64,000 bases of DNA from Leptotrichia sp. oral taxon 498. Lineage in GTDB: Bacteria > Fusobacteriota > Fusobacteriia > Fusobacteriales > Leptotrichiaceae. The position numbers were made by a program, and so were the translations under genes. The stretch covers positions 992,001-1,056,000 of the forward strand of contig NZ_CP016753.1 in the NCBI RefSeq assembly GCF_002240055.1, read 5' to 3'. The notes beneath the pieces were generated by a model that did not search any database, was not told the DNA's origin, and saw nothing but the letters and a program-made list of their open reading frames with translations. Positions 1-64,000 of this stretch are shown in pieces. The first letter of the stretch is position 1, and every line of letters starts with the position of its first letter.

Positions 1-91
1 TTTTTTATGAAAAAATTTGATTTTTTTATAAAGTTGTGATAATCTAAATAAAAAAATAAAAAATTAAAAAGGGAGATGAAAATAGATAGTT

Positions 92-1282
92 ATGAGCATA
101 ATTTTAACATTGATATTACTTGGAGTTATAGTTTTAATTCATGAATCGGGACATTTTTTTATGGCAAAATTTTTTAAAATGCCTGTTTTTGAATTTGCGA
201 TTGGAATGGGACCTAAGATTTTTTCACGGAAAAAGGGAGAGACGGTTTATTCAATTCGTGCTTTGCCGCTTGGAGGATTTGTCAATATTGGCGGAATGCA
301 GCCAGAAGAGTTTGACTTTGAAAATTTTAAAAGAGAAAAAATTGATGAGATTGCCGAAATTTTGAAAGAAGAAGAAGATTTTAAAAATTTAGAAATGGAC
401 GACGAAAAATTTGTGGACGAAGTGGAAAAAAGAGTGAATCTTGAAATGAGAGAAGAAGAAAAAAGACAAAATTACATTTCTAAAAATGGATTTTATACAA
501 AATCTCCGTTCGCAAGATTTGCTGTTTTGATTGCTGGAGTTGTAATGAATTTTATTTCGGCAATAATTGCGATTTTTATAATGCTTTCTGTAACTAATAT
601 GAAACCTATGGAATTGACAGAACCTGTTGTTGGTGTAGTTAGAAGCGACTCAAAAGTCAATGGGAAGCTGGAGAAAAATGATAAAATTTTGGAAATTAAT
701 GGGAAAAAAATCCAAAATTGGAAAGAGATGACTAAAGAAATTTCAAAAATTGGTAAAAATTATAAAGACGAAGATATTTCGCTAAAAATCTTGAGAAATA
801 ATAAAGAAATGACTCAAAATGTGAAATTAACTTATTACAGTGAAGCTAAATCAAATTTGCTTGGAATACAAGTTTTGCAAAAAAAATTGACTTTTGGAGA
901 AAAGATAAATTCGACTTTTTATACATTTAAAGATTATTTTAAAATGACACTTGACGGTGTAAAAATGCTCGTCACAGGGAAAGTTGGAATGAATGATATG
1001 ACAGGACCTGTGGGACTTCCAAAAATTGTTGGAATGGCTTACAGTAACGGTGGTGCTTTGGCTCTGCTCGGTATATTTATTTTGATTTCAATAAATATAG
1101 GAATAATGAATTTGCTTCCGATTCCTGCTCTTGACGGAGGAAGAATTTTATTTGTTTTGCCAGAATTTTTCGGAATAAAAATTAATAAAAAAATTGAAGA
1201 AAAAATACATATTATCGGAATGATATTTTTGATGGCTATTATGTTAATAATAGTATTTTTTGATATAACAAAGTATTTTTAG
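92..1282 (+). CDS. rseP: RseP-type intramembrane site-2 zinc metalloprotease (M50B)
   Basis: Membrane zinc protease that cuts transmembrane segments of regulatory or signal peptides. Seen: the first helix carries the zinc site HESGH at residues 17-21; a PDZ-like domain lies at about 170-255; the second metal motif PALDGG is near residue 347 within a hydrophobic segment; more membrane segments follow at the C-terminus. The order HExxH, PDZ, LDG is that of the RseP/RasP family. The ATG has GGGAG about 16 bases upstream. A strongly charged stretch at about 72-130 lies between the first helix and the conserved segment that follows it. The usual 5' neighbour dxr, if present, would be outside the window. 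Function in Fusobacteriota is inferred from the family. Confidence 0.93.
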   Translation: MSIILTLILLGVIVLIHESGHFFMAKFFKMPVFEFAIGMGPKIFSRKKGETVYSIRALPLGGFVNIGGMQPEEFDFENFKREKIDEIAEILKEEEDFKNLEMDDEKFVDEVEKRVNLEMREEEKRQNYISKNGFYTKSPFARFAVLIAGVVMNFISAIIAIFIMLSVTNMKPMELTEPVVGVVRSDSKVNGKLEKNDKILEINGKKIQNWKEMTKEISKIGKNYKDEDISLKILRNNKEMTQNVKLTYYSEAKSNLLGIQVLQKKLTFGEKINSTFYTFKDYFKMTLDGVKMLVTGKVGMNDMTGPVGLPKIVGMAYSNGGALALLGIFILISINIGIMNLLPIPALDGGRILFVLPEFFGIKINKKIEEKIHIIGMIFLMAIMLIIVFFDITKYF

Positions 1283-1294
1283 AATAAAAAAATA

Positions 1295-1323
1295 TTGACA
1301 AAAGGGGGAAAAAATTATATTAT
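1295..1323 (+). promoter_or_regulatory. Promoter of the tetR-efflux operon
   Basis: TTGACA at 1295-1300 and TATTAT at 1318-1323 are separated by 17 bases. The predicted start of transcription, near 1330, falls at the edge of the palindrome at 1325-1366, which fits autorepression. Confidence 0.75.
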
Positions 1324-1324
1324 A

Positions 1325-1366
1325 TTTATTATATTAAGTGACTTATTAGTCATTTAATATAATAAA
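1325..1366 (+). promoter_or_regulatory. Probable TetR-family operator (42-bp palindrome)
   Basis: An interrupted palindrome centred between 1345 and 1346 in which 19 of 21 base pairs match. Its core halves are GTGACT and AGTCAT. It covers the predicted transcription start of the TetR gene, so a bound dimer would block the whole efflux operon. The bound protein is inferred from position. Confidence 0.75.
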
Positions 1367-1392
1367 AAAATACGATTTTGGGAGAAGAAAAG

Positions 1393-1983
1393 TTGGCTAG
1401 AAGTTGTGAAAAGGAGAAAAAAAGAGAGAGAATTTTAAAAAAATCTTGGGAATTATTTAAAAAAAATGGGTATGAGGAGACAAAAATTGAGAGGATAACA
1501 AAGGAAGTGGGAATATCCAAAGGAAGTTTTTATACTTATTTTAAGACAAAAGAAGATGTTTTGTTCTCGATTTTGGAAAAAATAGAAATTGAAATTGAAA
1601 ATTCTATAAATGATATAGATACTTCTGAAGAACCGTCAAAAGTTTTGTATAATCTATTAGAAAAAAGAGTGGAGCTATTTTTGGGATATGTTCAAAATAT
1701 GAAATTGGAAAATTTGTATATTATGAAATCAGGTCAAATTGATGAATTTAAAAATAAAATAACTATCTTTTATACGACTTATATTAAAGAAAATATCATA
1801 AAAAATTATGGAAATAAAAAAATTTGGAATTTGGAAATTATTTCAAAATATATAAATTCTTCAATTGAAGGTTATTTTTTGGAAGAGATTTTTGAAAATA
1901 AAGGGGTAGATAAAGATTTTGAAAATAGAGCCAAAATAGCGATTAAAGAAATTGCAAGGTTCATAGATAGTGCATTAAAATAG
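1393..1983 (+). CDS. TetR/AcrR-family transcriptional repressor of the efflux operon
   Basis: Local repressor expected to be released by a pump substrate. The N-terminal part shows the TetR helix-turn-helix pattern (RERILKKSWELFKKNGYEE, then ITKEVGISKGSFYTYFKTKE). The C-terminal ligand domain is divergent, as is usual in the family. I chose the TTG at 1393 because GGGAG lies 8 bases before it; a TTG at 1378 in the same frame has no Shine-Dalgarno. The gene is first in an operon with the TolC, adaptor and RND genes and sits 27 bases downstream of a 42-bp palindrome. Ligand unknown. Confidence 0.88.
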   Translation: MARSCEKEKKRERILKKSWELFKKNGYEETKIERITKEVGISKGSFYTYFKTKEDVLFSILEKIEIEIENSINDIDTSEEPSKVLYNLLEKRVELFLGYVQNMKLENLYIMKSGQIDEFKNKITIFYTTYIKENIIKNYGNKKIWNLEIISKYINSSIEGYFLEEIFENKGVDKDFENRAKIAIKEIARFIDSALK

Positions 1984-2000
1984 ACTTACGAGGAGGAAAA

Positions 2001-3269
2001 ATGAAAAAAAATAATTTGAGAATACTAGTATCATTATTATTGTTTATTGCAATTCCAGCTTTTGCTGAAAAAATCTCAATTCAAGATGCGGCTGAGATGG
2101 CAATTAAAAATAATAAAGATATTAAAATAGCGATGTTAAAAACCGAACAAAGTAAAATTGATGTGGATAAGGCGTGGTCCAAAAAGTTTTTCACAGTTGG
2201 CTACACGGCTGGAGCAAATACATATCTAAATAAAAATTTTTCCAAAACAGGAGAAAAATTTCAGCATTATTTGACATTGTCACAGCCAATTTACACAGGT
2301 GGAAAGTTAAAGTTAGGGCATGAAATAAGTAAAGAGAATCTGACATTGTCACAGCTTAATTTGGATAAAGTGAGAAAAGATACAATTCTTGATACAGTTA
2401 AGGCATATATTGATGTCTATGATGCTATGAGTACACTTGAAGTTTTGCAGAAATCTAAAGAAACATTGAATCAAAATTTGAAGACACAGCAGGAGCTGTA
2501 TGATTTGAGAATGACGACAAAACCTGAATTTACAGAAGCCCAGAGAAGTGTGGCTGATATTAATGCACAAATTGTGGAACAGGAAGGAAATATTGAAGTT
2601 TCAAAAGAAGCGCTTGGGATTTTGATTGGAGTGAAAGATAGCTCACAAATTGAAATAATTCCTTTTGGAGTCGATGACAACTTCACTTCAACAGTTAAAT
2701 TGGATGAAGATTTGGCAAAACTTAAAACTGATAATACAGAATATAAAATTGCGATGAAACAAAATGATTTAAGTAGAAAAAATGTGGAAGTGGAAGAAGC
2801 TTCTTTTAAGCCGTCTATAAATGGAGTCATTAATTATGGGACATTGCAAGGGCAAGATAGATTTGGAAATATTTTAAAACCGAGAAATTTTTCGACTTCT
2901 GCGGGAGTTAATTTTAGCTGGGATATCTTTGACTGGGGACAGAGAAAAAATAATGTGAGATATGCTAAAAAAACTCAGGAAATTTCTTCTGTTCAAATTG
3001 ATCAGACACTTGACACGGTTACTGCAAATATGAGAAAAACTTATTTTCAGCTAAGATCGCTTGAAAAAAGTATAAAAGCGTTGGAACTTGCGGTACAAAA
3101 AGCTGAAGAGTCGTATGAAATGGAAAAAGAAAGATATGCATATAGACTTATCACAATGGAAAATTTATTGCAGTCGGAAACTAGTTTAAGACAGGCTCGT
3201 GTAAATTATGCTCAGGCAAAATTAAAATACTATTATTTAGTTTCAAAATATGGAGCGTTTTTGGATTAA
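2001..3269 (+). CDS. TolC-family outer-membrane efflux protein
   Basis: Outer-membrane channel of a tripartite pump. Seen: a cleavable signal peptide ending near PAFAEK, then two rounds of long amphipathic helix and beta segments typical of the TolC fold, including TLSQPIYTGGKLKLG and the matching FSWDIFDWGQRKNNVR in the second repeat. The 422-residue length is normal for the family. A strong GAGGAGG site precedes the ATG, 17 bases after tetR. The presence of this gene shows that the cell has an outer membrane. Confidence 0.93.
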   Translation: MKKNNLRILVSLLLFIAIPAFAEKISIQDAAEMAIKNNKDIKIAMLKTEQSKIDVDKAWSKKFFTVGYTAGANTYLNKNFSKTGEKFQHYLTLSQPIYTGGKLKLGHEISKENLTLSQLNLDKVRKDTILDTVKAYIDVYDAMSTLEVLQKSKETLNQNLKTQQELYDLRMTTKPEFTEAQRSVADINAQIVEQEGNIEVSKEALGILIGVKDSSQIEIIPFGVDDNFTSTVKLDEDLAKLKTDNTEYKIAMKQNDLSRKNVEVEEASFKPSINGVINYGTLQGQDRFGNILKPRNFSTSAGVNFSWDIFDWGQRKNNVRYAKKTQEISSVQIDQTLDTVTANMRKTYFQLRSLEKSIKALELAVQKAEESYEMEKERYAYRLITMENLLQSETSLRQARVNYAQAKLKYYYLVSKYGAFLD

Positions 3270-3300
3270 TAATTTAGATTAGAAAAAATAGGAGGAATAT

Positions 3301-4497
3301 ATGAAAATTAATAAAAAAATAGTTGCAGTAGTGGCAATTCTAGCGATGTTTTCAATTTCATGCGGAAAGAAAAAGCCAAAGATGTCTAGCTCTTCAAGAC
3401 CAGTGAAAGTTCAAATGATAGGTCAAAATGAAATTTCTATAGGATATTCTGCCAGTGGAACGATAAAAGGGATTGAGGAAATACCGTATACAGCGACTTC
3501 AAGTGGAGAAGTAGTGGCAATTAATGCACAAAATGGAGATTATGTGAATGCAGGACAAGTGATAGTTTCGATTGAAAATCAGGCGGCTAAATCTGGAGTG
3601 AGATCGGCAGCTTCAAATGTTCGAACGGCTGAGTCAAACATAAGTTCGGCAAGAGCGGATATTAGTGCATCAGAAGGAAACATAAGTTCAGCACAGGCCG
3701 CTGTCGAAGAAGCAAGAATTAACTTTAGAAAATATCAAATGCTGTATGACAAAAGGCTAATAACGGAAACTGATTATTTACAGGCAAAAACACAGTTAAG
3801 TGCGGCACAAGCTAAGCTAGATTCAGCAAGAAGCAGTTATCACACAGCAGTAAATTCACTGTCTGCCAGAAGAAATAGTCTTGATTCAGCACAAGCGGAT
3901 CTTGATACAGCAAGAGATACAAATAGTAAATCAAGCATAAAAACAAAGGTTTCGGGAGTAATTGCCAATATGAATTTGGAGAGAAGTCAAGAAGTTTCAA
4001 ATGGACAGCAATTGTTTACTTTAGTTAATGAAAGTGAAATGAAATTGGAAATTGGAGTTTCAGCCGATATTGTTCAGAAAATTCAAATTGGAACACCAGC
4101 AACTGTTAGAATTGACGACTTGAAAGGAAAAGAAATCAATGGTGTAGTTTATGAAGTTGCGGCAACAGCTGATTCAGAGAGTAGACAATTTATTGTAAAA
4201 ATAAAACTTCCAAATGAAAATAGAGAACTAAGAAGTGGAATGTATGCAAAGGCTAATATTTCAACAGGAGCAGAAAATGGTTTAGTAATTCCCAAAAAAG
4301 CCATTGTTGTAAGAGGAGTTCAACAAGTTATTTATGTCGTGCGAAATGGAAAAGCGGTGGCAATTCCTATAAATATAACAAATCAAAACGAAACATTTGC
4401 GGCAGTGACAGGGCAAGGTTTAGATTCTAGTGACGAATTAATTGTCGATGGACAAAATGTTGTACAAGCAAATGAAAAAGTTAAAATTGTCAGATAG
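3301..4497 (+). CDS. RND efflux periplasmic adaptor (membrane fusion lipoprotein)
   Basis: Periplasmic adaptor joining the RND permease to the TolC channel. Seen: a lipoprotein signal ending SISCGKKK, with the acylated Cys near residue 21; a biotinyl-lipoyl-like first half (YTATSSGEVVAINAQNGDYV); a long Ala/Ser-rich coiled coil from about residue 95 to 205; the second lipoyl half (IKTKVSGVIANMNLERSQ); beta-barrel and membrane-proximal domains after it. GGAGG lies shortly before the ATG. It sits between the channel and permease genes in one operon. Confidence 0.93.
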   Translation: MKINKKIVAVVAILAMFSISCGKKKPKMSSSSRPVKVQMIGQNEISIGYSASGTIKGIEEIPYTATSSGEVVAINAQNGDYVNAGQVIVSIENQAAKSGVRSAASNVRTAESNISSARADISASEGNISSAQAAVEEARINFRKYQMLYDKRLITETDYLQAKTQLSAAQAKLDSARSSYHTAVNSLSARRNSLDSAQADLDTARDTNSKSSIKTKVSGVIANMNLERSQEVSNGQQLFTLVNESEMKLEIGVSADIVQKIQIGTPATVRIDDLKGKEINGVVYEVAATADSESRQFIVKIKLPNENRELRSGMYAKANISTGAENGLVIPKKAIVVRGVQQVIYVVRNGKAVAIPINITNQNETFAAVTGQGLDSSDELIVDGQNVVQANEKVKIVR

Positions 4498-4514
4498 TTA
4501 TTTTGCACAAATTT

Positions 4515-4555
4515 AAGGAAAGGAGTACACGATTTTTATCGTGTGAAAAAAAATG
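4515..4555 (+). promoter_or_regulatory. Ribosome binding site separated from the start codon by a perfect hairpin
   Basis: AAGGAAAGGAG at 4515-4525 is 27 bases from the ATG at 4553, too far for normal initiation. Between them ACACGAT (4527-4533), a TTTT loop and ATCGTGT (4538-4544) form a perfect 7-bp stem. Folding removes 18 bases and leaves an effective spacing of 9. An in-frame TGA at 4544-4546 excludes any upstream start. Likely a structured spacer that sets permease translation. Confidence 0.7.
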
Positions 4556-7500
4556 ACAGTAGCAGAATTTGCAACGAAGAGAGTAGTGTCGACAACGATG
4601 ATACTTATATTTATGATTTTTGCTGGTTGGGTAGCGATGACAGGTATGAAACAGGAGAGAATACCAGATTTCGATATACCAATAGTTGTTATTAATGCCA
4701 CTTGGACGGGAGCAACAGCGGAGGATGTAAAAACACAAGTATCAAAAAAACTAGAAGATGCGGCATTAAATGTAGATGGAATTAAAAATATAACAACTTC
4801 ATCTTCTTATGGTTCATCAGTAGTTACGATAGAGTTTAACTATGGTGTAGATACGGATATTAAACAGGTACAAGTTCAAACACAAATAGATAAAATAAAA
4901 GGACAATTGCCAGATGATGATAACTTTAAAGATCCTACAGTATCAAAAATGGATGCGACAGGTAGTTCCAATATGGCACTGATGATTGGGATTACTGGGA
5001 AAAATAAAGAGTTAATAACATCATTTGTTGAAGAAACATTACAGCCTAGATTGAAGAGAAATAGAGGTATTGGTAATATTTCTGTAATGGGTAATGCGAC
5101 AAGACAAATTAAAGTTTGGTTGAATCCATCTAGATTAAAGGAGTATAATTTGTCAGCGGCAGAAATTTATAGTAAAATAAAAGCGGCTAATACGGTAACA
5201 CCAGCAGGTACAATAACTGATGGGACGAAAGAATTTATCCTAAAAGTTGATGGAGAGTTAAAAGAGCTTGATCAAATTCAGGATATTGTTATTTCAAATC
5301 AAAATAATCAGACAGTTAGATTGGCTGATGTGGCAAAAGTTGAGTATGGAACAGAGGATCCAACATCATATGTAACATATAATGGAAAAGAAATGGTTGC
5401 TGTTATGATTCAAAAGAGTAAAGATGGTAACTTGGTAGAGGTTGCGAAAAAGGCTAAGGAAACTTTGAAAGAAGCAAAACCATTATTTCCAGAAGGTTCT
5501 AATTATAATATAATAGTTGATAATAGTGAACAAGTTAGTAAATCAATACAAAATGTTGCGAGTTCCGGGCTGCAAGCGGTTATCATTACAATTATAGTGC
5601 TTTTTGTATTCTTGAAAAACTTAAGAGCATCATTAGTTGTAGGAACATTGATTCCAATTTCAGCAATGTTTACATTCTTCTTGCTTACAACACAAGGGAT
5701 AACACTGAATATGATTTCGTTAATGGGATTGTCACTTGCGGTTGGGTCACTGGTAGATAACGGGGTTGTTACGCTGGATAATATTTTTGATCATATTCAG
5801 GTTAATAAGGAACCAGCAAATGTAGCAGCGATACGAGGTACAAATGAAGTAATTCTTCCAATGATGGCATCAACGGCAACTTCAGTTTGTGTATTCTTGC
5901 CAATTATATTATTTGACGGAATAGCTAAGGAAGTATTTAAGAGTATTGCGTTTTCAATGATGTTTGCGTTGTCAGCTTCGATTATTGTTGCGATGTTATG
6001 GGTTCCGATGGCTTCAAGTTTATTTTTAGATGTTAAAAAAATCTCAGAAAATTCTGAAAAAGCTGCTAGATTTAATGCATTTAGAGATAAATATAAGGAA
6101 TTAGTGGCAAAAGTATTGGAAAATAGATGGAAAATGGTAATTGGAATTGTAATAGCATTTGTAGTAGTTGTATTTGGAATAGGAAAAACAGTAAAAACTA
6201 CATTCTTTCCAACGATTGATGATAATCAATATTCGGTGGTTGCGACGCTTGCGACAGGATTAGATTTAGATGTATCGAGAGATATTGCGAATAAAATGGA
6301 AGCTGTTGTAAAAGCAGATCCAGTAACTAAAGATATAAATGTACTTGCTTCAAAGGGTGCAGCGGTAATAAATGTCGATGTAAAAAAAGACACAATGAAA
6401 GCAATGAACCGTGTTAGGGAAAAATTAAAGGATTTACCAAATGTAACACTTGCAGTTTCGCCACAAAAAGCAGGAGGTCGTTCGTCGCAGAAAGATTATT
6501 CGTTTCAAATAGAAGGTGATGATCCACAAGAATTAGACAGAATTGCAAATTCAATAATGAATGACATGAAGAGACAGTCTTGGTTTAAAGATGTCAAGTC
6601 ATCAACTGAGGGTGGGTATCCACAAGCTAAGTTGGAAGTTGATAGAGTAAAAGCAGAAAGTTATGGAATAACTGTAACAGATATTACTCAAATGTTATTT
6701 ATGACAGCTTCTGGATCTGCAAATCCGATTGATGTAACTCAAAGTACAGAAACATTGGATGTAGTATTGGAATTGGAAAAAAATCAAAAAAATTCATTGA
6801 ATAAAATTATGGATTTAGAGATAAAAACTAATAAAGGAACTTATGTTAGATTAGGAGATATTGCTACAATGCAATATGAAGAAAGTGCTTCGACTATTTC
6901 AACAGAAAATGGTACAAGAATTGTAACAGTTGGTGCAAACTTGGATAGTTCGAAAGGGTTTAACGATGCAGCAGCATTTATTCAACAGTCATTCAAGAAA
7001 ACAAATCCAGCTGAAGGATACAAAATTGGGGTAGCAGGACAAGCTAAAAACCAATCTGAAATGGGTGGACAAATTATGAAAGACTTGTTGCTTGCGATTG
7101 TGTTGATTTATACAGTACTTGCGGTTCAGCTAGAATCATTTATATTGCCGCTTATGATTATGACAACATTGCCACTTTCTATGATTGGAGTAATTTTTGG
7201 ATTAGCGATAACTAGAATACAACTTAGTATGTTCGTTATGATCGGTATTTTGATGTTATTTGGTATGGCGGTTAATAATGCGATTGTAATGCTTGATTTC
7301 GTTGCAGGATTGCGAAAAAAAGGCTGGACGATACACGATGCCTTAGTAGAAGCCTGTGGTTCAAGACTTCGACCAATTTTAATGACAACACTTACAACAG
7401 TATTAGGATGGCTTCCAATGGTATTTTCAAGTAAAGGAAGTTCGGGATACTATCAAGGTATGGCGATTGCAGTAATGTTTGGACTTTCATTCTGTACGGT

Positions 7501-7627
7501 GTTGACATTGTTTTTTACACCAGTATTGTATTCATTAGTTGAAGAAAGAAAAGAAAGAAAACAAAAAGAAAGAGAAGAAAGAAGAAGACAAGAAAAAGAA
7601 GAAGAAAGAAGAGGATATGCTAAATAA
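4553..7627 (+). CDS. RND-family efflux permease
   Basis: Inner-membrane proton-driven pump. Seen: about 12 membrane segments in two homologous halves, each with a large periplasmic loop; a segment resembling the fourth helix (GLSLAVGSLVDNGVVTLDN) with one conserved Asp; and the second-half equivalent MLFGMAVNNAIVMLD. The 1024-residue length is typical of the AcrB/hydrophobe-exporting type. The C-terminus ends in a roughly 27-residue, highly charged Arg/Glu/Lys tail that is predicted to be cytoplasmic. No metal-binding signature was recognised, so drugs, lipids or bile-like compounds are likelier than metals; the substrate is not established. Confidence 0.94.
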   Translation: MTVAEFATKRVVSTTMILIFMIFAGWVAMTGMKQERIPDFDIPIVVINATWTGATAEDVKTQVSKKLEDAALNVDGIKNITTSSSYGSSVVTIEFNYGVDTDIKQVQVQTQIDKIKGQLPDDDNFKDPTVSKMDATGSSNMALMIGITGKNKELITSFVEETLQPRLKRNRGIGNISVMGNATRQIKVWLNPSRLKEYNLSAAEIYSKIKAANTVTPAGTITDGTKEFILKVDGELKELDQIQDIVISNQNNQTVRLADVAKVEYGTEDPTSYVTYNGKEMVAVMIQKSKDGNLVEVAKKAKETLKEAKPLFPEGSNYNIIVDNSEQVSKSIQNVASSGLQAVIITIIVLFVFLKNLRASLVVGTLIPISAMFTFFLLTTQGITLNMISLMGLSLAVGSLVDNGVVTLDNIFDHIQVNKEPANVAAIRGTNEVILPMMASTATSVCVFLPIILFDGIAKEVFKSIAFSMMFALSASIIVAMLWVPMASSLFLDVKKISENSEKAARFNAFRDKYKELVAKVLENRWKMVIGIVIAFVVVVFGIGKTVKTTFFPTIDDNQYSVVATLATGLDLDVSRDIANKMEAVVKADPVTKDINVLASKGAAVINVDVKKDTMKAMNRVREKLKDLPNVTLAVSPQKAGGRSSQKDYSFQIEGDDPQELDRIANSIMNDMKRQSWFKDVKSSTEGGYPQAKLEVDRVKAESYGITVTDITQMLFMTASGSANPIDVTQSTETLDVVLELEKNQKNSLNKIMDLEIKTNKGTYVRLGDIATMQYEESASTISTENGTRIVTVGANLDSSKGFNDAAAFIQQSFKKTNPAEGYKIGVAGQAKNQSEMGGQIMKDLLLAIVLIYTVLAVQLESFILPLMIMTTLPLSMIGVIFGLAITRIQLSMFVMIGILMLFGMAVNNAIVMLDFVAGLRKKGWTIHDALVEACGSRLRPILMTTLTTVLGWLPMVFSSKGSSGYYQGMAIAVMFGLSFCTVLTLFFTPVLYSLVEERKERKQKEREERRRQEKEEERRGYAK

Positions 7628-7652
7628 TTCAATTCTTTGATTTATTGAAATG

Positions 7653-7684
7653 TTTGATAATTTATAAATTCACGGGTTATCAAA
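7653..7684 (+). other. Intergenic hairpin between RND permease and PII-like gene
   Basis: TTTGATAA at 7653-7660 pairs with TTATCAAA at 7677-7684 around a 16-base loop. No T-run follows, so a terminator is unlikely. It may be an mRNA processing or stability element, or an operator. Confidence 0.35.
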
Positions 7685-7721
7685 TAGAGTTAAATTTATA
7701 AAAGTTAGAGAGGAGAATTTT

Positions 7722-8018
7722 GTGAAAAGATTAGAGATATATTTTGATTCATTTTATACTGAAAAAATGAAAGAAGAGTTAAGAGAATATGGGATAGAGC
7801 AATATTTTATTGTTCCAACTATTCATAGTTCCTGGAGCAAGGATTTTAAACATTTTAATACACATGTTTGGCCAGGAACAGATAGTATTTTAATTACTTA
7901 TTTGGAAGATAGGCATGCAGAAGAAATTTTACGGATTATAAAAATTATGAAAATAGACTTAGGTCGAGGAATTTCGATGGGAGCGGTGATGTTACCAGTA
8001 GATGATATCATTTTGTAA
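7722..8018 (+). CDS. Small PII/CutA-like protein of the efflux locus
   Basis: A 98-residue cytoplasmic protein without signal or membrane segments. Its predicted beta-alpha-beta pattern and length suggest a ferredoxin-like PII or CutA type fold; this is inference, since no diagnostic motif is visible. GTG start with AGAGAGGAG just upstream. It lies 94 bases after the RND permease and before a terminator, so it probably belongs to the efflux operon and could modulate or sense pump activity. The exact family is not certain. Confidence 0.6.
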   Translation: MKRLEIYFDSFYTEKMKEELREYGIEQYFIVPTIHSSWSKDFKHFNTHVWPGTDSILITYLEDRHAEEILRIIKIMKIDLGRGISMGAVMLPVDDIIL

Positions 8019-8022
8019 AATA

Positions 8023-8050
8023 AAAAAATCAGCAGAGATGCTGGTTTTTT
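8023..8050 (+). terminator. Terminator of the efflux operon
   Basis: A-rich stem ending ATCAGCA (to 8034), loop GAGA, then TGCTGGT and a T-run to 8050; 12 base pairs with one wobble. Confidence 0.85.
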
Positions 8051-8125
8051 ATTTATATTTTTGTTTAAAAATTTTTAAATTTGTGATAAAATAACTTCAA
8101 GAAAAAATGGAAAGGAAGTAAAATT

Positions 8126-8821
8126 ATGGAAAAAATAGTGGAGTGCAAAGATTTAAAAAAATCGTATAAAAATAATATGGCACTAAATAGTATTAATTTA
8201 TCCATTAATAAAAATAAAATAATCGGATTACTTGGTCCAAACGGGAGTGGAAAAACGACTTTTATTAAACTTGCGGTGGGACTTTTAAAGCCGACTTCGG
8301 GAGAAATTTTAATTGATGGATTGCCGATTGGCGTGGAGACTAAAAAGATAATCTCATATCTTCCAGACAGGGATTATTTAGATAAAAATCAAAGTATTGA
8401 TTCCTTGATTCAGTTATTTTTGGATTTTTATCCCGATTTTGATGAAAATGTGGCAAGAGAGATGTTAAAAGATTTGAAAATTGACACAAACGCAAAATTT
8501 AAGGCATTGTCAAAGGGAAATAGAGAAAAAGTGCAACTTATTTTGGCAATGAGCAGAAAAGCGAAGCTGTTTCTATTAGATGAGCCAATAGCGGGTGTTG
8601 ATCCTGTTACGAGAGATTATATTTTAAATACTATAGTTAAAAATTATAGCAAAGATGCGACACTTATTATTTCAACTCATTTAATCAACGATGTTGAAAA
8701 GATTTTAGATGAAGTAATTTTTGTAAATAATGGAGATATTTTACTTTACGATTCGATTGAAAATATTAAAAAAGAGCATAATGTCAGTATTGACGAATAT
8801 TTTAGGGAGGTGTTTAAATAA
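8126..8821 (+). CDS. ABC transporter ATP-binding protein
   Basis: ATPase of a two-gene ABC exporter. Seen: Walker A GPNGSGKTT near residue 40; a degenerate signature region ALSKGNREKVQL around 130; Walker B with catalytic Glu KLFLLDEPIAGVDP; switch His in ISTHL. The 231-residue length and the degenerate signature resemble YhcG/EcsA-type or antimicrobial-peptide and Na+ exporter ATPases. AAAGGAAG precedes the ATG. The stop codon overlaps the start of the permease gene (TAATG), so the two are translationally coupled. Confidence 0.92.
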   Translation: MEKIVECKDLKKSYKNNMALNSINLSINKNKIIGLLGPNGSGKTTFIKLAVGLLKPTSGEILIDGLPIGVETKKIISYLPDRDYLDKNQSIDSLIQLFLDFYPDFDENVAREMLKDLKIDTNAKFKALSKGNREKVQLILAMSRKAKLFLLDEPIAGVDPVTRDYILNTIVKNYSKDATLIISTHLINDVEKILDEVIFVNNGDILLYDSIENIKKEHNVSIDEYFREVFK

Positions 8822-9666
8822 TGTTAAAATTGTTTAAATATGATTTTAGAGCGATTAGCAGACGACTTGTGCCACTTTATTTGGTGGCAATTATAATTGG
8901 AGTGGTAAATCAAATATGTACAGCGTTTGTCATACATTTAAGTGTCAATGTATCACAAGAAAATGTAAGCTTTATTATATTCTATATTTTAAAAATGATA
9001 TTTTCACTTTCATTTTTTTTGATAATGTCATATGTTTCTATTTTAACTCTTTTTATTTTAATAACGAATTTCAATAATTCGGTTTATGGAAATGAAGGAT
9101 ATTTGATAAATTCTTTGCCAATAAGTTCAAAAAATTTAATTTTGGCAAAATATTTGAATTTTATATTTTGGACATTTGTTTCAGCGATATTCTACATAGT
9201 TTTTTACATAATTGGAATAGTTAATGGAATACTTGTAAGTGGTCAAAATTTAAAAACTTTGAGCTCAGAAATAAATATATTAAAACAGCAGATTTTTCAC
9301 AATCCATATACTGGAAAGATTGTAGGAATAATGATAATTGTGGTAATCTGTCTGATTTTACAACATCTTTTAAATTCTTGGATTTTTATGATGTGCGTAA
9401 CTTTTGCAAATTTAGTAAAATCTAATAAACTTGTTATGGGAATAGTTACATATATTGTCACAGGTATAATAATTGGAATATTTTATTTTTCATTATTAGC
9501 GAGTTTTTTAGTAAAATTGGATTCTGACATTAGTATAAGAGAAACAATAATTTTTGATCTATTAAGAAATTATGGAATAACCTATATAATTTTTGTAATT
9601 CTTTTAAATATTGGAATTTTCTTTCTTGTAAATTATATTCATTCTAAAAAAATAGATTTGGAATAG
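8821..9666 (+). CDS. ABC transporter permease
   Basis: Partner membrane protein of the preceding ATPase. Seen: 281 residues with about six hydrophobic segments (near 20-40, 60-85, 115-140, 170-195, 205-235 and 250-275) and no soluble domain, typical of ABC-2 export permeases. Start overlaps the ATPase stop by one base. Substrate unknown; bacitracin-, lantibiotic- or lipid-type export are options from the family but nothing here decides. Confidence 0.85.
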   Translation: MLKLFKYDFRAISRRLVPLYLVAIIIGVVNQICTAFVIHLSVNVSQENVSFIIFYILKMIFSLSFFLIMSYVSILTLFILITNFNNSVYGNEGYLINSLPISSKNLILAKYLNFIFWTFVSAIFYIVFYIIGIVNGILVSGQNLKTLSSEINILKQQIFHNPYTGKIVGIMIIVVICLILQHLLNSWIFMMCVTFANLVKSNKLVMGIVTYIVTGIIIGIFYFSLLASFLVKLDSDISIRETIIFDLLRNYGITYIIFVILLNIGIFFLVNYIHSKKIDLE

Positions 9667-9737
9667 AAAAAAGTTTCAGAATGTGCTATAATAAATGATA
9701 GTTAAAAATCGGAAAATTTTAAGGAAGGAAATTGAAA

Positions 9738-11540
9738 ATGGGAAACAGCAGAAAAATGATTAAGAAATTGTCCATTATTATGATAGTAGTGTTTGCAATT
9801 GGAATGCTTGCAAGTGCGATACTTTTTTTAAAAAATACTATTTTTGGACAAATGTCAAACAGGGAAGTTATTGTAACGGTTAATAATGAGAAAATTTATA
9901 AAGATCAGTTTGAATCATATAGACAGATATTAAAAGATCAATTATCACAACTAAATCAGCAAAAGGCGCAGATGGGAATCCCTCAAGAAAATTTGCAAGA
10001 TGTGCCAGATAGCATAACAGATGAAATAATTTTGCAAAACCTTATAAGTAAAGCGCTTTTAATTTCAGCGGCATCTGATTTTAAAATAAAAGTGCCAAAC
10101 GGGGAAATTAATAGACAAGTAAATAAGGAAATTAAAGGTGTGAAAAAAGAAGAGCTTATGAATGCGTTGGCAGCTCGTGGCTATAGAAACTTAACTGATT
10201 ATAAAAATGCAATAAAACAGAGTAAAATTATGCAAAAATTACAGGAAAAAATGTTTGGAAAATACCAGCTTTCTGATGCGGATGTGAAAAAAGCATTTGA
10301 CAGAGAACAATACGCTGGACTTGCTGGAAAAGATTACAATGATATAAAAGTTAAGTTAAAAGAAAGTTTGCAACAAGATAGAAATGATGCATTGTTAAAT
10401 TCTTATCTAGTAAAATTGAATGAAAAAGCGAAAATTGAATTTAAAAATCCTGAAATAAAAAAAATATATAACGATTCTAAAGTGATTGTAGCAAGAAATG
10501 GCGAATATAAAATATTAAATAAAACAGTAAATGAAAGAGTTTTAAAAGCTATTTCAGAGTCACAAGATGGATATTCTGAAAAATTATTAAACGATATAAA
10601 AGCTAATTTAAAAGTGGAATTGGATAAGTTAGTAAAAATTTCAGTAAAAGCAAAAGCTGCTGGATTAAAACCAGATCCAGAACTTGTCGGAGTTGACCAA
10701 TTACAAGATTTGTCTAAAAGATATTACAATTCTTTAATTGACAACTTTAAAGTTGACGATGCGACACTAAAAGCTAAATTTGAACAGAAAAAAGATAGTT
10801 ACAGCATTCAAAGCAGTGTTGGCGGATATGTAATAGGTGATGAATATCAGCCAAGTTCACAAGATTTGGAAAATGCTAAAAAACAGGCGCAAGAAATTAT
10901 GAAAACAACAAATAAAAATAATTTTGCGCAAAAAGCTAAAGAATTCTCAAAAGATCCAGGTTCGGCCACTAAAGGAGGAAGCTTGGGAGAAACAACTGAT
11001 TTATCTGGACTTGTCCCAGAATTTGCAAATGCGGTTAAAAATGGAAAAGCTGGAGATATAGTGGGACCTATTCAAACACAGTTTGGATACCACATTATTT
11101 ATATTGAATCAAAAGATGCAAATAATCCAAATGTAGCAAAAGTTAGTCACATTTTGATTACACCAAATATATCAGAAGCTACAAAACAAAAAGTTGCACA
11201 AAAAGTTAATGACTTAAAAGCGCAGGTTCAAAGCGGAAAAGTTACTTGGGATCAAGTTGAAAAACAAGACAGATTTAACTTTAATGTAAAAGAGAGATTT
11301 AAAAAATTATTAAAAGGTGAAACCGTTCCAGGAATTGGAAAAGATGATGAATTAGTAAATAAATTATTTGCTTCTAAACTGAATGAAATAATAGAAAAAA
11401 ATCTTCCAGTTGGTTATTTCCTAGTTGTAAAAACTTCAGAAATACCATTTACACCTGCAACTTTTGAAAATTCAAAAGAAAGAGCAAGATTGGAATTGGC
11501 GCACGAATTTGCCGAAAAAACTCTTGCAAGTATAAATTAA
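9738..11540 (+). CDS. Membrane-anchored SurA/PpiD-like parvulin peptidyl-prolyl isomerase
   Basis: Periplasmic folding chaperone. Seen: one N-terminal membrane anchor (about residues 10-30); a SurA-like N-terminal domain (VTVNNEKIYKDQFESYRQ); a parvulin domain at about 350-455 with FSKDPGSATKGGSLGE and IQTQFGYHIIYIESK; and a second histidine motif KVSHILITP after it. About 600 residues, close to PpiD. I prefer the ATG at 9738 because AAGGAAGGAA ends 7 bases before it; the TTG at 9732 is too close to the Shine-Dalgarno. It follows the ABC exporter by about 70 bases and ends at its own terminator. Confidence 0.88.
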   Translation: MGNSRKMIKKLSIIMIVVFAIGMLASAILFLKNTIFGQMSNREVIVTVNNEKIYKDQFESYRQILKDQLSQLNQQKAQMGIPQENLQDVPDSITDEIILQNLISKALLISAASDFKIKVPNGEINRQVNKEIKGVKKEELMNALAARGYRNLTDYKNAIKQSKIMQKLQEKMFGKYQLSDADVKKAFDREQYAGLAGKDYNDIKVKLKESLQQDRNDALLNSYLVKLNEKAKIEFKNPEIKKIYNDSKVIVARNGEYKILNKTVNERVLKAISESQDGYSEKLLNDIKANLKVELDKLVKISVKAKAAGLKPDPELVGVDQLQDLSKRYYNSLIDNFKVDDATLKAKFEQKKDSYSIQSSVGGYVIGDEYQPSSQDLENAKKQAQEIMKTTNKNNFAQKAKEFSKDPGSATKGGSLGETTDLSGLVPEFANAVKNGKAGDIVGPIQTQFGYHIIYIESKDANNPNVAKVSHILITPNISEATKQKVAQKVNDLKAQVQSGKVTWDQVEKQDRFNFNVKERFKKLLKGETVPGIGKDDELVNKLFASKLNEIIEKNLPVGYFLVVKTSEIPFTPATFENSKERARLELAHEFAEKTLASIN

Positions 11541-11576
11541 TTAAATTATGAAAAGGACAGCTAAAATTAAATTTGT

Positions 11577-11610
11577 AAAAAAACTTTATTCAGTGAATAA
11601 GGTTTTTTTT
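11577..11610 (+). terminator. Terminator after the parvulin gene
   Basis: AAACTTTATTC pairs with GAATAAGGTTT (one wobble) around AGT, flanked by an A-run and followed by eight T. Confidence 0.85.
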
Positions 11611-11730
11611 ATAATTGAAGTGTACCAAGATTTTGAACATAAACAAGGCAGGAGGTGTAGATAATATAATTTTCAATTCTTTGTAAAATACTGGTAAATT
11701 ACAAGATTTTTTAAGGAAAAAAACAAAATT

Positions 11731-11758
11731 TTGACAAAAATATGATATATAATATAGT
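11731..11758 (+). promoter_or_regulatory. Promoter of the 185-residue exported protein gene
   Basis: TTGACA at 11731-11736 and TATAGT at 11753-11758 with a 16-base spacer. Downstream is an AT-only direct repeat of AAATATTTAAA (about 11778-11801). The rest of the gap 11611-11730 shows nothing I can name. Confidence 0.6.
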
Positions 11759-11818
11759 AAATAGTAAAAATAATAAAATATTTAAATATAAAATATTTAA
11801 AGAATAGGAGGAATTGCT

Positions 11819-12376
11819 ATGAAAATAAAAACTTTAGGAAATGTAGTGCTTGGAGCTTTGATTGCATTAGTTGGATTTGTAATATTGACTGAAAGCAAGG
11901 ATAATCATATTGATATAAAAATTGCAGATAAAGGAAATTTGAATGTAAATAATGTAAAAAATGTAACGGCAATAACTGAAAAAAAAGGTTCTGGAAAAAA
12001 AGTAAAAGCTGTTGTCATCGAATTTGACAAGTCTTTAAAGAATGAAAAATTGTCAAAAAATGCAGTTACAGTAACTCAAAAACATATTTCTAAAAAGATA
12101 AAAGAAGATAAAGGCGATGAACCAATAGTTAATAATACAACAGAAACAAAAGTAAACAGAGAAGTTTCTAAAATATACACAAGTGATAAAATAGATGATG
12201 AAAATGCAGAAGCAAAAGATGGAAAATATTTGTATCTAGAATTGAGTGAAGATAAAAATTCCAATAAAGAAGCAGCTCAAAATGATACGGAAGATTTGAA
12301 AATATCAGTTTCACAAAATAAAAAAAATTATTTTACAAATAATAGCAAAAGTTTTAATATAAACAGTAAATTGTAA
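11819..12376 (+). CDS. Exported or membrane-anchored protein of unknown function
   Basis: I do not recognise this 185-residue protein. It has an N-terminal hydrophobic segment (residues 6-24, VVLGALIALVGFVILTE) that would anchor it or act as a signal, followed by a polar, Lys/Asp/Asn-rich region with no Cys and little predicted globular core at the C-terminal end. The middle (NVKNVTAITEKKGSGKKVKAV) suggests beta structure. AGGAGG precedes the ATG and a good promoter is present. It may be co-transcribed with the lipoprotein gene 55 bases downstream. Confidence 0.6.
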   Translation: MKIKTLGNVVLGALIALVGFVILTESKDNHIDIKIADKGNLNVNNVKNVTAITEKKGSGKKVKAVVIEFDKSLKNEKLSKNAVTVTQKHISKKIKEDKGDEPIVNNTTETKVNREVSKIYTSDKIDDENAEAKDGKYLYLELSEDKNSNKEAAQNDTEDLKISVSQNKKNYFTNNSKSFNINSKL

Positions 12377-12431
12377 TTGTAAATACTAAGTTATAAAATA
12401 AAAAATATTTATTAGTTAAGATGGAGATTAA

Positions 12432-13370
12432 ATGAAAAATAAAAAAATGTTATTGATTTTTACAGCAATTATTTTTTCGTTAAGCTGTTCCAATGAAAAT
12501 GGCGTTAAAAATAATAATATAAAAAATATAAAAAATTTAAAAACAGAACAAGAATATTTGAAAAGTATAGATTATTCAAATATTGCGGATAAAGTCACTC
12601 AAAATCAAATTCGTGAAATTTTAGAAAATGCAAAAGTTAATTTTGGCAATATAGACCTTTTTTTGAAAAGTGTAAATTATTATAATGAAGCGACTGAAAA
12701 TAAAGGATTGATAAAATCAGGATTTTTAAATTCTAAAAATATAAATCCGAATTACGACGAAGCGGCAATTCAGCAAATTTGGGACAAAAAAAATAAAAAT
12801 TTTCCTGGATTTAACTGTCGAATAACGGCATTTACATTGATGAAAGATTATATAAAAATGGAAAAGCCAGTTGTAAAAGCAGGAGAAATGCTTTTTATGG
12901 ATATGGAGTCATTGAAAAATGTGCCATTTAAGTTATTTTCTCAAAATGAAAAAGATAAATTTGTTAATTTATTTTCGGAAATTCCGACAGAGATGACTAA
13001 AGATGTGAGAATTCACGCTAAAAATGTAAAAAACGCTTGGAAAGAGCGAGGAATTGTATTTGATAAGAATAGTAAAATTTCGATGATTTCTGTATTTTTT
13101 CATTTTAACGATGATCCAAAGAAGAATATTTTATTTGTAGGACATGTTGGGATTCTGGTTCCTGAGAAAGATGGAAAATTATTATTTATTGAAAAATTGG
13201 CATTTCAGCAGCCTTATCAAGCATTGAAATTTAATAATCGGACTGAACTTAACGATTATTTGATGAATAAGTATGATACTGCATGGGGACAGCCTGTGGC
13301 TAAACCGTTTATTATGGAAAATGATGAATTGCTTAAAGAATATAGAATTAATCCAAATAATAAAAACTAA
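12432..13370 (+). CDS. DUF4300-like lipoprotein
   Basis: Surface or periplasmic lipoprotein of unknown role. Seen: a lipobox IFSLSCSNE with the Cys near residue 19, a short Asn/Lys-rich linker, then a globular domain beginning YLKSIDYSNIADK. The segment around VTQNQIREILENAK, the FPGFNCRITAF motif with a conserved Cys, and VGHVGILVPE resemble the DUF4300 family, which I recall from streptococcal and fusobacterial lipoproteins; this assignment is from memory of the pattern. 312 residues, full length. It precedes a two-way terminator. Confidence 0.65.
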   Translation: MKNKKMLLIFTAIIFSLSCSNENGVKNNNIKNIKNLKTEQEYLKSIDYSNIADKVTQNQIREILENAKVNFGNIDLFLKSVNYYNEATENKGLIKSGFLNSKNINPNYDEAAIQQIWDKKNKNFPGFNCRITAFTLMKDYIKMEKPVVKAGEMLFMDMESLKNVPFKLFSQNEKDKFVNLFSEIPTEMTKDVRIHAKNVKNAWKERGIVFDKNSKISMISVFFHFNDDPKKNILFVGHVGILVPEKDGKLLFIEKLAFQQPYQALKFNNRTELNDYLMNKYDTAWGQPVAKPFIMENDELLKEYRINPNNKN

Positions 13371-13393
13371 AAATTTTAAAGCTCTAAAAATAT

Positions 13394-13440
13394 AAAAAGA
13401 CTATTTCATAAAATCTTATTTTTATGGATAGCCTTTTTTA
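13394..13440. terminator. Bidirectional terminator between convergent genes
   Basis: AAAAAGACTAT (13394-13404) pairs with ATAGCCTTTTT (13428-13438) with one mismatch, and an inner CATAAA/TTTATG stem extends it. T-runs leave it on both strands, serving the lipoprotein gene and rqcH. Confidence 0.8.
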
Positions 13441-13444
13441 TTTT

Positions 13445-13472
13445 TTATTTTATTCTATTCTATTCTATTCTA
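13445..13472 (-). repeat. Pentanucleotide tandem repeat at the rqcH stop
   Basis: About four and a half copies of TTCTA on the plus strand (TAGAA on the coding strand). The rqcH stop codon TAG lies inside the first unit. A change in copy number would leave the protein unchanged, because the stop is read first. Confidence 0.7.
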
Positions 13473-15078
13473 CTTCGACCAAAATTGAATGAAAATTTGT
13501 ATAAATGACATTTCCAGGTTTGCTATTTTTAATTTTTTTGACAAATTTTCGCTGACAATAATCAACTGTGACTTTGTCGCCTTTTTGTGCTTTTGAATGT
13601 TCACAAGCCAATTTTGCTGCATAAAAAATGACATCTTCACTTGGAACTCGATTTCCACAGAGAATTAACACATGACTTCCAGGAATATCCTTTATATGAA
13701 GCCAAATATCGTTTGGTTCTCCTTTTGCAAAGGAAATTTCCTCATTTTCTTTATTATTTCTTCCAACAAAAATTTTAAAGCCGTCATATTTAAATGAAAG
13801 GAGTTCTCTTTTTTTATGTTTATTAAGTTTAATTTTTTTAGTGTGAGTGAAATTTGACATTTTTAACTCTGACTCAATTTCTTCAATTCCAATAAAATCA
13901 TTCTCTTTTTCAATAAACATCTTAATTTGCTCAAAATATTTAATTTCATCTTGAATGTCAATAAGTCTTTCGTTTAGTGCCGTAAGTGTTCTTTTTCCTT
14001 TGTTATACTTATTATAATAAAAATTTAAATTATCTTTTGGCGAAAGAGTTGGATCAAGATTTATTGTAATTTCTTCATTTGCATAAAAGTCAAAAACAGT
14101 GACTTTTTTCATTCCATATTTTAATTTATGCATATTTGCAGCTAAAATATCGCCGATATTTTTATATTTTTGATAATTTTCATTTTTTTTCAAATCAATA
14201 TTTATATTTTTATTTATTTTCTTAAATTTTTTAATTTGCGTGTCGACATATTTTAGCAAATTTTTTTTCTTTTCGTTAAGCACATTTGAAGTAATCGTTG
14301 CTTTAAAATATTCGTTAAGACCTTCATTCAAAGTTTCATAATATTCATTTTCGCCAACTTTTTTTTTCTCAAATTCAGAAAATTCATTGTAAGTAAAAAC
14401 TTTTTGTATTTTTTTATTTTTTGAAATTTTATAAATCACAGGTTTATAATTTTCCAAATATTTTTTAAAAGTGTCATAATTACTTGCACACTGCACAGCA
14501 AATGGAATTCCAGCACCTTCGCATTTTTTCAAAAAATCATCCGTTTCAAAAGGAAAATTTTCGCTCTCAAAATAAATTGGCGGAATTTTCTTTTCTTCAA
14601 ATGGCAAAGTGTATTTTGCGCCAGTCATAATGACACGATTTCCAACTTCAAGTGTAGTAAAATAAAGTGCAGCTAAAATTTTATCTCTGCAAGTGAGAAA
14701 GACATTACTCGCTTTTCCCATTATTTCAATAATAAGTGTATATTTTTCAATATCTCCAAATTGATTGAGTTTTTCAAAATCAAAATATACAATTCTGTCA
14801 AAATTTTCCTGTCTTATATTTATTAAAACTGAATTTTGCAAATATTTTTTCAGAGATAATAAAAACTTTGACTGATAATCTGTGTTTAAATCTTTTTCAT
14901 TTTTTAAATAAAAAATTGTAGAATTATCTTTCACTTGAAAAATTAAATTATTTTTTCCGAAAAAAAGTGAAAATGAATTTCTGTCATATTGAAAAATTTT
15001 TGTAATTTTATATCTTAAAATTTTTTCTTTAATCTCCTTAACCAAAAATGAAATTCCAATTCCATCCAAATAAAGCAT
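13465..15078 (-). CDS. rqcH: RqcH/NFACT-family ribosome quality control protein
   Basis: Binds 50S subunits obstructed by peptidyl-tRNA and recruits tRNA-Ala to add C-terminal alanine tails; older annotations call it fibronectin-binding protein. Seen: NFACT-N domain from the start (MLYLDGIGISFLVKEI); a long Lys/Asn-rich coiled-coil middle (about 265-390); a C-terminal NFACT-R domain with DIWLHIKDIPGSHVLI and KVTVDYCQRKFVKK. 537 residues, slightly under the usual 560-580. AGGAGG precedes the ATG. It is the last gene of a minus-strand run and converges on the DUF4300-like gene. Confidence 0.92.
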   Translation of the reverse strand: MLYLDGIGISFLVKEIKEKILRYKITKIFQYDRNSFSLFFGKNNLIFQVKDNSTIFYLKNEKDLNTDYQSKFLLSLKKYLQNSVLINIRQENFDRIVYFDFEKLNQFGDIEKYTLIIEIMGKASNVFLTCRDKILAALYFTTLEVGNRVIMTGAKYTLPFEEKKIPPIYFESENFPFETDDFLKKCEGAGIPFAVQCASNYDTFKKYLENYKPVIYKISKNKKIQKVFTYNEFSEFEKKKVGENEYYETLNEGLNEYFKATITSNVLNEKKKNLLKYVDTQIKKFKKINKNINIDLKKNENYQKYKNIGDILAANMHKLKYGMKKVTVFDFYANEEITINLDPTLSPKDNLNFYYNKYNKGKRTLTALNERLIDIQDEIKYFEQIKMFIEKENDFIGIEEIESELKMSNFTHTKKIKLNKHKKRELLSFKYDGFKIFVGRNNKENEEISFAKGEPNDIWLHIKDIPGSHVLILCGNRVPSEDVIFYAAKLACEHSKAQKGDKVTVDYCQRKFVKKIKNSKPGNVIYTNFHSILVEVE

Positions 15079-15155
15079 ATTACCTCCTTTTAATTATAAT
15101 TATATTCAAATTATATTTAACTAAGAAATAAAAACCTCTTGTTATCTTATAATTT

Positions 15156-16946
15156 TTAATAAAGTTCTAGTTTATACGGCAAGTAATAAAGCGGTTTATT
15201 TTTATTCGCAAGAGCCACATCATATGCTTCAAGTGCCGTTTTAGCTCCAGGAATTTTTTCTTTCAATTCAGTTGATAACTTAAATTTTTCAGAAACTTTT
15301 GAAGTCAGCATTTGTAATTTTGTCATAAAGTCTTCTTCCAAATAAATATTTTCAACCGCATAATCTCTTTTATCAATTCCCAAATCTTTTGCCATAGTTT
15401 TAATAACTTCATCAAGACTAGCAATTCCGTCAACTAAATGTATATTTTTAGCTTCATCCCCAAGCCAAATTCTTCCTTGCGCATAATTTTCCAATACATT
15501 TTCGTCAATTTTTCTATTATTTGTAACTCGAGATTTAAATTCAGCATAAGTTTGCTGCATTGACTGAACAAGTTTTTGTTTTGATTCCTCAGATAATGGT
15601 GTAAAACTGTTGTCAATATCTGAATATTTCCCTTTGCTTATGCTATTTGATGAAATCCCCAATTTATTTTGAGTGTTATATAATTTTGGAACCATTGAAA
15701 CAACACCGATAGAACCTGTAATTGTTGCATTGTCGGCAAATACTTTTTTACCTGACATTGAGATATAATAACCGCCTGACGCTGCCATATCAGACATTGA
15801 AACATAAACTGGAACATTTATTTTAGAAAGTTCCTGATAGATAACTTCTGAAGCCAAAGCTGAACCTCCGCCAGAATTTACACGAAGCACAATTCCCATC
15901 AAATTTTTAGTTTTCATCGCTTTTTCAAGTTTCTGAGTGATATTGTCAGGAGTGATCACACCTTGTGTAACACCACTTGCATCGTACAAAATTGAACCTT
16001 CTGCATAAATCACAGCAATTGTCCCATTTGAGCCATTTCCAACTTTTGTATCTTTAACTTTTTTTTCATAGTAATCGTAAATATCTGAAACATTGTCCTC
16101 TTTAATATTTAACCTTTTCGTAAAGTCAGAAAAATGTTCCAATTTATCGACTAATTTTTTATCCCTTGCATCAAAAATTGATAGATTAGTATCTACACCG
16201 CTTACAATATCGTCATTTAAAGCATTTTTATCAATATTTCTATTTTTTGAAATATCAGTTACAAATTTTTGGTATCTATTTTCAAAAATTCTTGTAAGTT
16301 CCGATTTTAGTTCAGGCGACATCTGATTGGAAATGTAGTTCTCTCCATAAGATTTATAGTTTCCGATTCTTACAACTTCCATATCTACACCAAGTTTGTC
16401 AAGAAGCCCTTTCATATAAATATCAGAATAGTTGTAGCCAGTTAAATTTACACTAGCTGAAGCTGATGGAACTGCCACGATTTCATCGGCAATGGATGCC
16501 AGTTTATAATTCGCATTTGTGATGTATGCTCCAAAAGCGTATATTTTTTTATTGTTTTGCTTAATTTCTAAAAACTTTTTCGTAAGTTCTTCAATTTTAG
16601 AAGAAGATAAATTAATGTTGTCCAGCGACAAAATAACTCCTTTTATAGAATTATCATTTTTTATTGCATCCAAACTTTGTAAAATATCCATATATGATAT
16701 ATCTTTTTTGTCAGAAAGAAAATCTGAACCGATAACTTTGTCTTCTACAACATCTGAAACATTAAATAGCACGTAATCATTATTTTTCTTGACTTTTTCG
16801 CCATTTAATTTAGAATCTAGAATTGCCACAGTTGAAAATCCTATAATAAAAATTAAGATTATCAATAATGTCAGCTTCAAAAAAAATGAATAAGTTTCTT
16901 TTAAAGTGAACCAAAAAAATTTTTTTATAAAATCAAAAAATTTCAT
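15156..16946 (-). CDS. sppA: Signal peptide peptidase SppA, long form
   Basis: Membrane serine protease that degrades released signal peptides. Seen: an N-terminal membrane anchor (about residues 18-40) and two tandem S49 domains, as in the 67-kDa E. coli type. The general-base Lys lies in RIGNYKSYGENYIS in the first domain and the nucleophile Ser in DMAASGGYYISMSGK in the second. 596 residues, full length. It lies 69 bases downstream of pgeF. Confidence 0.93.
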   Translation of the reverse strand: MKFFDFIKKFFWFTLKETYSFFLKLTLLIILIFIIGFSTVAILDSKLNGEKVKKNNDYVLFNVSDVVEDKVIGSDFLSDKKDISYMDILQSLDAIKNDNSIKGVILSLDNINLSSSKIEELTKKFLEIKQNNKKIYAFGAYITNANYKLASIADEIVAVPSASASVNLTGYNYSDIYMKGLLDKLGVDMEVVRIGNYKSYGENYISNQMSPELKSELTRIFENRYQKFVTDISKNRNIDKNALNDDIVSGVDTNLSIFDARDKKLVDKLEHFSDFTKRLNIKEDNVSDIYDYYEKKVKDTKVGNGSNGTIAVIYAEGSILYDASGVTQGVITPDNITQKLEKAMKTKNLMGIVLRVNSGGGSALASEVIYQELSKINVPVYVSMSDMAASGGYYISMSGKKVFADNATITGSIGVVSMVPKLYNTQNKLGISSNSISKGKYSDIDNSFTPLSEESKQKLVQSMQQTYAEFKSRVTNNRKIDENVLENYAQGRIWLGDEAKNIHLVDGIASLDEVIKTMAKDLGIDKRDYAVENIYLEEDFMTKLQMLTSKVSEKFKLSTELKEKIPGAKTALEAYDVALANKNKPLYYLPYKLELY

Positions 16947-17015
16947 CTTTTACCTCCAATTTAAGTTGTTTAAAATTATAACATTTTAAAAATGAAATAT
17001 CAAATATAGAAGTTT

Positions 17016-17792
17016 TTAAATAAAACTAATCATAGCTGTAGCTCTTCCACTCATTTTTCCCTCTCTTCTGTAAGAATGAAATCTTGGATCAAAAGTATCT
17101 TCATTTGAGATAATTAAGTTTTCTTTTAAAATGCCCAGTTTTAGTGCCATAATTTCATTAAATTTTGTATTGTCAAAGTGGTATTTTTTTGTATTTTCGT
17201 TCCAGTAAAAAGATTTTTTTATAAACTCAGTTTCTTTTCCAAATTTATCCGAAAACTTTTCATAAAATTCTATTCCAACTTCATAATATTTTTGTTGCAT
17301 TCCAATTCCAAGTCCCATTAAGACATCTTTTAGATTAGTTTTATAAATCTCTTTCATCTTATCAAGTCCACTTTTCATCATTTCTTTAAATGTTCCTGGC
17401 CAACCTGAGTGCCACACTCCAATTACCTTATTTTTTTTGTCGTACACAAAAATTGGAAGACAATCCGCATAAAAAGTAAAAATGACGATGTCTTTTCTCT
17501 TTGTAAGAAATCCGTCGATGTCGCACTCCTTTTCATAATAATATTTTGTTGTATTTTCATCAATTACAAAAACATTTGCAGAATGCGTTTGAAATGCCAT
17601 AACGGACTTCTTATTTTCAAATCCAAACTGCTCCAATAATTTTTTTCTGTTTTCTTTTTGAATTCCTTCAATTTGATTTTCAATGGGACAGTAATCTGAC
17701 ATATTTCCAGCATTTTTTTTTGTGTAAATCGCTTTTACTCCCAGTTTTTCAAATTCTTCTATGTAGAAATAATTTTCTTTTTCAACAAACAT
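17016..17792 (-). CDS. pgeF: PgeF/YfiH-family (laccase-domain) peptidoglycan editing factor
   Basis: Family known for correcting misincorporated residues in peptidoglycan precursors, and reported elsewhere as a purine nucleoside phosphorylase or polyphenol oxidase. Seen: the three metal ligands typical of the family in AFQTHSANV, FYADCLPIFV (Cys) and VWHSGWPGT (His), and the C-terminal DPRFHSYRREGKMSGR. 258 residues, normal length. AGGGG precedes the ATG. It follows the preceding lipoprotein gene by 11 bases, so the two share an operon. Confidence 0.9.
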   Translation of the reverse strand: MFVEKENYFYIEEFEKLGVKAIYTKKNAGNMSDYCPIENQIEGIQKENRKKLLEQFGFENKKSVMAFQTHSANVFVIDENTTKYYYEKECDIDGFLTKRKDIVIFTFYADCLPIFVYDKKNKVIGVWHSGWPGTFKEMMKSGLDKMKEIYKTNLKDVLMGLGIGMQQKYYEVGIEFYEKFSDKFGKETEFIKKSFYWNENTKKYHFDNTKFNEIMALKLGILKENLIISNEDTFDPRFHSYRREGKMSGRATAMISFI

Positions 17793-17803
17793 TGTTTTCC
17801 CCT

Positions 17804-18505
17804 TTATTTTATAATGGCTTGTGATAAATTTGAAAATATAATTTCTATATTTTTAATTTGTTCATTCAAATCTTTAATTTGCCATTTTCCGTTAATTTTT
17901 TCCATATTCACAGTTGCACTTACTTGTGTGTAATTTTCTTCTTTTTTCATTTCATCGTCCATAACTTCGGCAATTCCGTTCATAATTTTAGAAGTACCTT
18001 CGTTTTTGTCCATTGATTGCATTTTAGAAATCATGTCATTTACATCTTTATATTTCAGTTTTTTTGCCACAAGATCAAAAAGTACGCCTTCATTTTGAAG
18101 TTTCTGAATTTTAGAGTTGTCTAAAATTTTCACTTTTTGAGAAATTTGAGCGTCTTTATCACTAAAAAATTTTATTTCTTCGATTTTTGATTTTTGATAT
18201 TCAATTCCTTTTTCAATCATTCTAACTGCCATTTGTTTAGCAGTTTGAAGACTTAGGTCATCGCCACCGTTTTTAGTTGATTTTATTTGTTCTTCAATCA
18301 CTTTTGTCGCAAGTTCTTTCACTTTTTCCTTAAATTTTTTCTGATCTTCTTCAAACGCTTTTTTCACTTCCAAAGAATTTCTTTTCATCTTTTTTTCAGA
18401 AATTTTATAATTTTCACTTTTGGTTACATTGTAATCTAATTTTAGGTCAGGACCACACATTTGTATTGACATAGCAAGTAAAAAAATCATAAATAGTTTT
18501 TTCAT
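17804..18505 (-). CDS. Putative lipoprotein of unknown function
   Basis: Unrecognised 233-residue secreted protein. Seen: signal peptide with lipobox-like SIQMCGPD (Cys about residue 17), then a Lys-rich, mostly helical region; repeats of KEKVKELATKVIEEQ and VNMEKINGKWQIKD suggest an NTF2- or DUF5105-like domain at the C-terminus, but this is weak. ATG preceded by GTGGGAA. It stands between ispA and pgeF in one orientation. Confidence 0.6.
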   Translation of the reverse strand: MKKLFMIFLLAMSIQMCGPDLKLDYNVTKSENYKISEKKMKRNSLEVKKAFEEDQKKFKEKVKELATKVIEEQIKSTKNGGDDLSLQTAKQMAVRMIEKGIEYQKSKIEEIKFFSDKDAQISQKVKILDNSKIQKLQNEGVLFDLVAKKLKYKDVNDMISKMQSMDKNEGTSKIMNGIAEVMDDEMKKEENYTQVSATVNMEKINGKWQIKDLNEQIKNIEIIFSNLSQAIIK

Positions 18506-18538
18506 AAAGTTCCCACTTTCTTTTTAAATAAAATTTTT

Positions 18539-19474
18539 TTATTTTTTTCTGTTCTCAAAATATTGCGTAAGTTCCATAAGCAATTCATTTCCGTAAAAAT
18601 CATTTTTTATAATTTCATTCGCTTCTTTAAGACATTTATCTAACATCTCTTTGCTTTTTTTTAAACCAAACAAACTTGGATAAGTCAATTTTCCATTTTC
18701 CACATCGTTTGATTTTTTTCCAGTATTTTCAAATTCTCCTTCAATATCCAAAATATCGTCTTTTATCTGAAAAGCAAGTCCAATAAGTTTTGAATATTCC
18801 ACTAATTTTTCTCTTTTTTCTTTTTGTGTATCAAAAGCAATTAGCGGCAATTCAATTGCAGCGGTTAAAAGTTTTCCTGTCTTATGGGTGTGAATGTATT
18901 TTAATATTTTTTTATTTTCTTCAATATTTATATTTTTTTTGATATTTTTTTCTGTGTCTAAATTTTGTAATTTTTCAGATTCAACATCTTTATATTGTCC
19001 GCCAACCATTCCGTAAAATCCTGCATATTCTGAAAGTTTTAGAATTATCGCAACTTTATTTTTATCGCTAATTTTCGTTGAACTGGAAATGATATTAAAC
19101 GCTTCCGTCAAAAGCACATCTCCCACTAAAATAGCCGTCGCTTCATCAAATTTTATGTGAGTTGTCAATTTTCCACGGCGATACATATCGTTGTCCATTG
19201 CTGGTAAATCGTCGTGAACAAGCGAATAGCAGTGAATAAACTCAAGTGCAGCTGCAATATCTTCCACATTTTCATAACTTTTTTGAAATAAGTCGCACAT
19301 CATATACATAAGAATGGGACGAATTCTTTTTCCGCCGTTCATAACAGCATAATTCATCGCTTCGGAAAGTCTTTCTGGATATTCATATTTTTGCAATTTT
19401 TTTTGTAAATTTTTTTCTATAATTTCTTTTTTTCTTTTAAATAATCTTTTAACATAGTTTTTACACCGTTTCAT
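18539..19474 (-). CDS. ispA: Polyprenyl (farnesyl/geranylgeranyl) diphosphate synthase
   Basis: Condenses isopentenyl and allylic diphosphates to C15 or C20 chains for undecaprenyl carrier and quinone synthesis. Seen: GGKRIRPIL substrate site near residue 50, first aspartate-rich motif LVHDDLPAMDND, second motif FQIKDDILDIEGE, and KTGKLLTAA. 311 residues, close to E. coli IspA. The first ATG lacks a clear Shine-Dalgarno, so the exact start is uncertain. The gene order xseB-ispA matches the common bacterial pair, although xseA is not in the window. Confidence 0.92.
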   Translation of the reverse strand: MKRCKNYVKRLFKRKKEIIEKNLQKKLQKYEYPERLSEAMNYAVMNGGKRIRPILMYMMCDLFQKSYENVEDIAAALEFIHCYSLVHDDLPAMDNDMYRRGKLTTHIKFDEATAILVGDVLLTEAFNIISSSTKISDKNKVAIILKLSEYAGFYGMVGGQYKDVESEKLQNLDTEKNIKKNINIEENKKILKYIHTHKTGKLLTAAIELPLIAFDTQKEKREKLVEYSKLIGLAFQIKDDILDIEGEFENTGKKSNDVENGKLTYPSLFGLKKSKEMLDKCLKEANEIIKNDFYGNELLMELTQYFENRKK

Positions 19475-19531
19475 ATTTATATATTTTTTAATTTTTTTAA
19501 TTAGAATAATTTTTTAAAAGTATTTTTTAAA

Positions 19532-19753
19532 CTAATCTAGATCTTCAACTTCTATTTTCCCATTTTTTTCCAAAACTTTTAGCACTTTTCCTTCGCCAAT
19601 TTCTAGTAATTTTTCCGAATCTTTTATCAGTTTTATCGCTTTTTCATATTCTTCAATCGAATCGTCAAGCGACAATTCTTCACTTTCCAATTTTTCCAAA
19701 ATTTTATCAATTTGTTCAATATTTTCTTCATAAGTTTGTTTTTTTGCTGCCAT
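19532..19753 (-). CDS. xseB: Exodeoxyribonuclease VII small subunit
   Basis: Small regulatory subunit of ExoVII, which degrades single-stranded DNA. Seen: 73 residues of two-helix coiled coil with the family pattern YEENIEQIDKILEKLESEE, LSLDDSIEEYEKAIKLI. Normal length. The catalytic subunit gene xseA, usually adjacent, is absent here. It is placed between rsmD and ispA on the same strand. Confidence 0.92.
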   Translation of the reverse strand: MAAKKQTYEENIEQIDKILEKLESEELSLDDSIEEYEKAIKLIKDSEKLLEIGEGKVLKVLEKNGKIEVEDLD

Positions 19754-19803
19754 TTTTTCTCCTTTATTTAATTTAAATTATTTAATTTAATTTTTAAATT
19801 TTT

Positions 19804-20355
19804 TTATTCAAAATTATAAAAGCTGACAATTTTTTTATTATAATTTCTCTCGTCATATTTTACAAATTTTTCTATTTTTTCCGGAATTTTTTCATATACG
19901 CCATGTTCTGAAATAATAATTCCATTTTCGTCAAGTATTTCGCACTCAAAAATTTTTTTAATTGTCTTTACTGAAATATTTTCTTTATATGGCGGATCTA
20001 AAAAAATTATGTCAAATTTTTCATTTTTTCTGCCAAGTATTTCTATCGCACGAAAAACATCATTTTTGTAAGCTCTGCAGTTGTCTGCCAAATTTAAATT
20101 ATTTATGTTTTCAATAATTATTCTCAGTGCTTCTTTATCTTTTTCAATCATAACAGCTCTTTTAGCTCCACGGCTAAGTGCTTCAATCGCAATATTTCCA
20201 GTTCCCGAATATAAATCTAGAAATCTTGCATTTTCAATTTGTTCGCCAAGTATGCTAAATATCGCTTCTTTAATTCTCTCTAAAGTTGGTCTTGTATCTC
20301 TTCCTTCTCTTGAGTAAATTTTTCTGTTTTTTAATTTTCCAGCAACAACTCTCAT
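19804..20355 (-). CDS. rsmD: 16S rRNA (guanine966-N2)-methyltransferase RsmD
   Basis: Methylates G966 of 16S rRNA on the 30S subunit. Seen: N-terminal MRVVAGKLKNRKI and RPTLERIKEAIFSIL, typical of RsmD; SAM-binding FLDLYSGTGNIAIEALSRGA; catalytic DPPY in IIFLDPPYKENI. 183 residues, full length. ATG has AGGAG upstream. Confidence 0.94.
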   Translation of the reverse strand: MRVVAGKLKNRKIYSREGRDTRPTLERIKEAIFSILGEQIENARFLDLYSGTGNIAIEALSRGAKRAVMIEKDKEALRIIIENINNLNLADNCRAYKNDVFRAIEILGRKNEKFDIIFLDPPYKENISVKTIKKIFECEILDENGIIISEHGVYEKIPEKIEKFVKYDERNYNKKIVSFYNFE

Positions 20356-20385
20356 TTTTCTCCTTTCATCTGTTAAATTAATTAA

Positions 20386-21123
20386 TTAATAAAAATTTAT
20401 GATCATTTTGTCATCTAAATTAACATTTCCCACAAGAAGTTCAAAATGTTCCTTATTTTTATTTGTACTTATATTTTTAAATTCATAGTTTTTGTAATCA
20501 ATATTTTTTATTTTTTTAGCCGATTTATTATAAATATTTACATAAAAAATTTCTGCTTTATTTTTATTTAAAAAATTATTCACTAAATCAAAACTGTATG
20601 TGAAATTTTTTGTTCGCAAGAAATCTATGTTTTTTAAATCATAAGAAAGATAAAGTTTCCCTTCTTTATTTGGTTCTATAGTTTTTGAAATTGCAAACCA
20701 TTCTCTTTGAATGTCTTCTCCATTTTGATTTTTGTAAATATTTTCGTCAAATTTTATAACCGCTCTCAAATTTTGAGATTTTTTGTAATCAGAGAAAAAT
20801 TTTATATTGTTAATATATTTTCCACGATTATTCGTATTTTTATTGCTAAAATCTTCTTTTTCAACTTTTTCTATATTTGAATCCAGCCAAAAAAGAAAAG
20901 TTGATTTTACATTATAATTCCCAACATTCTCAAAATTGTAAAAACTTTCAACTTTTATAGTGTTATCTTTTTCAATTGTAATATTAAGATCTTCTCTTTT
21001 AATTGCAAGTGGCTCTTGCCGCACAATTTTCACATTTCCAACTGCCAAAAATTTATTATTTTGAGCAAATGTTATGACGCTAAATAAAAAAAATGTCGTT
21101 AAAATTAATATTTTTTTAAACAT
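20386..21123 (-). CDS. Exported protein, DUF4424-like, unknown function
   Basis: 245 residues with a cleavable signal peptide (residues 1-20, ending TFAQ). The mature part is beta-rich, with a motif of the type seen in surface or periplasmic beta-sandwich proteins (IKVESFYNFENVGNYNVKS, then REWFAISKTIEPNKEGKL). The pattern, a long region of alternating beta strands beginning with REDLNI, suggests the DUF4424 family, but I cannot confirm this. It sits between the trmN6-type gene and rsmD on the same strand. Confidence 0.55.
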   Translation of the reverse strand: MFKKILILTTFFLFSVITFAQNNKFLAVGNVKIVRQEPLAIKREDLNITIEKDNTIKVESFYNFENVGNYNVKSTFLFWLDSNIEKVEKEDFSNKNTNNRGKYINNIKFFSDYKKSQNLRAVIKFDENIYKNQNGEDIQREWFAISKTIEPNKEGKLYLSYDLKNIDFLRTKNFTYSFDLVNNFLNKNKAEIFYVNIYNKSAKKIKNIDYKNYEFKNISTNKNKEHFELLVGNVNLDDKMIINFY

Positions 21124-21218
21124 ATTTACCTTTCTAAATTTATTTATTTATTTAATTATATAAAAATTATCATAGACTAAAGTAAATGTCAAGATATAAC
21201 TAAATTTTTCTAAATATT

Positions 21219-21947
21219 TTATTTATACAGATTTTCAATATATTCACTTTTTTTCCCATTTTTATCATAAACAAAAATTGGCATTTCAATCAAAAGTCCG
21301 CTATTTGCATCTTTAATCGCTTCAATCATGCAAATTTTAGCATTTTCATTCCATTTAGTATAACAGTTTTTCATTCTCTTTGGCTCTAAATTATATTTTT
21401 TTAGTAATTCCAAAATTTCAATTAGCCGCTCACTCCGAAAAACTATCGAAAAACTTCCCATATTTTTTAATAAATATGTAGAAATTTTTATAATTTCTTC
21501 AATCGTCAAATTCATATTATGTCTAGCACAAGCCAATTGCTCCAAGTCATTAATCTGAGAAAAATCTCCCTTAAATTCAAAATATGGTGGATTTGTGACA
21601 ATTGTGTCAAACTGCGCTTCTGAAAAAGTTTTTTTATAATTTTTAATATCTTCGTTCACAATCGAAATTTGTTCATAAAAACCGTTATTTTTAACATTTT
21701 CTTTCGCAATTTCAGCCATTGTTTCCAAAATTTCAATTCCAGTAATTTTTGCTTTACTTCGTTTTGCCAAAAGAATTGAAATAATTCCACAGCCAGTTCC
21801 AATATCAAGAATTTTTTTTGTCTTTCTGTTGATTTTCACAAAATCAGAAATTAGTACAGAATCTAAAGTGAAATTTTGAAAATCGTTTCTTTGAATAATT
21901 TTCAAATCTTTAATCGGTGTTGTCGTTTTTTCTCCATTTTTTTTCAT
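21219..21947 (-). CDS. TrmN6-type tRNA1(Val) adenine37-N6-methyltransferase
   Basis: SAM-dependent adenine-N6 methyltransferase of the YfiC/TrmN6 family. Seen: LDIGTGCGIISILLAKRS SAM loop near residue 45; catalytic TNPPYFEFKGD near 115; substrate-binding CARHNMNLTIEEI. 242 residues, typical. The ATG has only a distant Shine-Dalgarno (GAAAGG about 21 bases upstream). Downstream of a strong terminator, so it starts a new transcription unit or depends on readthrough. Confidence 0.85.
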   Translation of the reverse strand: MKKNGEKTTTPIKDLKIIQRNDFQNFTLDSVLISDFVKINRKTKKILDIGTGCGIISILLAKRSKAKITGIEILETMAEIAKENVKNNGFYEQISIVNEDIKNYKKTFSEAQFDTIVTNPPYFEFKGDFSQINDLEQLACARHNMNLTIEEIIKISTYLLKNMGSFSIVFRSERLIEILELLKKYNLEPKRMKNCYTKWNENAKICMIEAIKDANSGLLIEMPIFVYDKNGKKSEYIENLYK

Positions 21948-22039
21948 GATTTTTTATAAAATTTTTTGCCTTTCTCATTTTTTAAACTTTTTTTCAAATT
22001 TTTTTAAATTTTTTCAATTTCTTTTTTTTTCAGAAAAAT

Positions 22040-22099
22040 AAAAACTCTTTCTTTAATTATTATTCTTTAATAATCGAAAAAATGCAAGAAAGAGTTTTT
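22040..22099 (-). terminator. Long-stem terminator after the MarR-FeoA gene
   Basis: AAAAACTCTTTCTT (22040-22053) pairs perfectly with AAGAAAGAGTTTTT (22086-22099), 14 bp, with an inner ATTATT/AATAAT stem in the loop. A T-run follows on the minus strand. Confidence 0.8.
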
Positions 22100-22111
22100 A
22101 AGTTTAAAAAA

Positions 22112-22774
22112 TTACAGAGAGTTTTTTCTAACCATTATATTTTCTGCATCTTCCACATTTAAAATTTTTTCATCTCCGTCAACTAACATCGTAATTAAAA
22201 ATTTGTCGATATTTATGATTTTTATAAGAGATTTTATCAAGACTCCCTTTTCATTTAAATATTTTCTTATTGCAACACTTCCTTTGATGGAAGAAACTTG
22301 AACGGTGTCGCCTTCTTCAAAAGTTAAAATTGATTCAGGCTGAATATCTTTTTTTATCACTTCCAAATTGTTTAAAATGGTTTCAAAAGTTGTGACAAAA
22401 GCTTTTAGTTCTTCTTTTGGAATATTTTCTGTAATTTTTTCTAAAATTGTTGAATGAAAATTCCCGTGATAATTTAACGCCATTTCCCCTTTTTTAGAAA
22501 GTTTTACAAAAACTTTTCTTCTGTCTTCGTCAGAACGAATTCGCTCAATAAATTGCTTCTCGTTTAGTTTATTTATGGCAATTGATGCAGTTCCCATTGT
22601 AATTCCAAGTTTTTCAGCCAGTTCGTTCATTGTGATTTTATCTTGTCCGATGGCTTCAATTACATGTATTTCAGTAGTCGTGAGACATTTTATAACTTGA
22701 TTTAAATTAATTTCTTCAATTTTATAGTATGTTTTATAAAATTGATCCAATAAATTTTCTATTTTATTATACAT
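22112..22774 (-). CDS. MarR-type winged-helix regulator fused to a FeoA-like domain
   Basis: Likely metal- or redox-linked transcription factor. Seen: a MarR winged helix at about residues 25-115 (MNELAEKLGITMGTASIAINKLNEKQFIERI, split here as helix and wing, then RSDEDRRKVFVKLSKKGE) and a C-terminal SH3-like FeoA domain at about 150-215 (FEEGDTVQVSSIKGS, then VEDAENIMVR). FeoA domains normally end DtxR/MntR-type metalloregulators, so this architecture combines a MarR DNA-binding part with a DtxR-like tail. It is preceded by rpe with a 16-base gap. Confidence 0.85.
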   Translation of the reverse strand: MYNKIENLLDQFYKTYYKIEEINLNQVIKCLTTTEIHVIEAIGQDKITMNELAEKLGITMGTASIAINKLNEKQFIERIRSDEDRRKVFVKLSKKGEMALNYHGNFHSTILEKITENIPKEELKAFVTTFETILNNLEVIKKDIQPESILTFEEGDTVQVSSIKGSVAIRKYLNEKGVLIKSLIKIINIDKFLITMLVDGDEKILNVEDAENIMVRKNSL

Positions 22775-22790
22775 TTATTTTTCCCTCTCT

Positions 22791-23426
22791 TTAAAATTTT
22801 AATGAGTTAATTTTATTTTCATAATTTCCGCTAAATATGTAAGAACCTGCAACTAATATATTTGCTCCAGCTTGGACTGCCAGTTTTCCAGTTTTGTCAT
22901 TTATTCCGCCATCCACTTGAATGTCAATTTCTGGTGCTAAATTTCTTAGCTCTTTTATTTTAGGAAGCATTTCAGGAATAAATCTTTGCCCGCCAAAACC
23001 AGGATTTACCGTCATAATTAAAACCATGTCAATATTGTCTAAATCATATTTTATAAAATCCAGCGGAGTCGATGGATTAAGAGCAACTCCAACTTTTTTT
23101 CCAAAAGATTTTACCAGTTGAATGGTTCTGTTCAAATGTTTCGTGCTTTCTGCGTGAATGGTTATGATGTCCGCACAGTCTTTGAATAGATGAATCAGAC
23201 GGTCAGGATTTTCAACCATCAAATGAACATCAAAAACAAGTTTTGTGTGTGGTCTTATCGCTTCTAAAATTGGAGAGCCGAAACTGATATTTGGCACAAA
23301 ATTTCCGTCCATTACATCAAGATGAAGAAAATCCGCTCCAAATTTTTCCACTTCTTGAATTTCCTTTTTTAAATTGCTAAAATCTGCTGCTAGTAGAGAA
23401 GGCGCAACGATTATTTCTTTTCCCAT
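22791..23426 (-). CDS. rpe: Ribulose-phosphate 3-epimerase
   Basis: Interconverts ribulose-5-phosphate and xylulose-5-phosphate in the pentose phosphate pathway. Seen: SLLAADFSNLKKEI, HLDVMDGNFVPNISFG with metal-binding His and Asp, VFDVHLMVENP, VNPGFGGQRFIPEML and VDGGIND at the phosphate site. ATG at 23426 is chosen over a TTG three bases upstream because GAGGAAA is better spaced. It follows rsgA directly, an order known from Firmicutes prpC-prkC-rsgA-rpe clusters. Confidence 0.96.
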   Translation of the reverse strand: MGKEIIVAPSLLAADFSNLKKEIQEVEKFGADFLHLDVMDGNFVPNISFGSPILEAIRPHTKLVFDVHLMVENPDRLIHLFKDCADIITIHAESTKHLNRTIQLVKSFGKKVGVALNPSTPLDFIKYDLDNIDMVLIMTVNPGFGGQRFIPEMLPKIKELRNLAPEIDIQVDGGINDKTGKLAVQAGANILVAGSYIFSGNYENKINSLKF

Positions 23427-23452
23427 CAAAATTTCCTCTTTTCTTTTTAAAT

Positions 23453-24355
23453 TTATTTGATTTTTATATTTTTTAGTGAATAAAGATAAAAGTCATATCG
23501 TTTCTTATGAATTTTATGATTTTGAACATTTTCTTTAATTGCGCAATTAGGTTCATTTGTGTGAATGCAGTCACGAAATTTACAATTTTTCAAAAATTCC
23601 AAAAATTCTGGAAAAAGCAGCTCTAGTTCCTTTTTGCTTTTCAATCTTGGAAAATCAAGCGTAGAAAATCCTGGCGTATCAATTATATAAGAATGCTCAT
23701 CCGTCATAAAAAATCTACTCTCTGTAGTCGTGTGTCGTCCTTTTTTTGTCTTTTGACTGACATCATTTGTGGCAAGTAGCTCTTCTCCCATTAAAGAGTT
23801 AATAAGTGAAGATTTTCCTGCGCCAGACGGTCCTGAAATTACGATGGATTTCCTCTTTATATAATCTTTTAATTCTTTTATTCCAAAATTCCCTTTTATA
23901 GAAATTGGAAAAACACGGACTGTGTTTCCAAAAATTTTTAGAAACTCTTCTAAAAATTGGTTTAATTCATCTTTAGAAACAAGGTCAATCTTTGATAAAA
24001 TCAAAATACACGGAATATTTTGATAATTTGAATTTAATAGCATTTTTTGAAAATTAATAAAATCAAACTTAGGATTTTCAATTGCAAATAGAATTCCAAT
24101 GAAATCTATATTTGAGAGAAGTGGTCTGTGTAAATAATTTTTTCTCTCAAAAATTTTAGTTATAACTTTTTCATCTTCGTCAAATTCGACCACATCTCCA
24201 ATAATACAGTTTAGTTTACTGTTTTTCACTTTTAAGCTGCCTCTCAATTTGCACTCAAAAATATTTTCTTTGCTCAAATTTTTGGCATCTTCTTTTATGA
24301 CATAATAAAAACCTTTAATTTTTCTAATAACTTTTCCTTTAATTTTTTCTTTTAT
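23453..24355 (-). CDS. rsgA: Ribosome small-subunit maturation GTPase RsgA, probable non-AUG start
   Basis: Circularly permuted GTPase acting late in 30S assembly. Seen: OB fold, then NKxD equivalent LSKIDLV, Walker A SGPSGAGKSSLINS, DTPG switch, and zinc site CKFRDCIHTNEPNC near the C-terminus. The first canonical start, a TTG at 24277, would remove the start of the OB fold. The frame stays open upstream to a TAA at 24361-24359 and encodes KGKVIRKIKGFYYVIKED, which looks like the family N-terminus. AAAGGGGA lies 7 bases before an ATA at 24355. I therefore place the start at that ATA (300 residues); ATC at 24358 or ATT at 24343 are alternatives. Confidence 0.85.
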   Translation of the reverse strand: MKEKIKGKVIRKIKGFYYVIKEDAKNLSKENIFECKLRGSLKVKNSKLNCIIGDVVEFDEDEKVITKIFERKNYLHRPLLSNIDFIGILFAIENPKFDFINFQKMLLNSNYQNIPCILILSKIDLVSKDELNQFLEEFLKIFGNTVRVFPISIKGNFGIKELKDYIKRKSIVISGPSGAGKSSLINSLMGEELLATNDVSQKTKKGRHTTTESRFFMTDEHSYIIDTPGFSTLDFPRLKSKKELELLFPEFLEFLKNCKFRDCIHTNEPNCAIKENVQNHKIHKKRYDFYLYSLKNIKIK

Positions 24356-24375
24356 GATTTAGTCCCCTTTCTTTT

Positions 24376-25344
24376 TTATTCTCCGCTGTCATCTTCCGAT
24401 TGCTGACTATCTGAATTATTTCCTTGCGATGGATTATCTTCGCTGTTTCCGCCATTTCCACTATTTGTCGGATTATTTGTGCTGTTATTATTTCCAGAAT
24501 TACTGTTATCAATTTTATTAATTGTGTCATCAATTGCTTTTTCTATTCCGTTTTTATTAATGTCATTTTTTGATCTATTTATTATTTCTTCAGTTGTTTG
24601 ACGTCTTCTGGCACGAGAAGCTGTATTTATGACAACTGATACATTTTGTCCCCGCTGAATTCTAGCTCCTGCTGCAGGATTTGTAGAAATAATAGTATTT
24701 AGCGGCAAAGTCTGATCGCTTGTGTAAGATACATTTTGAATATTTATCCCAACTTGTTTTGCAAGTTCTCTTGCATCATTTAAATCAAGTCCAACTATAT
24801 TTGGCATAACAGACGGATCTATCATCTGCTGTGAAGATACAAGTATTGAAATTTTTTGATTGATTTCAAGTTTTGTTCCAGGTTTTGGATAAACTCCTAA
24901 AATTGTGTTATATTTTTGGTTTGAAGGATAATAATCAATTGTTTCAATTTGAATATTTTGTCCTTTTAACTTTGATCTAGCTTCTAAAAGTTCGAGTCCA
25001 ATTATATTTGGGACAACTTGATTTTGACCGTTGTTTACCCAAATCTTTATAACTCTATTTACTTTAACTTTTTTCCCAGGTCGTGGATCCTGATTGTGAA
25101 CCACATTTAGTGGTACTTTTTCGGTTTTTGAATGAATGACTTTAACTTTCAGTCCAGCTTCCTTTAAATATTTTATCGCTTCTTTTTCATTTAAGTTCAT
25201 AACATTTGGAATAACGGTCATGCGAGTGTTAAAAAAATGTCTATCGAATACACCTCGTCCAAAAATTCCTAGTGTCACTAAACAAATCATCACAATAACA
25301 AATCTTATTATTTTACCGGGATTTAATTTTTTTTTTGTTGACAT
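24376..25344 (-). CDS. PASTA-domain membrane protein without kinase
   Basis: Single-pass envelope protein likely to bind peptidoglycan or muropeptides. Seen: short cytoplasmic Lys-rich start, membrane segment about residues 13-33, three PASTA repeats at about 44-112, 113-180 and 184-250 (MTVIPNVMNLNEKEA, VVPNIIGLELLEARSK, VMPNIVGLDLNDARE), then a disordered Asn/Ser/Gly-rich tail to residue 322. There is no Ser/Thr kinase domain. ATG at 25344 is chosen because GAGGTG lies just upstream; the ATG at 25356 lacks a site. It stands where prkC stands in Firmicutes, 20 bases before rsgA. Confidence 0.88.
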   Translation of the reverse strand: MSTKKKLNPGKIIRFVIVMICLVTLGIFGRGVFDRHFFNTRMTVIPNVMNLNEKEAIKYLKEAGLKVKVIHSKTEKVPLNVVHNQDPRPGKKVKVNRVIKIWVNNGQNQVVPNIIGLELLEARSKLKGQNIQIETIDYYPSNQKYNTILGVYPKPGTKLEINQKISILVSSQQMIDPSVMPNIVGLDLNDARELAKQVGINIQNVSYTSDQTLPLNTIISTNPAAGARIQRGQNVSVVINTASRARRRQTTEEIINRSKNDINKNGIEKAIDDTINKIDNSNSGNNNSTNNPTNSGNGGNSEDNPSQGNNSDSQQSEDDSGE

Positions 25345-25560
25345 CACACACCTCATATTTTTATAGATTTTATTTTAATAAATTACTCATTTATATAATA
25401 TCACAATTAATAAATAAATACAATTTTTAAATGAAAGATTGTAAACTAAAAAATCAACTCTGAAATTATAACTTTTAAAATAAAGAAAATATGGTATAAT
25501 TATGATTAAGATAATAAAAAAAATAAATAAAATTTAAAAAATAAAAAAAAGGAGGATTTT

Positions 25561-26685
25561 ATGAAAAAAATAATGATGTCTTTGATTATTTTAAGCAGCT
25601 TTAATTTGTTTTCAACAAGCGAAAATCTCATAAGAAAAATAAGCGTGACTGGAAATTCTGAAAAAGAAGTTATGCCAGATATTGCGGTTATAAATTTTTT
25701 GATTTCAGAAAAAGACAAAGATTTGAATGTGGCGACCAAAAAGACAAAAGATGTGCTGGAAAATTTTAAAAAAGAACTTGGCGCTAGAAAAATTCAAACG
25801 GGAGAAATTGAGACAGTTTCATTTTACGATACAAAAAAGACGGAGTATGAAGAAGATGTAAAGCCAAAAAATTTAAAGAATCAAAAACAAAAAAGTGAAA
25901 TAAAAACGCCAGTTTCTTATACCGCTGAAATTGAGATTTTGGTAAAAAATATTGATTTTAATAGATTAAGTGGATTAATTGGCGTAGACGGGGGAAAAAA
26001 TTTTAGTAAAATTGAAAAAAATTTTTCTCAAAATGCTTATTCTGTAAATTTAAAAGAAACTGATAAAACTGTGGATACAGCTTTGAATAAATTATTTGTC
26101 AAAGTAAACGATGTAAAAGAAAAATTGCAAAATTTGAGTGAAACTAAAAACGATGTCGTCTTTGGCGGATATAAAATTACTGAAAATTTTACAAATGACA
26201 GTAAAACACCTGTTGACATGTATTATGTAAATCATAATTTAAAATTGACAGTAAAAAATTTAAAAAATTTGAATACGATAATTTCCCTTGCGGCAGACAA
26301 CGACATTTACATAAATGGTTCAATTCAGTTTGACTTGTCAAATAAAGATGAAATTGAGCGGCAGATGTATAAACAGGCATTTAATGAAGCCGAGAAGAAA
26401 GCTAAAAGCATTTTGAAGTCAAGTGTGCTAAAACTTGGAAAGCCAATTATAGTCAGCGAAGATTTGGATTTTCAGCAAAAAATGATAGATAAAATTGACA
26501 GTCAGTGGGAAGTGAAAGCAGTAACAAACACAGCAGAGCTTTCAGCGCCAGTAGCAGAGAGTTATCTTGAAGATCGTGTCAACTATTATAGTACATCAAA
26601 AAGGGCGGTAAATACAAAAGTTGATTACACTCCAAAACCACTAAAATTGGAGCAAAATGTGTCTGTGATGTATGAAATAAAATAA
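25561..26685 (+). CDS. SIMPL-domain (DUF541) exported protein, paralogue 1
   Basis: Secreted protein of the SIMPL/DUF541 family (BP26/OMP28-like); function not settled. Seen: signal peptide (about residues 1-20), then KISVTGNSEKEVMPDIAVINF, split by the family's first strands, and the C-terminal FQQKMIDKIDSQWEVK and VDYTPKPLKLEQNVSVMYE, shared almost exactly with the paralogue at 31839. GGAGG precedes the ATG. The type III modification gene follows after 25 bases, separating this gene from its two paralogues. Confidence 0.88.
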   Translation: MKKIMMSLIILSSFNLFSTSENLIRKISVTGNSEKEVMPDIAVINFLISEKDKDLNVATKKTKDVLENFKKELGARKIQTGEIETVSFYDTKKTEYEEDVKPKNLKNQKQKSEIKTPVSYTAEIEILVKNIDFNRLSGLIGVDGGKNFSKIEKNFSQNAYSVNLKETDKTVDTALNKLFVKVNDVKEKLQNLSETKNDVVFGGYKITENFTNDSKTPVDMYYVNHNLKLTVKNLKNLNTIISLAADNDIYINGSIQFDLSNKDEIERQMYKQAFNEAEKKAKSILKSSVLKLGKPIIVSEDLDFQQKMIDKIDSQWEVKAVTNTAELSAPVAESYLEDRVNYYSTSKRAVNTKVDYTPKPLKLEQNVSVMYEIK

Positions 26686-26710
26686 ATTTTTTAGAAAGGA
26701 AAATAAAATA

Positions 26711-28633
26711 ATGAAAAAATTTAATGGAAAAAGCATGGATTTAGTTCAAGAGAATATTAAAAAATTGAAAGAAATTTTTCCAGAAGCATTTGTGGAAGGA
26801 GAAGTAGGTTTTGATGTATTGAGACAAATTTTCGGGGGAGGGGTAGATACTTCTAAAGAAAGATATTCTCTAAACTGGAATGGAAAATCAGAAGCAAGAC
26901 AGAGAGCACAGGAAGTAAGTACAGGAACATTAAGACCTGCAAAAGAAGAATCGAAGAATTGGGATAATACAGAAAATATTTATATAGAAGGAGATAATTT
27001 AGAAGTACTAAAATTGTTACAAAAATCATATTATGGGAAAATAAAAATAATATATATTGACCCGCCATATAATACAGGAAAAGATTTTGTGTATAAAGAT
27101 AATCTTACAGATAGTATAGAAAATTATAAAGAAATAACAGGACAAGTAAACAAAGAAGGAGTTAAATTAACAACTAATACAGAAACTAATGGAAGATATC
27201 ATTCAGATTGGTTAAGTATGATGTATCCAAGATTAAAGTTGGCAAGAAATTTATTAACAGATGATGGAGTAATATTTATATCAATAGATGATAATGAACA
27301 AGCCAACTTGAAAAAACTATGTGATGAGATATTAGGGGAAGAAAACTTTATAACAACTATGATTATAAAGAAAGCTAGTCAGATTGCGACAGAAAACACA
27401 CTAAATAATCATGAGTATCTTTATATTTATACTAGAAATATTCAAATGTTTCAATTAAGTGATAATTTTATAGAAACAATCTCGAGAGGAACGATTGGGA
27501 ATGAAAATCAAACAACTCCGATTATTACCTTTCCAAAAGGGTTAAAATGTTATAATTTAGAAGATGGTATATATGAGGAAACTAGAAAAGTTGAGAACAG
27601 TAAAGAAAATATTGATAATTTAGATCCTATTATAGTAAAAGAAGGAAGATTAGAAAAGGCTGTAAGATTAAAAGCTAGATGGAGAAGTCCAGGTGATATG
27701 AGAGCATTTTTTAAAAATAATTGTAAACCAACAAAAACTAAAATAAATGGAGACTTGGTAGAGATATATTTTGAAAATGATAAATTTAATCCACAGTTAA
27801 AAAAAGTTGTTAGAAAAAAGTTTAATACACTAGAAGAAATGTTTTATTTAGAGAATAAACGCGGAAGTAAAAATTTAGATGATTTGGAAATAAACTATTT
27901 TGATAATCCAAAATATGTAGGATTCATAATGTACTTATTAATGAGAAGTAGTAACAGTAACAAAAAAGAGGTAATTCTTGATTTTTTCTCAGGTTCAGCC
28001 ACAACAGCTCACTCAGTAATGCAACTAAATGCCGAAGACGGAGGAAATAGAAAATATATAATGGTTCAACTTCCTGAATTATGTGAAGAAGATAAAGAAG
28101 CTTATAAAGCAGGATATAAAAATATTTGTGAAATAGGAAAAGAAAGAATAAGAAGAGCAGGAGATAAAATAAAAGAAGATGAAACATTACCACTTGAAAA
28201 TAGAGAAAAACTGGATATAGGATTTAAAGTATTTAAACTGGATTCATCAAATATAAAAGAATGGGATACAGATACAAATGATTTACAACAATCTTTGTTA
28301 GATTCAGTGGAAAATATAAAATCAGATAGAAATTCGTTAGATGTCCTATACGAAATTTTATTAAAATATGGATTAGATTTAAATGTTCCAATAAAGGAAA
28401 CTAAAAATTTCTACTCGATAGGAGGAGGAATTCTTTTAGTAAGTTTAAATAATGAAATTGATTTAGATGTGATAAATTCGATATGTGAAGAATATAAAAA
28501 AATATTAGAAATAAATAAGGAATTTAAAACAACAGTAATATTGAGAGATAATTCATTTAAAAATGATGTAGATAAGACAAATGCACTAAAGAGATTAGAA
28601 CAAGTTGGAATAAGTGAAATTAGAAGTATATAG
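26711..28633 (+). CDS. mod: Type III restriction-modification system methyltransferase (Mod)
   Basis: N6-adenine methyltransferase that gives the pair its sequence specificity. Seen: a beta-class order of motifs, with catalytic DPPYNTGKDFVY near residue 118, a central variable target-recognition region (about 210-400), and the SAM-binding FFSGSATTAHSVMQLN near 425. An N-terminal EIFPEAFVEGEVGFDVLRQI matches the usual start of type III Mod proteins. 640 residues, full length, no frameshift. A G5-A-G4 run lies at 26834-26843. AAAGGAAAA precedes the ATG. The res gene follows after 9 bases. Confidence 0.95.
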   Translation: MKKFNGKSMDLVQENIKKLKEIFPEAFVEGEVGFDVLRQIFGGGVDTSKERYSLNWNGKSEARQRAQEVSTGTLRPAKEESKNWDNTENIYIEGDNLEVLKLLQKSYYGKIKIIYIDPPYNTGKDFVYKDNLTDSIENYKEITGQVNKEGVKLTTNTETNGRYHSDWLSMMYPRLKLARNLLTDDGVIFISIDDNEQANLKKLCDEILGEENFITTMIIKKASQIATENTLNNHEYLYIYTRNIQMFQLSDNFIETISRGTIGNENQTTPIITFPKGLKCYNLEDGIYEETRKVENSKENIDNLDPIIVKEGRLEKAVRLKARWRSPGDMRAFFKNNCKPTKTKINGDLVEIYFENDKFNPQLKKVVRKKFNTLEEMFYLENKRGSKNLDDLEINYFDNPKYVGFIMYLLMRSSNSNKKEVILDFFSGSATTAHSVMQLNAEDGGNRKYIMVQLPELCEEDKEAYKAGYKNICEIGKERIRRAGDKIKEDETLPLENREKLDIGFKVFKLDSSNIKEWDTDTNDLQQSLLDSVENIKSDRNSLDVLYEILLKYGLDLNVPIKETKNFYSIGGGILLVSLNNEIDLDVINSICEEYKKILEINKEFKTTVILRDNSFKNDVDKTNALKRLEQVGISEIRSI

Positions 28634-28642
28634 GGAGAAACT

Positions 28643-31627
28643 ATGAAGATTAGATTTGAAGAAAATTTAGAATATCAGTTAGAAGCGATAAATTCTGTAA
28701 CTGGCATATTTTCAGGACAGGAAACAGGCAGAACAGTATTTACAGTTGAGAAAGCAATGAATCCTCAATTAAAGTTTGAGAAAGAAAATTATTTAGGGAT
28801 AGGAAATAAAATTTTATTATCTTCTGAAAAAATTTCAGAAAATTTAAATAATATTCAAATTAGAAATGGTTTGGAAAAAACAACAGTATTAAAAAAGGAA
28901 GATTACAATTTTTCTGTTGAAATGGAAACAGGAACAGGAAAAACATATGTATATTTAAGAACCATAATGGAGTTAAATAAAAAATATGGATTTACAAAAT
29001 TTATTATAGTTGTACCTTCAATAGCGATAAAAGAAGGAGTGTATAAAACACTTCAAATTACAGAAGAACATTTTAAGAGTATATATGAAAATACTCCTTA
29101 TGATTATTTTATTTATGATTCTGAAAAAATAAACATGATAAGAAATTTTGCTATGAATAATAATATAGAAATTATGATTATAACTATACAGTCTTTTAAC
29201 AAAGATATAGAAAGTAGTAACCCAAATAATATTTATAAGGAGCTGGAGCAGGTAAATGGCTACAGTCCTATAAGCTATATAAAGCAATGCAACCCGATAG
29301 TAATAGTTGATGAACCACAAAATATGGAAACTGATATAGCAAAAAAAGCTATAAAAGCGTTAAATCCTTTGTGTACATTAAGATACTCGGCAACCCATAA
29401 AGAAAAATATAATCCAGTGTTCAAACTGGATTCAATAGATGCTTATGAAAAACAGCTTGTGAAACAAATAGAAGTTGCTACTGTCGGTGTTACTAAAAGT
29501 GCAAATACAGAATATATAAAAGTTACTAGTATAAAAACTAGCAAATCTGGTATTACAGCGAAAATAGAACTTGATATAAAAAGTAAATCGGGAGTTACTA
29601 GAAAAGAAATTAGTATAAAGTATGGAGATATTTTAAGTAAAAAGGCAAAAAGAGATATCTATGATGATTACATAGTAAATGAAATTACATACAATGAATC
29701 TGATCCTGCAAGCTCTTTTATAGACTTTGGAAAAGTAAGATTAACTTTAGGACAGGTAAATGGAGGATTGGAACCTGATTTTATAAAAAGATTGCAGATA
29801 AGAAAAACAATACAGGAACATTTTGATAAGCAGTTAAATTTAAAAGATAAAGGAATAAAAGTTTTATCGCTCTTCTTTATAGATAATGTTAAAAACTATA
29901 GAATATATGATTCAGAGACAGGGGAAGCTAAAAAAGGCAAATATGCTTTAATGTTTGAAGAAGAATATAATAAACTTCTACAATTGGAAAAATATTCATC
30001 AATGGGGAAAGTTTGCAAAGTGCATGACGGCTATTTTTCGCAGGATACGAAAAAAGCTAAAAATGGTAAAGAGTATTCGGAAATTAAAAACACAAAAGGT
30101 GATACAAAAGCTGATAATGATACATTTAACAAGATAATGAGAGATAAAGAAAAACTTTTAAGTTTTGATGAGCCTTTGGCATTTATCTTTTCACATTCTA
30201 CATTGAAAGAAGGTTGGGATAATCCTAATGTGTTCCAAATCTGTACTCTGAATGAAACAGTTTCTGAAATGAAGAAAAGACAGGAAATAGGTAGAGGGCT
30301 TAGAATAGCAGTAAACCAAGATGGTGAAAGAGTCAGAGGCTTTAATGTAAATACACTGACAGTAATGGCAAATGAATCTTATGAACAGTTTGTAGAATCA
30401 CTGCAGAAAGAAATGGAAAAAGAAGAAAATATAAAATTTGGAATTGTAGAAGATTTTATTTTTGCAAATATTGTAATTAGTGATGAAAATGGAAAAGAAG
30501 AGTTTCTTGGTCATGAAAAATCAAAAGAAATATATCAAGATTTAATCAAAAAAAATTATATTGATGAAAATGGAAATCCAAAAGAAAAATTAAAAAAAGA
30601 TTTGGAAAAAGGGATTTTAGAAATATCTGAAGAATTTGAAAATATAAAAGAATCAATTATAAAAAAACTTGAACCTATTTCTAGAAAATTAGTCATTAAA
30701 AATGCAGATGATAAAAAGAAAATAAAAATAAATAAAGAAGTATTTTTAAGTGATGAATTTAAAAAATTATGGGATAAAATAAAATATAAAACTACATATC
30801 AGGTTAATTTTAATGAAGAAGAACTGATAAAGGAATGTATAAAAGGTCTGGATAATGAAATTTATATACCTTCTGAAAAGTTATTGTTTAATAAAAAAAC
30901 ATTATCAATTACAAAAGGTGGAATTGAATCGGAAAGTGAAGATGAAATAAGTGAAGATATAAGCACTTTTGATAGATTTAAACTTCCAGATATAATTACT
31001 TATTTACAGAATGAAACTAATCTTACAAGAAGAAGTATAGTAAAAATTTTGACAGGATCTAGAACTTTAGAGAGTTTTAGGAAAAATCCACAGTATTATT
31101 TAGAACAAGTTAGTGAGATAATTAAAAGTACTATGAAAAATTTTATAATTGATGGTATAAAATATGAAAAAATAGGGGATACGGAATATTATTCACAGGA
31201 ATTGTTTGAAGATAGTGAAATATATGGGTATTTAAAAAGTGAATTTTCAAAAAGAATTATAGTTGAAACTAAAAAAACACCTTACGATAGTATTGTTGTG
31301 GATTCAGAAACAGAGAGCAAATTTGCTGAAAATTTAGAAAAATATGGAAATGTTATTGTTTATGCCAAACTTCCATCATGGTTTAAAATAGCAACTCCAC
31401 TGGGAAATTATAATCCTGACTGGGCTATACTTGCTAAACCTGATATAAACAAAGAAGAAGAGAAACTTTATTTTGTAATAGAAACTAAAGGTTCAAAAAA
31501 TAAAAATGATAGAAGAGACAGTGAAAATGGTAAAATTAGATGTGGAGAAAAACATTTTGAAGCAATTTCTGAAGAAATAAACTATGATGTTTGTAAAACA
31601 GGAGAAGATTTTAAAAATATTTTGTAG
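28643..31627 (+). CDS. res: Type III restriction endonuclease subunit (Res)
   Basis: ATP-dependent helicase-nuclease that cuts DNA when two unmodified sites are in suitable orientation. Seen: Walker A METGTGKTYVYLR near residue 95, DEPQNM box near 222, SATHKEK, superfamily 2 motifs HSTLKEGWDNPNVFQI and QEIGRGLRIAVNQDGERV, and a C-terminal PD-ExK nuclease (NPDWAILAKPD, FVIETKGSK). 994 residues, intact. GGGAG stands 8 bases before the ATG, and mod is 9 bases upstream, so the two form one unit ending at the terminator at 31666. Confidence 0.96.
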   Translation: MKIRFEENLEYQLEAINSVTGIFSGQETGRTVFTVEKAMNPQLKFEKENYLGIGNKILLSSEKISENLNNIQIRNGLEKTTVLKKEDYNFSVEMETGTGKTYVYLRTIMELNKKYGFTKFIIVVPSIAIKEGVYKTLQITEEHFKSIYENTPYDYFIYDSEKINMIRNFAMNNNIEIMIITIQSFNKDIESSNPNNIYKELEQVNGYSPISYIKQCNPIVIVDEPQNMETDIAKKAIKALNPLCTLRYSATHKEKYNPVFKLDSIDAYEKQLVKQIEVATVGVTKSANTEYIKVTSIKTSKSGITAKIELDIKSKSGVTRKEISIKYGDILSKKAKRDIYDDYIVNEITYNESDPASSFIDFGKVRLTLGQVNGGLEPDFIKRLQIRKTIQEHFDKQLNLKDKGIKVLSLFFIDNVKNYRIYDSETGEAKKGKYALMFEEEYNKLLQLEKYSSMGKVCKVHDGYFSQDTKKAKNGKEYSEIKNTKGDTKADNDTFNKIMRDKEKLLSFDEPLAFIFSHSTLKEGWDNPNVFQICTLNETVSEMKKRQEIGRGLRIAVNQDGERVRGFNVNTLTVMANESYEQFVESLQKEMEKEENIKFGIVEDFIFANIVISDENGKEEFLGHEKSKEIYQDLIKKNYIDENGNPKEKLKKDLEKGILEISEEFENIKESIIKKLEPISRKLVIKNADDKKKIKINKEVFLSDEFKKLWDKIKYKTTYQVNFNEEELIKECIKGLDNEIYIPSEKLLFNKKTLSITKGGIESESEDEISEDISTFDRFKLPDIITYLQNETNLTRRSIVKILTGSRTLESFRKNPQYYLEQVSEIIKSTMKNFIIDGIKYEKIGDTEYYSQELFEDSEIYGYLKSEFSKRIIVETKKTPYDSIVVDSETESKFAENLEKYGNVIVYAKLPSWFKIATPLGNYNPDWAILAKPDINKEEEKLYFVIETKGSKNKNDRRDSENGKIRCGEKHFEAISEEINYDVCKTGEDFKNIL

Positions 31628-31665
31628 TTGATAAAAAATTTAGAATTGCAATAGTCAATAGTACA

Positions 31666-31710
31666 AAAAAAGCTATATTTTAAAATTTTATTTAAAAAAT
31701 AGCTTTTTTA
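31666..31710 (+). terminator. Terminator of the mod-res unit
   Basis: AAAAAGCTAT (31667-31676) pairs with ATAGCTTTTT (31699-31708), extended by A/T pairs, with T-run. The remainder of the gap to 31839 holds no recognisable gene. Confidence 0.85.
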
Positions 31711-31838
31711 TTTAGTTTTTAAAAAAAAATAAGGTATAATGAATAATATAGGAAAAATTTAAAAATTTAAAAGCAAAAAAGTAAGTAAAAAAGTTAATTA
31801 ATTGGTAAAGTTGTAAAGTCTTTAAAGGAGATATAAAC

Positions 31839-32921
31839 ATGAAAAAAATATTAGTGGCACTTTTTGCATTATTAAGTCTAAATATTTTTTCTGCAAATGA
31901 AGATAATGTAAAAAAAATAAGCGTGACGGGAAATGCACAAAGAGAAATCATGCCAGATATGGCAACATTGAGTTTTCAAATTAAGGATAAGGACAAAAGT
32001 TTGAGTGTGGCATCTTCAAAAGTGAAACAAAAATTGGAAAAATTTAAGAAAGATTTGAAAACAAAAAATTTAGTGTCTGGCGATGTTGAAACAGTTTCTA
32101 TTTCAGATAGAAAAATTAAAGATAAAAATTATTCAGAAAATAAAAGTGTGTCTTCATATTCTGGTCAAATGAGTGTTTTCGTAAAAAATATAGATTTTGA
32201 AAAGCTGGGAGAACTCATTGAACTAAATAACGGAGATAAATTTCAAAGCGTGAAAAAGGACGAGAAAGAAAATGTTTACGAAATTAAGTTAAAAGAAAGC
32301 GATAAGACATTAAATGGCACTTTGAATAAATTATTTTCAAAACTGGATATTTTGAGAAATAAACTAAAAACAATAAATGCAACAAAAAATAATGTTTTTT
32401 TTGGAGATTATGAAATTAAAGAAAATGCCGAAAATTATAAAGAAACGGAAGTTTATGAAGTAATTCAAAATTTAAAAGTTACAACAAAAAATTTAAAAGA
32501 TTTGAATACGATAATAACTTTGGCAGACACCGATGGTCTTAATATAGCAGGTTCGATAAAATTTGACTTGTCCAACAGAAATGAAATCGAGTCGCAAATG
32601 TACAGCGATGCCTATAATGAAGCAAGACAAAAGGCGGAAAGTATCTTAAAATCAAGTAATTTAAAAGTTGGAGATGTGATTGTCGTAAGCGAAGATGTGG
32701 ACTTTCAGCAAAAAATGATAGACAGGATTGACAGCCAATGGGAAGTCAAAACACAAGTTGCTGATTTAACAGAAGAAAGAAATTCTTCAGGAATGCAGAT
32801 AAGAGGTGGATATGATTTTAATAGAGGCTATAAAGCTAATAAAACAAGAGTTGACTACACTCCCAAACCTTTAAAAATAGAGCAAAATATATCTGTTATG
32901 TATGAGATGCAAAAAAAATAA
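31839..32921 (+). CDS. SIMPL-domain (DUF541) exported protein, paralogue 2
   Basis: Close paralogue of the gene at 25561. Seen: signal peptide (about residues 1-19), KISVTGNAQREIMPDMATLSF, ANLKDLNTI-type middle (LKDLNTIITLADTDGLNIAG), and the near-identical FQQKMIDRIDSQWEVK and VDYTPKPLKIEQNISVMYE at the C-terminus. AAAGGAG precedes the ATG. 360 residues. It reads into the third paralogue 46 bases later. The similarity of sequence and orientation shows tandem duplication of the pair. Confidence 0.88.
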   Translation: MKKILVALFALLSLNIFSANEDNVKKISVTGNAQREIMPDMATLSFQIKDKDKSLSVASSKVKQKLEKFKKDLKTKNLVSGDVETVSISDRKIKDKNYSENKSVSSYSGQMSVFVKNIDFEKLGELIELNNGDKFQSVKKDEKENVYEIKLKESDKTLNGTLNKLFSKLDILRNKLKTINATKNNVFFGDYEIKENAENYKETEVYEVIQNLKVTTKNLKDLNTIITLADTDGLNIAGSIKFDLSNRNEIESQMYSDAYNEARQKAESILKSSNLKVGDVIVVSEDVDFQQKMIDRIDSQWEVKTQVADLTEERNSSGMQIRGGYDFNRGYKANKTRVDYTPKPLKIEQNISVMYEMQKK

Positions 32922-32967
32922 ATGAAAGGAGATAAAATTATTTAAATAATAATTTTAAAATGAAAAA

Positions 32968-34017
32968 ATGAAAAAAATAATGACATTTTTATTTATGATG
33001 ACTTGTGTTTTGACATTTTCTGATGTCGTCTCTGGAAAAAGAATACAAGTTAGAGGAATTGCAAAAAAAGAAATATTTCCAAATTTAGCAAAAGTGCAGC
33101 TTACAATAAAAACTCAAGATGAAAATTTGGATAAAGCAAGTCGGGAAAATTCACAAAGACTTGAAAAATTTAAAAGTTTACTGAGTAAATCTGGTGGAAA
33201 ATATGAAAAAATAGATTCAGTTTCTTATTTTACCGATAAATCTTACGATTGGGAATATGAAACAGTCAACAAAGGAGCAAAGGAATACGAAACAGTTCTG
33301 ACCATTGAAGCAAATAAAATTGAGTTAAATAGTTTAAAAGACTTTTTGCAGATTTTATCAAATGAAAAAATTTATAAAGTGGAAATAAATTCACAAGGAA
33401 TAAATACTTTCGAGATAAAAGCAAGGGATAAAACAGCTAAAGTTGCTTACCAGAAAGCGATTGATAAATTTAATGATTTGCAAAAAAAACTTGGCACAAA
33501 AGGACTTGGAAATATTATAAAAATTGCTGGATTTAAAAATGACGAAGTCAGTCTTGAAAAAAGAGAAAGTGTAAAAAAAGAAGTTAACACAGTCACTCAC
33601 AATGTGGAAGTTACAACTAGAGATATGAAAAGTCTGGGAAATATAATAAGCGTTGCATATGCAGTTGGAATTGGAACAAACGGATATATTGAGTATGATA
33701 TTGATAACAAGCAGAAATTGGAAGATGAACTATATGAAAGCGCTTACAAGGAAGCGTTAAAAAAAGCGCAAGTTATTTTGGGAAAAACTAATTTGAACTT
33801 AAAAAATCCTGTTACAATAACTGACAAGTCAAATGGTATAATCCGAGCATATTCTGACTACGATTACAGCTACAATTTATATGCTTCAATTGATTCAAAA
33901 ATTTTAGAAAAAAGCGACAAAGAGCTAATGGACAAAGTTTTGGAAAAAAATGTTGTGATAAATCCATCGAAACTTAATATTTCAAAAGAAGTTTACATTG
34001 AATTTGAGATGAATTAA
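32968..34017 (+). CDS. SIMPL-domain (DUF541) exported protein, paralogue 3
   Basis: More divergent SIMPL protein with a signal peptide (about residues 1-18, ending TFSD). It keeps the RIQVRGIAKKEIFPNLAKVQL start and the C-terminal PSKLNISKEVYIEFEM strand, but lacks the QQKMID segment of the other two. The only good Shine-Dalgarno (AAAGGAG, 32925-32931) is 36 bases from the ATG at 32968, separated by an AT-only hairpin; another ATG at 32980 is possible. Co-transcribed with paralogue 2. Confidence 0.82.
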   Translation: MKKIMTFLFMMTCVLTFSDVVSGKRIQVRGIAKKEIFPNLAKVQLTIKTQDENLDKASRENSQRLEKFKSLLSKSGGKYEKIDSVSYFTDKSYDWEYETVNKGAKEYETVLTIEANKIELNSLKDFLQILSNEKIYKVEINSQGINTFEIKARDKTAKVAYQKAIDKFNDLQKKLGTKGLGNIIKIAGFKNDEVSLEKRESVKKEVNTVTHNVEVTTRDMKSLGNIISVAYAVGIGTNGYIEYDIDNKQKLEDELYESAYKEALKKAQVILGKTNLNLKNPVTITDKSNGIIRAYSDYDYSYNLYASIDSKILEKSDKELMDKVLEKNVVINPSKLNISKEVYIEFEMN

Positions 34018-34024
34018 TTTTTTT

Positions 34025-34054
34025 AAAGGGAATGAAAAAAATTTCCCTTTTTTT
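34025..34054 (+). terminator. Terminator after the SIMPL genes
   Basis: AAAGGGAA (34025-34032) pairs with TTTCCCTTT (34042-34050) followed by a T-run. Confidence 0.85.
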
Positions 34055-34125
34055 GTGGTATAATTATATTATAATGAAATAATTAAATTTTAAAAATAAA
34101 AATAAAAATAGGGAGAGTGAAATTA

Positions 34126-35817
34126 ATGGAAAAAAATTTTGAGCAAAAATGGTGGCATAAATCAGTAGTTTACCAAATTTACCCAAAAAGTTTTAATGAC
34201 ACGACTGGAAGTGGACAAGGAGATATAAAAGGAATTACAGAAAAATTAGATTATTTAAAAAAATTAGGAGTGGAAGTGCTGTGGCTAACACCAATGTATA
34301 AATCTCCACAAAATGATAACGGTTATGACATAAGCGACTATTACAGCATAGATGAGAGCTATGGGACAATGGAAGATTTTGAAGAAATGTTAAAAGAAGC
34401 TCACAAAAGGGATATAAAAATAGTGATGGACATTGTCGTAAACCATTCTTCAACTGAAAATGAGTGGTTTAAAAAATCTGAAGCAGGTGACCCTGAATAC
34501 AAGGATTTCTATATTTGGAAAGATGCAGTGGATGGAAAAGAACCGACAAACTGGCAGTCAAAATTTGGTGGAAATGCTTGGAAGTGGAGTGAAAAAAGAA
34601 AACAGTATTATTTGCACTTATTTGATGTAACTCAGGCTGATTTGAACTGGGAAAATGAAAATATGAGAAAAAAAGTTTATGAAATGATAAAATATTGGCT
34701 TAATAAAGGAGTTGACGGATTTAGATTTGACGTGATTAACTTAATTTCAAAAGACCAGAGATTTTTAAACGACGATGGAAGTGATGCAAGATTTGTTCCA
34801 GATGGAAGAAGATTTTACACAGATGGGCCTAAAATTCACGAATATTTGAAGGAAATTCACAAAGAGGTATTTGGAGAAAACAATTTACTGACTGTTGGAG
34901 AAATGTCATCAACGAGTCTTGAAAATTGTGTAAGATATTCAAATCCGCAAGAAAAAGAACTTTCAATGGCTTTTTCATTTCATCATTTAAAAGTGGATTA
35001 CCCAAATGGAGAAAAATGGGTAAAAGCGCCATTTGATTTTGTAGAACTTAAAAAAATACTTTCAAAATGGCAGATTGGAATGTATGAAGGAAATGGATGG
35101 AATGCAACTTTCTGGACTAATCACGATCAGCCAAGAGCTTTATCAAGATTTGGAGATGACAAAAATTTTCATGAAAAATCAGGGAAAATGCTTGCAACTG
35201 TACTTCATGGGCTTCAAGGAACTCCGTATATTTATCAAGGGGAAGAATTTGGAATGACAAATCCATATTTTGATAAAATTGAAAAATATAGGGATGTGGA
35301 GTCTAAAAATATGTATAAAATATTGAGAGATAAAGGACTTTCTGAAAAAGAAGTACTTGATATTCTGATGCAAAAATCAAGAGATAACTCAAGAACGCCA
35401 GTTCAATGGGATGATACAAAAAATGCCGGATTTACAAGTGGCACTCCGTGGATTGAAATTCCAGAAAATTATAAGAAGATAAATGCCGAGAATGCACTAA
35501 AAGACAGCAATTCAATATTTTATCACTACCAAAATCTAATTCAGTTAAGAAGAACAGAAGAGCTTTTAATTACTGGAAGATATGAAGATATTGATTTAGA
35601 AAACAAAAAAGTTTACGCCTATAAGAGAGTAGGAGAAGATGCAGAATTGATAATAATTGCCAATTTTTATGACAAAACTACTGAATTCGATGTAAAAGGG
35701 CTGGATTTGGAAGAAGCCTTTATTTTACTTTCAAATTATGTGCAAAGTCCTGAAATAAATGGGAATAAACTTATTTTAAAGCCATATGAGGCAATAATTT
35801 TCAAAAAAGTAAAATAA
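34126..35817 (+). CDS. treC: Trehalose-6-phosphate hydrolase (GH13)
   Basis: Cytoplasmic enzyme that splits trehalose 6-phosphate into glucose and glucose 6-phosphate. Seen: GH13 barrel with DIVVNHSS, GFRFDVINLI (nucleophile Asp), VGEMSSTSLENCVRYS (acid/base Glu), and TNHDQPRALSRFGD. The strings YYLHLFDVTQADLNWENE and SFHHLKVDYPNGEKW match what I recall of B. subtilis TreA and E. coli TreC, which separates it from oligo-1,6-glucosidase. ATG at 34126 is chosen for spacing from GGGAG; the GTG at 34117 is only 1 base from it. No trehalose PTS gene is present in the window. Confidence 0.9.
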   Translation: MEKNFEQKWWHKSVVYQIYPKSFNDTTGSGQGDIKGITEKLDYLKKLGVEVLWLTPMYKSPQNDNGYDISDYYSIDESYGTMEDFEEMLKEAHKRDIKIVMDIVVNHSSTENEWFKKSEAGDPEYKDFYIWKDAVDGKEPTNWQSKFGGNAWKWSEKRKQYYLHLFDVTQADLNWENENMRKKVYEMIKYWLNKGVDGFRFDVINLISKDQRFLNDDGSDARFVPDGRRFYTDGPKIHEYLKEIHKEVFGENNLLTVGEMSSTSLENCVRYSNPQEKELSMAFSFHHLKVDYPNGEKWVKAPFDFVELKKILSKWQIGMYEGNGWNATFWTNHDQPRALSRFGDDKNFHEKSGKMLATVLHGLQGTPYIYQGEEFGMTNPYFDKIEKYRDVESKNMYKILRDKGLSEKEVLDILMQKSRDNSRTPVQWDDTKNAGFTSGTPWIEIPENYKKINAENALKDSNSIFYHYQNLIQLRRTEELLITGRYEDIDLENKKVYAYKRVGEDAELIIIANFYDKTTEFDVKGLDLEEAFILLSNYVQSPEINGNKLILKPYEAIIFKKVK

Positions 35818-35866
35818 GTTTAAAAGTAATTGAAGATAAAAATTTTGAAAAAATTTAAAAAAAAAC

Positions 35867-35895
35867 TTGCAAAATTTCAAATTTTATAGTATAAA
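35867..35895 (+). promoter_or_regulatory. Promoter of the glutamate dehydrogenase gene
   Basis: TTGCAA at 35867-35872, 17-base spacer, TATAAA at 35890-35895. The treC coding end lies 50 bases upstream with no clear terminator between. Confidence 0.65.
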
Positions 35896-35940
35896 ATATT
35901 TGTTAATCGAAATATATTTTGAAGATAAGGAGAAAGAATT

Positions 35941-37194
35941 ATGGCAAAAGAAACATTAAATCCGTTTGAAATTGCACAAAAGCAGATTAAATCAGCTTGT
36001 GATAAATTAAATGCAGATCCAGCTGTGTATGAAATTTTGAAAAACCCTCAAAGAGTATTGGAAGTATCATTTCCAGTAAAAATGGATAATGGAGATATTA
36101 AAACGTTTATAGGTTACAGATCTCAGCATAACAACGCAGTAGGACCTTACAAAGGTGGACTTAGATTTCATCCAGGAGTTACAAGAGATGAAGTAAAAGC
36201 TCTGTCTACTTGGATGACATTCAAATGCTCTGTTGCAGGAATTCCTTACGGTGGTGGAAAAGGTGGAATGGCAATAGATCCTAAAGAATATTCAAAAGGT
36301 GAATTAGAAAGAATTTCAAAAGGATTTGCAAAAGCAATTTCGCCAGTAATCGGAGAAAAAGTGGATATTCCAGCTCCAGATGTCAACACTAATGGACAAA
36401 TTATGTCTTGGATGGTTGAAGCTTATGAAGAAAAAGTTGGAAGATCAGCGAAAGGAATTTTCACAGGAAAACCATTGGAATTTGGAGGTTCATTAGCTAG
36501 AACTGAAGCTACTGGATACGGAGTTAACTTAAATGCTAAAAAAGTACTTGAAAAATTAGGAATTGATATAAAAGGAGCAACTTATGCGGTTCAAGGATTT
36601 GGGAATGTAGGATTTTATACAGCTTATTACGCCCACAAAGACGGAGCAAAAATTGTAGCTTTCTCAAATACCGATGTGGCAATTTACAATGAAAATGGAA
36701 TCGATATGGAAAAAGTTATCAAAGATTTTGAAGAAAATGGTCGTATCATTGAAAATAAAGGTTATGGAAAAGACATCACAAATGCTGAATTGTTAGAATT
36801 GGAAGTTGATGTACTTGCACCTTGTGCACTAGAAAATCAAATTACTTCTGAAAATGCAGACAGAATTAAAGCTAAAGTGATTACAGAAGGAGCAAACGGG
36901 CCTACTACTCCAGAAGCTGATGAAATTTTATTTAAAAAAGGAATTACAGTAATTCCTGATATACTTGCAAATTCAGGTGGAGTTGTAGTTTCATACTTTG
37001 AATGGGTACAAAACTTGCAAAGCTATTACTGGTCATTTGATGAAGTTCAGCAAAAAGAAGATGCGCTATTGTCAAAAGCATTTGAAGATGTGTGGAAAAT
37101 AGCTGATGAATATAAAGTAGATCTAAGAAATGCAGCTTATATGAAGAGTATTGATACAATTTCTAAAGCAATGAAAGTAAGAGGTTGGTATTAA
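35941..37194 (+). CDS. gdhA: Glutamate (Glu/Leu/Phe/Val) dehydrogenase
   Basis: Interconverts glutamate and 2-oxoglutarate, here probably for glutamate fermentation or ammonium assimilation. Seen: GPYKGGLRFHPGVT, PYGGGKGGMAIDPKEYS with catalytic Lys, Asp in IPAPDVNTN, Rossmann VQGFGNVGFYTAYYA, and EGANGPTTPEAD. 417 residues, the short hexameric class. The coenzyme preference cannot be fixed from sequence alone. Strong AAGGAGAAAG precedes the ATG; own promoter and terminator. Confidence 0.95.
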   Translation: MAKETLNPFEIAQKQIKSACDKLNADPAVYEILKNPQRVLEVSFPVKMDNGDIKTFIGYRSQHNNAVGPYKGGLRFHPGVTRDEVKALSTWMTFKCSVAGIPYGGGKGGMAIDPKEYSKGELERISKGFAKAISPVIGEKVDIPAPDVNTNGQIMSWMVEAYEEKVGRSAKGIFTGKPLEFGGSLARTEATGYGVNLNAKKVLEKLGIDIKGATYAVQGFGNVGFYTAYYAHKDGAKIVAFSNTDVAIYNENGIDMEKVIKDFEENGRIIENKGYGKDITNAELLELEVDVLAPCALENQITSENADRIKAKVITEGANGPTTPEADEILFKKGITVIPDILANSGGVVVSYFEWVQNLQSYYWSFDEVQQKEDALLSKAFEDVWKIADEYKVDLRNAAYMKSIDTISKAMKVRGWY

Positions 37195-37221
37195 AAAATC
37201 TAGTTTTTATAATTTAATAAT

Positions 37222-37258
37222 AAAAAAGGCTTATTCTTTGTGATAAGTCTTTTTTTAG
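37222..37258 (+). terminator. Terminator after gdhA
   Basis: AAAAAGGCTTAT pairs with ATAAGTCTTTTT (one wobble), then T-run. Confidence 0.85.
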
Positions 37259-37288
37259 AAAAATAAATTTAATTTTTATAAAAAAATT

Positions 37289-37316
37289 TTGAGAATGAGT
37301 GATAATATTGTATAAT
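37289..37316 (+). promoter_or_regulatory. Promoter of the sensor kinase gene
   Basis: TTGAGA at 37289-37294, 16-base spacer, consensus TATAAT at 37311-37316. Confidence 0.7.
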
Positions 37317-37344
37317 AAGCATATCTTATAAAAAGAGGAGGAAA

Positions 37345-39021
37345 ATGAGAGTTTTTGGGAAAATAAAGTTTAAAAATAAAATATTTTTTAAACTGCTTTC
37401 TTATTTTGGTTTATCGCTTCTTGTGTTTTCAATTGTAGTGGGGATTTTCTTTTATTATGTCTTTCGGCAAAATACTATTTTGTTGCATAAAAAGAATTTG
37501 GAAGAACGAGCCATAAAAATATCAGAGACTTTGTCGGATATGTGGTTTTCCCCAAGACCTAAGGAGTTTTTGAAAGACGGTGGAAAAAAAATGGAAAAAG
37601 AAAAAAGGAAGTTTCCAAAGCCTCCTGATTTTCCAAATGCAATCGGAAATTTAAATAATCAAAATTTTCAAAATGATAATTCTCCAAAAGTAGAAGAGAT
37701 TCCTAAAATAGGCGAAGAAGAAAATAATAAAAATTTGCATGAAGTTGACGAAGAGCAGGAAAATAGCTTTAGAATTTTTAGAAGTATGAAAATGATTGAA
37801 AATATTGCGATGGCAGAAGTGTGGATTTTGGATGCAAAGACAAGAAATATAGTACAGGGAGAAAAAAATCAATTAATTTCTTATTTTAAACTTCCGCCAA
37901 ATGCTGAAGATACTATAAAAAAAGCATTAGATGGAAAAGTTACAACTACTGAAAATTTTAATGATTATTTGAGTGAGAATTCGATAACTGTTGCAGTTCC
38001 CATAAAGAATGGCACAAAGATTGAAGGAGTGGTTCTACTGCATTCTCCTATAAAATACTTGTCTCTTTCTTTGAAAAGTGGAACTTATACTCTTGTTCTA
38101 AGTATAATCATCGCTTTATTTTTAGCGAGTATTGCGGCAATTTGGCTGTCTGCAAGTTTTACAAATCCACTTAATAAAATAAAAAATACTACTTTGGAAC
38201 TTGCAAAAGGAAATTATGAAATTAAAACGAATGTGAAACAGAGTGATGAAATAGGGGAGTTAGCTAGAAGCATTGATATTCTTGCACTGAAATTGGATAA
38301 ATCTTTAAAAGAGCGAGAGAGATTTGAAAAAATGAGGCAAAATTTTATAGCAAATGTGTCACATGAGCTAAGAACGCCAATAACAGTTATAAGAGGGTCA
38401 ATAGAAGCCATTTGTGATGGAATTATAAATGATTCTAAACAACTTGATGAATATAATCATCAAATTTTAGCGGACAGTATTCATATGCAACACTTGATAA
38501 ACGATTTAATTGATTTAACAAAATTACAAAATTTGGATTTTTCGATAAAAGAAGAGATAATAAGCTTGAAAGATATAATAAACGATGTGGTAAGAAGTAT
38601 GAAACAAATTTCTTCTAAAAAAAATATAAAAATTAATTTTGAGTTTGAAAATTTGAAAGAGAATTATTTATTTCGTGGAGATTATCAAAGAATTAGACAG
38701 ATGATAATAATTGTTGTTGACAATGCAATAAAATTTTCTAAAGAAAATCAGAAAATTGATATTTTTTTGAAAACGCTCAAAAAAAAAGATAAATATGAAT
38801 TAAAAATTATTGATACAGGAGCTGGAATTGATTCTAAAAACATTGGAGAAATTTTTAATCGCTATCATAAGTCAAACAGTACTGAAAATAAAAATGGAAT
38901 GGGACTCGGACTTGCAATAGCAAAGGAGATAGCACAGCGTCACGAGATTTTGATAAATGTTGAAAGTGAGCCAAATGTTAAGACGATATTTACATTTTTT
39001 ATAAAAAAATTAAAAATTTGA
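37345..39021 (+). CDS. Sensor histidine kinase without adjacent response regulator
   Basis: Membrane two-component sensor. Seen: first membrane segment about residues 14-38; an extracytoplasmic region with a Lys/Pro/Asn/Glu-rich stretch (about 75-130) and a dimer-like part; second membrane segment about 250-272; HAMP (SASFTNPLNKIKNTTLELA); HisKA with phosphorylated His340 in VSHELRTPITVIRG; ATPase motifs VDNAIKFSKEN, DTGAGI, GMGLGLAIAK. 558 residues, intact. Neighbours are gdhA and a Fur-family gene; no receiver-domain gene lies in the window, so the partner must be encoded elsewhere. Signal unknown. Confidence 0.93.
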   Translation: MRVFGKIKFKNKIFFKLLSYFGLSLLVFSIVVGIFFYYVFRQNTILLHKKNLEERAIKISETLSDMWFSPRPKEFLKDGGKKMEKEKRKFPKPPDFPNAIGNLNNQNFQNDNSPKVEEIPKIGEEENNKNLHEVDEEQENSFRIFRSMKMIENIAMAEVWILDAKTRNIVQGEKNQLISYFKLPPNAEDTIKKALDGKVTTTENFNDYLSENSITVAVPIKNGTKIEGVVLLHSPIKYLSLSLKSGTYTLVLSIIIALFLASIAAIWLSASFTNPLNKIKNTTLELAKGNYEIKTNVKQSDEIGELARSIDILALKLDKSLKERERFEKMRQNFIANVSHELRTPITVIRGSIEAICDGIINDSKQLDEYNHQILADSIHMQHLINDLIDLTKLQNLDFSIKEEIISLKDIINDVVRSMKQISSKKNIKINFEFENLKENYLFRGDYQRIRQMIIIVVDNAIKFSKENQKIDIFLKTLKKKDKYELKIIDTGAGIDSKNIGEIFNRYHKSNSTENKNGMGLGLAIAKEIAQRHEILINVESEPNVKTIFTFFIKKLKI

Positions 39022-39042
39022 GAATAAAATTAAATATAAAGA

Positions 39043-39071
39043 TTGACAAATCTTCAAAAAAAGTATAAAAT
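39043..39071 (+). promoter_or_regulatory. Promoter of the Fur-family gene
   Basis: TTGACA at 39043-39048, 17-base spacer, TAAAAT at 39066-39071. It overlaps the palindrome at 39071-39085 at its downstream end. Confidence 0.65.
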
Positions 39072-39085
39072 TGTAATAGATACAA
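39071..39085 (+). promoter_or_regulatory. Candidate PerR/Fur-type operator
   Basis: Palindrome TTGTA-ATAGA-TACAA adjoining the -10 element of the Fur-family gene. Its 15-base length matches the size of PerR boxes, but the sequence is not the B. subtilis consensus, so autoregulation is inferred. Confidence 0.5.
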
Positions 39086-39153
39086 ATAAGTTATTGAAAT
39101 ACCTTCATAAATTAATTAAATAAAATAATATAAATAAAATCAAGGAGGAAAAT

Positions 39154-39567
39154 ATGCACGTAGAAAATATAAGTGAATATTTAAAAGGAAATGGTATAAA
39201 ACCTTCTGTCCAAAGAATGAGAATATTTCAATATTTGCTAGATCATCATACGCATCCAACAGTTGATGATATTTTCAAAAATTTGTCACCTGAGATGCCG
39301 ACCTTATCAAAGACTACTGTTTATAATACGCTGAATATATTTGTGAAAAATCATATTGTTCAAGAAATTATAATCGAAGAAAATGAAGTTAGATATGATG
39401 TAGTAACAAAAAGTCACGGTCATTTTAAATGTAAAAAATGCGGAGAAATATTGGATTTTGATGTAGATTTGTCAAAGTTTGATTTGTCGTCATTAGGTGA
39501 TGTGGAGGTAAATGAGATGCATTTTTATCTAAAAGGAACTTGTTCTAAATGTTTAAACAAAAATTAA
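39154..39567 (+). CDS. Fur-family regulator, PerR-like
   Basis: Metal-dependent repressor that probably controls iron storage or peroxide defence. Seen: winged helix (GIKPSVQRMRIFQYLLDHH, PTLSKTTVYNTLNIFV), metal-binding His-rich strand KSHGHFKCKKCGEI, and a second Cys pair CSKCLNKN, forming the structural zinc site of two CxxC motifs, as in PerR. 137 residues, full length. AGGAGG precedes the ATG. The ferritin gene follows after 23 bases, likely in the same transcript. PerR versus Fur or Zur cannot be settled from sequence. Confidence 0.9.
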   Translation: MHVENISEYLKGNGIKPSVQRMRIFQYLLDHHTHPTVDDIFKNLSPEMPTLSKTTVYNTLNIFVKNHIVQEIIIEENEVRYDVVTKSHGHFKCKKCGEILDFDVDLSKFDLSSLGDVEVNEMHFYLKGTCSKCLNKN

Positions 39568-39590
39568 AATAAAAGAGGAGAGATAAAAAA

Positions 39591-40088
39591 ATGAAATTAA
39601 ATGATGAATTAAAAGCATTATTAAACGCACAAGTAAACATGGAAATTGAAGCGGCATACCAATACAAAGCTATGTCAGCTTATTTTGAAGGAAGAGAATT
39701 AGAAGGATTTGCAAAATGGATGGATGCTCAAGTACAAGAAGAATTGGGACATTCTAAAAAATTCTATGATTATCTTTTAAAAAGAGAAGGAAAAATTGAA
39801 TATTTTGAGTTAAATAAGCCTAAAGCTGATTTTTCTTCAGTAAAAGAAGTATTTGAAGTGGCATTGGCACACGAGCAAAAAGTTACAGCATCTATTGAAA
39901 ATATTTACAAAGTTGCAAGAAATTTGAGTGATTTTGGAGTAGAAAACTTTTTAGATTTCTTTATCGAAGAACAGGAAGAAGAAGAAGAAACAGTTAAAAA
40001 AATAATTGATAAAATCACTTTGTTAAATGTTGACAACAAAAATGTTGAATTATATTTGTTGGATAAAGAAATGGGAGAAAGAAAATAA
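39591..40088 (+). CDS. ftnA: Ferritin-type iron storage protein
   Basis: Forms a 24-subunit shell that oxidises and stores iron. Seen: a four-helix bundle with ferroxidase ligands in MEIEAAYQYKAMSAYFEGRE (Glu, Tyr region), EELGHSKKFYDYL (Glu-x-x-His), EVALAHEQKVTASI, and FFIEEQEEEEETVKKI. 165 residues, typical of prokaryotic ferritin rather than bacterioferritin, with no haem Met. GAGGAGAG precedes the ATG. Linked with the Fur-family gene and followed by a terminator. Confidence 0.93.
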   Translation: MKLNDELKALLNAQVNMEIEAAYQYKAMSAYFEGRELEGFAKWMDAQVQEELGHSKKFYDYLLKREGKIEYFELNKPKADFSSVKEVFEVALAHEQKVTASIENIYKVARNLSDFGVENFLDFFIEEQEEEEETVKKIIDKITLLNVDNKNVELYLLDKEMGERK

Positions 40089-40108
40089 TAAATTATTTGA
40101 CTTTCTAG

Positions 40109-40137
40109 CTACACCTTTTTAGGTGTAGTTTTTTTTT
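40109..40137 (+). terminator. Terminator after ferritin
   Basis: Perfect CTACACCT/AGGTGTAG stem with TTTT loop, then a run of T. Confidence 0.92.
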
Positions 40138-40143
40138 AAAAGA

Positions 40144-40180
40144 ATAAAAAAAGAACCCCAAAATAAATTTGAGATTCTTT
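40144..40180 (-). terminator. Terminator after glycogen phosphorylase
   Basis: On the minus strand AAGAATCTCAAA pairs with TTTGGGGTTCTT (two wobbles), followed by T-run; the convergent ferritin terminator lies directly beside it. Confidence 0.78.
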
Positions 40181-40198
40181 GTTATTATTGAATCCTAA

Positions 40199-42661
40199 TT
40201 AGTCAATGTAATCATTTACTTCAATTGGTTCAATATTCCAAATTTCTTTTGCATATTCTGCAATTGTTCTGTCAGAACTGAATTTACCAGCATTTGCAAT
40301 ATTTTTAAGAGCTTTTCTAGTCCATTCTCTCTTATCTTTAAATGCGTTTTGAAGTTTATCCTGAGCTTCCCTGTAAGATGCAAAATCTTTTAATAGGAAG
40401 TAAACATCAGGTCTTGAACCGTCTACACCGTATAACAATGAATTCTGCAATTCTTTAAAGATACCTGTGTGATTGTCGTCATAAGTTCCGTCTGCCAATT
40501 GGTCAATAACTTTTTTAAGACCTTCTACATTCACATATTCTTCATAGGGATTGTATTCATTATTAGCTTCGTAAGCTTCTACTTCTTGAGCTGAAAGTCC
40601 GAAAATAAATGCATTGTCATCTCCAACTTCTTCAACGATTTCCACATTTGCTCCATCCATTGTTCCTAGTGTCAATGCACCATTTAACATAAATTTCATA
40701 TTTCCAGTTCCTGAAGCTTCTTTACTTGCAGTTGAAATTTGTTCTGATACATCGGCTGCTGGGAATATTTTTTCAGCAAGTGAAACTCTATAATTTTCTA
40801 AGAATACAACTTTAATTTTTCCGTTGATAGATGAGTCGTTGTTAATAACTTCTGCGATAGAATTAATCAATTTGATAATTCCTTTGGCTCTTCTATATCC
40901 AGCGGCTGCTTTTGCACCAAAGATGAAAGTTCTTGGTTCTACATCTAAATATGGATTATCTTTTAATTTATTATATAAGTCCATAATGTGTAAAACATTT
41001 AGTAATTGTCTTTTATATTCATGTAATCTTTTTACTTGAATGTCAAAGATAGAATGCGGGTCGACTACAATACCAGTTGTTTCTTTTATATAATTTGCTA
41101 ATCTTTGTTTGTTGTTAAATTTAATTTCAGAAACTCTATTTAAGATGTTGTCGTCATCTAAATATTTTTCTAATTTTTTAAGTTCATATAAGTCAGTAAT
41201 CCATTTATCTCCGATTAACTCGGTAATTAAAGAAGCTAGTTCAGGATTTGCTTTTAGAAGCCATCTTCTTTGAGTGATTCCGTTTGTTTTATTTAAGAAT
41301 TTTTCAGGATACAATTCGTTCCATTCTTTTAATTCAGAATTTTTTAGAATTTCTGTATGAAGTTCAGCAACTCCATTTACTTTGTGTGAACCTACGATTG
41401 CAAGCCACGCCATTCTAATTTGTCCATTTCCGATAATTGACATTTTGTTAATTCTATGCCAGTCTCCTGGATATTTTTGTTGTAATTCAGTAATGAATCT
41501 TCTATTGATTTCTTCTATAATTTGATAAATTCTTGGTAAAAGTGGTTGGAATAAAGGAATATCCCATTTTTCTAATGCTTCTGATAAAATTGTATGGTTT
41601 GTATAAGCAAATACTTTTTTACAGATGTTCCAAGATTCGTCCCAACCTAATTTTTCTATATCTAAGAAAATTCTCATAAGTTCAGGAATTGCAACAACTG
41701 GATGTGTATCATTCAATTGAATTGCAATTTTGTCAGCAAATCTTGAGAAATCGTTTCCATAGATTGATTTGTATCTTCTTACAATATCCTGTAATGATGC
41801 TGAAGTAAAGAAATATTGCTGTTTTAATCTTAATTGTTTTCCATCTTTTTTAGTATCATTTGGATATAATACTCTTGAAATATCTTCAGCTTCTACCGCT
41901 TTTGCCGAAGCTTGTAAATAAGTTTGGTCATTGAATAGTTTTAGATCAAATCCTTCAGGCGATCTTGCTTCCCACAATCTTAGCGTGTTTACAGTATCGT
42001 TTCCATATCCGATTACAGGCACATCGTAAGGAACTGCAAGAACAGTTTCAGTATTTATCATTTTATAATATTCTTTTCCATATTCATCTTTATGGACTTC
42101 AATTTGTCCTCCAAATTTTACTTCAAACATTCTGTCAACTCTTTTAATTGACCAAGGATCACCGTATTTTGTCCAATCGTCAGGGTATTCCACCTGGAAT
42201 CCATTTTCGATTTTTTGCTCAAACATTCCGTATTTGTAACGAAGTCCATATCCGTGTCCAGGTAATTTTAAAGTTGCAAGTGAATCTAAAAAACAGGCAG
42301 CAAGTCTACCAAGTCCACCATTTCCAAGTCCAGCGTCCATTTCAGAATCTTCAAGTTTGTTAATATCCACTCCAAATTCGTCCAAAGTTTCTCTAATAAC
42401 ATCATTAATTCTTAAGTTAATCAAGTTGTTTCCCATAAATCTTCCCATTAAAAATTCAGCAGAAAGATAATAAGTTTGTTTTGCCTGTTTTTTGGCATAA
42501 GTTTTTTTAGTGTTGTACCATTTTTCTACAACATATTCCAAAGCCGCACGAGAAACTGCATAATATAATTCATATTCATGAGCTTCTTCGATAGTTTTAC
42601 CAAAATTTGCTCTTAATTCTCTGGTAATACTTTTTTTTAATTCATTTTTATTAATCGTCAT
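40199..42661 (-). CDS. glgP: Glycogen/maltodextrin phosphorylase
   Basis: Releases glucose 1-phosphate from alpha-1,4-glucans, using pyridoxal phosphate. Seen: GT35 fold with AEFLMGR, DAGLGNGGLGRLAACFLDS, HPVVAIPELMRI, VKRLHEYKRQLLN, and the cofactor Lys region ASGTGNMKFMLNGALTLGT. 820 residues from the ATG at 42661, which follows TAGGAGGAAAA; a longer frame upstream has no ribosome site. No other glycogen gene is in the window. Preceded by an AT-rich gap of 115 bases before dapA. Confidence 0.96.
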   Translation of the reverse strand: MTINKNELKKSITRELRANFGKTIEEAHEYELYYAVSRAALEYVVEKWYNTKKTYAKKQAKQTYYLSAEFLMGRFMGNNLINLRINDVIRETLDEFGVDINKLEDSEMDAGLGNGGLGRLAACFLDSLATLKLPGHGYGLRYKYGMFEQKIENGFQVEYPDDWTKYGDPWSIKRVDRMFEVKFGGQIEVHKDEYGKEYYKMINTETVLAVPYDVPVIGYGNDTVNTLRLWEARSPEGFDLKLFNDQTYLQASAKAVEAEDISRVLYPNDTKKDGKQLRLKQQYFFTSASLQDIVRRYKSIYGNDFSRFADKIAIQLNDTHPVVAIPELMRIFLDIEKLGWDESWNICKKVFAYTNHTILSEALEKWDIPLFQPLLPRIYQIIEEINRRFITELQQKYPGDWHRINKMSIIGNGQIRMAWLAIVGSHKVNGVAELHTEILKNSELKEWNELYPEKFLNKTNGITQRRWLLKANPELASLITELIGDKWITDLYELKKLEKYLDDDNILNRVSEIKFNNKQRLANYIKETTGIVVDPHSIFDIQVKRLHEYKRQLLNVLHIMDLYNKLKDNPYLDVEPRTFIFGAKAAAGYRRAKGIIKLINSIAEVINNDSSINGKIKVVFLENYRVSLAEKIFPAADVSEQISTASKEASGTGNMKFMLNGALTLGTMDGANVEIVEEVGDDNAFIFGLSAQEVEAYEANNEYNPYEEYVNVEGLKKVIDQLADGTYDDNHTGIFKELQNSLLYGVDGSRPDVYFLLKDFASYREAQDKLQNAFKDKREWTRKALKNIANAGKFSSDRTIAEYAKEIWNIEPIEVNDYID

Positions 42662-42776
42662 TTTTCCTCCTAAAAGACTTTTATTTTTTTCAATTGCTAT
42701 TTTACCCTTTTTTTCAATTTTTTTCAATTAAAATATAATTAAAATTATCGTATAAGGATAAAGTTAAATTATAATT

Positions 42777-43661
42777 TTATAAAATTCCTTTTTCTTTAAA
42801 AACTTTTGTCAATTGTTCATAAGTTTTTTGTTCTGCCGAAACAAGTGGCAATCTTACATCGTCGTTGTCTATCATTTTTAAAATTTTCATAGCAGCTTTC
42901 ACTGTGACAGGATTTCCTTCCAAAAACATATTTTTACTTACGTCGTAAAGTTTTGTGTGTAGATCAAAAGCCTTTGCAAAATTTTTGTTTAAAAATGAAC
43001 TGATTAAATCATTCATTTCTTGCGGCATAATATTTGCAACAACAGATACTACTCCTTTTGCTCCAATTGATAACATTGGTAAAATTAGATGATCTTCGCC
43101 TGATAAAATTTCAATTTTATCGCCACACAAGTTTTGAATTTTAATCATTTGTTCAAGACTTCCAGTTGCTTCTTTTACAGCTACAATTTCTGGAATTTCG
43201 GCTAACCTTGCGATTGTTTCAGGCTCAATATTTGTCCCAGTTCTTCCAGGAACATTGTATAGCATTACAGGAAATTTTGAATCATTTGCAATTTTTTTGT
43301 AATGTTCATAAAGTCCACGTTGACTTGGTTTATTATAATAAGGACAAGTGCTAAGTGCAGCATCCGCTCCCAATTCTTTTGCATATTTTGTAAGTTCTAT
43401 TGCTCTATTTGTGTTATTTGAACCAGCTCCAGCAATAACTTGTATTCTTCCTTTCACTTCTTCCACAACAATTCTAATAACTTTTTCATGCTCAGCAAAT
43501 GTAAGTGTAGGTGCTTCTCCAGTCGTCCCACAAGGTACAATTCCAGCTGTCCCATTTTCAATGTGATAATTTACTAATTCACGCAATTTATCTTCGTCTA
43601 ATTCGGTTCCATTATTTTTAAATGGTGTAATTAGAGCTACATAAGATCCTTCAAATTTCAT
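42777..43661 (-). CDS. dapA: 4-hydroxy-tetrahydrodipicolinate synthase
   Basis: First committed step of diaminopimelate and lysine synthesis, condensing aspartate semialdehyde with pyruvate. Seen: PCGTTGEAPTL, catalytic Tyr in YNVPGRTGTN, Schiff-base Lys in VAVKEATGSLEQM, and GVVSVVANI. 294 residues, standard. AAAGGA precedes the ATG. Last gene of the lysine-riboswitch operon, 21 bases after dapF. Confidence 0.96.
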   Translation of the reverse strand: MKFEGSYVALITPFKNNGTELDEDKLRELVNYHIENGTAGIVPCGTTGEAPTLTFAEHEKVIRIVVEEVKGRIQVIAGAGSNNTNRAIELTKYAKELGADAALSTCPYYNKPSQRGLYEHYKKIANDSKFPVMLYNVPGRTGTNIEPETIARLAEIPEIVAVKEATGSLEQMIKIQNLCGDKIEILSGEDHLILPMLSIGAKGVVSVVANIMPQEMNDLISSFLNKNFAKAFDLHTKLYDVSKNMFLEGNPVTVKAAMKILKMIDNDDVRLPLVSAEQKTYEQLTKVFKEKGIL

Positions 43662-43682
43662 TTTTTTATCCTTTCAATTTTT

Positions 43683-44534
43683 TTATCTTTTATATTTATA
43701 AAATCCTTCAGCAACTTTTTCACTAGGCCCAGTCATGAAAGCGTCATCACCTTCTTTGTCATATTCTATGACAAGCTGTCCACCAGGCACTTTTACATTG
43801 ACCTTGTATTCTGTATAGCCAAAAATTCTTGATAGAACAGCAGCGGCAGTGACACCTGTCCCACAGGCAAGAGTTCTTCCAGCTCCTCTCTCCCAGGTGA
43901 TAACTTCAATATGAGTCTTGTCATACACTTTTACAAAATTTACATTAACTTTTTTTGGAAATAATTCAGTATAATTTTCAATTTTTTTCCCAAAAGTATT
44001 AATAATTTTGTCGTCAAATTCATTGACGAAAATTACACAGTGGTCAGTTCCAGTAAAAATGTAAGAAATTTCAAATTCTTTTCCGTCAACTGTAATTTTT
44101 TCTTTTAAAAATCTCTCTTTTTCTGTATTAATTAATTTATTTGCATCAAAAACAGGTTTCCCCATATTCACACGAGCTGTAAAAATATCATTTTCATCAT
44201 CATAACTTGTTCTGATGTTTAAATCCCCAGGAACAGTTTTTACTGTAAATTCATTTCCTTCAACTAAATGATTGTTAATTAGATATTGAGAAAAACATCT
44301 AATTCCATTTCCACACATAGGCGCTTGGCTTCCATCTGAGTTAAAGAAGAACATAAATGGCATATTTGCCACATATTTTAAAATTATAAGTCCATCTGCA
44401 CCAATACCATAATGTCTATCACAAATTTGAGCTGCAAATTCATTGTAGTCGGGAATTCCTTTTTCTATCAAGTCTCTTTCGTTTACAATGACAAAATCAT
44501 TTCCAGCTCCTTGATATTTTTCAAATTTTAACAT
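43683..44534 (-). CDS. dapF: Diaminopimelate epimerase
   Basis: Converts LL- to meso-diaminopimelate. Seen: KYQGAGNDFVI, both catalytic Cys in MCGNGIRCFS (first) and LACGTGVTAAAV (second), and WERGAGRTL. 283 residues, normal. ATG after a GGAGG site. It sits in the operon between an unknown exported protein gene and dapA. dapB, the next pathway step, is not in this window. Confidence 0.96.
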   Translation of the reverse strand: MLKFEKYQGAGNDFVIVNERDLIEKGIPDYNEFAAQICDRHYGIGADGLIILKYVANMPFMFFFNSDGSQAPMCGNGIRCFSQYLINNHLVEGNEFTVKTVPGDLNIRTSYDDENDIFTARVNMGKPVFDANKLINTEKERFLKEKITVDGKEFEISYIFTGTDHCVIFVNEFDDKIINTFGKKIENYTELFPKKVNVNFVKVYDKTHIEVITWERGAGRTLACGTGVTAAAVLSRIFGYTEYKVNVKVPGGQLVIEYDKEGDDAFMTGPSEKVAEGFYKYKR

Positions 44535-44574
44535 AATTTAACCTCCATTAACTTCTTAATTTTAATAAATTATT

Positions 44575-45216
44575 TTAATTATTTTTATAGTTTTCTAGAA
44601 AATTTTTTAGTATGTAATTTGAAATACTTTCTTTTGGAATCCATTCATTTCCTTTTAATTCAAATCTTAATTCAATGTCCATAATTTCTGTGATATTTTT
44701 ATCATTTTTCATTAATTCTTTTGAATAGATATCTAAATATTGAGATATTTCAGATTTTATTTTTTCATTTAAAAGTATGTCCAAATCTACTTGACCATTT
44801 TTTCCATATTTTTTTATCATATATTCTTTTAATTTACTTAAAGTATCAAGTGCATCTACAAATTTTAATTCAAGAGTTCCATTTGCCTTGTTTTTTGATA
44901 TATTTGTAATATCATACAATTCAATTTTTGAATTATAGATAATATTTTTTAAGTGTTGTTCTGTAATCATTTCCATCAAGATTCTAAATGATTTTTGTTT
45001 CTTTTTATCTGCCGCTTCCATACCGTTAAATTGTATCATCTCATCAGTCAAAACTGATTTTTTTTTCATCATTTCATTAAATAATTTATTTTTTTCAGTT
45101 TCATTAAACTGATTTATTGTTTTATTTATTGCTGATTTTAATTGAGCTTTATCATTAAATTCACTAAAGGATAGAATGTTAATAAACAACAGTAAAAATA
45201 ATAATATTTTTTTCAA
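44575..45216 (-). CDS. Exported protein of unknown function inside the lysine operon
   Basis: 213 residues with a signal peptide (residues 1-18, ending ILSFSE) and a Lys/Asn-rich, helical mature part (FNDKAQLKSAINKTINQF; LKEYMIKKYGKNG). No Cys at the cleavage point, so probably soluble and periplasmic. I do not recognise the family. TTG start with TAGGAGG 8 bases upstream. It lies between lysC and dapF, 11 bases after lysC and 40 bases before dapF, so it should share the lysine riboswitch control. A transport or binding role for lysine or DAP is possible but unsupported. Confidence 0.6.
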   Translation of the reverse strand: MKKILLFLLLFINILSFSEFNDKAQLKSAINKTINQFNETEKNKLFNEMMKKKSVLTDEMIQFNGMEAADKKKQKSFRILMEMITEQHLKNIIYNSKIELYDITNISKNKANGTLELKFVDALDTLSKLKEYMIKKYGKNGQVDLDILLNEKIKSEISQYLDIYSKELMKNDKNITEIMDIELRFELKGNEWIPKESISNYILKNFLENYKNN

Positions 45217-45227
45217 TGCAAAGCCTC

Positions 45228-46445
45228 CTATAAATCAAATTCTTTAGCAAATAATTCAGCCACTCTTTTTCCCATCACTTCATCGACAATTAGAGAAATA
45301 CTTATTTCCGAAGTTGAAATTTGGTGAAAACTTATGTCGTTTTCTGCTAAAATTTTGAACATTTTTGAAGCTACGCCTACATTACTTATTAATCCTATTC
45401 CTACGATTGAAACTTTTGTAACATAAGGGTTTATTATAAAAGATGTATTTTCGTATTTTGCTTCAATTTTTTCTCCAATTTTTTCAAGCGCCGCCATATC
45501 AGTTTTTGGACAAGTAAAGGCAAAGCTTCCGTGATGGCTTGAAACATCGTTTTGACTTATCATATCTACATTTATTCCGCTTTTTTCTGCTTTTTCAAAA
45601 ATTTCGTAGACGTTTTGCGCATTTGTCGGAATTTCCTCCACATTCACCATTATTGTATTTTCGTTTATTGACACTCCTGTGATTACTTTTTGTTCCATTT
45701 TTTTATTCTCCTTTATTTTTTCGATTGAAGTTATTATCGTTCCATTTTTTTCACCCAATGATTTTCCTACGTAAATTTCAACGCCATATTTTCCACCTAG
45801 TTCAACGGCACGGGGTTCCATCACTCCAGCTCCCAAATAAGCCAATTCCATCATTTCATCATAAGAAATAAATGGCAATTTTTTTGCATCACTATAAACT
45901 CTTGGGTCAATTGAATAAATTCCGTCAACATCTGTATAAATCTCGCATTTTCCTTTTAACGCTGATGCTAGTGCCACTGCTGATGTGTCAGAACCACCAC
46001 GTCCTAGAGTTGTAACATCTCCTGCTTCATTTACTCCTTGAAATCCAGCTACTACAACAATTTTTCCACTTTTTAAATGTTTTTTTATAATGTTCGCATC
46101 AATGTCGACAATTCTGTTTTTCATATAATGCCCGCTTGTTTTGATTCCCGCTTGAGCTCCTGTTAACGAAATTGCGTCATATCCCAAAGTTTTTAGAGCA
46201 ATACTTAAAAGTGAAATTGTCTGCTGTTCCCCTGTTGACATAAGTCTGTCCATTTCTCTTGAATCTGGATTTTCTGTTATTTCGTGAGCTAGTTTAATTA
46301 ATGCGTCAGTTGTTTTTCCCATCGCAGAAACTACGACAACAACATCATTTCCAGCGTCTTTTACCCGTCCTAAATATTTAGCAATGTTCATAATTTTTTC
46401 TGTTGTGGCAACTGAAGTACCACCATATTTATGCACAATAATCAC
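45228..46445 (-). CDS. lysC: Aspartate kinase (lysine-responsive type)
   Basis: First step of the aspartate family pathway. Seen: KYGGTSVAT near the start, GFQGVNEAGDVTTLGRGGSD active-site loop, GAGVMEPRAVELG, and two C-terminal ACT domains (VSINENTIMVNVEEI; SIVGIGLISNVGVAS). 405 residues, monofunctional class. GTG start with GGAAGG upstream. It follows lysA by 37 bases under riboswitch control; ACT domains allow allosteric feedback as well. Confidence 0.95.
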   Translation of the reverse strand: MIIVHKYGGTSVATTEKIMNIAKYLGRVKDAGNDVVVVVSAMGKTTDALIKLAHEITENPDSREMDRLMSTGEQQTISLLSIALKTLGYDAISLTGAQAGIKTSGHYMKNRIVDIDANIIKKHLKSGKIVVVAGFQGVNEAGDVTTLGRGGSDTSAVALASALKGKCEIYTDVDGIYSIDPRVYSDAKKLPFISYDEMMELAYLGAGVMEPRAVELGGKYGVEIYVGKSLGEKNGTIITSIEKIKENKKMEQKVITGVSINENTIMVNVEEIPTNAQNVYEIFEKAEKSGINVDMISQNDVSSHHGSFAFTCPKTDMAALEKIGEKIEAKYENTSFIINPYVTKVSIVGIGLISNVGVASKMFKILAENDISFHQISTSEISISLIVDEVMGKRVAELFAKEFDL

Positions 46446-46482
46446 AATAAATACACCTTCCTTTTTTATTTTTTAATTTTTA

Positions 46483-47793
46483 TTATAATTCAAAAATTTC
46501 ATCATTTTTTATTAAATCTTCATAGTTTTCTCTTCTAACTGCCACCTTAGCTTTTCCATCTTTTACAAATACAACTGCTGGTGTTACCATTCTATTATAG
46601 TGGCTTGACATTGTGTAGCAGTATGCTCCAGTTGTCCCAACTGCCACTATATCTCCAATTTTAGTTGATTTTGGCAATTTTCCCTTGTTTATGATAATAT
46701 CTCCCGATTCGCATAGTTTTCCAGCAAGTGTGATTTCTCTTGTGTCGGTGTCATTTGGATTATTTACAACACAGGCTTCGTATTCAGCTTGGTAAAGCGC
46801 AGTTCTTATATTATCTGACATTCCTCCGTCGATGAACACATAAGTTTTTCCGCCGACAGTTTCTTTTATTCCACCAACTTCGTAAAGAGTAGTTCCTGCA
46901 TTTCCGACAATACTTCTTCCTGGTTCAATACAAAGTTCTTTAAATCCAATTTGGTATTTAATTTCCATTGCTTCTGTGTAGGTAATTATTTCAGATAGCA
47001 CGTCTTCAATAGGTTTAGGGTCATCTCCCTCTTTGTAGTAAACTCCAAATCCACCACCCATATTTACAGTATGAACGATTATTCCTAACTCTTTTTTCAA
47101 TTTGTCCAAATATTTGAAAATTTCTTCCAATGCAAAAATAAAAAATTTTGATTGAAAAATTTGTGAACCAATGTGAGTGTGAAATCCTTTAAAATCAATA
47201 TAGGGACTATCGTTTAATCTTTTTACAATATCAATTAAGTTTTCTTGAAATAATGAAATTCCAAATTTTGAAGTAAGTCCAGAAGTTTTGATGTAATGAT
47301 GTGTGTGTGCTTCGATTCCAGGATCAATTCTCAGTAAAACCGCCTGTTTTTTTCCTTTTTTTAGGCAAATATTTTCAATTTTAGAAATTTCATCTTTATT
47401 ATCTACAACAATTGTGTCAATTCCATATTCAACAGCCATTTCAATCTCATTTATAAGTTTGTTGTTTCCATGCAAATGCACTCGTTTCATTGGAAATCCA
47501 GCTTTGTAGGCAGTATAAAGTTCTCCACCTGAAACGACATCTAAATCAAGTCCTTTTGATTCAATTAATTTAATCATTCCAGTTGTAAGAAATGCCTTTC
47601 CAGCGTAAGCTATTCTCGTTTTAAATCTTGTCGAATGAAAAGCGTGTTTCATTTTGTCAATAGTCGTTTCGATTAATTCCTGATCCATCACATAAAGAGG
47701 TGTATTAAACTCTTTTACAAGTTCTAGTGCATCAACTCCGCCGATGGACAAGTTTCCTTTTTCATTAATTTTTGAAGTTCCAAATAATTTCAT
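46483..47793 (-). CDS. lysA: Diaminopimelate decarboxylase
   Basis: Final step of lysine synthesis, pyridoxal-phosphate dependent. Seen: cofactor Lys in AYAGKAFLTTGMIKL, DVVSGGELYTAYKAGF, HTHIGSQIF, MGGGFGVYY, EPGRSIVGNAG, and CESGDII near the C-terminus. 436 residues, full length. First gene behind the lysine riboswitch. Confidence 0.96.
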   Translation of the reverse strand: MKLFGTSKINEKGNLSIGGVDALELVKEFNTPLYVMDQELIETTIDKMKHAFHSTRFKTRIAYAGKAFLTTGMIKLIESKGLDLDVVSGGELYTAYKAGFPMKRVHLHGNNKLINEIEMAVEYGIDTIVVDNKDEISKIENICLKKGKKQAVLLRIDPGIEAHTHHYIKTSGLTSKFGISLFQENLIDIVKRLNDSPYIDFKGFHTHIGSQIFQSKFFIFALEEIFKYLDKLKKELGIIVHTVNMGGGFGVYYKEGDDPKPIEDVLSEIITYTEAMEIKYQIGFKELCIEPGRSIVGNAGTTLYEVGGIKETVGGKTYVFIDGGMSDNIRTALYQAEYEACVVNNPNDTDTREITLAGKLCESGDIIINKGKLPKSTKIGDIVAVGTTGAYCYTMSSHYNRMVTPAVVFVKDGKAKVAVRRENYEDLIKNDEIFEL

Positions 47794-47881
47794 TTAATTA
47801 TTATCCTTTCATATTATTTAATTTATTTTTTTATTTTATTCAGCACCTTAAAGAAGTAATAAACTAAAAAAATTAATAATT

Positions 47882-47910
47882 AAAAATGCTGATAATAGCA
47901 TATCAGCATA
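47882..47910 (-). terminator. Riboswitch expression-platform terminator of the lysine operon
   Basis: On the minus strand ATGCTGATA and TTATCAGCAT pair around a short loop, followed by T5. It lies about 50 bases after the aptamer and before lysA, so lysine binding is expected to stop transcription here. Confidence 0.82.
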
Positions 47911-47961
47911 TAAAACATACATTTATCTTTAACTTTTAATTTTAAATAATGAATTATATCT

Positions 47962-48126
47962 GACAGCTCCCCATTATCCTATTGATAATGACAGTTCTAC
48001 GGATATTCTCCACAGACCCAGTATCAAAGCTGGTCAAACTTTGTACTTCGGCAATTATTCCTTTCAATTTATTTCATCAAATTGACCATTCTCCGTAAAT
48101 CTACTTATAATAATTGCACCTCTATC
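47962..48126 (-). promoter_or_regulatory. Lysine riboswitch (L-box aptamer)
   Basis: The minus-strand RNA begins GATAGAGGTGC (48126-48116) and closes with CTGTC (47966-47962), which pair as stem P1. Conserved L-box segments appear in order: AAGTAGA, GGAGAATGG, TTGAAAGGAAT, TGCCGAAGTAC, CTGGGTCTGTGGAG and AGAACTGTCA, matching the B. subtilis lysC leader pattern I recall. 165 bases is the normal size. Together with the downstream terminator hairpin it fits a transcriptional off-switch for lysA-lysC-unknown-dapF-dapA. The remaining part of the 380-base gap is the promoter and the terminator. Confidence 0.92.
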
Positions 48127-48141
48127 TTTTTTATATTTATT

Positions 48142-48170
48142 ATTATAACTAATTTTTTAACTTTTGTAAA
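48142..48170 (-). promoter_or_regulatory. Promoter of the lysine riboswitch operon
   Basis: Minus strand TTTACA (48170-48165), 17-base spacer and TATAAT (48147-48142). It begins only 7 bases after the frr stop codon. Confidence 0.78.
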
Positions 48171-48176
48171 GAATTT

Positions 48177-48734
48177 TTACACAGTTAATAATTCTTTTTC
48201 TTTTGCAGCGAGAGCTGTATCAATTGCAGCAATAAATTTATCTGTTGTTTTTTGAACTTTTTCTTCACTTGATTTTAGTTCATCTTCTGTAATTTCACTA
48301 TCTTTTTCAAGTTTTCTTAATTTATTGTTGACATCTTTTCTTATGTTTCTTATGGCAACTTTTCCTTCTTCAGCTTCTTTTTTTACCATTTTTACATATT
48401 CTTTTCTTCTTTCTTCAGTTAATTCAGGCACCACTAATCTTATGATATTTCCGTCGTTTGAAGGATTAAATCCTAAATTTGCCTGTAAAATTGTTTTTTC
48501 AATGGTTTTTATTAGTGATTTGTCCCATGGGTCGATTACTAAAAGTCTTGCTTCTGGAGCTGAAATTGTCCCAACTTGATTAAGAGGAGTCGGTGCACCA
48601 TAGGCTTCAACTGTAACACCATCAAGCATAGATACATTTGCTCTGCCTGCTCTTGTGTGAGAAAATCTTTCTTTTGTATTTTCAACTGATTTTGACATTT
48701 TTTCTTCAACTTCTTTTAAAATTGTATTTAGCAT
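48177..48734 (-). CDS. frr: Ribosome recycling factor
   Basis: Splits post-termination ribosomes with EF-G. Seen: all-family features such as FSHTRAGRANVSMLDGV, YGAPTPLNQVGTISAPE, PWDKSLIKTIEKTI and ERRKEYVKMVKKEAEEGKV. 185 residues, full length. AGGTGGT precedes the ATG, 19 bases after pyrH, the common pyrH-frr pair. Confidence 0.97.
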   Translation of the reverse strand: MLNTILKEVEEKMSKSVENTKERFSHTRAGRANVSMLDGVTVEAYGAPTPLNQVGTISAPEARLLVIDPWDKSLIKTIEKTILQANLGFNPSNDGNIIRLVVPELTEERRKEYVKMVKKEAEEGKVAIRNIRKDVNNKLRKLEKDSEITEDELKSSEEKVQKTTDKFIAAIDTALAAKEKELLTV

Positions 48735-48753
48735 TTTTTTACCACCTTTTTAT

Positions 48754-49464
48754 TTATTTTTTTACTGTTGTTCCGATAGTTTCCCCTTGCGCCATTTTTA
48801 AAATATTACCTTCTTGAAGTGCGTTAAAAACTACGATTGGCATTTGATTTTCCCTGCAAAGAGAAAGTGCGGCCGTGTCCATCACGCCTAAATTTTTTGA
48901 AATTGCTTCGTCAAATGAAACTGTATCATATTTTATTGCGTCATCAAATTTCATAGGGTCTTTGTCATAAATACCGTCAACTTTTGTACCTTTGGCAAGT
49001 ACATCAGCCTGTATTTCCACAGCTCTTAGCGCTCCCGATGAATCTGTCGTAAAATAAGGGTTACTTGTTCCTCCCGCAAAAATTACAACTCTTCCTTTTT
49101 CCAAATGTCTTATAGCTTTTCTTCTGATAAAAGGTTCAGCTACTTGTGGCATTTGAAGTGCAGTCATAACACGAGTTGGCACTCCCAGATTTTCAATTGC
49201 ATTTTGGAGTGCAAGTCCGTTCATGATAGTTGCAAGCATTCCCATTGTGTCGCCAGTAACTCTGTCAAAACCTTTCTCCATACCGCTTATTCCGCGAAAA
49301 ATATTTCCACCACCAATTACGATAGCTATTTCTACACCTTTTTCATGGACTTCTTTAATTTGCTTTGCAAAGCTTTCCAAGACTTCGTTTGAAAATCCAA
49401 ATTCCTTGTTTCCTGCAAGTGCTTCACCACTTAATTTTAAAAGTATTCTTTTATATTTTAACAC
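48754..49464 (-). CDS. pyrH: Uridylate kinase
   Basis: Phosphorylates UMP to UDP. Seen: RILLKLSGEALAG phosphate loop, VIGGGNIFRGI, TGDTMGMLATIMNG, and FAGGTSNPYFTTDS. The GTG at 49464 is chosen because AAAGGG ends 9 bases upstream; a TTG at 49473 directly abuts the site. About 236 residues. It lies downstream of a terminator after tsf and upstream of frr. Confidence 0.95.
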   Translation of the reverse strand: MLKYKRILLKLSGEALAGNKEFGFSNEVLESFAKQIKEVHEKGVEIAIVIGGGNIFRGISGMEKGFDRVTGDTMGMLATIMNGLALQNAIENLGVPTRVMTALQMPQVAEPFIRRKAIRHLEKGRVVIFAGGTSNPYFTTDSSGALRAVEIQADVLAKGTKVDGIYDKDPMKFDDAIKYDTVSFDEAISKNLGVMDTAALSLCRENQMPIVVFNALQEGNILKMAQGETIGTTVKK

Positions 49465-49490
49465 AAAATTCAACCCTTTCGTAAACTTTT

Positions 49491-49516
49491 TTAAAAAAAG
49501 GGGACTTTATCCCCTT
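49491..49516 (-). terminator. Terminator between tsf and pyrH
   Basis: On the minus strand AAGGGGA pairs with TCCCCTT around a 5-base loop, followed by a T-run. It divides the usual tsf-pyrH-frr cotranscript, at least partly. Confidence 0.88.
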
Positions 49517-49532
49517 AGAGTAATTTAAATTA

Positions 49533-50414
49533 TTATTGTCCCAATTGTGCAGCCACTTCTGCAGCAAAATCTACTTCTTCTTTTTCGATTCCTTCTCCAA
49601 CTTTAAATCTGTCAAATGAAATAATTGTGCTTGGAGCGATAAATTTTTCAACAGTAACTTTGTCATCTCTTACATATTTTTGTTGAACTAGACAATTTTC
49701 TTCATAAAATTTTCTCATTTTACCTTCCAATATTTTTTCAATTATATTTGCAGGTTTTCCTTCAGCTGTTAATTGATGTCTTGCAATTTCTTTTTCTCTA
49801 TCCAAGTCAGCAGTTGTAACTTGTGATTTGTCCAAATATTTAGGATCCATTGCAGCTACATGCATTGCAACACCTTTTGCTTTTTCAATATTTTCGTCAG
49901 TTGCTTCACCATTTACATTTAGTAAAACTCCAATTTTTCCGCCTAAGTGAATGTAAGTTTCGATAAATCCTGTAGTTGCAACTAATTTTAATCTTCTGAT
50001 GTTCATGTTTTCACCAATTTTAGCGATTAATTCTGTCAAGTGAGTTTCGATAGTTTTTCCTTCGTGTTCAAATGCTTTTAATTCATCTTCACTTGTCAAA
50101 TCGTGTTCCAAAGTTAATGTAACTAATTTTTCTCCAAAAGATTTAAATTCGTCATTTTTAGCAACGAAATCTGTTTCTGAGTTAAATTCCAAGATAGCAC
50201 CTTTTTTTCTATCTTCAGAAACTGCTGCGAATACTAATCCTTCAGCTGCTACTCTTCCTGATTTTTTAGCTGCTTTAGCAATTCCTTTTTCTCTTAACCA
50301 GTCAATTGCTTTTTCGATGTCTCCATCATTTTCTCCTAGAGCTTTTTTACAGTCAAGCATTCCTGCTCCAGTTCTTTCTCTTAATTCTTTAATAAGTGCT
50401 GTTGTAATTGCCAC
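49533..50414 (-). CDS. tsf: Translation elongation factor Ts
   Basis: Guanine nucleotide exchange factor for EF-Tu. Seen: [20 protein letters not shown], then [29 protein letters not shown], and [13 protein letters not shown]. 293 residues, standard. GTG start after TAGGAGG. rpsB, normally adjacent, is 1.4 kb away because a PspC gene, a TPR gene and a mobile-type element intervene. Confidence 0.97.
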
Positions 50415-50492
50415 TTTATTTTCCTCCTATATTATTTATTTCTAATTTTTGTTTTTTTTATTTTGTTTAATAATCAATTTATTAGTGAACTG

Positions 50493-50585
50493 CTCCAACT
50501 TTTAGAAGTTAGAGATTCTTGGGAATTATTTGCTTTTATTAGCCAAATATATTTACCAAGCTCTACGGACAGTCCCTGTCCTGAT
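50493..50585 (-). ncRNA. Putative structured RNA of the IS200/IS605-like element (omegaRNA-like)
   Basis: Predicted transcript from about 50585. Hairpin 1: GGACAG-GGA-CTGTCC (50581-50567), perfect. Hairpin 2: outer CTTGG (50560-50556) with CCAAG (50522-50518), inner TATTTGGC (50549-50542) with GCAAATA (50533-50527) and one bulged G. Hairpin 3: the element end stem (50514-50493). This layout, ending at the right-end hairpin, resembles TnpB guide RNAs, but no tnpB is adjacent, so the assignment is inference. Confidence 0.5.
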
Positions 50586-50591
50586 ATATTT

Positions 50592-50620
50592 AGTATAATA
50601 AACTTTGTTATGAATATCAA
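50592..50620 (-). promoter_or_regulatory. Promoter inside the IS200/IS605-like element
   Basis: Minus strand TTGATA (50620-50615), 17-base spacer and TATACT (50597-50592). It points through the folded RNA toward tsf, and no terminator lies between the element and the tsf start, so it may also drive tsf. Confidence 0.7.
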
Positions 50621-50687
50621 GCAAAAATGCAATTCATCTCCCACTTATAGAAGTTGGAGACTTCTTACTATCTTTTTGTTAAAAAAA

Positions 50688-51383
50688 TTATTTTGAAATA
50701 TTTTTTAATATATTTAAGATTTCTGGATTTGTTTTATCAAATTCTAAAAATTCCTTTGCATATTTTTCTGCCATCTTATGATTTTTAGTACCACTATAAT
50801 AAATTGCTAATCTATATATAGAATATGCATTACCAATTAATGCCATTTGTTTGTGTTCTCTAAGTTCTTTAAGTTTATCATGCGTAAAGCCGGCATCCGA
50901 CAGTTGCTTTTCATATTTGTCTACTATGCTATTTTTTTCATTTTTCTCTTTAACAGTCAAATTTAATGATTTTAGATAATCTTCGTCACTGTATAATAAA
51001 AACAGTGAATACACTCCTGTGTCGTCATCTCCTAATTCAATTGCTTTTAAATAATACTTCTCTGCCTCTTTTTGATTACCTAGTATATCATAATCAGTTC
51101 CTATCTCTTCATAAGCGTAAGCATCATTTGGATATTTTTTAACATATTCTTTTAATAATGCAATCAGATTTTTCTTATCTCTCTTTTGAGTTAAAGCCAT
51201 GTATTTATTTTTAAATTCAGTTTTTTCTTTTGAATACATATTCATAAGGCTTCCATCTACTGCAAAATATTGATTATCTATATTTGCCGTATAATTTGAA
51301 GTGCTCGTAGTTTTTTTCTGGCTATTTGCACCTAGAACACTTAAACTTGCTATTAAAAATAGTCCAATCAAAACTTTTTTCAT
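50688..51383 (-). CDS. Exported TPR-repeat protein
   Basis: Secreted protein with tetratricopeptide-type repeats. Seen: signal peptide (about residues 1-19, ending VLGANS), then helix pairs such as YPNDAYAYEEIGTDYDIL, QKEAEKYYLKAIELGDDD and ENKMAEKYAKEFLEFDKTN-like segment near the C-terminus (HKMAEKYAKEFLEFDKTNP). 231 residues. Partner unknown; TPR folds mediate protein contacts. It lies within the rpsB-tsf interval and its stop codon is about 25 bases from the mobile-type element. Confidence 0.75.
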   Translation of the reverse strand: MKKVLIGLFLIASLSVLGANSQKKTTSTSNYTANIDNQYFAVDGSLMNMYSKEKTEFKNKYMALTQKRDKKNLIALLKEYVKKYPNDAYAYEEIGTDYDILGNQKEAEKYYLKAIELGDDDTGVYSLFLLYSDEDYLKSLNLTVKEKNEKNSIVDKYEKQLSDAGFTHDKLKELREHKQMALIGNAYSIYRLAIYYSGTKNHKMAEKYAKEFLEFDKTNPEILNILKNISK

Positions 51384-51467
51384 AATCGCTCACCGTTTCT
51401 TTTTTATTTTTGACCAATAAAAATGTGAGTTCGTTTTTTATTAATTTAAACTTGCTATTTTTACAAG

Positions 51468-51494
51468 AACAGGGAAATGACTTTATTTCCCTAT
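51468..51494 (-). terminator. Probable terminator after the PspC gene
   Basis: AGGGAAAT (51471-51478) and ATTTCCCT (51485-51492) form a perfect 8-bp stem with a 6-base loop; the T-run on the minus side is weak. Confidence 0.6.
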
Positions 51495-51532
51495 TGTATT
51501 TTATCTATTTAGCAAAGAATTAATTACTTTAA

Positions 51533-51730
51533 TTATTGATATTCGTCTGGATTGTCTTTTAAAATTAAAGCACAGACGATGTATGGTAATATTCCAGTTC
51601 CAAATGCAGATGCAAAAATAATCCAGAGTATTCTTATAACATTTGAATCAATATTAAGATATTCAGCAATTCCTCCGCAAACTCCTGCTATTTTCCTATC
51701 TTTTAATGATTTATATAATTTTTTTTCCAT
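51533..51730 (-). CDS. PspC-domain small membrane protein
   Basis: A 65-residue protein of the phage-shock protein C family, which links envelope stress to regulators or toxin control in other bacteria. Seen: KSLKDRKIAGVCGGIAEYLN, the conserved PspC start, then a hydrophobic helix (VIRILWIIFASAFGTGILPY). ATG at 51730 is chosen because TAGGAGG lies just upstream; a longer frame has none. No PspA, B or other Psp genes are near. It stands between rpsB and the TPR gene. Confidence 0.88.
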   Translation of the reverse strand: MEKKLYKSLKDRKIAGVCGGIAEYLNIDSNVIRILWIIFASAFGTGILPYIVCALILKDNPDEYQ

Positions 51731-51861
51731 AATATTTCCTCCTAAAATACATTTCATGGTAAATTATTTAACTAAAAGAAAAAGCAAATCTTCTCTAAAA
51801 AATTAAATAATTTTGTATTTTGGCACATCAAATTTTATATAGTATCTTTGATTTTTAAAAA

Positions 51862-52641
51862 TTATTCTTCAGTTACTACTTCTTCTTCCACAACTTCTTC
51901 AGTAACTTCAAATTCTTCATCTAATGGAGCAGCAGTTTGGTCAGCGTTAGCTTCAACTCCACCGTTAGCTTCGATTGCAGCGTTTGCTATAACTTGAGAA
52001 AATAATCTTACTGATCTTATAGCATCATCATTTGCAGGGATTTTGTAAGTTACTAAATCAGGATCTACATTTGTATCGATTAATGCAATTACAGGAATTC
52101 CCAATTTTTTAGCTTCTTCCAATGCCAAAAATTCTTTTTTGATGTCAACAACGAATAGTGCCGCTGGCAAAGTGTTCATTTCTTTAATTCCACCGATATT
52201 TTTAGAAAGTTTTGCCATTTCTTTTCTTAATAATCCAGCTTCTTTTTTAGTGTAAGCTTCGTCTAAAGTTCCATCAGCATCCATTTCTTCTAATTCTTTT
52301 AATCTTTTTACTCTTTTTTTAATAGTTTCTAGGTTAGTTAAAAGTCCTCCTAGCCATCTGTGGTTTACATAAAATCCTCCAGCTCTTTGGGCTTCTTCTT
52401 TAATAGCTTCTTGAGCTTGTTTTTTAGTTCCTACGAATAAAATTTTTCCACCTTCTTCAGAAATTTGTCTTACAAATTCATAAGCTTTTTCAGTTGCTTC
52501 TAAAGTTTGGTGTAAATCCAAAATGTGGATTCCATTTCTTTCTGTGAAAATATAAGGTTTCATTTTTGGATTCCATCTTTTTGCCTGATGTCCAAAATGT
52601 GCTCCTACTTCTAATAATTGTTTCATTGTAATTACTGCCAT
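51862..52641 (-). CDS. rpsB: 30S ribosomal protein S2
   Basis: Structural protein of the small subunit. Seen: [64 protein letters not shown], and [12 protein letters not shown]. 259 residues with an acidic Glu/Val-rich C-terminal tail. The ATG at 52641 follows TAGGAGG; an upstream in-frame extension lies in the 5' leader and is not supported. Promoter and leader are described separately. Confidence 0.97.
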
Positions 52642-52685
52642 TACTAATTTCCTCCTAAATTTTTTTGGTTTTTTCTCCCACTTTT

Positions 52686-52740
52686 CTTTTGCAACAGATT
52701 GCAGAATTTGCAACACCCTATTGCAAAATAATGCAAAGTG
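52686..52740 (-). promoter_or_regulatory. rpsB leader with five regularly spaced TTGCA motifs
   Basis: Within the untranslated leader, GCA cores occur at 52691, 52701, 52710, 52723 and 52733, mostly as TTGCA or TTGCAA, 9-13 bases apart. Because TTGCAA is self-complementary, several alternative hairpins can form (for example TTTTGCAA with TTGCAAAA). It may be an S2 autoregulatory leader, but this is inference. Confidence 0.45.
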
Positions 52741-52755
52741 TGATTAATTCATAGT

Positions 52756-52785
52756 ATTATAACATTGATATGTATTTTTTGTCAA
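52756..52785 (-). promoter_or_regulatory. Promoter of rpsB
   Basis: Minus strand TTGACA (52785-52780), 18-base spacer and TATAAT (52761-52756), both consensus. Strength fits a ribosomal protein gene. Confidence 0.85.
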
Positions 52786-52812
52786 ACATAAAAATAAAAT
52801 TAATTAATAGAA

Positions 52813-54162
52813 TCACAATTCTTCAACTAAAAATTTAAAAAATTCTAAATTTGAGAAAAAAGAAATATGTGGATATCCTGCAAGAGAACTTTTTTTTCTA
52901 TATCCACAATTCCATTTTCTATCGTCGTTTTTAAAAATTTTATAAAATGTAAAATTTTCTTTATTTTCAACTATTTCAGAATAGTGAAATTCATGTCCTT
53001 TTAATTTAATCTCATTTCCTGTTTCAATATTTATGTATCCAAAACGCTTGATATTAAGAGTTTCCCGCATTTTTATCTCCAAATCAAGAATTCCGCAAAA
53101 GTTATAATTCTCGCCGTTTAACAGATGGATTTTTTTAGCTAAGTACATAAATCCGCCACATTCCGCATAAATTTTTGTTCCTTTTTCAAATTGTTCCAAA
53201 ATGCTTTTTTTCATAGAAGTATTGTCTTGCAGCTCTTTTGCAAAAAGTTCTGGATAACCACCGCCAAAGTAAATAAAATCAATATTTTCTGGAATTTTTT
53301 TATCGAAAATCGGACTAAATTCAATTATTTCAAAGCCGCAAAATTTTAATAAGTCAAGATTTTCCTGATAATAAAAAGAAAAAGCTCTGTCTTTTGCAAT
53401 TGCAACTTTTTTGCCAAAGTATTTATTTTTCAAATTTTTAATTTTTTCCCAGTTCTCAAAAGTCATTTTTGGCTCAAAATTTTTAGCGATTTTTTTAATT
53501 TTTTTCAAATCCAAATATTTTTCTCCAATTTCACAAAATAATTTTTTTCGCTGCAAAATCTTTTTTTTATTTTCTTCGAATGCCAATTTCAGTCCCAAAT
53601 GTCGACTTTCAAGCGCCAAACTCTCATTTTTTGGAACATACCCGAGACATTCAATATTTGTATATTTTTCTATAGCTTCTTTTAAGCTCAAATAGTGTCT
53701 TTGTGAACTCACATTATTTAAGATAACGCCACATATATTTATTCTAGGATCTAGCATTTTAAAGCCAAGAGCGATGGCGGCACAACTTGTAGAAATCGCT
53801 TTAGCACTGATTACCAAAATCACTGGAATATCTAAAATTCTTGCAACATGCGCTGTACTAAAATTGTCAAATTCATTGGAAAGTCCGTCAAAAAGTCCCA
53901 TAACTCCTTCAATAACCGCAATATATTTATTTTGTGAATAAATTTCAAAGATATTTTTTACATTTTCTTCGCCAACCATAAAAATATCTAAATTATGTGA
54001 CTTATTTCCTGTGAAAATCTCGTGATAAGTTGTATCGATGTAGTCAGGACCCACTTTAAAAGGAGCGACATTTGCTAGACAAGACATAAGAATGCTTGTA
54101 ACTGTTGTTTTTCCGCTTCCACTATTTGTTCCAGCAATCAATACTTTTTTTATTTTTTTCAT
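52813..54162 (-). CDS. cbiA: Cobyrinate a,c-diamide synthase-like enzyme (CbiA/CobB)
   Basis: ATP- and glutamine-dependent amidase of corrin ring synthesis. Seen: Walker A GTNSGSGKTTVTS near residue 10, VGPDYIDTTYHEIF, EGVMGLFDGLSNE, and a C-terminal class I glutaminase with nucleophile Cys in YAECGGFMYLAKKI and its His region GHEFHYSE. 449 residues, intact. No other cobalamin gene lies in the window; it is divergent from the suf operon. The family also includes other small-molecule amidases (coenzyme F430-type CfbB), so the substrate is not certain. Confidence 0.87.
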   Translation of the reverse strand: MKKIKKVLIAGTNSGSGKTTVTSILMSCLANVAPFKVGPDYIDTTYHEIFTGNKSHNLDIFMVGEENVKNIFEIYSQNKYIAVIEGVMGLFDGLSNEFDNFSTAHVARILDIPVILVISAKAISTSCAAIALGFKMLDPRINICGVILNNVSSQRHYLSLKEAIEKYTNIECLGYVPKNESLALESRHLGLKLAFEENKKKILQRKKLFCEIGEKYLDLKKIKKIAKNFEPKMTFENWEKIKNLKNKYFGKKVAIAKDRAFSFYYQENLDLLKFCGFEIIEFSPIFDKKIPENIDFIYFGGGYPELFAKELQDNTSMKKSILEQFEKGTKIYAECGGFMYLAKKIHLLNGENYNFCGILDLEIKMRETLNIKRFGYINIETGNEIKLKGHEFHYSEIVENKENFTFYKIFKNDDRKWNCGYRKKSSLAGYPHISFFSNLEFFKFLVEEL

Positions 54163-54224
54163 TTTTTCTTTTTCCCTTTCTTTAATTTTATTTATTCTTT
54201 TATAAAAATCATTTTTTTTATATT

Positions 54225-54230
54225 ATTATA
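54225..54230 (-). promoter_or_regulatory. Putative -10 element of the cbiA gene
   Basis: TATAAT on the minus strand, about 60 bases before the cbiA start. No convincing -35 was found. Confidence 0.4.
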
Positions 54231-54314
54231 CTTTATTTTTTTATGAATTTAAAATAAAATAATTTTAAAATTTTAATTATTTTAAATTTATAAAAAAAAT
54301 AAATTATTTCATAA

Positions 54315-54343
54315 TTGATTTTATTACAATTTTTTGGTAAAAT
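54315..54343 (+). promoter_or_regulatory. Promoter of the suf operon
   Basis: TTGATT at 54315-54320, 17-base spacer, TAAAAT at 54338-54343. The intervening region to the sufC start has no recognised IscR/SufR box. Confidence 0.55.
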
Positions 54344-54408
54344 ATAATTGTCAATTTTGTTTGATAAAAAAATATTTATAAATAAAATATTTAGGAGGTA
54401 AAAATAAA

Positions 54409-55155
54409 ATGAGTTTATTACAATTAAAAGATATAAGATCTGAAGTTGAGGGGAAAGAGATTTTAAAAGGTCTTAATTTAAATATCAACAAGGGGGAAGT
54501 CCATGTTATAATGGGACCAAATGGTGCTGGAAAATCTACGCTTGCAAGTATTCTGGTGGGAAATCCGAAACATAAGTTAATCGGTGGAGATATTATTTTG
54601 GATGGAGAAAATATTAACGATGATACTGTTGATGAGAGAGCAAAAAAAGGAATTTTCTTGTCATTTCAATATCCTGAAGAAATTCCGGGGCTAACAGTGG
54701 AAGATTTTTTGAGAACGGCAAAAGAAGCTGTAACTGGAGAAAAACAATATTTGATGCAGTTTCATAATGAATTAGAAGAAAAGATGGAAAAACTCCACAT
54801 TAATCCAGAATACGCTCAAAGACATTTGAATGTTGGATTTTCTGGAGGTGAAAAAAAGAAAAATGAAATTTTACAGATGGCGGTTCTTGAGCCAAAATTG
54901 GCGATTTTAGATGAAACTGATTCAGGGCTTGACATCGATGCGACAAAAATTGTGTTTGAAGGTGTGCAAAAATTAAAGACAAATGATACAGCGCTTTTAA
55001 TTATAACACACTACGACAAAGTTTTGGACTATTTAGATCCAGATTTTGTACATATTCTGATGGATGGAAAAATTGTGAGAACTGGTGGAAAGGAAATAGT
55101 TGAAGAAATTGAAAAAAATGGTTATGGAAAAATGAAAAAGCAATTTGGGTTATAG
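54409..55155 (+). CDS. sufC: Fe-S assembly ATPase SufC
   Basis: ABC-type ATPase of the SufBCD scaffold. Seen: Walker A GPNGAGKSTLAS near residue 36, SFQYPEEIPGLTVEDFLR, signature NVGFSGGEKKKNEILQ, Walker B LAILDETDSGLDIDA and the switch region ITHYDKVLDYL. 248 residues, full length. AGGAGG precedes the ATG. First gene of sufC-B-D-S-U. Confidence 0.97.
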   Translation: MSLLQLKDIRSEVEGKEILKGLNLNINKGEVHVIMGPNGAGKSTLASILVGNPKHKLIGGDIILDGENINDDTVDERAKKGIFLSFQYPEEIPGLTVEDFLRTAKEAVTGEKQYLMQFHNELEEKMEKLHINPEYAQRHLNVGFSGGEKKKNEILQMAVLEPKLAILDETDSGLDIDATKIVFEGVQKLKTNDTALLIITHYDKVLDYLDPDFVHILMDGKIVRTGGKEIVEEIEKNGYGKMKKQFGL

Positions 55156-55198
55156 AATTTTAAGAGAAAAAATTAAAAAATGGAAAGTGTAGGAAATT

Positions 55199-56611
55199 AT
55201 GGAAACAAGAAAAAAAACATATGTCGCAGATATTGAACGGGGAGTCTATGACATAAAAGACGAAGTTAAATACAGATATAAAGTTCAAAAGGGGTTGACA
55301 GAAGAAATAATTAGAAAAATTTCTGCTAGAAAAAATGAGCCGGAATGGATGTTAAATTTTAGACTAAAAGCGCTAGAAGTGTATAATTCAAAGCCGATGA
55401 CTGACTGGGGTCCAGATTTGTCAGACTTGGATATGAATGACATAATTCACTATTTGGAGCCAGATTCTGCGCCAATGAATGAAAATTGGGACGATGTGCC
55501 AAGTTATATAAGAGATACTTTTGATAGGCTTGGAATTCCTGAGGCGGAAAAACAGTCACTTGCAGGAGTTGGAGCGCAATATGATTCAGAAGTTGTGTAT
55601 CACAGTATTCATAAGGAATTAACTGAGCAAGGTGTCATTTATACGGATATTGAAACAGCCATCAAAGAATATGAAGATATTCTAAAAGAATATTTTATGA
55701 CTTTGATCACAGTAAATGACCACAAGTTTTCAGCGCTTCACGGGGCTGTTTGGTCGGGAGGCTCGTTTATCTATGTGCCAAAAGGTGTGAAAGTCAATAT
55801 GCCGCTTCAATCTTATTTTAGATTAAATGCGCCAGAAGCTGGACAGTTTGAACATACGCTAATAATTGTTGACGAAGGAGCGGACTTACATTTTATTGAA
55901 GGATGCTCTGCGCCAAAATATCAGAAAAATGCGCTTCACGCTGGAGCGGTTGAGCTTTTTGTGAGAAAAGGGGCTAGACTTAGATATTCTACGATAGAAA
56001 ACTGGTCGAGAAATATGTATAATCTTAATACTAAAAGAGCACTAGTTGAAGAAGATGGTGTAATTGAGTGGGTTTCAGGTTCATTTGGGTCAAGAATTTC
56101 AATGCTTTATCCGATGAGTATTTTAAAAGGAGACCGTGCTAGATGTGAATTTACTGGAGTTACTTTTGCTTCAAGCGGACAGAACCTGGATACTGGTTGT
56201 AAAATTGTCCATATTGGAAAAAATACAACTTCAACAGTGCATTCAAAATCGATTTCTAAAAATGGAGGAGCTTCTTTTTATAGAGGACTACTAAGAGTTA
56301 TGCCAGAAGCGACTGGAACTAAAGCGACAGTTGAATGTGAATCGCTTATGTTAGATAATATTTCGTCTTCAGATACGATACCTATAATCGACATAAGAAA
56401 TGACAGCGTCGATATTGGGCATGAAGCTAAAATTGGAAGAATTAGTGATGAGGCAATTTTTTACTTGATGACGAGGGGAATTAATGAAGATGAGGCAAAA
56501 GCGATGATTGTAAGAGGATTTGTTGAGCCAATCTCAAAAGAGTTGCCGCTGGAATATGCAGTTGAGTTAAATAAACTTATTGAATTGGAATTGGAAGGGA
56601 CAATTGGATAA
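55199..56611 (+). CDS. sufB: Fe-S cluster assembly scaffold protein SufB
   Basis: Core of the SufBC2D scaffold. Seen: RKNEPEWMLNFRLKALEVY, SEVVYHSIHKELTEQGV, SGGSFIYVPKGVKVNMPLQ, FIEGCSAPKYQKNALHAG, and the C-terminal EAKIGRISDEAIFYLMTRG with the typical SufB/SufD beta-helix. 470 residues. The start lies 43 bases after sufC, with GGAAAGTG upstream. Confidence 0.97.
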   Translation: METRKKTYVADIERGVYDIKDEVKYRYKVQKGLTEEIIRKISARKNEPEWMLNFRLKALEVYNSKPMTDWGPDLSDLDMNDIIHYLEPDSAPMNENWDDVPSYIRDTFDRLGIPEAEKQSLAGVGAQYDSEVVYHSIHKELTEQGVIYTDIETAIKEYEDILKEYFMTLITVNDHKFSALHGAVWSGGSFIYVPKGVKVNMPLQSYFRLNAPEAGQFEHTLIIVDEGADLHFIEGCSAPKYQKNALHAGAVELFVRKGARLRYSTIENWSRNMYNLNTKRALVEEDGVIEWVSGSFGSRISMLYPMSILKGDRARCEFTGVTFASSGQNLDTGCKIVHIGKNTTSTVHSKSISKNGGASFYRGLLRVMPEATGTKATVECESLMLDNISSSDTIPIIDIRNDSVDIGHEAKIGRISDEAIFYLMTRGINEDEAKAMIVRGFVEPISKELPLEYAVELNKLIELELEGTIG

Positions 56612-56664
56612 ATTTTTATATAAATAAATGTAATTAAATTATTAATTTATAAAGGAGAAATGGG

Positions 56665-57792
56665 ATGCTAGAAAAGACAAGTTTAAAAAATCTTGAAAAT
56701 AGCGAATACAGGCTAAAAGTTTTTGAAAAATATAAAGACTTGAAAAAACCTGACTGGAAAAGAGTTAAATATAAATATGAAGAACCGCAAGAATTTAAAA
56801 AGTTTGATAATTTTTCAACAAAAAATGAAAACCAGGAAGGTATGGAAGTAAAAGGGATTAATGATTCCCTAGAAGATTTGGAAAGATTGAAAAGTAATTA
56901 TGAATACGGACTTGGAGAGTTTTTCAAATTGCAAAATTTTGCTTTTTATAATCAGGGACAATTTATTAAAATAAAAGAGAGAAAAAAAATTGAACATCCA
57001 ATTTATTTGACTTATGTGGCAGATAAAGAAAATAATTTTTTAGTTGACTACAATGTGATTGAAGTAGAAGATTTTGCAAGTGCTACAATTATTATAAGCT
57101 ATAATTCAAGTGACGATGCCGAAAGTTATCACAACGGAGTTATAAAAGTGTTTGCTGGAGCAAATTCAAATGTGAAAATAATAAAAATTCAAACATTGAA
57201 TACAAAAAGCAGAAATTTTGAAAGCTCTAAAATTGAAGTGAAAGGGCAGGGAATCGTAAATTATTACAGCGTTGAACTGGGGGCGCAAGTAAATGCAGTT
57301 AGCCACACTTCATATTTATTGGAAGATAATTCACAGGCTTATGTATTTCCAGGATATTTGGCTGACGGAGATAGAAAAGTTGACTTGGAATATTCGACAG
57401 TATTTTACGGCAGAAAAACATTGGGAGACATTCACGGAAGAGGAGCTGTAAAAGACACAGCAACCAAAGTATTTCGTGGAAATATGTACTTTAAGCAAGG
57501 GGCTTCAAAATCGGAAGGAAGAGAAGGAGAATTTGCCATTTTGCTGGACAAAAATATAAATGTTCACTCAATTCCGACATTATTTTGTGATGAAGACGAT
57601 GTAATTGGAGAACATTATGCGTCAATCGGAAAAGTCAACGAATCACAGCTGTTTTATTTGATGAGTCGAGGCCTATCTGAGAGCAGAGCCAAAAAATTAA
57701 TTGTGGAATCGTCATTTAAACCAATATTAAATAATATCGATGATGAAACATTAAGAGAGCATTTATTAGAAGAATTGGAAGAAAGAATATAA
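56665..57792 (+). CDS. sufD: Fe-S cluster assembly protein SufD
   Basis: Partner of SufB in the scaffold. Seen: N-terminal helical region, then the beta-helix with GVIKVFAGANSNVKIIKIQ, KDTATKVFRGNMYFKQGASKS and the conserved end EHYASIGKVNESQLFYLMSRG. 375 residues, in the usual range. AAAGGAG precedes the ATG. Followed by a hairpin and a 148-base AT tract before sufS. Confidence 0.95.
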   Translation: MLEKTSLKNLENSEYRLKVFEKYKDLKKPDWKRVKYKYEEPQEFKKFDNFSTKNENQEGMEVKGINDSLEDLERLKSNYEYGLGEFFKLQNFAFYNQGQFIKIKERKKIEHPIYLTYVADKENNFLVDYNVIEVEDFASATIIISYNSSDDAESYHNGVIKVFAGANSNVKIIKIQTLNTKSRNFESSKIEVKGQGIVNYYSVELGAQVNAVSHTSYLLEDNSQAYVFPGYLADGDRKVDLEYSTVFYGRKTLGDIHGRGAVKDTATKVFRGNMYFKQGASKSEGREGEFAILLDKNINVHSIPTLFCDEDDVIGEHYASIGKVNESQLFYLMSRGLSESRAKKLIVESSFKPILNNIDDETLREHLLEELEERI

Positions 57793-57815
57793 AAAAATAT
57801 AAAATTTGAAAAAAT

Positions 57816-57856
57816 ACCCACTGAGTGCTATACTTTAAAGTAGTAGTGAAGTGGGT
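57816..57856 (+). other. Hairpin between sufD and sufS (possible attenuator or processing site)
   Basis: ACCCACT (57816-57822) pairs with AGTGGGT (57850-57856) and an inner CTATACTT/AAGTA(g)TAG stem extends it. A T-rich stretch (TTATATTTTTT) follows 8 bases later, so partial termination is possible. The next 148 bases to sufS are almost pure A/T and hold no gene. Confidence 0.5.
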
Positions 57857-58003
57857 TAAATTATATTTTTTAATAATTTAAAATAAAAAAATAAATAAAA
57901 AATACAAATAATATAAAAAATAAAAAAATTTAAAATAAAATAATATGATTTAATTTAAAATAAAATAAAATAAAACTCTTAAGAAAGGAAAAAAAAAATA
58001 AAA

Positions 58004-59203
58004 ATGAATTATAAAAATAAATTTCCGATATTTTCAAATATAGAAAATCATTATTTAGACACAGCTGCAACTTCTCAAAAGCCAAAAGTTGTGCTGGATA
58101 AAATTAGAGAATATTATGAAAAGTATAATGGAAACCCTGGACGAGGGTCACATAAATTATCTGTGGAAGCACAGTCGCTGTTAAGTAATGCAAGAGAATG
58201 TGTGAGAAAATTTATAAATGCAAAAAGAGCCGAAGAAGTGATTTTTACAAAAAATACGACTGAAAGTATAAATTTAGTCGCTTATACTTATGGAATGAAT
58301 TTTATAAGTGAAAACGATGAGATTATTTTAGGAATTTCAAATCATCACGCCAATATCGTGCCGTGGCAATTTGTGGCAAAACAAAAAAAAGCTAAGTTAA
58401 AATATATTTATCTTACAAAAAATGGACAATTTGACTTAGAAGAGTTAAAAAGTAAAATTTCTGATAGAACTAAAATTGTCGCAATTTCTGCGGTTGTGAA
58501 TGTAACAGGTGTAATTCAGCCGATAAAAGAAATAATTGAGATAGCTCACAGTAAAAATGCTCTGGTTTTGGTTGATGCAGCACAGTCAATGCTTCATTTT
58601 AAACACGATGTGCAAGAATTAGATGCAGATTTTTTGGTATTTTCAGGACATAAAATTTTTGCACCTATGGGAATTGGTGTGATGTATGGGAAAAAAGAGA
58701 TTTTGGATAAAATGCCACCATTTTTGTATGGCGGGGATATGATAGAATTTGTTACAGAACAGGAATCAACTTTTGCGCAGTTACCGAATAAATTTGAAGG
58801 TGGGACTCAAAATGTGGAAGGAGCTGTGACTCTGGAAGAGGCGATTAAGTTTATTTGCGAAATTGGGTATGAAAAAATTGAAAAAATTGAGGAAAATTTG
58901 GCAAATAAAGCACTAGAAGAATTAAATAAACTTGATTTTGTGGAAACTTATTTTACAAAAGATGTGGAAAGAACAGGAGTTATTGCGTTTAATGTGATTG
59001 GAGTTCATTCGCACGATGTTGCATTCATCTTGGATTCTTTTGATGTAGCCGTGAGATCAGGTCATCACTGCGCACAGCCACTTATGAAATATATTGGAGT
59101 TGCGTCATGCTGTCGTGCTAGTTTTAGCATTTACAATGATGAAAGTGATATTCAAAAATTAATTGAAGGACTTTTGAAAGTAAAGGAAGTTTTTAAATTG
59201 TAA
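58004..59203 (+). CDS. sufS: Cysteine desulfurase SufS
   Basis: Pyridoxal-phosphate enzyme that takes sulfur from cysteine and hands it to SufU. Seen: LDTAATSQKPKVVLD, cofactor Lys in FSGHKIFAPMGIGVM, catalytic Cys in VRSGHHCAQPLMKYIG, and CCRASFSIYN. 399 residues. AGAAAGGAA precedes the ATG at some distance. Confidence 0.96.
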   Translation: MNYKNKFPIFSNIENHYLDTAATSQKPKVVLDKIREYYEKYNGNPGRGSHKLSVEAQSLLSNARECVRKFINAKRAEEVIFTKNTTESINLVAYTYGMNFISENDEIILGISNHHANIVPWQFVAKQKKAKLKYIYLTKNGQFDLEELKSKISDRTKIVAISAVVNVTGVIQPIKEIIEIAHSKNALVLVDAAQSMLHFKHDVQELDADFLVFSGHKIFAPMGIGVMYGKKEILDKMPPFLYGGDMIEFVTEQESTFAQLPNKFEGGTQNVEGAVTLEEAIKFICEIGYEKIEKIEENLANKALEELNKLDFVETYFTKDVERTGVIAFNVIGVHSHDVAFILDSFDVAVRSGHHCAQPLMKYIGVASCCRASFSIYNDESDIQKLIEGLLKVKEVFKL

Positions 59204-59258
59204 AAAATTGAGAATTAAAAATTTTAGAAAATAAAAGAATAAAAAGGAGATATTAAAA

Positions 59259-59702
59259 ATGGATTTGGAGAGAATTTATCAGCAGACAATATTGGAATAT
59301 AGCCGTAGAAAAGAATTAAATCACGAAATGGACAATCCGACTTATGTGGAGAGAGGTCATAATCCCAATTGTGGAGATGACTTGACATTGGAATTAAAAG
59401 TGGAAAATAATGTCATTGTGGATGCGGCATTTATCGGCTCTGGATGTGCTATTTCAACTGCTTCGATGGCAATGTTAATTGATTTGATAAAAGGAAAAAC
59501 TTTGGAAGAAGCAAAAGAAAAAGTTGACATTTTTTTTAAAATGATGAGCATAGACGAAAATAAAGAAAAATTGACAAAGGAAGAAATGAAAAAATTAGGA
59601 GATGCAGTGCTTTTGGAATATGTGGCTAAAATGCCTGCTCGAGTAAAATGTGCTACACTTAGTTGGCACTCACTAAAAGTGATTGTAGAAAATAAAAAAT
59701 AG
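59259..59702 (+). CDS. sufU: Zinc-dependent sulfurtransferase SufU
   Basis: Accepts persulfide from SufS by zinc-ligand exchange. Seen: NPNCGDDLTLELKVENN with Cys and Asp ligands, FIGSGCAISTASMAMLID, and RVKCATLSWHSL, giving the three Cys and Asp of the Zn site. 147 residues, typical of the SufU type rather than IscU. AAAGGAGA precedes the ATG. Last gene of the operon. Confidence 0.95.
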   Translation: MDLERIYQQTILEYSRRKELNHEMDNPTYVERGHNPNCGDDLTLELKVENNVIVDAAFIGSGCAISTASMAMLIDLIKGKTLEEAKEKVDIFFKMMSIDENKEKLTKEEMKKLGDAVLLEYVAKMPARVKCATLSWHSLKVIVENKK

Positions 59703-59851
59703 AAAATTATTTAAAAAAATACAAAGAATAATAAATTTTGAATTTTTTTAGTATTTTTATAAAATGAATAGAGTATTTAAGGTAAATAAAAACTTCTATT
59801 TTAAGTTTCTTATTCAATCCACGAAGTTAATAAAATAATTTATTTTTTTAA

Positions 59852-60120
59852 GCAGAAGTGCTCATCGCCGCACCCCTGCACCCCGGCTAGTCTTCGACAT
59901 TTTTATGCGCTGACAAAAAACTCGCACTAATCGTGCTCAGACAGTTTTGTCAGCACATAAAAATGCTCCGACGGTTTAAATTTTACTACCATATAAAAGT
60001 GTCGTGATTTTTTGGGAGTAAAGACGACTGTTTGAACGAAGTGAGTTTCGGCTTTGCTTCCAAAAAATGCTTAGACGAGCGTGGGGATTATAAGGGGAAA
60101 TGGCGGCCCTTTCCCCTTAT
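59852..60120. repeat. GC-rich multi-hairpin intergenic repeat
   Basis: In a 630-base gap, about 270 bases are much richer in G+C than the surroundings. Three strong hairpins are seen: ATTTTTATGCGCTGAC (starting 59899) with its partner ending 59964, 21 bp with one mismatch; TTTTTTGGGAGTAAAG (60008-60023) with CTTTGCTTCCAAAAAA (60052-60067), two wobbles; and ATAAGGGGAAA (60090-60100) with TTTCCCCTTAT (60110-60120), perfect. No coding gene fits. The composition suggests an interspersed repeat or structured RNA. Flanks 59703-59851 and 60121-60240 are plain AT-rich sequence with nothing I recognise. Confidence 0.65.
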
Positions 60121-60240
60121 GTAAAAAAATAAAAAACTATACTAAATAAAATAACATCTTGTAGACAAAAATAAATTAAAAAATATTGAAATTAAAATTT
60201 GCCCGTAAAATTTTTACGCTATCTTTATAAAATAAAAAAA

Positions 60241-60270
60241 TTGTAAAAATTTTTAAATATATGGTAAAAT
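60241..60270 (+). promoter_or_regulatory. Promoter of the def operon
   Basis: TTGTAA at 60241-60246, 18-base spacer, TAAAAT at 60265-60270. It lies 63 bases before the def start. Confidence 0.5.
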
Positions 60271-60332
60271 AATAATAAAAAAGAAAAATAAAAAAACAAG
60301 AAAATAAAATTAAGGAGAAAAAATTAAATATA

Positions 60333-60860
60333 ATGAAAGAATTAAAAATAGTTTTATTTGGACATCCAACTTTGAAAAAAGTTGCCGAGAAGGTGGAAAA
60401 ATTTGATGATGAACTGAGAGAAACATTGAATGAGATGGTTAATTTGATGAGAAAAGCTAATGGAGTGGGACTTGCAGCAAATCAGGTCGACATTCCTAAA
60501 AGATTTTTTGTGCTGGAATACGAAGGAGTTTTAAAAAAGGTCGTTAATCCGGAAATATTGGAATTTAGTGTGGAAAAAGTGGATTTTGAAGAAGGGTGCT
60601 TGAGTATTCCTGGAATTTATAAAAAGGTTGTAAGACCTAAAAAAATTAAAGTTAAATATTTTGATGAAAATGGGATTGAAGTTCAAGAAGAACTTGATGA
60701 AATGTGGGCTAGAGCATTTCAGCACGAACTTGATCATTTGGGCGGAATTTTGTTTACAGAGCGACTTTCTGTTATGAATAAAAGGCTTGTTGCAAAAAAA
60801 ATAGAAGTTTTGAAAAAAGATTTTAGCAAAGGTAGAATTTATAGGGAAGATTTGGATTAA
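60333..60860 (+). CDS. def: Peptide deformylase
   Basis: Removes the formyl group from nascent proteins; metal enzyme. Seen: all three motifs, GVGLAANQVD, EGCLSIPG (metal Cys) and QHELDHLGG (HExxH). 175 residues. AAGGAG is 15 bases from the ATG, longer than usual, so the start has a small uncertainty. First in a def-fmt pair. Confidence 0.96.
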   Translation: MKELKIVLFGHPTLKKVAEKVEKFDDELRETLNEMVNLMRKANGVGLAANQVDIPKRFFVLEYEGVLKKVVNPEILEFSVEKVDFEEGCLSIPGIYKKVVRPKKIKVKYFDENGIEVQEELDEMWARAFQHELDHLGGILFTERLSVMNKRLVAKKIEVLKKDFSKGRIYREDLD

Positions 60861-60877
60861 AAAAGGAGTGAATTTTT

Positions 60878-61810
60878 TTGAAAACAATATTTATGGGAAC
60901 GCCGGAATTTGCGATTCCAAGTTTGAAAGTTGTGGCAAAAAATACGGATTTGAGAGCAATTTTTACAAAGGAAGATAAAGTAAATGCCAGAGGAAATAAA
61001 ATAATCTTTTCGCCAGTGAAGCAGTTTGGAATTGATAACGAAATTGAAGTCATTCAGCCAAAAAAAGTTAAAGATGAAAAAATAATCAAAAAAATAAAAG
61101 AGATAAATCCAGATTTAATCGTAGTTGTAGCATATGGGAAGATTTTACCAAAAGAAATTATAGATATACCAAAATATGGAATAATCAATGTCCATTCTTC
61201 GCTTTTGCCAAAATACAGAGGTGCTTCTCCGATTCACTCGGCAATTTTAAACGGTGACACGGAAAGTGGCGTGAGCATAATGTACATTGAGGAAGGACTA
61301 GATTCTGGCGATGTGATACTGCAAGAAAGCTGTGATATTTTGGAGAATGATACGCTTGGAACTTTGCATGACAAATTAAAGGACTTGGGAGCGATAGGGC
61401 TTGAAAAGGCGTTAAAATTGATTGAAGATGGAAAAGTTGAAGCTACAAAACAGGATGAAAGTCTTGCAACATTTGTTAAACCTATTACGAAAGAACAGGC
61501 TAAAATTGATTGGAACAATACAAAAGAAGTGATTTTTAATCAAATTCGAGGGTTAAATCCATTTCCAGCGGCGCACACTTTTAATGAAAAAAATGAAAAT
61601 ATAAAAGTTTATAAAACTGAAAAATTAGATAAAGAATACGAAGGGAAAAATGGTCAGATTGTCGATATTATAAATAAAAAAGGACCTGTTGTAAAAGTTA
61701 AAAATGGAGCTTTAGTTTTGCTCGAAGTGAAATTTCAAGGAAAAAAACTGCAAAGAGGAGCAGATGTCATTAATGGTAGAAAAATGGCTATTGGTGAGTG
61801 TTTAAAATAG
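60878..61810 (+). CDS. fmt: Methionyl-tRNA formyltransferase
   Basis: Formylates initiator Met-tRNA using 10-formyl-tetrahydrofolate. Seen: KTIFMGTPEFAIPSLK at the start, the catalytic loop INVHSSLLPKYRGASPIHSA with Asn and His, and DSGDVILQE; the C-terminal tRNA-binding domain begins near residue 205. 310 residues. TTG start with AAAGGAG 9 bases upstream, 17 bases after def. Confidence 0.96.
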   Translation: MKTIFMGTPEFAIPSLKVVAKNTDLRAIFTKEDKVNARGNKIIFSPVKQFGIDNEIEVIQPKKVKDEKIIKKIKEINPDLIVVVAYGKILPKEIIDIPKYGIINVHSSLLPKYRGASPIHSAILNGDTESGVSIMYIEEGLDSGDVILQESCDILENDTLGTLHDKLKDLGAIGLEKALKLIEDGKVEATKQDESLATFVKPITKEQAKIDWNNTKEVIFNQIRGLNPFPAAHTFNEKNENIKVYKTEKLDKEYEGKNGQIVDIINKKGPVVKVKNGALVLLEVKFQGKKLQRGADVINGRKMAIGECLK

Positions 61811-61874
61811 TTATTTAGTAAAAATAAATTATAAATATTATAAAATTTTGCATATTTTTGAAAGGAGTGGTGGA

Positions 61875-62522
61875 ATGAAATTTAAAAAATTAGAGATTTC
61901 AGAAAAAGTGATTCAGAGATTGACGGAATATCTATCAATTTTAAAAGATGTTCAAAAATATGAAAATGAAATTAACTCGATTGAGCTTTCCAAAATAATG
62001 AATACGACATCAGCTCAAGTCAGAAAAGATTTATCAACTTTTGGAGATTTTGGTGTGCGTGGAAAAGGATATGATATTTCTAAATTGATTGAAATCATCG
62101 AAGATATTTTGGGAATAAATAAAGTTAATAACGTCATAATCGTTGGACACGGAAAAATGGGAGAAATGATCTCGTCTAACAGAAATGTCTTGGGAAAAGG
62201 TTTTCAGATTGTTGGAATTTTTGACAAAGATAAAAATAAAATAGGAAAAGTTGTTTCTGACAATCTTGAAATTCGTGATGTCAATGATGTAAAGGAATTT
62301 AGAGAAAATTTCTGTGGGGAAGTTGATACGGCAATTCTTGCGGTTGTAAAGGAACAGGCGCAATTTGCGGCAGAACAGCTTGTGAAAAATGGAATAAAAG
62401 CTATTTTGAATATGACGACTTACAAACTTGAGCTAGGTTCAGATATAACAGTTGTAAATATTGATATTTCGGCAAAATTGCAAGAATTAAATTTTTGGAG
62501 ATTGAATAAAGAAGAAAAATAA
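61875..62522 (+). CDS. rex: Redox-sensing transcriptional repressor Rex
   Basis: Senses NADH/NAD+ and represses fermentation and respiration genes when NADH is low. Seen: winged helix (NSIELSKIMNTTSAQVRKDL) and Rossmann fold NVIIVGHGKMGEMI with GxGxxG near residue 90; typical C-terminal domain swap region. The ATG at 61875 is chosen because AAAGGAG is 8 bases upstream; an ATG at 61848 has none. 215 residues. Confidence 0.95.
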   Translation: MKFKKLEISEKVIQRLTEYLSILKDVQKYENEINSIELSKIMNTTSAQVRKDLSTFGDFGVRGKGYDISKLIEIIEDILGINKVNNVIIVGHGKMGEMISSNRNVLGKGFQIVGIFDKDKNKIGKVVSDNLEIRDVNDVKEFRENFCGEVDTAILAVVKEQAQFAAEQLVKNGIKAILNMTTYKLELGSDITVVNIDISAKLQELNFWRLNKEEK

Positions 62523-62534
62523 AATGGAGGTCTT

Positions 62535-63383
62535 ATGGGAAAAATTATTGATGGAAAAGCGCTTTCACAAAAAATTTTTGAAAATATAAAAGAAGAGCAC
62601 GATAAAATTAAAGAAAAAATTGGGAGAAGTGCGGGACTTGCAGTAATTATAGTCGGAGAAAATGCGGCTTCGCAAGTGTATGTGAGAAATAAAATAAGAG
62701 CTTGTGAAAAAGTTGGATTTTATTCTGAAAATATAAAATTACCAGAGAACATTACGCAAAAAGAGTTGCTTTGCGAAATAAGAAAATTAAATGAAGATAA
62801 AAAAATTGATGGAATTTTGGTGCAATTGCCACTTCCAAAACATATTGATGAGCTAAAAGTCATAAATGAGATTGCAAGCTCAAAAGATGTGGACGGATTT
62901 CATACTGAAAATATTGGAAAAATGATGATAGGCGACAAAACAGGATTTTTACCATGCACGCCATACGGAATTATGCAGATGTTTGAAGAATATGGCATTG
63001 AGCTTCTTGGAAAAGATGCAGTAATTGTTGGGAGAAGCAATATAGTTGGAAAGCCACTTGCACTGCTTTTAATTCAAAGTGGAGCAACTGTCCAAGTTTG
63101 TAATTCAAAGACTAAAAATTTAAGTAAGAAATTGCAAAAAGCTGACATAGTTGTCGCAGCCGTTGGAGTTCCAAAATTGATAAAAGGTAAAGATATAAAA
63201 GACAATGCAGTTGTGATTGACGTTGGAATAAATCGTGTGGATGGAAAGCTTTGTGGAGATGTGAATTTTGACGAAATTTTTGAAAAAGCTAGTTTTATAA
63301 CACCAGTTCCTGGCGGAGTAGGGCCTATGACAATTGCAAGCCTTATAAAAAATACATTTAAAAGTTATAAAAGTAAATTATAA
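62535..63383 (+). CDS. folD: Bifunctional methylene-tetrahydrofolate dehydrogenase/cyclohydrolase FolD
   Basis: Makes 10-formyl-tetrahydrofolate, the formyl donor for fmt upstream. Seen: SQVYVRNKIRACEKVG with catalytic Lys, KIDGILVQLPLPKHID, VIVGRSNIVGKPLA, and TPVPGGVGPMTIASL. 282 residues. ATG after TGGAGG, 12 bases after rex. Confidence 0.97.
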   Translation: MGKIIDGKALSQKIFENIKEEHDKIKEKIGRSAGLAVIIVGENAASQVYVRNKIRACEKVGFYSENIKLPENITQKELLCEIRKLNEDKKIDGILVQLPLPKHIDELKVINEIASSKDVDGFHTENIGKMMIGDKTGFLPCTPYGIMQMFEEYGIELLGKDAVIVGRSNIVGKPLALLLIQSGATVQVCNSKTKNLSKKLQKADIVVAAVGVPKLIKGKDIKDNAVVIDVGINRVDGKLCGDVNFDEIFEKASFITPVPGGVGPMTIASLIKNTFKSYKSKL

Positions 63384-63402
63384 AAAAGGAAGTGCATTAA
63401 TT

Positions 63403-63537
63403 ATGCCAACATATACAATTAGAATAAAAGATAGACAGACAGGAAAAATATTGACGATTAAAATAGCGGCAAAATCTATTCAAGAAGCAAAACAAATAGC
63501 GTCAAAAGATTATGGAGTTGCTTATGAAATTTTATAA
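63403..63537 (+). CDS. Small 44-residue protein of unknown function
   Basis: Reading frame of 44 codons with AAAAGGAAG upstream of its ATG, 19 bases after folD and 15 bases before a terminator. The sequence MPTYTIRIKDRQTGKILTIK followed by a helix (IAAKSIQEAKQIASKDY) and a terminal strand (YGVAYEIL) looks like a compact beta-beta-alpha-beta fold, which argues for a real gene. I know no family for it. Confidence 0.6.
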   Translation: MPTYTIRIKDRQTGKILTIKIAAKSIQEAKQIASKDYGVAYEIL

Positions 63538-63551
63538 TTAATATTTTGAAT

Positions 63552-63580
63552 AAAGATCAGTAAAAAACTGGTCTTTTTTT
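63552..63580 (+). terminator. Terminator of the def-fmt-rex-folD operon
   Basis: AAAGATCAGT (63552-63561) pairs with ACTGGTCTTT (63567-63576; one wobble), then T-run. Confidence 0.88.
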
Positions 63581-63609
63581 ATAAAAATAATAATTGATTA
63601 ATATTTTTA

Positions 63610-63638
63610 TTGTTATTTATTTAAAATCAATGTATAAT
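63610..63638 (+). promoter_or_regulatory. Promoter of the accB operon
   Basis: TTGTTA at 63610-63615, 17-base spacer, consensus TATAAT at 63633-63638. The transcript would start within a few bases of the leader peptide site. Confidence 0.7.
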
Positions 63639-63654
63639 ATAGGAGTAAAAAATT

Positions 63655-63681
63655 ATGAAAAAAAGAAAGCGAGAAAATTAA
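63655..63681 (+). CDS. Eight-residue leader peptide overlapping accB
   Basis: ATG at 63655 with AGGAG at 63641-63645 encodes MKKRKREN and ends in a TAA whose last base is the first base of the accB ATG (TAATG). accB itself has only a weak site (AAAGCGAG). accB translation should therefore be coupled to the leader. Function is inferred from layout. Confidence 0.55.
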   Translation: MKKRKREN

Positions 63682-64000
63682 TGAAAGAAAAAATTAAATT
63701 TATTAAAGAACTGGCACAGAGTATGAATGAAAATAAAATTGAAACAGTGAAATATGAAGAAAATAATTTTGAAATTATACTAAGTAAAAAGAAAAAAGAA
63801 AAAAATGTTATAGTCAGTGCGGGAGCGATTCCTCAAAATATAGTTTCAAATACAGTGCCAACACAAGAACAAGTTGTGGAAGTGCAAGAGTCAAAAACAA
63901 GTGAAGAAACTGAAGAAATTACGGGAAATAAAATTACTTCACCAATGGTTGGGACTTTTTATTCGGCACCGTCGCCAAATATGCCACCGTTTGTAAAAGA
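63681..64000 (+). CDS. accB: Biotin carboxyl carrier protein of acetyl-CoA carboxylase, partial
   Basis: Carries CO2 on biotin for fatty-acid synthesis. Seen: an N-terminal helix (KEKIKFIKELAQSMNENKIETVKYEENN, here split), a Glu/Val-rich linker, and the start of the biotinyl domain ITSPMVGTFYSAPSPNMPPFVK. The sequence leaves the window before the biotinylated Lys. The pattern is that of AccB rather than decarboxylase biotin proteins, since the N-terminal helix and TFY-AP motif are typical. Confidence 0.9.
   Translation, partial: MKEKIKFIKELAQSMNENKIETVKYEENNFEIILSKKKKEKNVIVSAGAIPQNIVSNTVPTQEQVVEVQESKTSEETEEITGNKITSPMVGTFYSAPSPNMPPFVK

Follow-up and report, generated by a model that had tools for sequence, protein, structure and literature searches.

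A protein-less IS200/IS605-type element upstream of tsf in Leptotrichia carries a putative promoter and a predicted TnpB guide RNA

The window analysed here, that is, the whole 64-kb stretch of Leptotrichia sp. oral taxon 498 DNA, contains a 194-nt IS200/IS605-type element with exact ends (50678-50485, minus strand), located 71 nt upstream of tsf and on the same strand (Table 1). Two kinds of empty sites set the ends of the element: the gap-free ones of its sister copies, and the tsf site, which is empty in two congeners, G002 and G005. A previous reading of this DNA made from its letters alone (the sequence-only reading) had recognized an element at this place, and it is indeed present, but its exact span differs slightly from the 50480-50665 that had been proposed. 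Neither tnpA nor tnpB was found within this copy, in agreement with that reading, and the proposed order of left end (LE), promoter, RNA and right end (RE) holds when read on the minus strand: LE is followed by the promoter and then by an omegaRNA that ends in the RE hairpin and the tail GTTCAC, beyond which host flank begins. A repeat-protein gene (50688-51383, minus strand), absent or swapped for differing relatives in congeners, lies between rpsB and tsf. Elsewhere in the window, a lysine riboswitch (RF00168, 118 bits; 47956-48132, minus strand) precedes genes for diaminopimelate decarboxylase-like and aspartokinase-like proteins.

Table 1. Features of the solo element and its surroundings, in window positions
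Feature	Position	Strand	Basis
Complete solo IS200/IS605-type element, no coding gene	50485..50678	minus	Sister-copy and tsf empty sites
TTTAA target site / transposon-associated motif (TAM) adjoining LE	50679..50683	minus	Common to solo and tnpB copies
LE hairpin	50638..50660	minus	Direct repeat of RE hairpin; same LE in tnpB and tnpA+tnpB copies
Putative promoter TTGATA-17-TATACT	50592..50620	minus	Motif and 17-nt spacing kept in 26/28 solos
OmegaRNA (reRNA) scaffold, 99 nt	50485..50583	minus	Other-genera covariance model; Rfam Ref70
OmegaRNA stem 1, loop GGGAC	50567..50581	minus	Compensatory changes
Pseudoknot 5' half GGAC, pairs with GTTC at 50490-50487	50572..50575	minus	
OmegaRNA stem 2	50518..50560	minus	Compensatory changes
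RE hairpin	50493..50515	minus	Direct repeat of LE hairpin
Pseudoknot 3' half GTTC, inside RE tail GTTCAC	50487..50490	minus	
Predicted 16-nt guide, flanking host DNA	50469..50484	minus	Analogy with ISDra2 reRNA (PMC8612924)
tsf, same direction, downstream of element	49533..50414	minus	

The two end hairpins, whose close similarity had been pointed out before, are real direct repeats with 87% identity across 23 nt, spaced 145 nt. Because the promoter lies on the minus strand, this is also the strand of the RNA, so that the hairpin at 50638-50660 is that of LE, and the one at 50493-50515 is that of RE. Subterminal hairpins of this kind are common to the solo copies and the autonomous copies. Fold z-scores of the segment 50470-50680 are -5.4 (plus strand) and -3.6 (minus strand). 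The three consecutive hairpins that the sequence-only reading had placed downstream of the promoter correspond to stem 1, stem 2 and the RE hairpin of the omegaRNA, and the RNA extends 8 nt beyond the last of them, to the element end.

The RNA of the window element is, judged by its fold, a TnpB omegaRNA. To compare it with known omegaRNAs was a check put forward with the original proposal, and we used for it a covariance model (R2) built from 38 tnpB-adjacent RNAs of other organisms (Cetobacterium, Paenibacillus, Heyndrickxia and others). These RNAs had been gathered with a model of the copies of this genus, but their letters are independent of it. The covariation in this model is strong, with two-sided changes in 19 of the 27 pairs and a score of 0.50 vs 0.16 in shuffles. 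The window RNA is its sole match in the 64 kb (82 bits, E 2.6e-18, all 112 positions), and fits it with zero non-standard pairs. GGAC in the stem-1 loop and GTTC in the RE tail form a pseudoknot that is paired in 46/46 copies, and its topology is that reported for the ISDra2 omegaRNA (PMC10097598). By its position, the scaffold of the solo RNA would end at RE, with the adjoining flank as its guide. At 74 of the 79 TnpB loci of Fusobacteriota and Bacillota such an RNA is present 3' of tnpB; the window RNA is not encoded in cis in this way, which marks it as a solo form. No Rfam family was found at its gathering cut-off at the element site.

BLAST against its own genome revealed six further sites with near full-length relatives of the element and about 19 others where only the ends matched. 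These end matches turned out to be both ends of elements of about 1.4-1.8 kb that contain a 365-aa tnpB and are oriented like the solo RNA. Thus, the copies and the full-length tnpB relatives with the same RE that had been anticipated do occur, and these relatives share both ends with the solo copies. A covariance model of the RNA finds 26 omegaRNA copies in this genome, 19 of them after a tnpB of this family, whole or broken, and seven solo. Of the 19 loci in the close tnpB family, 16 are full length and free of stops, and the catalytic motifs are kept in the TnpB copies; an alignment with ISDra2 TnpB covers the length of the protein (E 1.2e-61). Four of the tnpB copies that share the solo ends are directly preceded by an intact tnpA gene (PF01797, Y1 transposase). 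A twentieth, distant tnpB (36% identity; G000:C1:96203-97144) has no internal stop, and there is no match of the RNA model beside it. Among 13 congeneric genomes, five contain solos, 28 in total (7 in the genome of the window, and 3, 9, 1 and 8 in four others), and none were detected in the remaining eight. A pattern scan of genome and viral contig collections, from which near relatives may be left out, gave no match to the solo or its core. In another genus (G014), we noticed an omegaRNA with a subfamily-A promoter and without LE (L137); it adjoins what, judged by eye, appears to be the 3' end of a signal-recognition-particle RNA.

The promoter TTGATA-17-TATACT reported between the hairpins is present on the minus strand (50620-50592), with a predicted transcription start at about 50585. 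Its score is matched by 14 of 500 shuffles of the interval, that is, it is only modestly above chance for the window copy alone. However, a -35 and a -10 box separated by exactly 17 nt occur directly ahead of the RNA in 26 of the 28 solos, the -10 box ending 9-11 nt before it (14 in L045 by script count, where the RNA starts with CAAGG). Promoters of solo subfamily B mostly match at 11/12 positions, which is reached by 0-2 of 500 shuffles, and those of subfamily A, the window copy included, are weaker (9-88/500 shuffles score as well). Full-length copies contain another promoter, TTGAAA-17-TACAAT, read from the sequence of their LE ahead of tnpB. A parent IS with the solo promoter was not found: the 97-nt B-type LE with promoter was fully matched only by solo copies. 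A minus-strand search from the element to tsf found no terminator, as had been claimed; we infer that a transcript of the solo element at this site would also continue into tsf, and an effect of the promoter on tsf is possible.

The identity between subfamilies A and B is 90-95% in the RNA core, 77-81% in LE, 68-80% in the promoter boxes and 22-34% in the promoter spacer, where the likeness is no greater than chance. The core does not belong to the end hairpins, and no other long segment is as well conserved between the subfamilies. Thus, the long segment that is best kept is one that would be needed only for a guide RNA. Sequence exchange with the numerous tnpB copies might account for some of this uniformity without any selection on the solo RNA. 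The loss of parts is tolerated, as two solos lack the promoter spacing and one copy in G009 lacks the RNA. In the latter (L076, at the site of solo L002), an internal deletion left both termini but little of the omegaRNA and no -10 box. Single-hairpin remnants, each about 50 nt long, number at least seven in the same genome (L139-L144 and, upstream of tsf, L053); in these, the start of LE is fused to the RE tail, as expected from a deletion between two similar hairpins.

The motif TTTAA lies directly ahead of the element in 27/27 readable solos and in 22/23 readable tnpB copies. Searches with joined flanks identified the empty sites of four solos (L003, L004, L005 and L006) in G007 or G011, and these place the insertion point directly 3' of TTTAA, without target duplication; at the empty site of L005 the motif has diverged to TTCAA. 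The full LE with the promoter of subfamily B occurs only in solos, and near-identical solo copies sit in unrelated flanks, indicating that solos multiply as solos and do not arise each time by fresh deletion. In two sister species, G007 and G011, the alleles that lack L004 and L006 carry TTTAA as well as a stretch that matches at least 16 nt of the guide perfectly, so that a cut there is possible in principle, these alleles coming from other species than the solos themselves. At the tsf site, G002 and G005 are empty, and G009, the closest congener (tsf 99% identical), contains the single-hairpin scar. The element is not present ahead of tsf in the other congeners.

The sequence-only reading described a solo guide RNA or MITE-like unit without proteins, and this description proved largely right in view of the copies, the tnpB relatives, the covariance match and the non-conserved tsf site. 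At the level of sequence, the ends, the target site, the promoter motif, the guide-RNA fold, the solo multiplication and the intact partner genes could be demonstrated. The element probably represents a non-autonomous IS200/IS605 derivative of the type known as palindrome-associated transposable element (PATE), which lost tnpA and tnpB and kept the ends and, between them, a complete TnpB guide RNA joined to a short promoter, as if it were a parasite of the full IS with a guide of its own. The term parasite would apply because the element would be moved and retained by the proteins of other copies. TnpA of full IS605 copies would excise the solo in single-stranded form and insert it 3' of TTTAA, and the solo's own promoter would produce an omegaRNA whose last 16 nt or so are flanking host sequence. 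TnpB from other copies would bind this RNA in trans and cut TTTAA plus the guide target wherever the element is missing, and repair from the occupied copy would restore the element. It has been described that TnpA peels and pastes a single strand, and that TnpB with its reRNA cuts the vacated site beside the target motif, repair then restoring the element (PMC8612924). Whether such guides act as a dispersed, insertion-programmed set could equally well go either way: each insertion would write a guide of about 16 nt from its flank, and a shared TnpB pool would cut empty alleles in sister chromosomes and in the incoming DNA of relatives, so that a 195-nt unit would home without encoding any protein.

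A simpler reading is that of a plain PATE: TnpA would act in trans on a deletion derivative whose omegaRNA and promoter are passive remnants without an RNA function. Haloquadratum is rich in PATEs for which no RNA function is known (PMC3119063), a PATE of Halanaerobium retains its full RE together with 58 nt of tnpB (PMC7290912), and decayed copies and single-hairpin scars are present here too. However, passive remnants would hardly be expected to keep a promoter with a 17-nt spacer just ahead of the RNA in 26/28 solos though the spacer itself has diverged to about chance identity, nor to have the RNA core as their best-conserved long segment, nor, in the most diverged copy, all pairs of the other-genera model. 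We therefore consider this reading unlikely, though worth keeping in mind.

Two further readings assign the RNA to the host. It could be a guide that directs TnpB, or a silenced relative of it, to regulate a gene in trans, like the guides of TldR, and its own promoter and conserved scaffold would make stable expression plausible. Nevertheless, the guide differs in every copy, as it is taken from the insertion flank, and TnpB keeps its catalytic motifs, so it should cut and not repress. Moreover, partial guide matches elsewhere in the genome are no more frequent than those of a reversed control pattern: for the window guide with TTTAA, only its own flank and weak AT-rich matches were obtained. 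A host-serving guide is thus highly improbable. Still less credible is a leader or regulatory RNA of tsf selected at that place. The element does lie close upstream of tsf in the same direction, with no terminator found in between, but the other 27 copies sit elsewhere, and the site is empty, scarred or free of such an element in congeners. Conservation at tsf across species, named beforehand as the outcome that would speak for a leader, was not observed, and we rejected this candidate on account of the empty and scarred sites.

If the guide RNA of the parasitic derivative favoured here works in trans, the solos would rank with the smallest elements for which homing by an RNA-guided cut is conceivable. 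Their genome offers a natural experiment, with about 16 intact TnpB genes facing 26 guide RNAs, seven of which have no nuclease gene of their own, and with one guide RNA that landed just upstream of the essential gene tsf. It makes testable whether TnpB serves solely to retain the element that encodes it or is a common resource exploited by parasites. Within the literature accessible to us, two central TnpB papers lying outside it, a bacterial solo-guide family with an adjacent promoter, many copies in several species and autonomous TnpA/TnpB partners in the same genome appears to be new. Meers et al., in 2023, are said to have mentioned PATEs.

Protein-less IS605 derivatives, including single-hairpin remnants, are known as PATEs from Haloquadratum walsbyi (PMC3119063), and the accessible text on Halanaerobium describes a PATE with the whole RE and 58 nt of tnpB just as an ends-only sequence (PMC7290912). 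As far as the accessible parts of these two reports go, PATEs and solos are alike in the lack of a transposase gene, the IS605-type end hairpins, the absence of target duplication, the amplification as solo units, and the terminal-only derivatives of about 50 nt that result from deletion between two hairpins. In contrast to PATEs, for which these parts describe no such role, nearly all solos hold in their interior a promoter together with a TnpB guide RNA that is complete and conserved (PMC3119063, PMC7290912).

The reRNA/omegaRNA of ISDra2 resembles the solo RNA in ending at RE, in a guide (predicted for the solo) taken from the flank, in the pseudoknot between the RE tail and the stem-1 loop, and in a TAM that equals the insertion target (PMC8612924, PMC10097598). 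The ISDra2 RNA is made from the 3' end of tnpB, whereas that of the solo is predicted to come from its own promoter, without tnpB. ISDra2 TnpB accepts reRNA supplied from a separate plasmid (PMC8612924). In Rfam, the covariance model of Ref70 (RF02841, Enterococcus sRNA 70) aligns with the window RNA over its full length, stem 1 and the RE tail included, at E 3.2e-4 and with 33.3 bits, far below the gathering cut-off of 115. Unlike the solo RNA, Ref70 follows a tnpB: in Enterococcus faecalis NZ_CP143580 (L148:2501-2610) it lies 4 nt past the stop codon of a TnpB-family gene. Ref70 looks like a TnpB omegaRNA annotated just as an sRNA, and we suggest its re-annotation.

The nearest functional precedent is the Fanzor ghost loci of the chytrid Spizellomyces punctatus, 134 loci without a nuclease gene, whose omegaRNAs supported editing in human cells (PMC10432273). 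Like the solos, they combine transposon ends with an omegaRNA and lack the nuclease gene, and in this chytrid they outnumber the full copies (PMC10432273). The ghost loci are eukaryotic units of about 550 nt with inverted repeats (PMC10432273), whereas the solos are IS605-type units of about 195 nt that pertain to bacterial TnpB, have a sigma70-type promoter next to the RNA and share their genome with TnpA partners. Should their guide RNA work in trans, the solos would be the bacterial counterpart of the Fanzor ghost loci.
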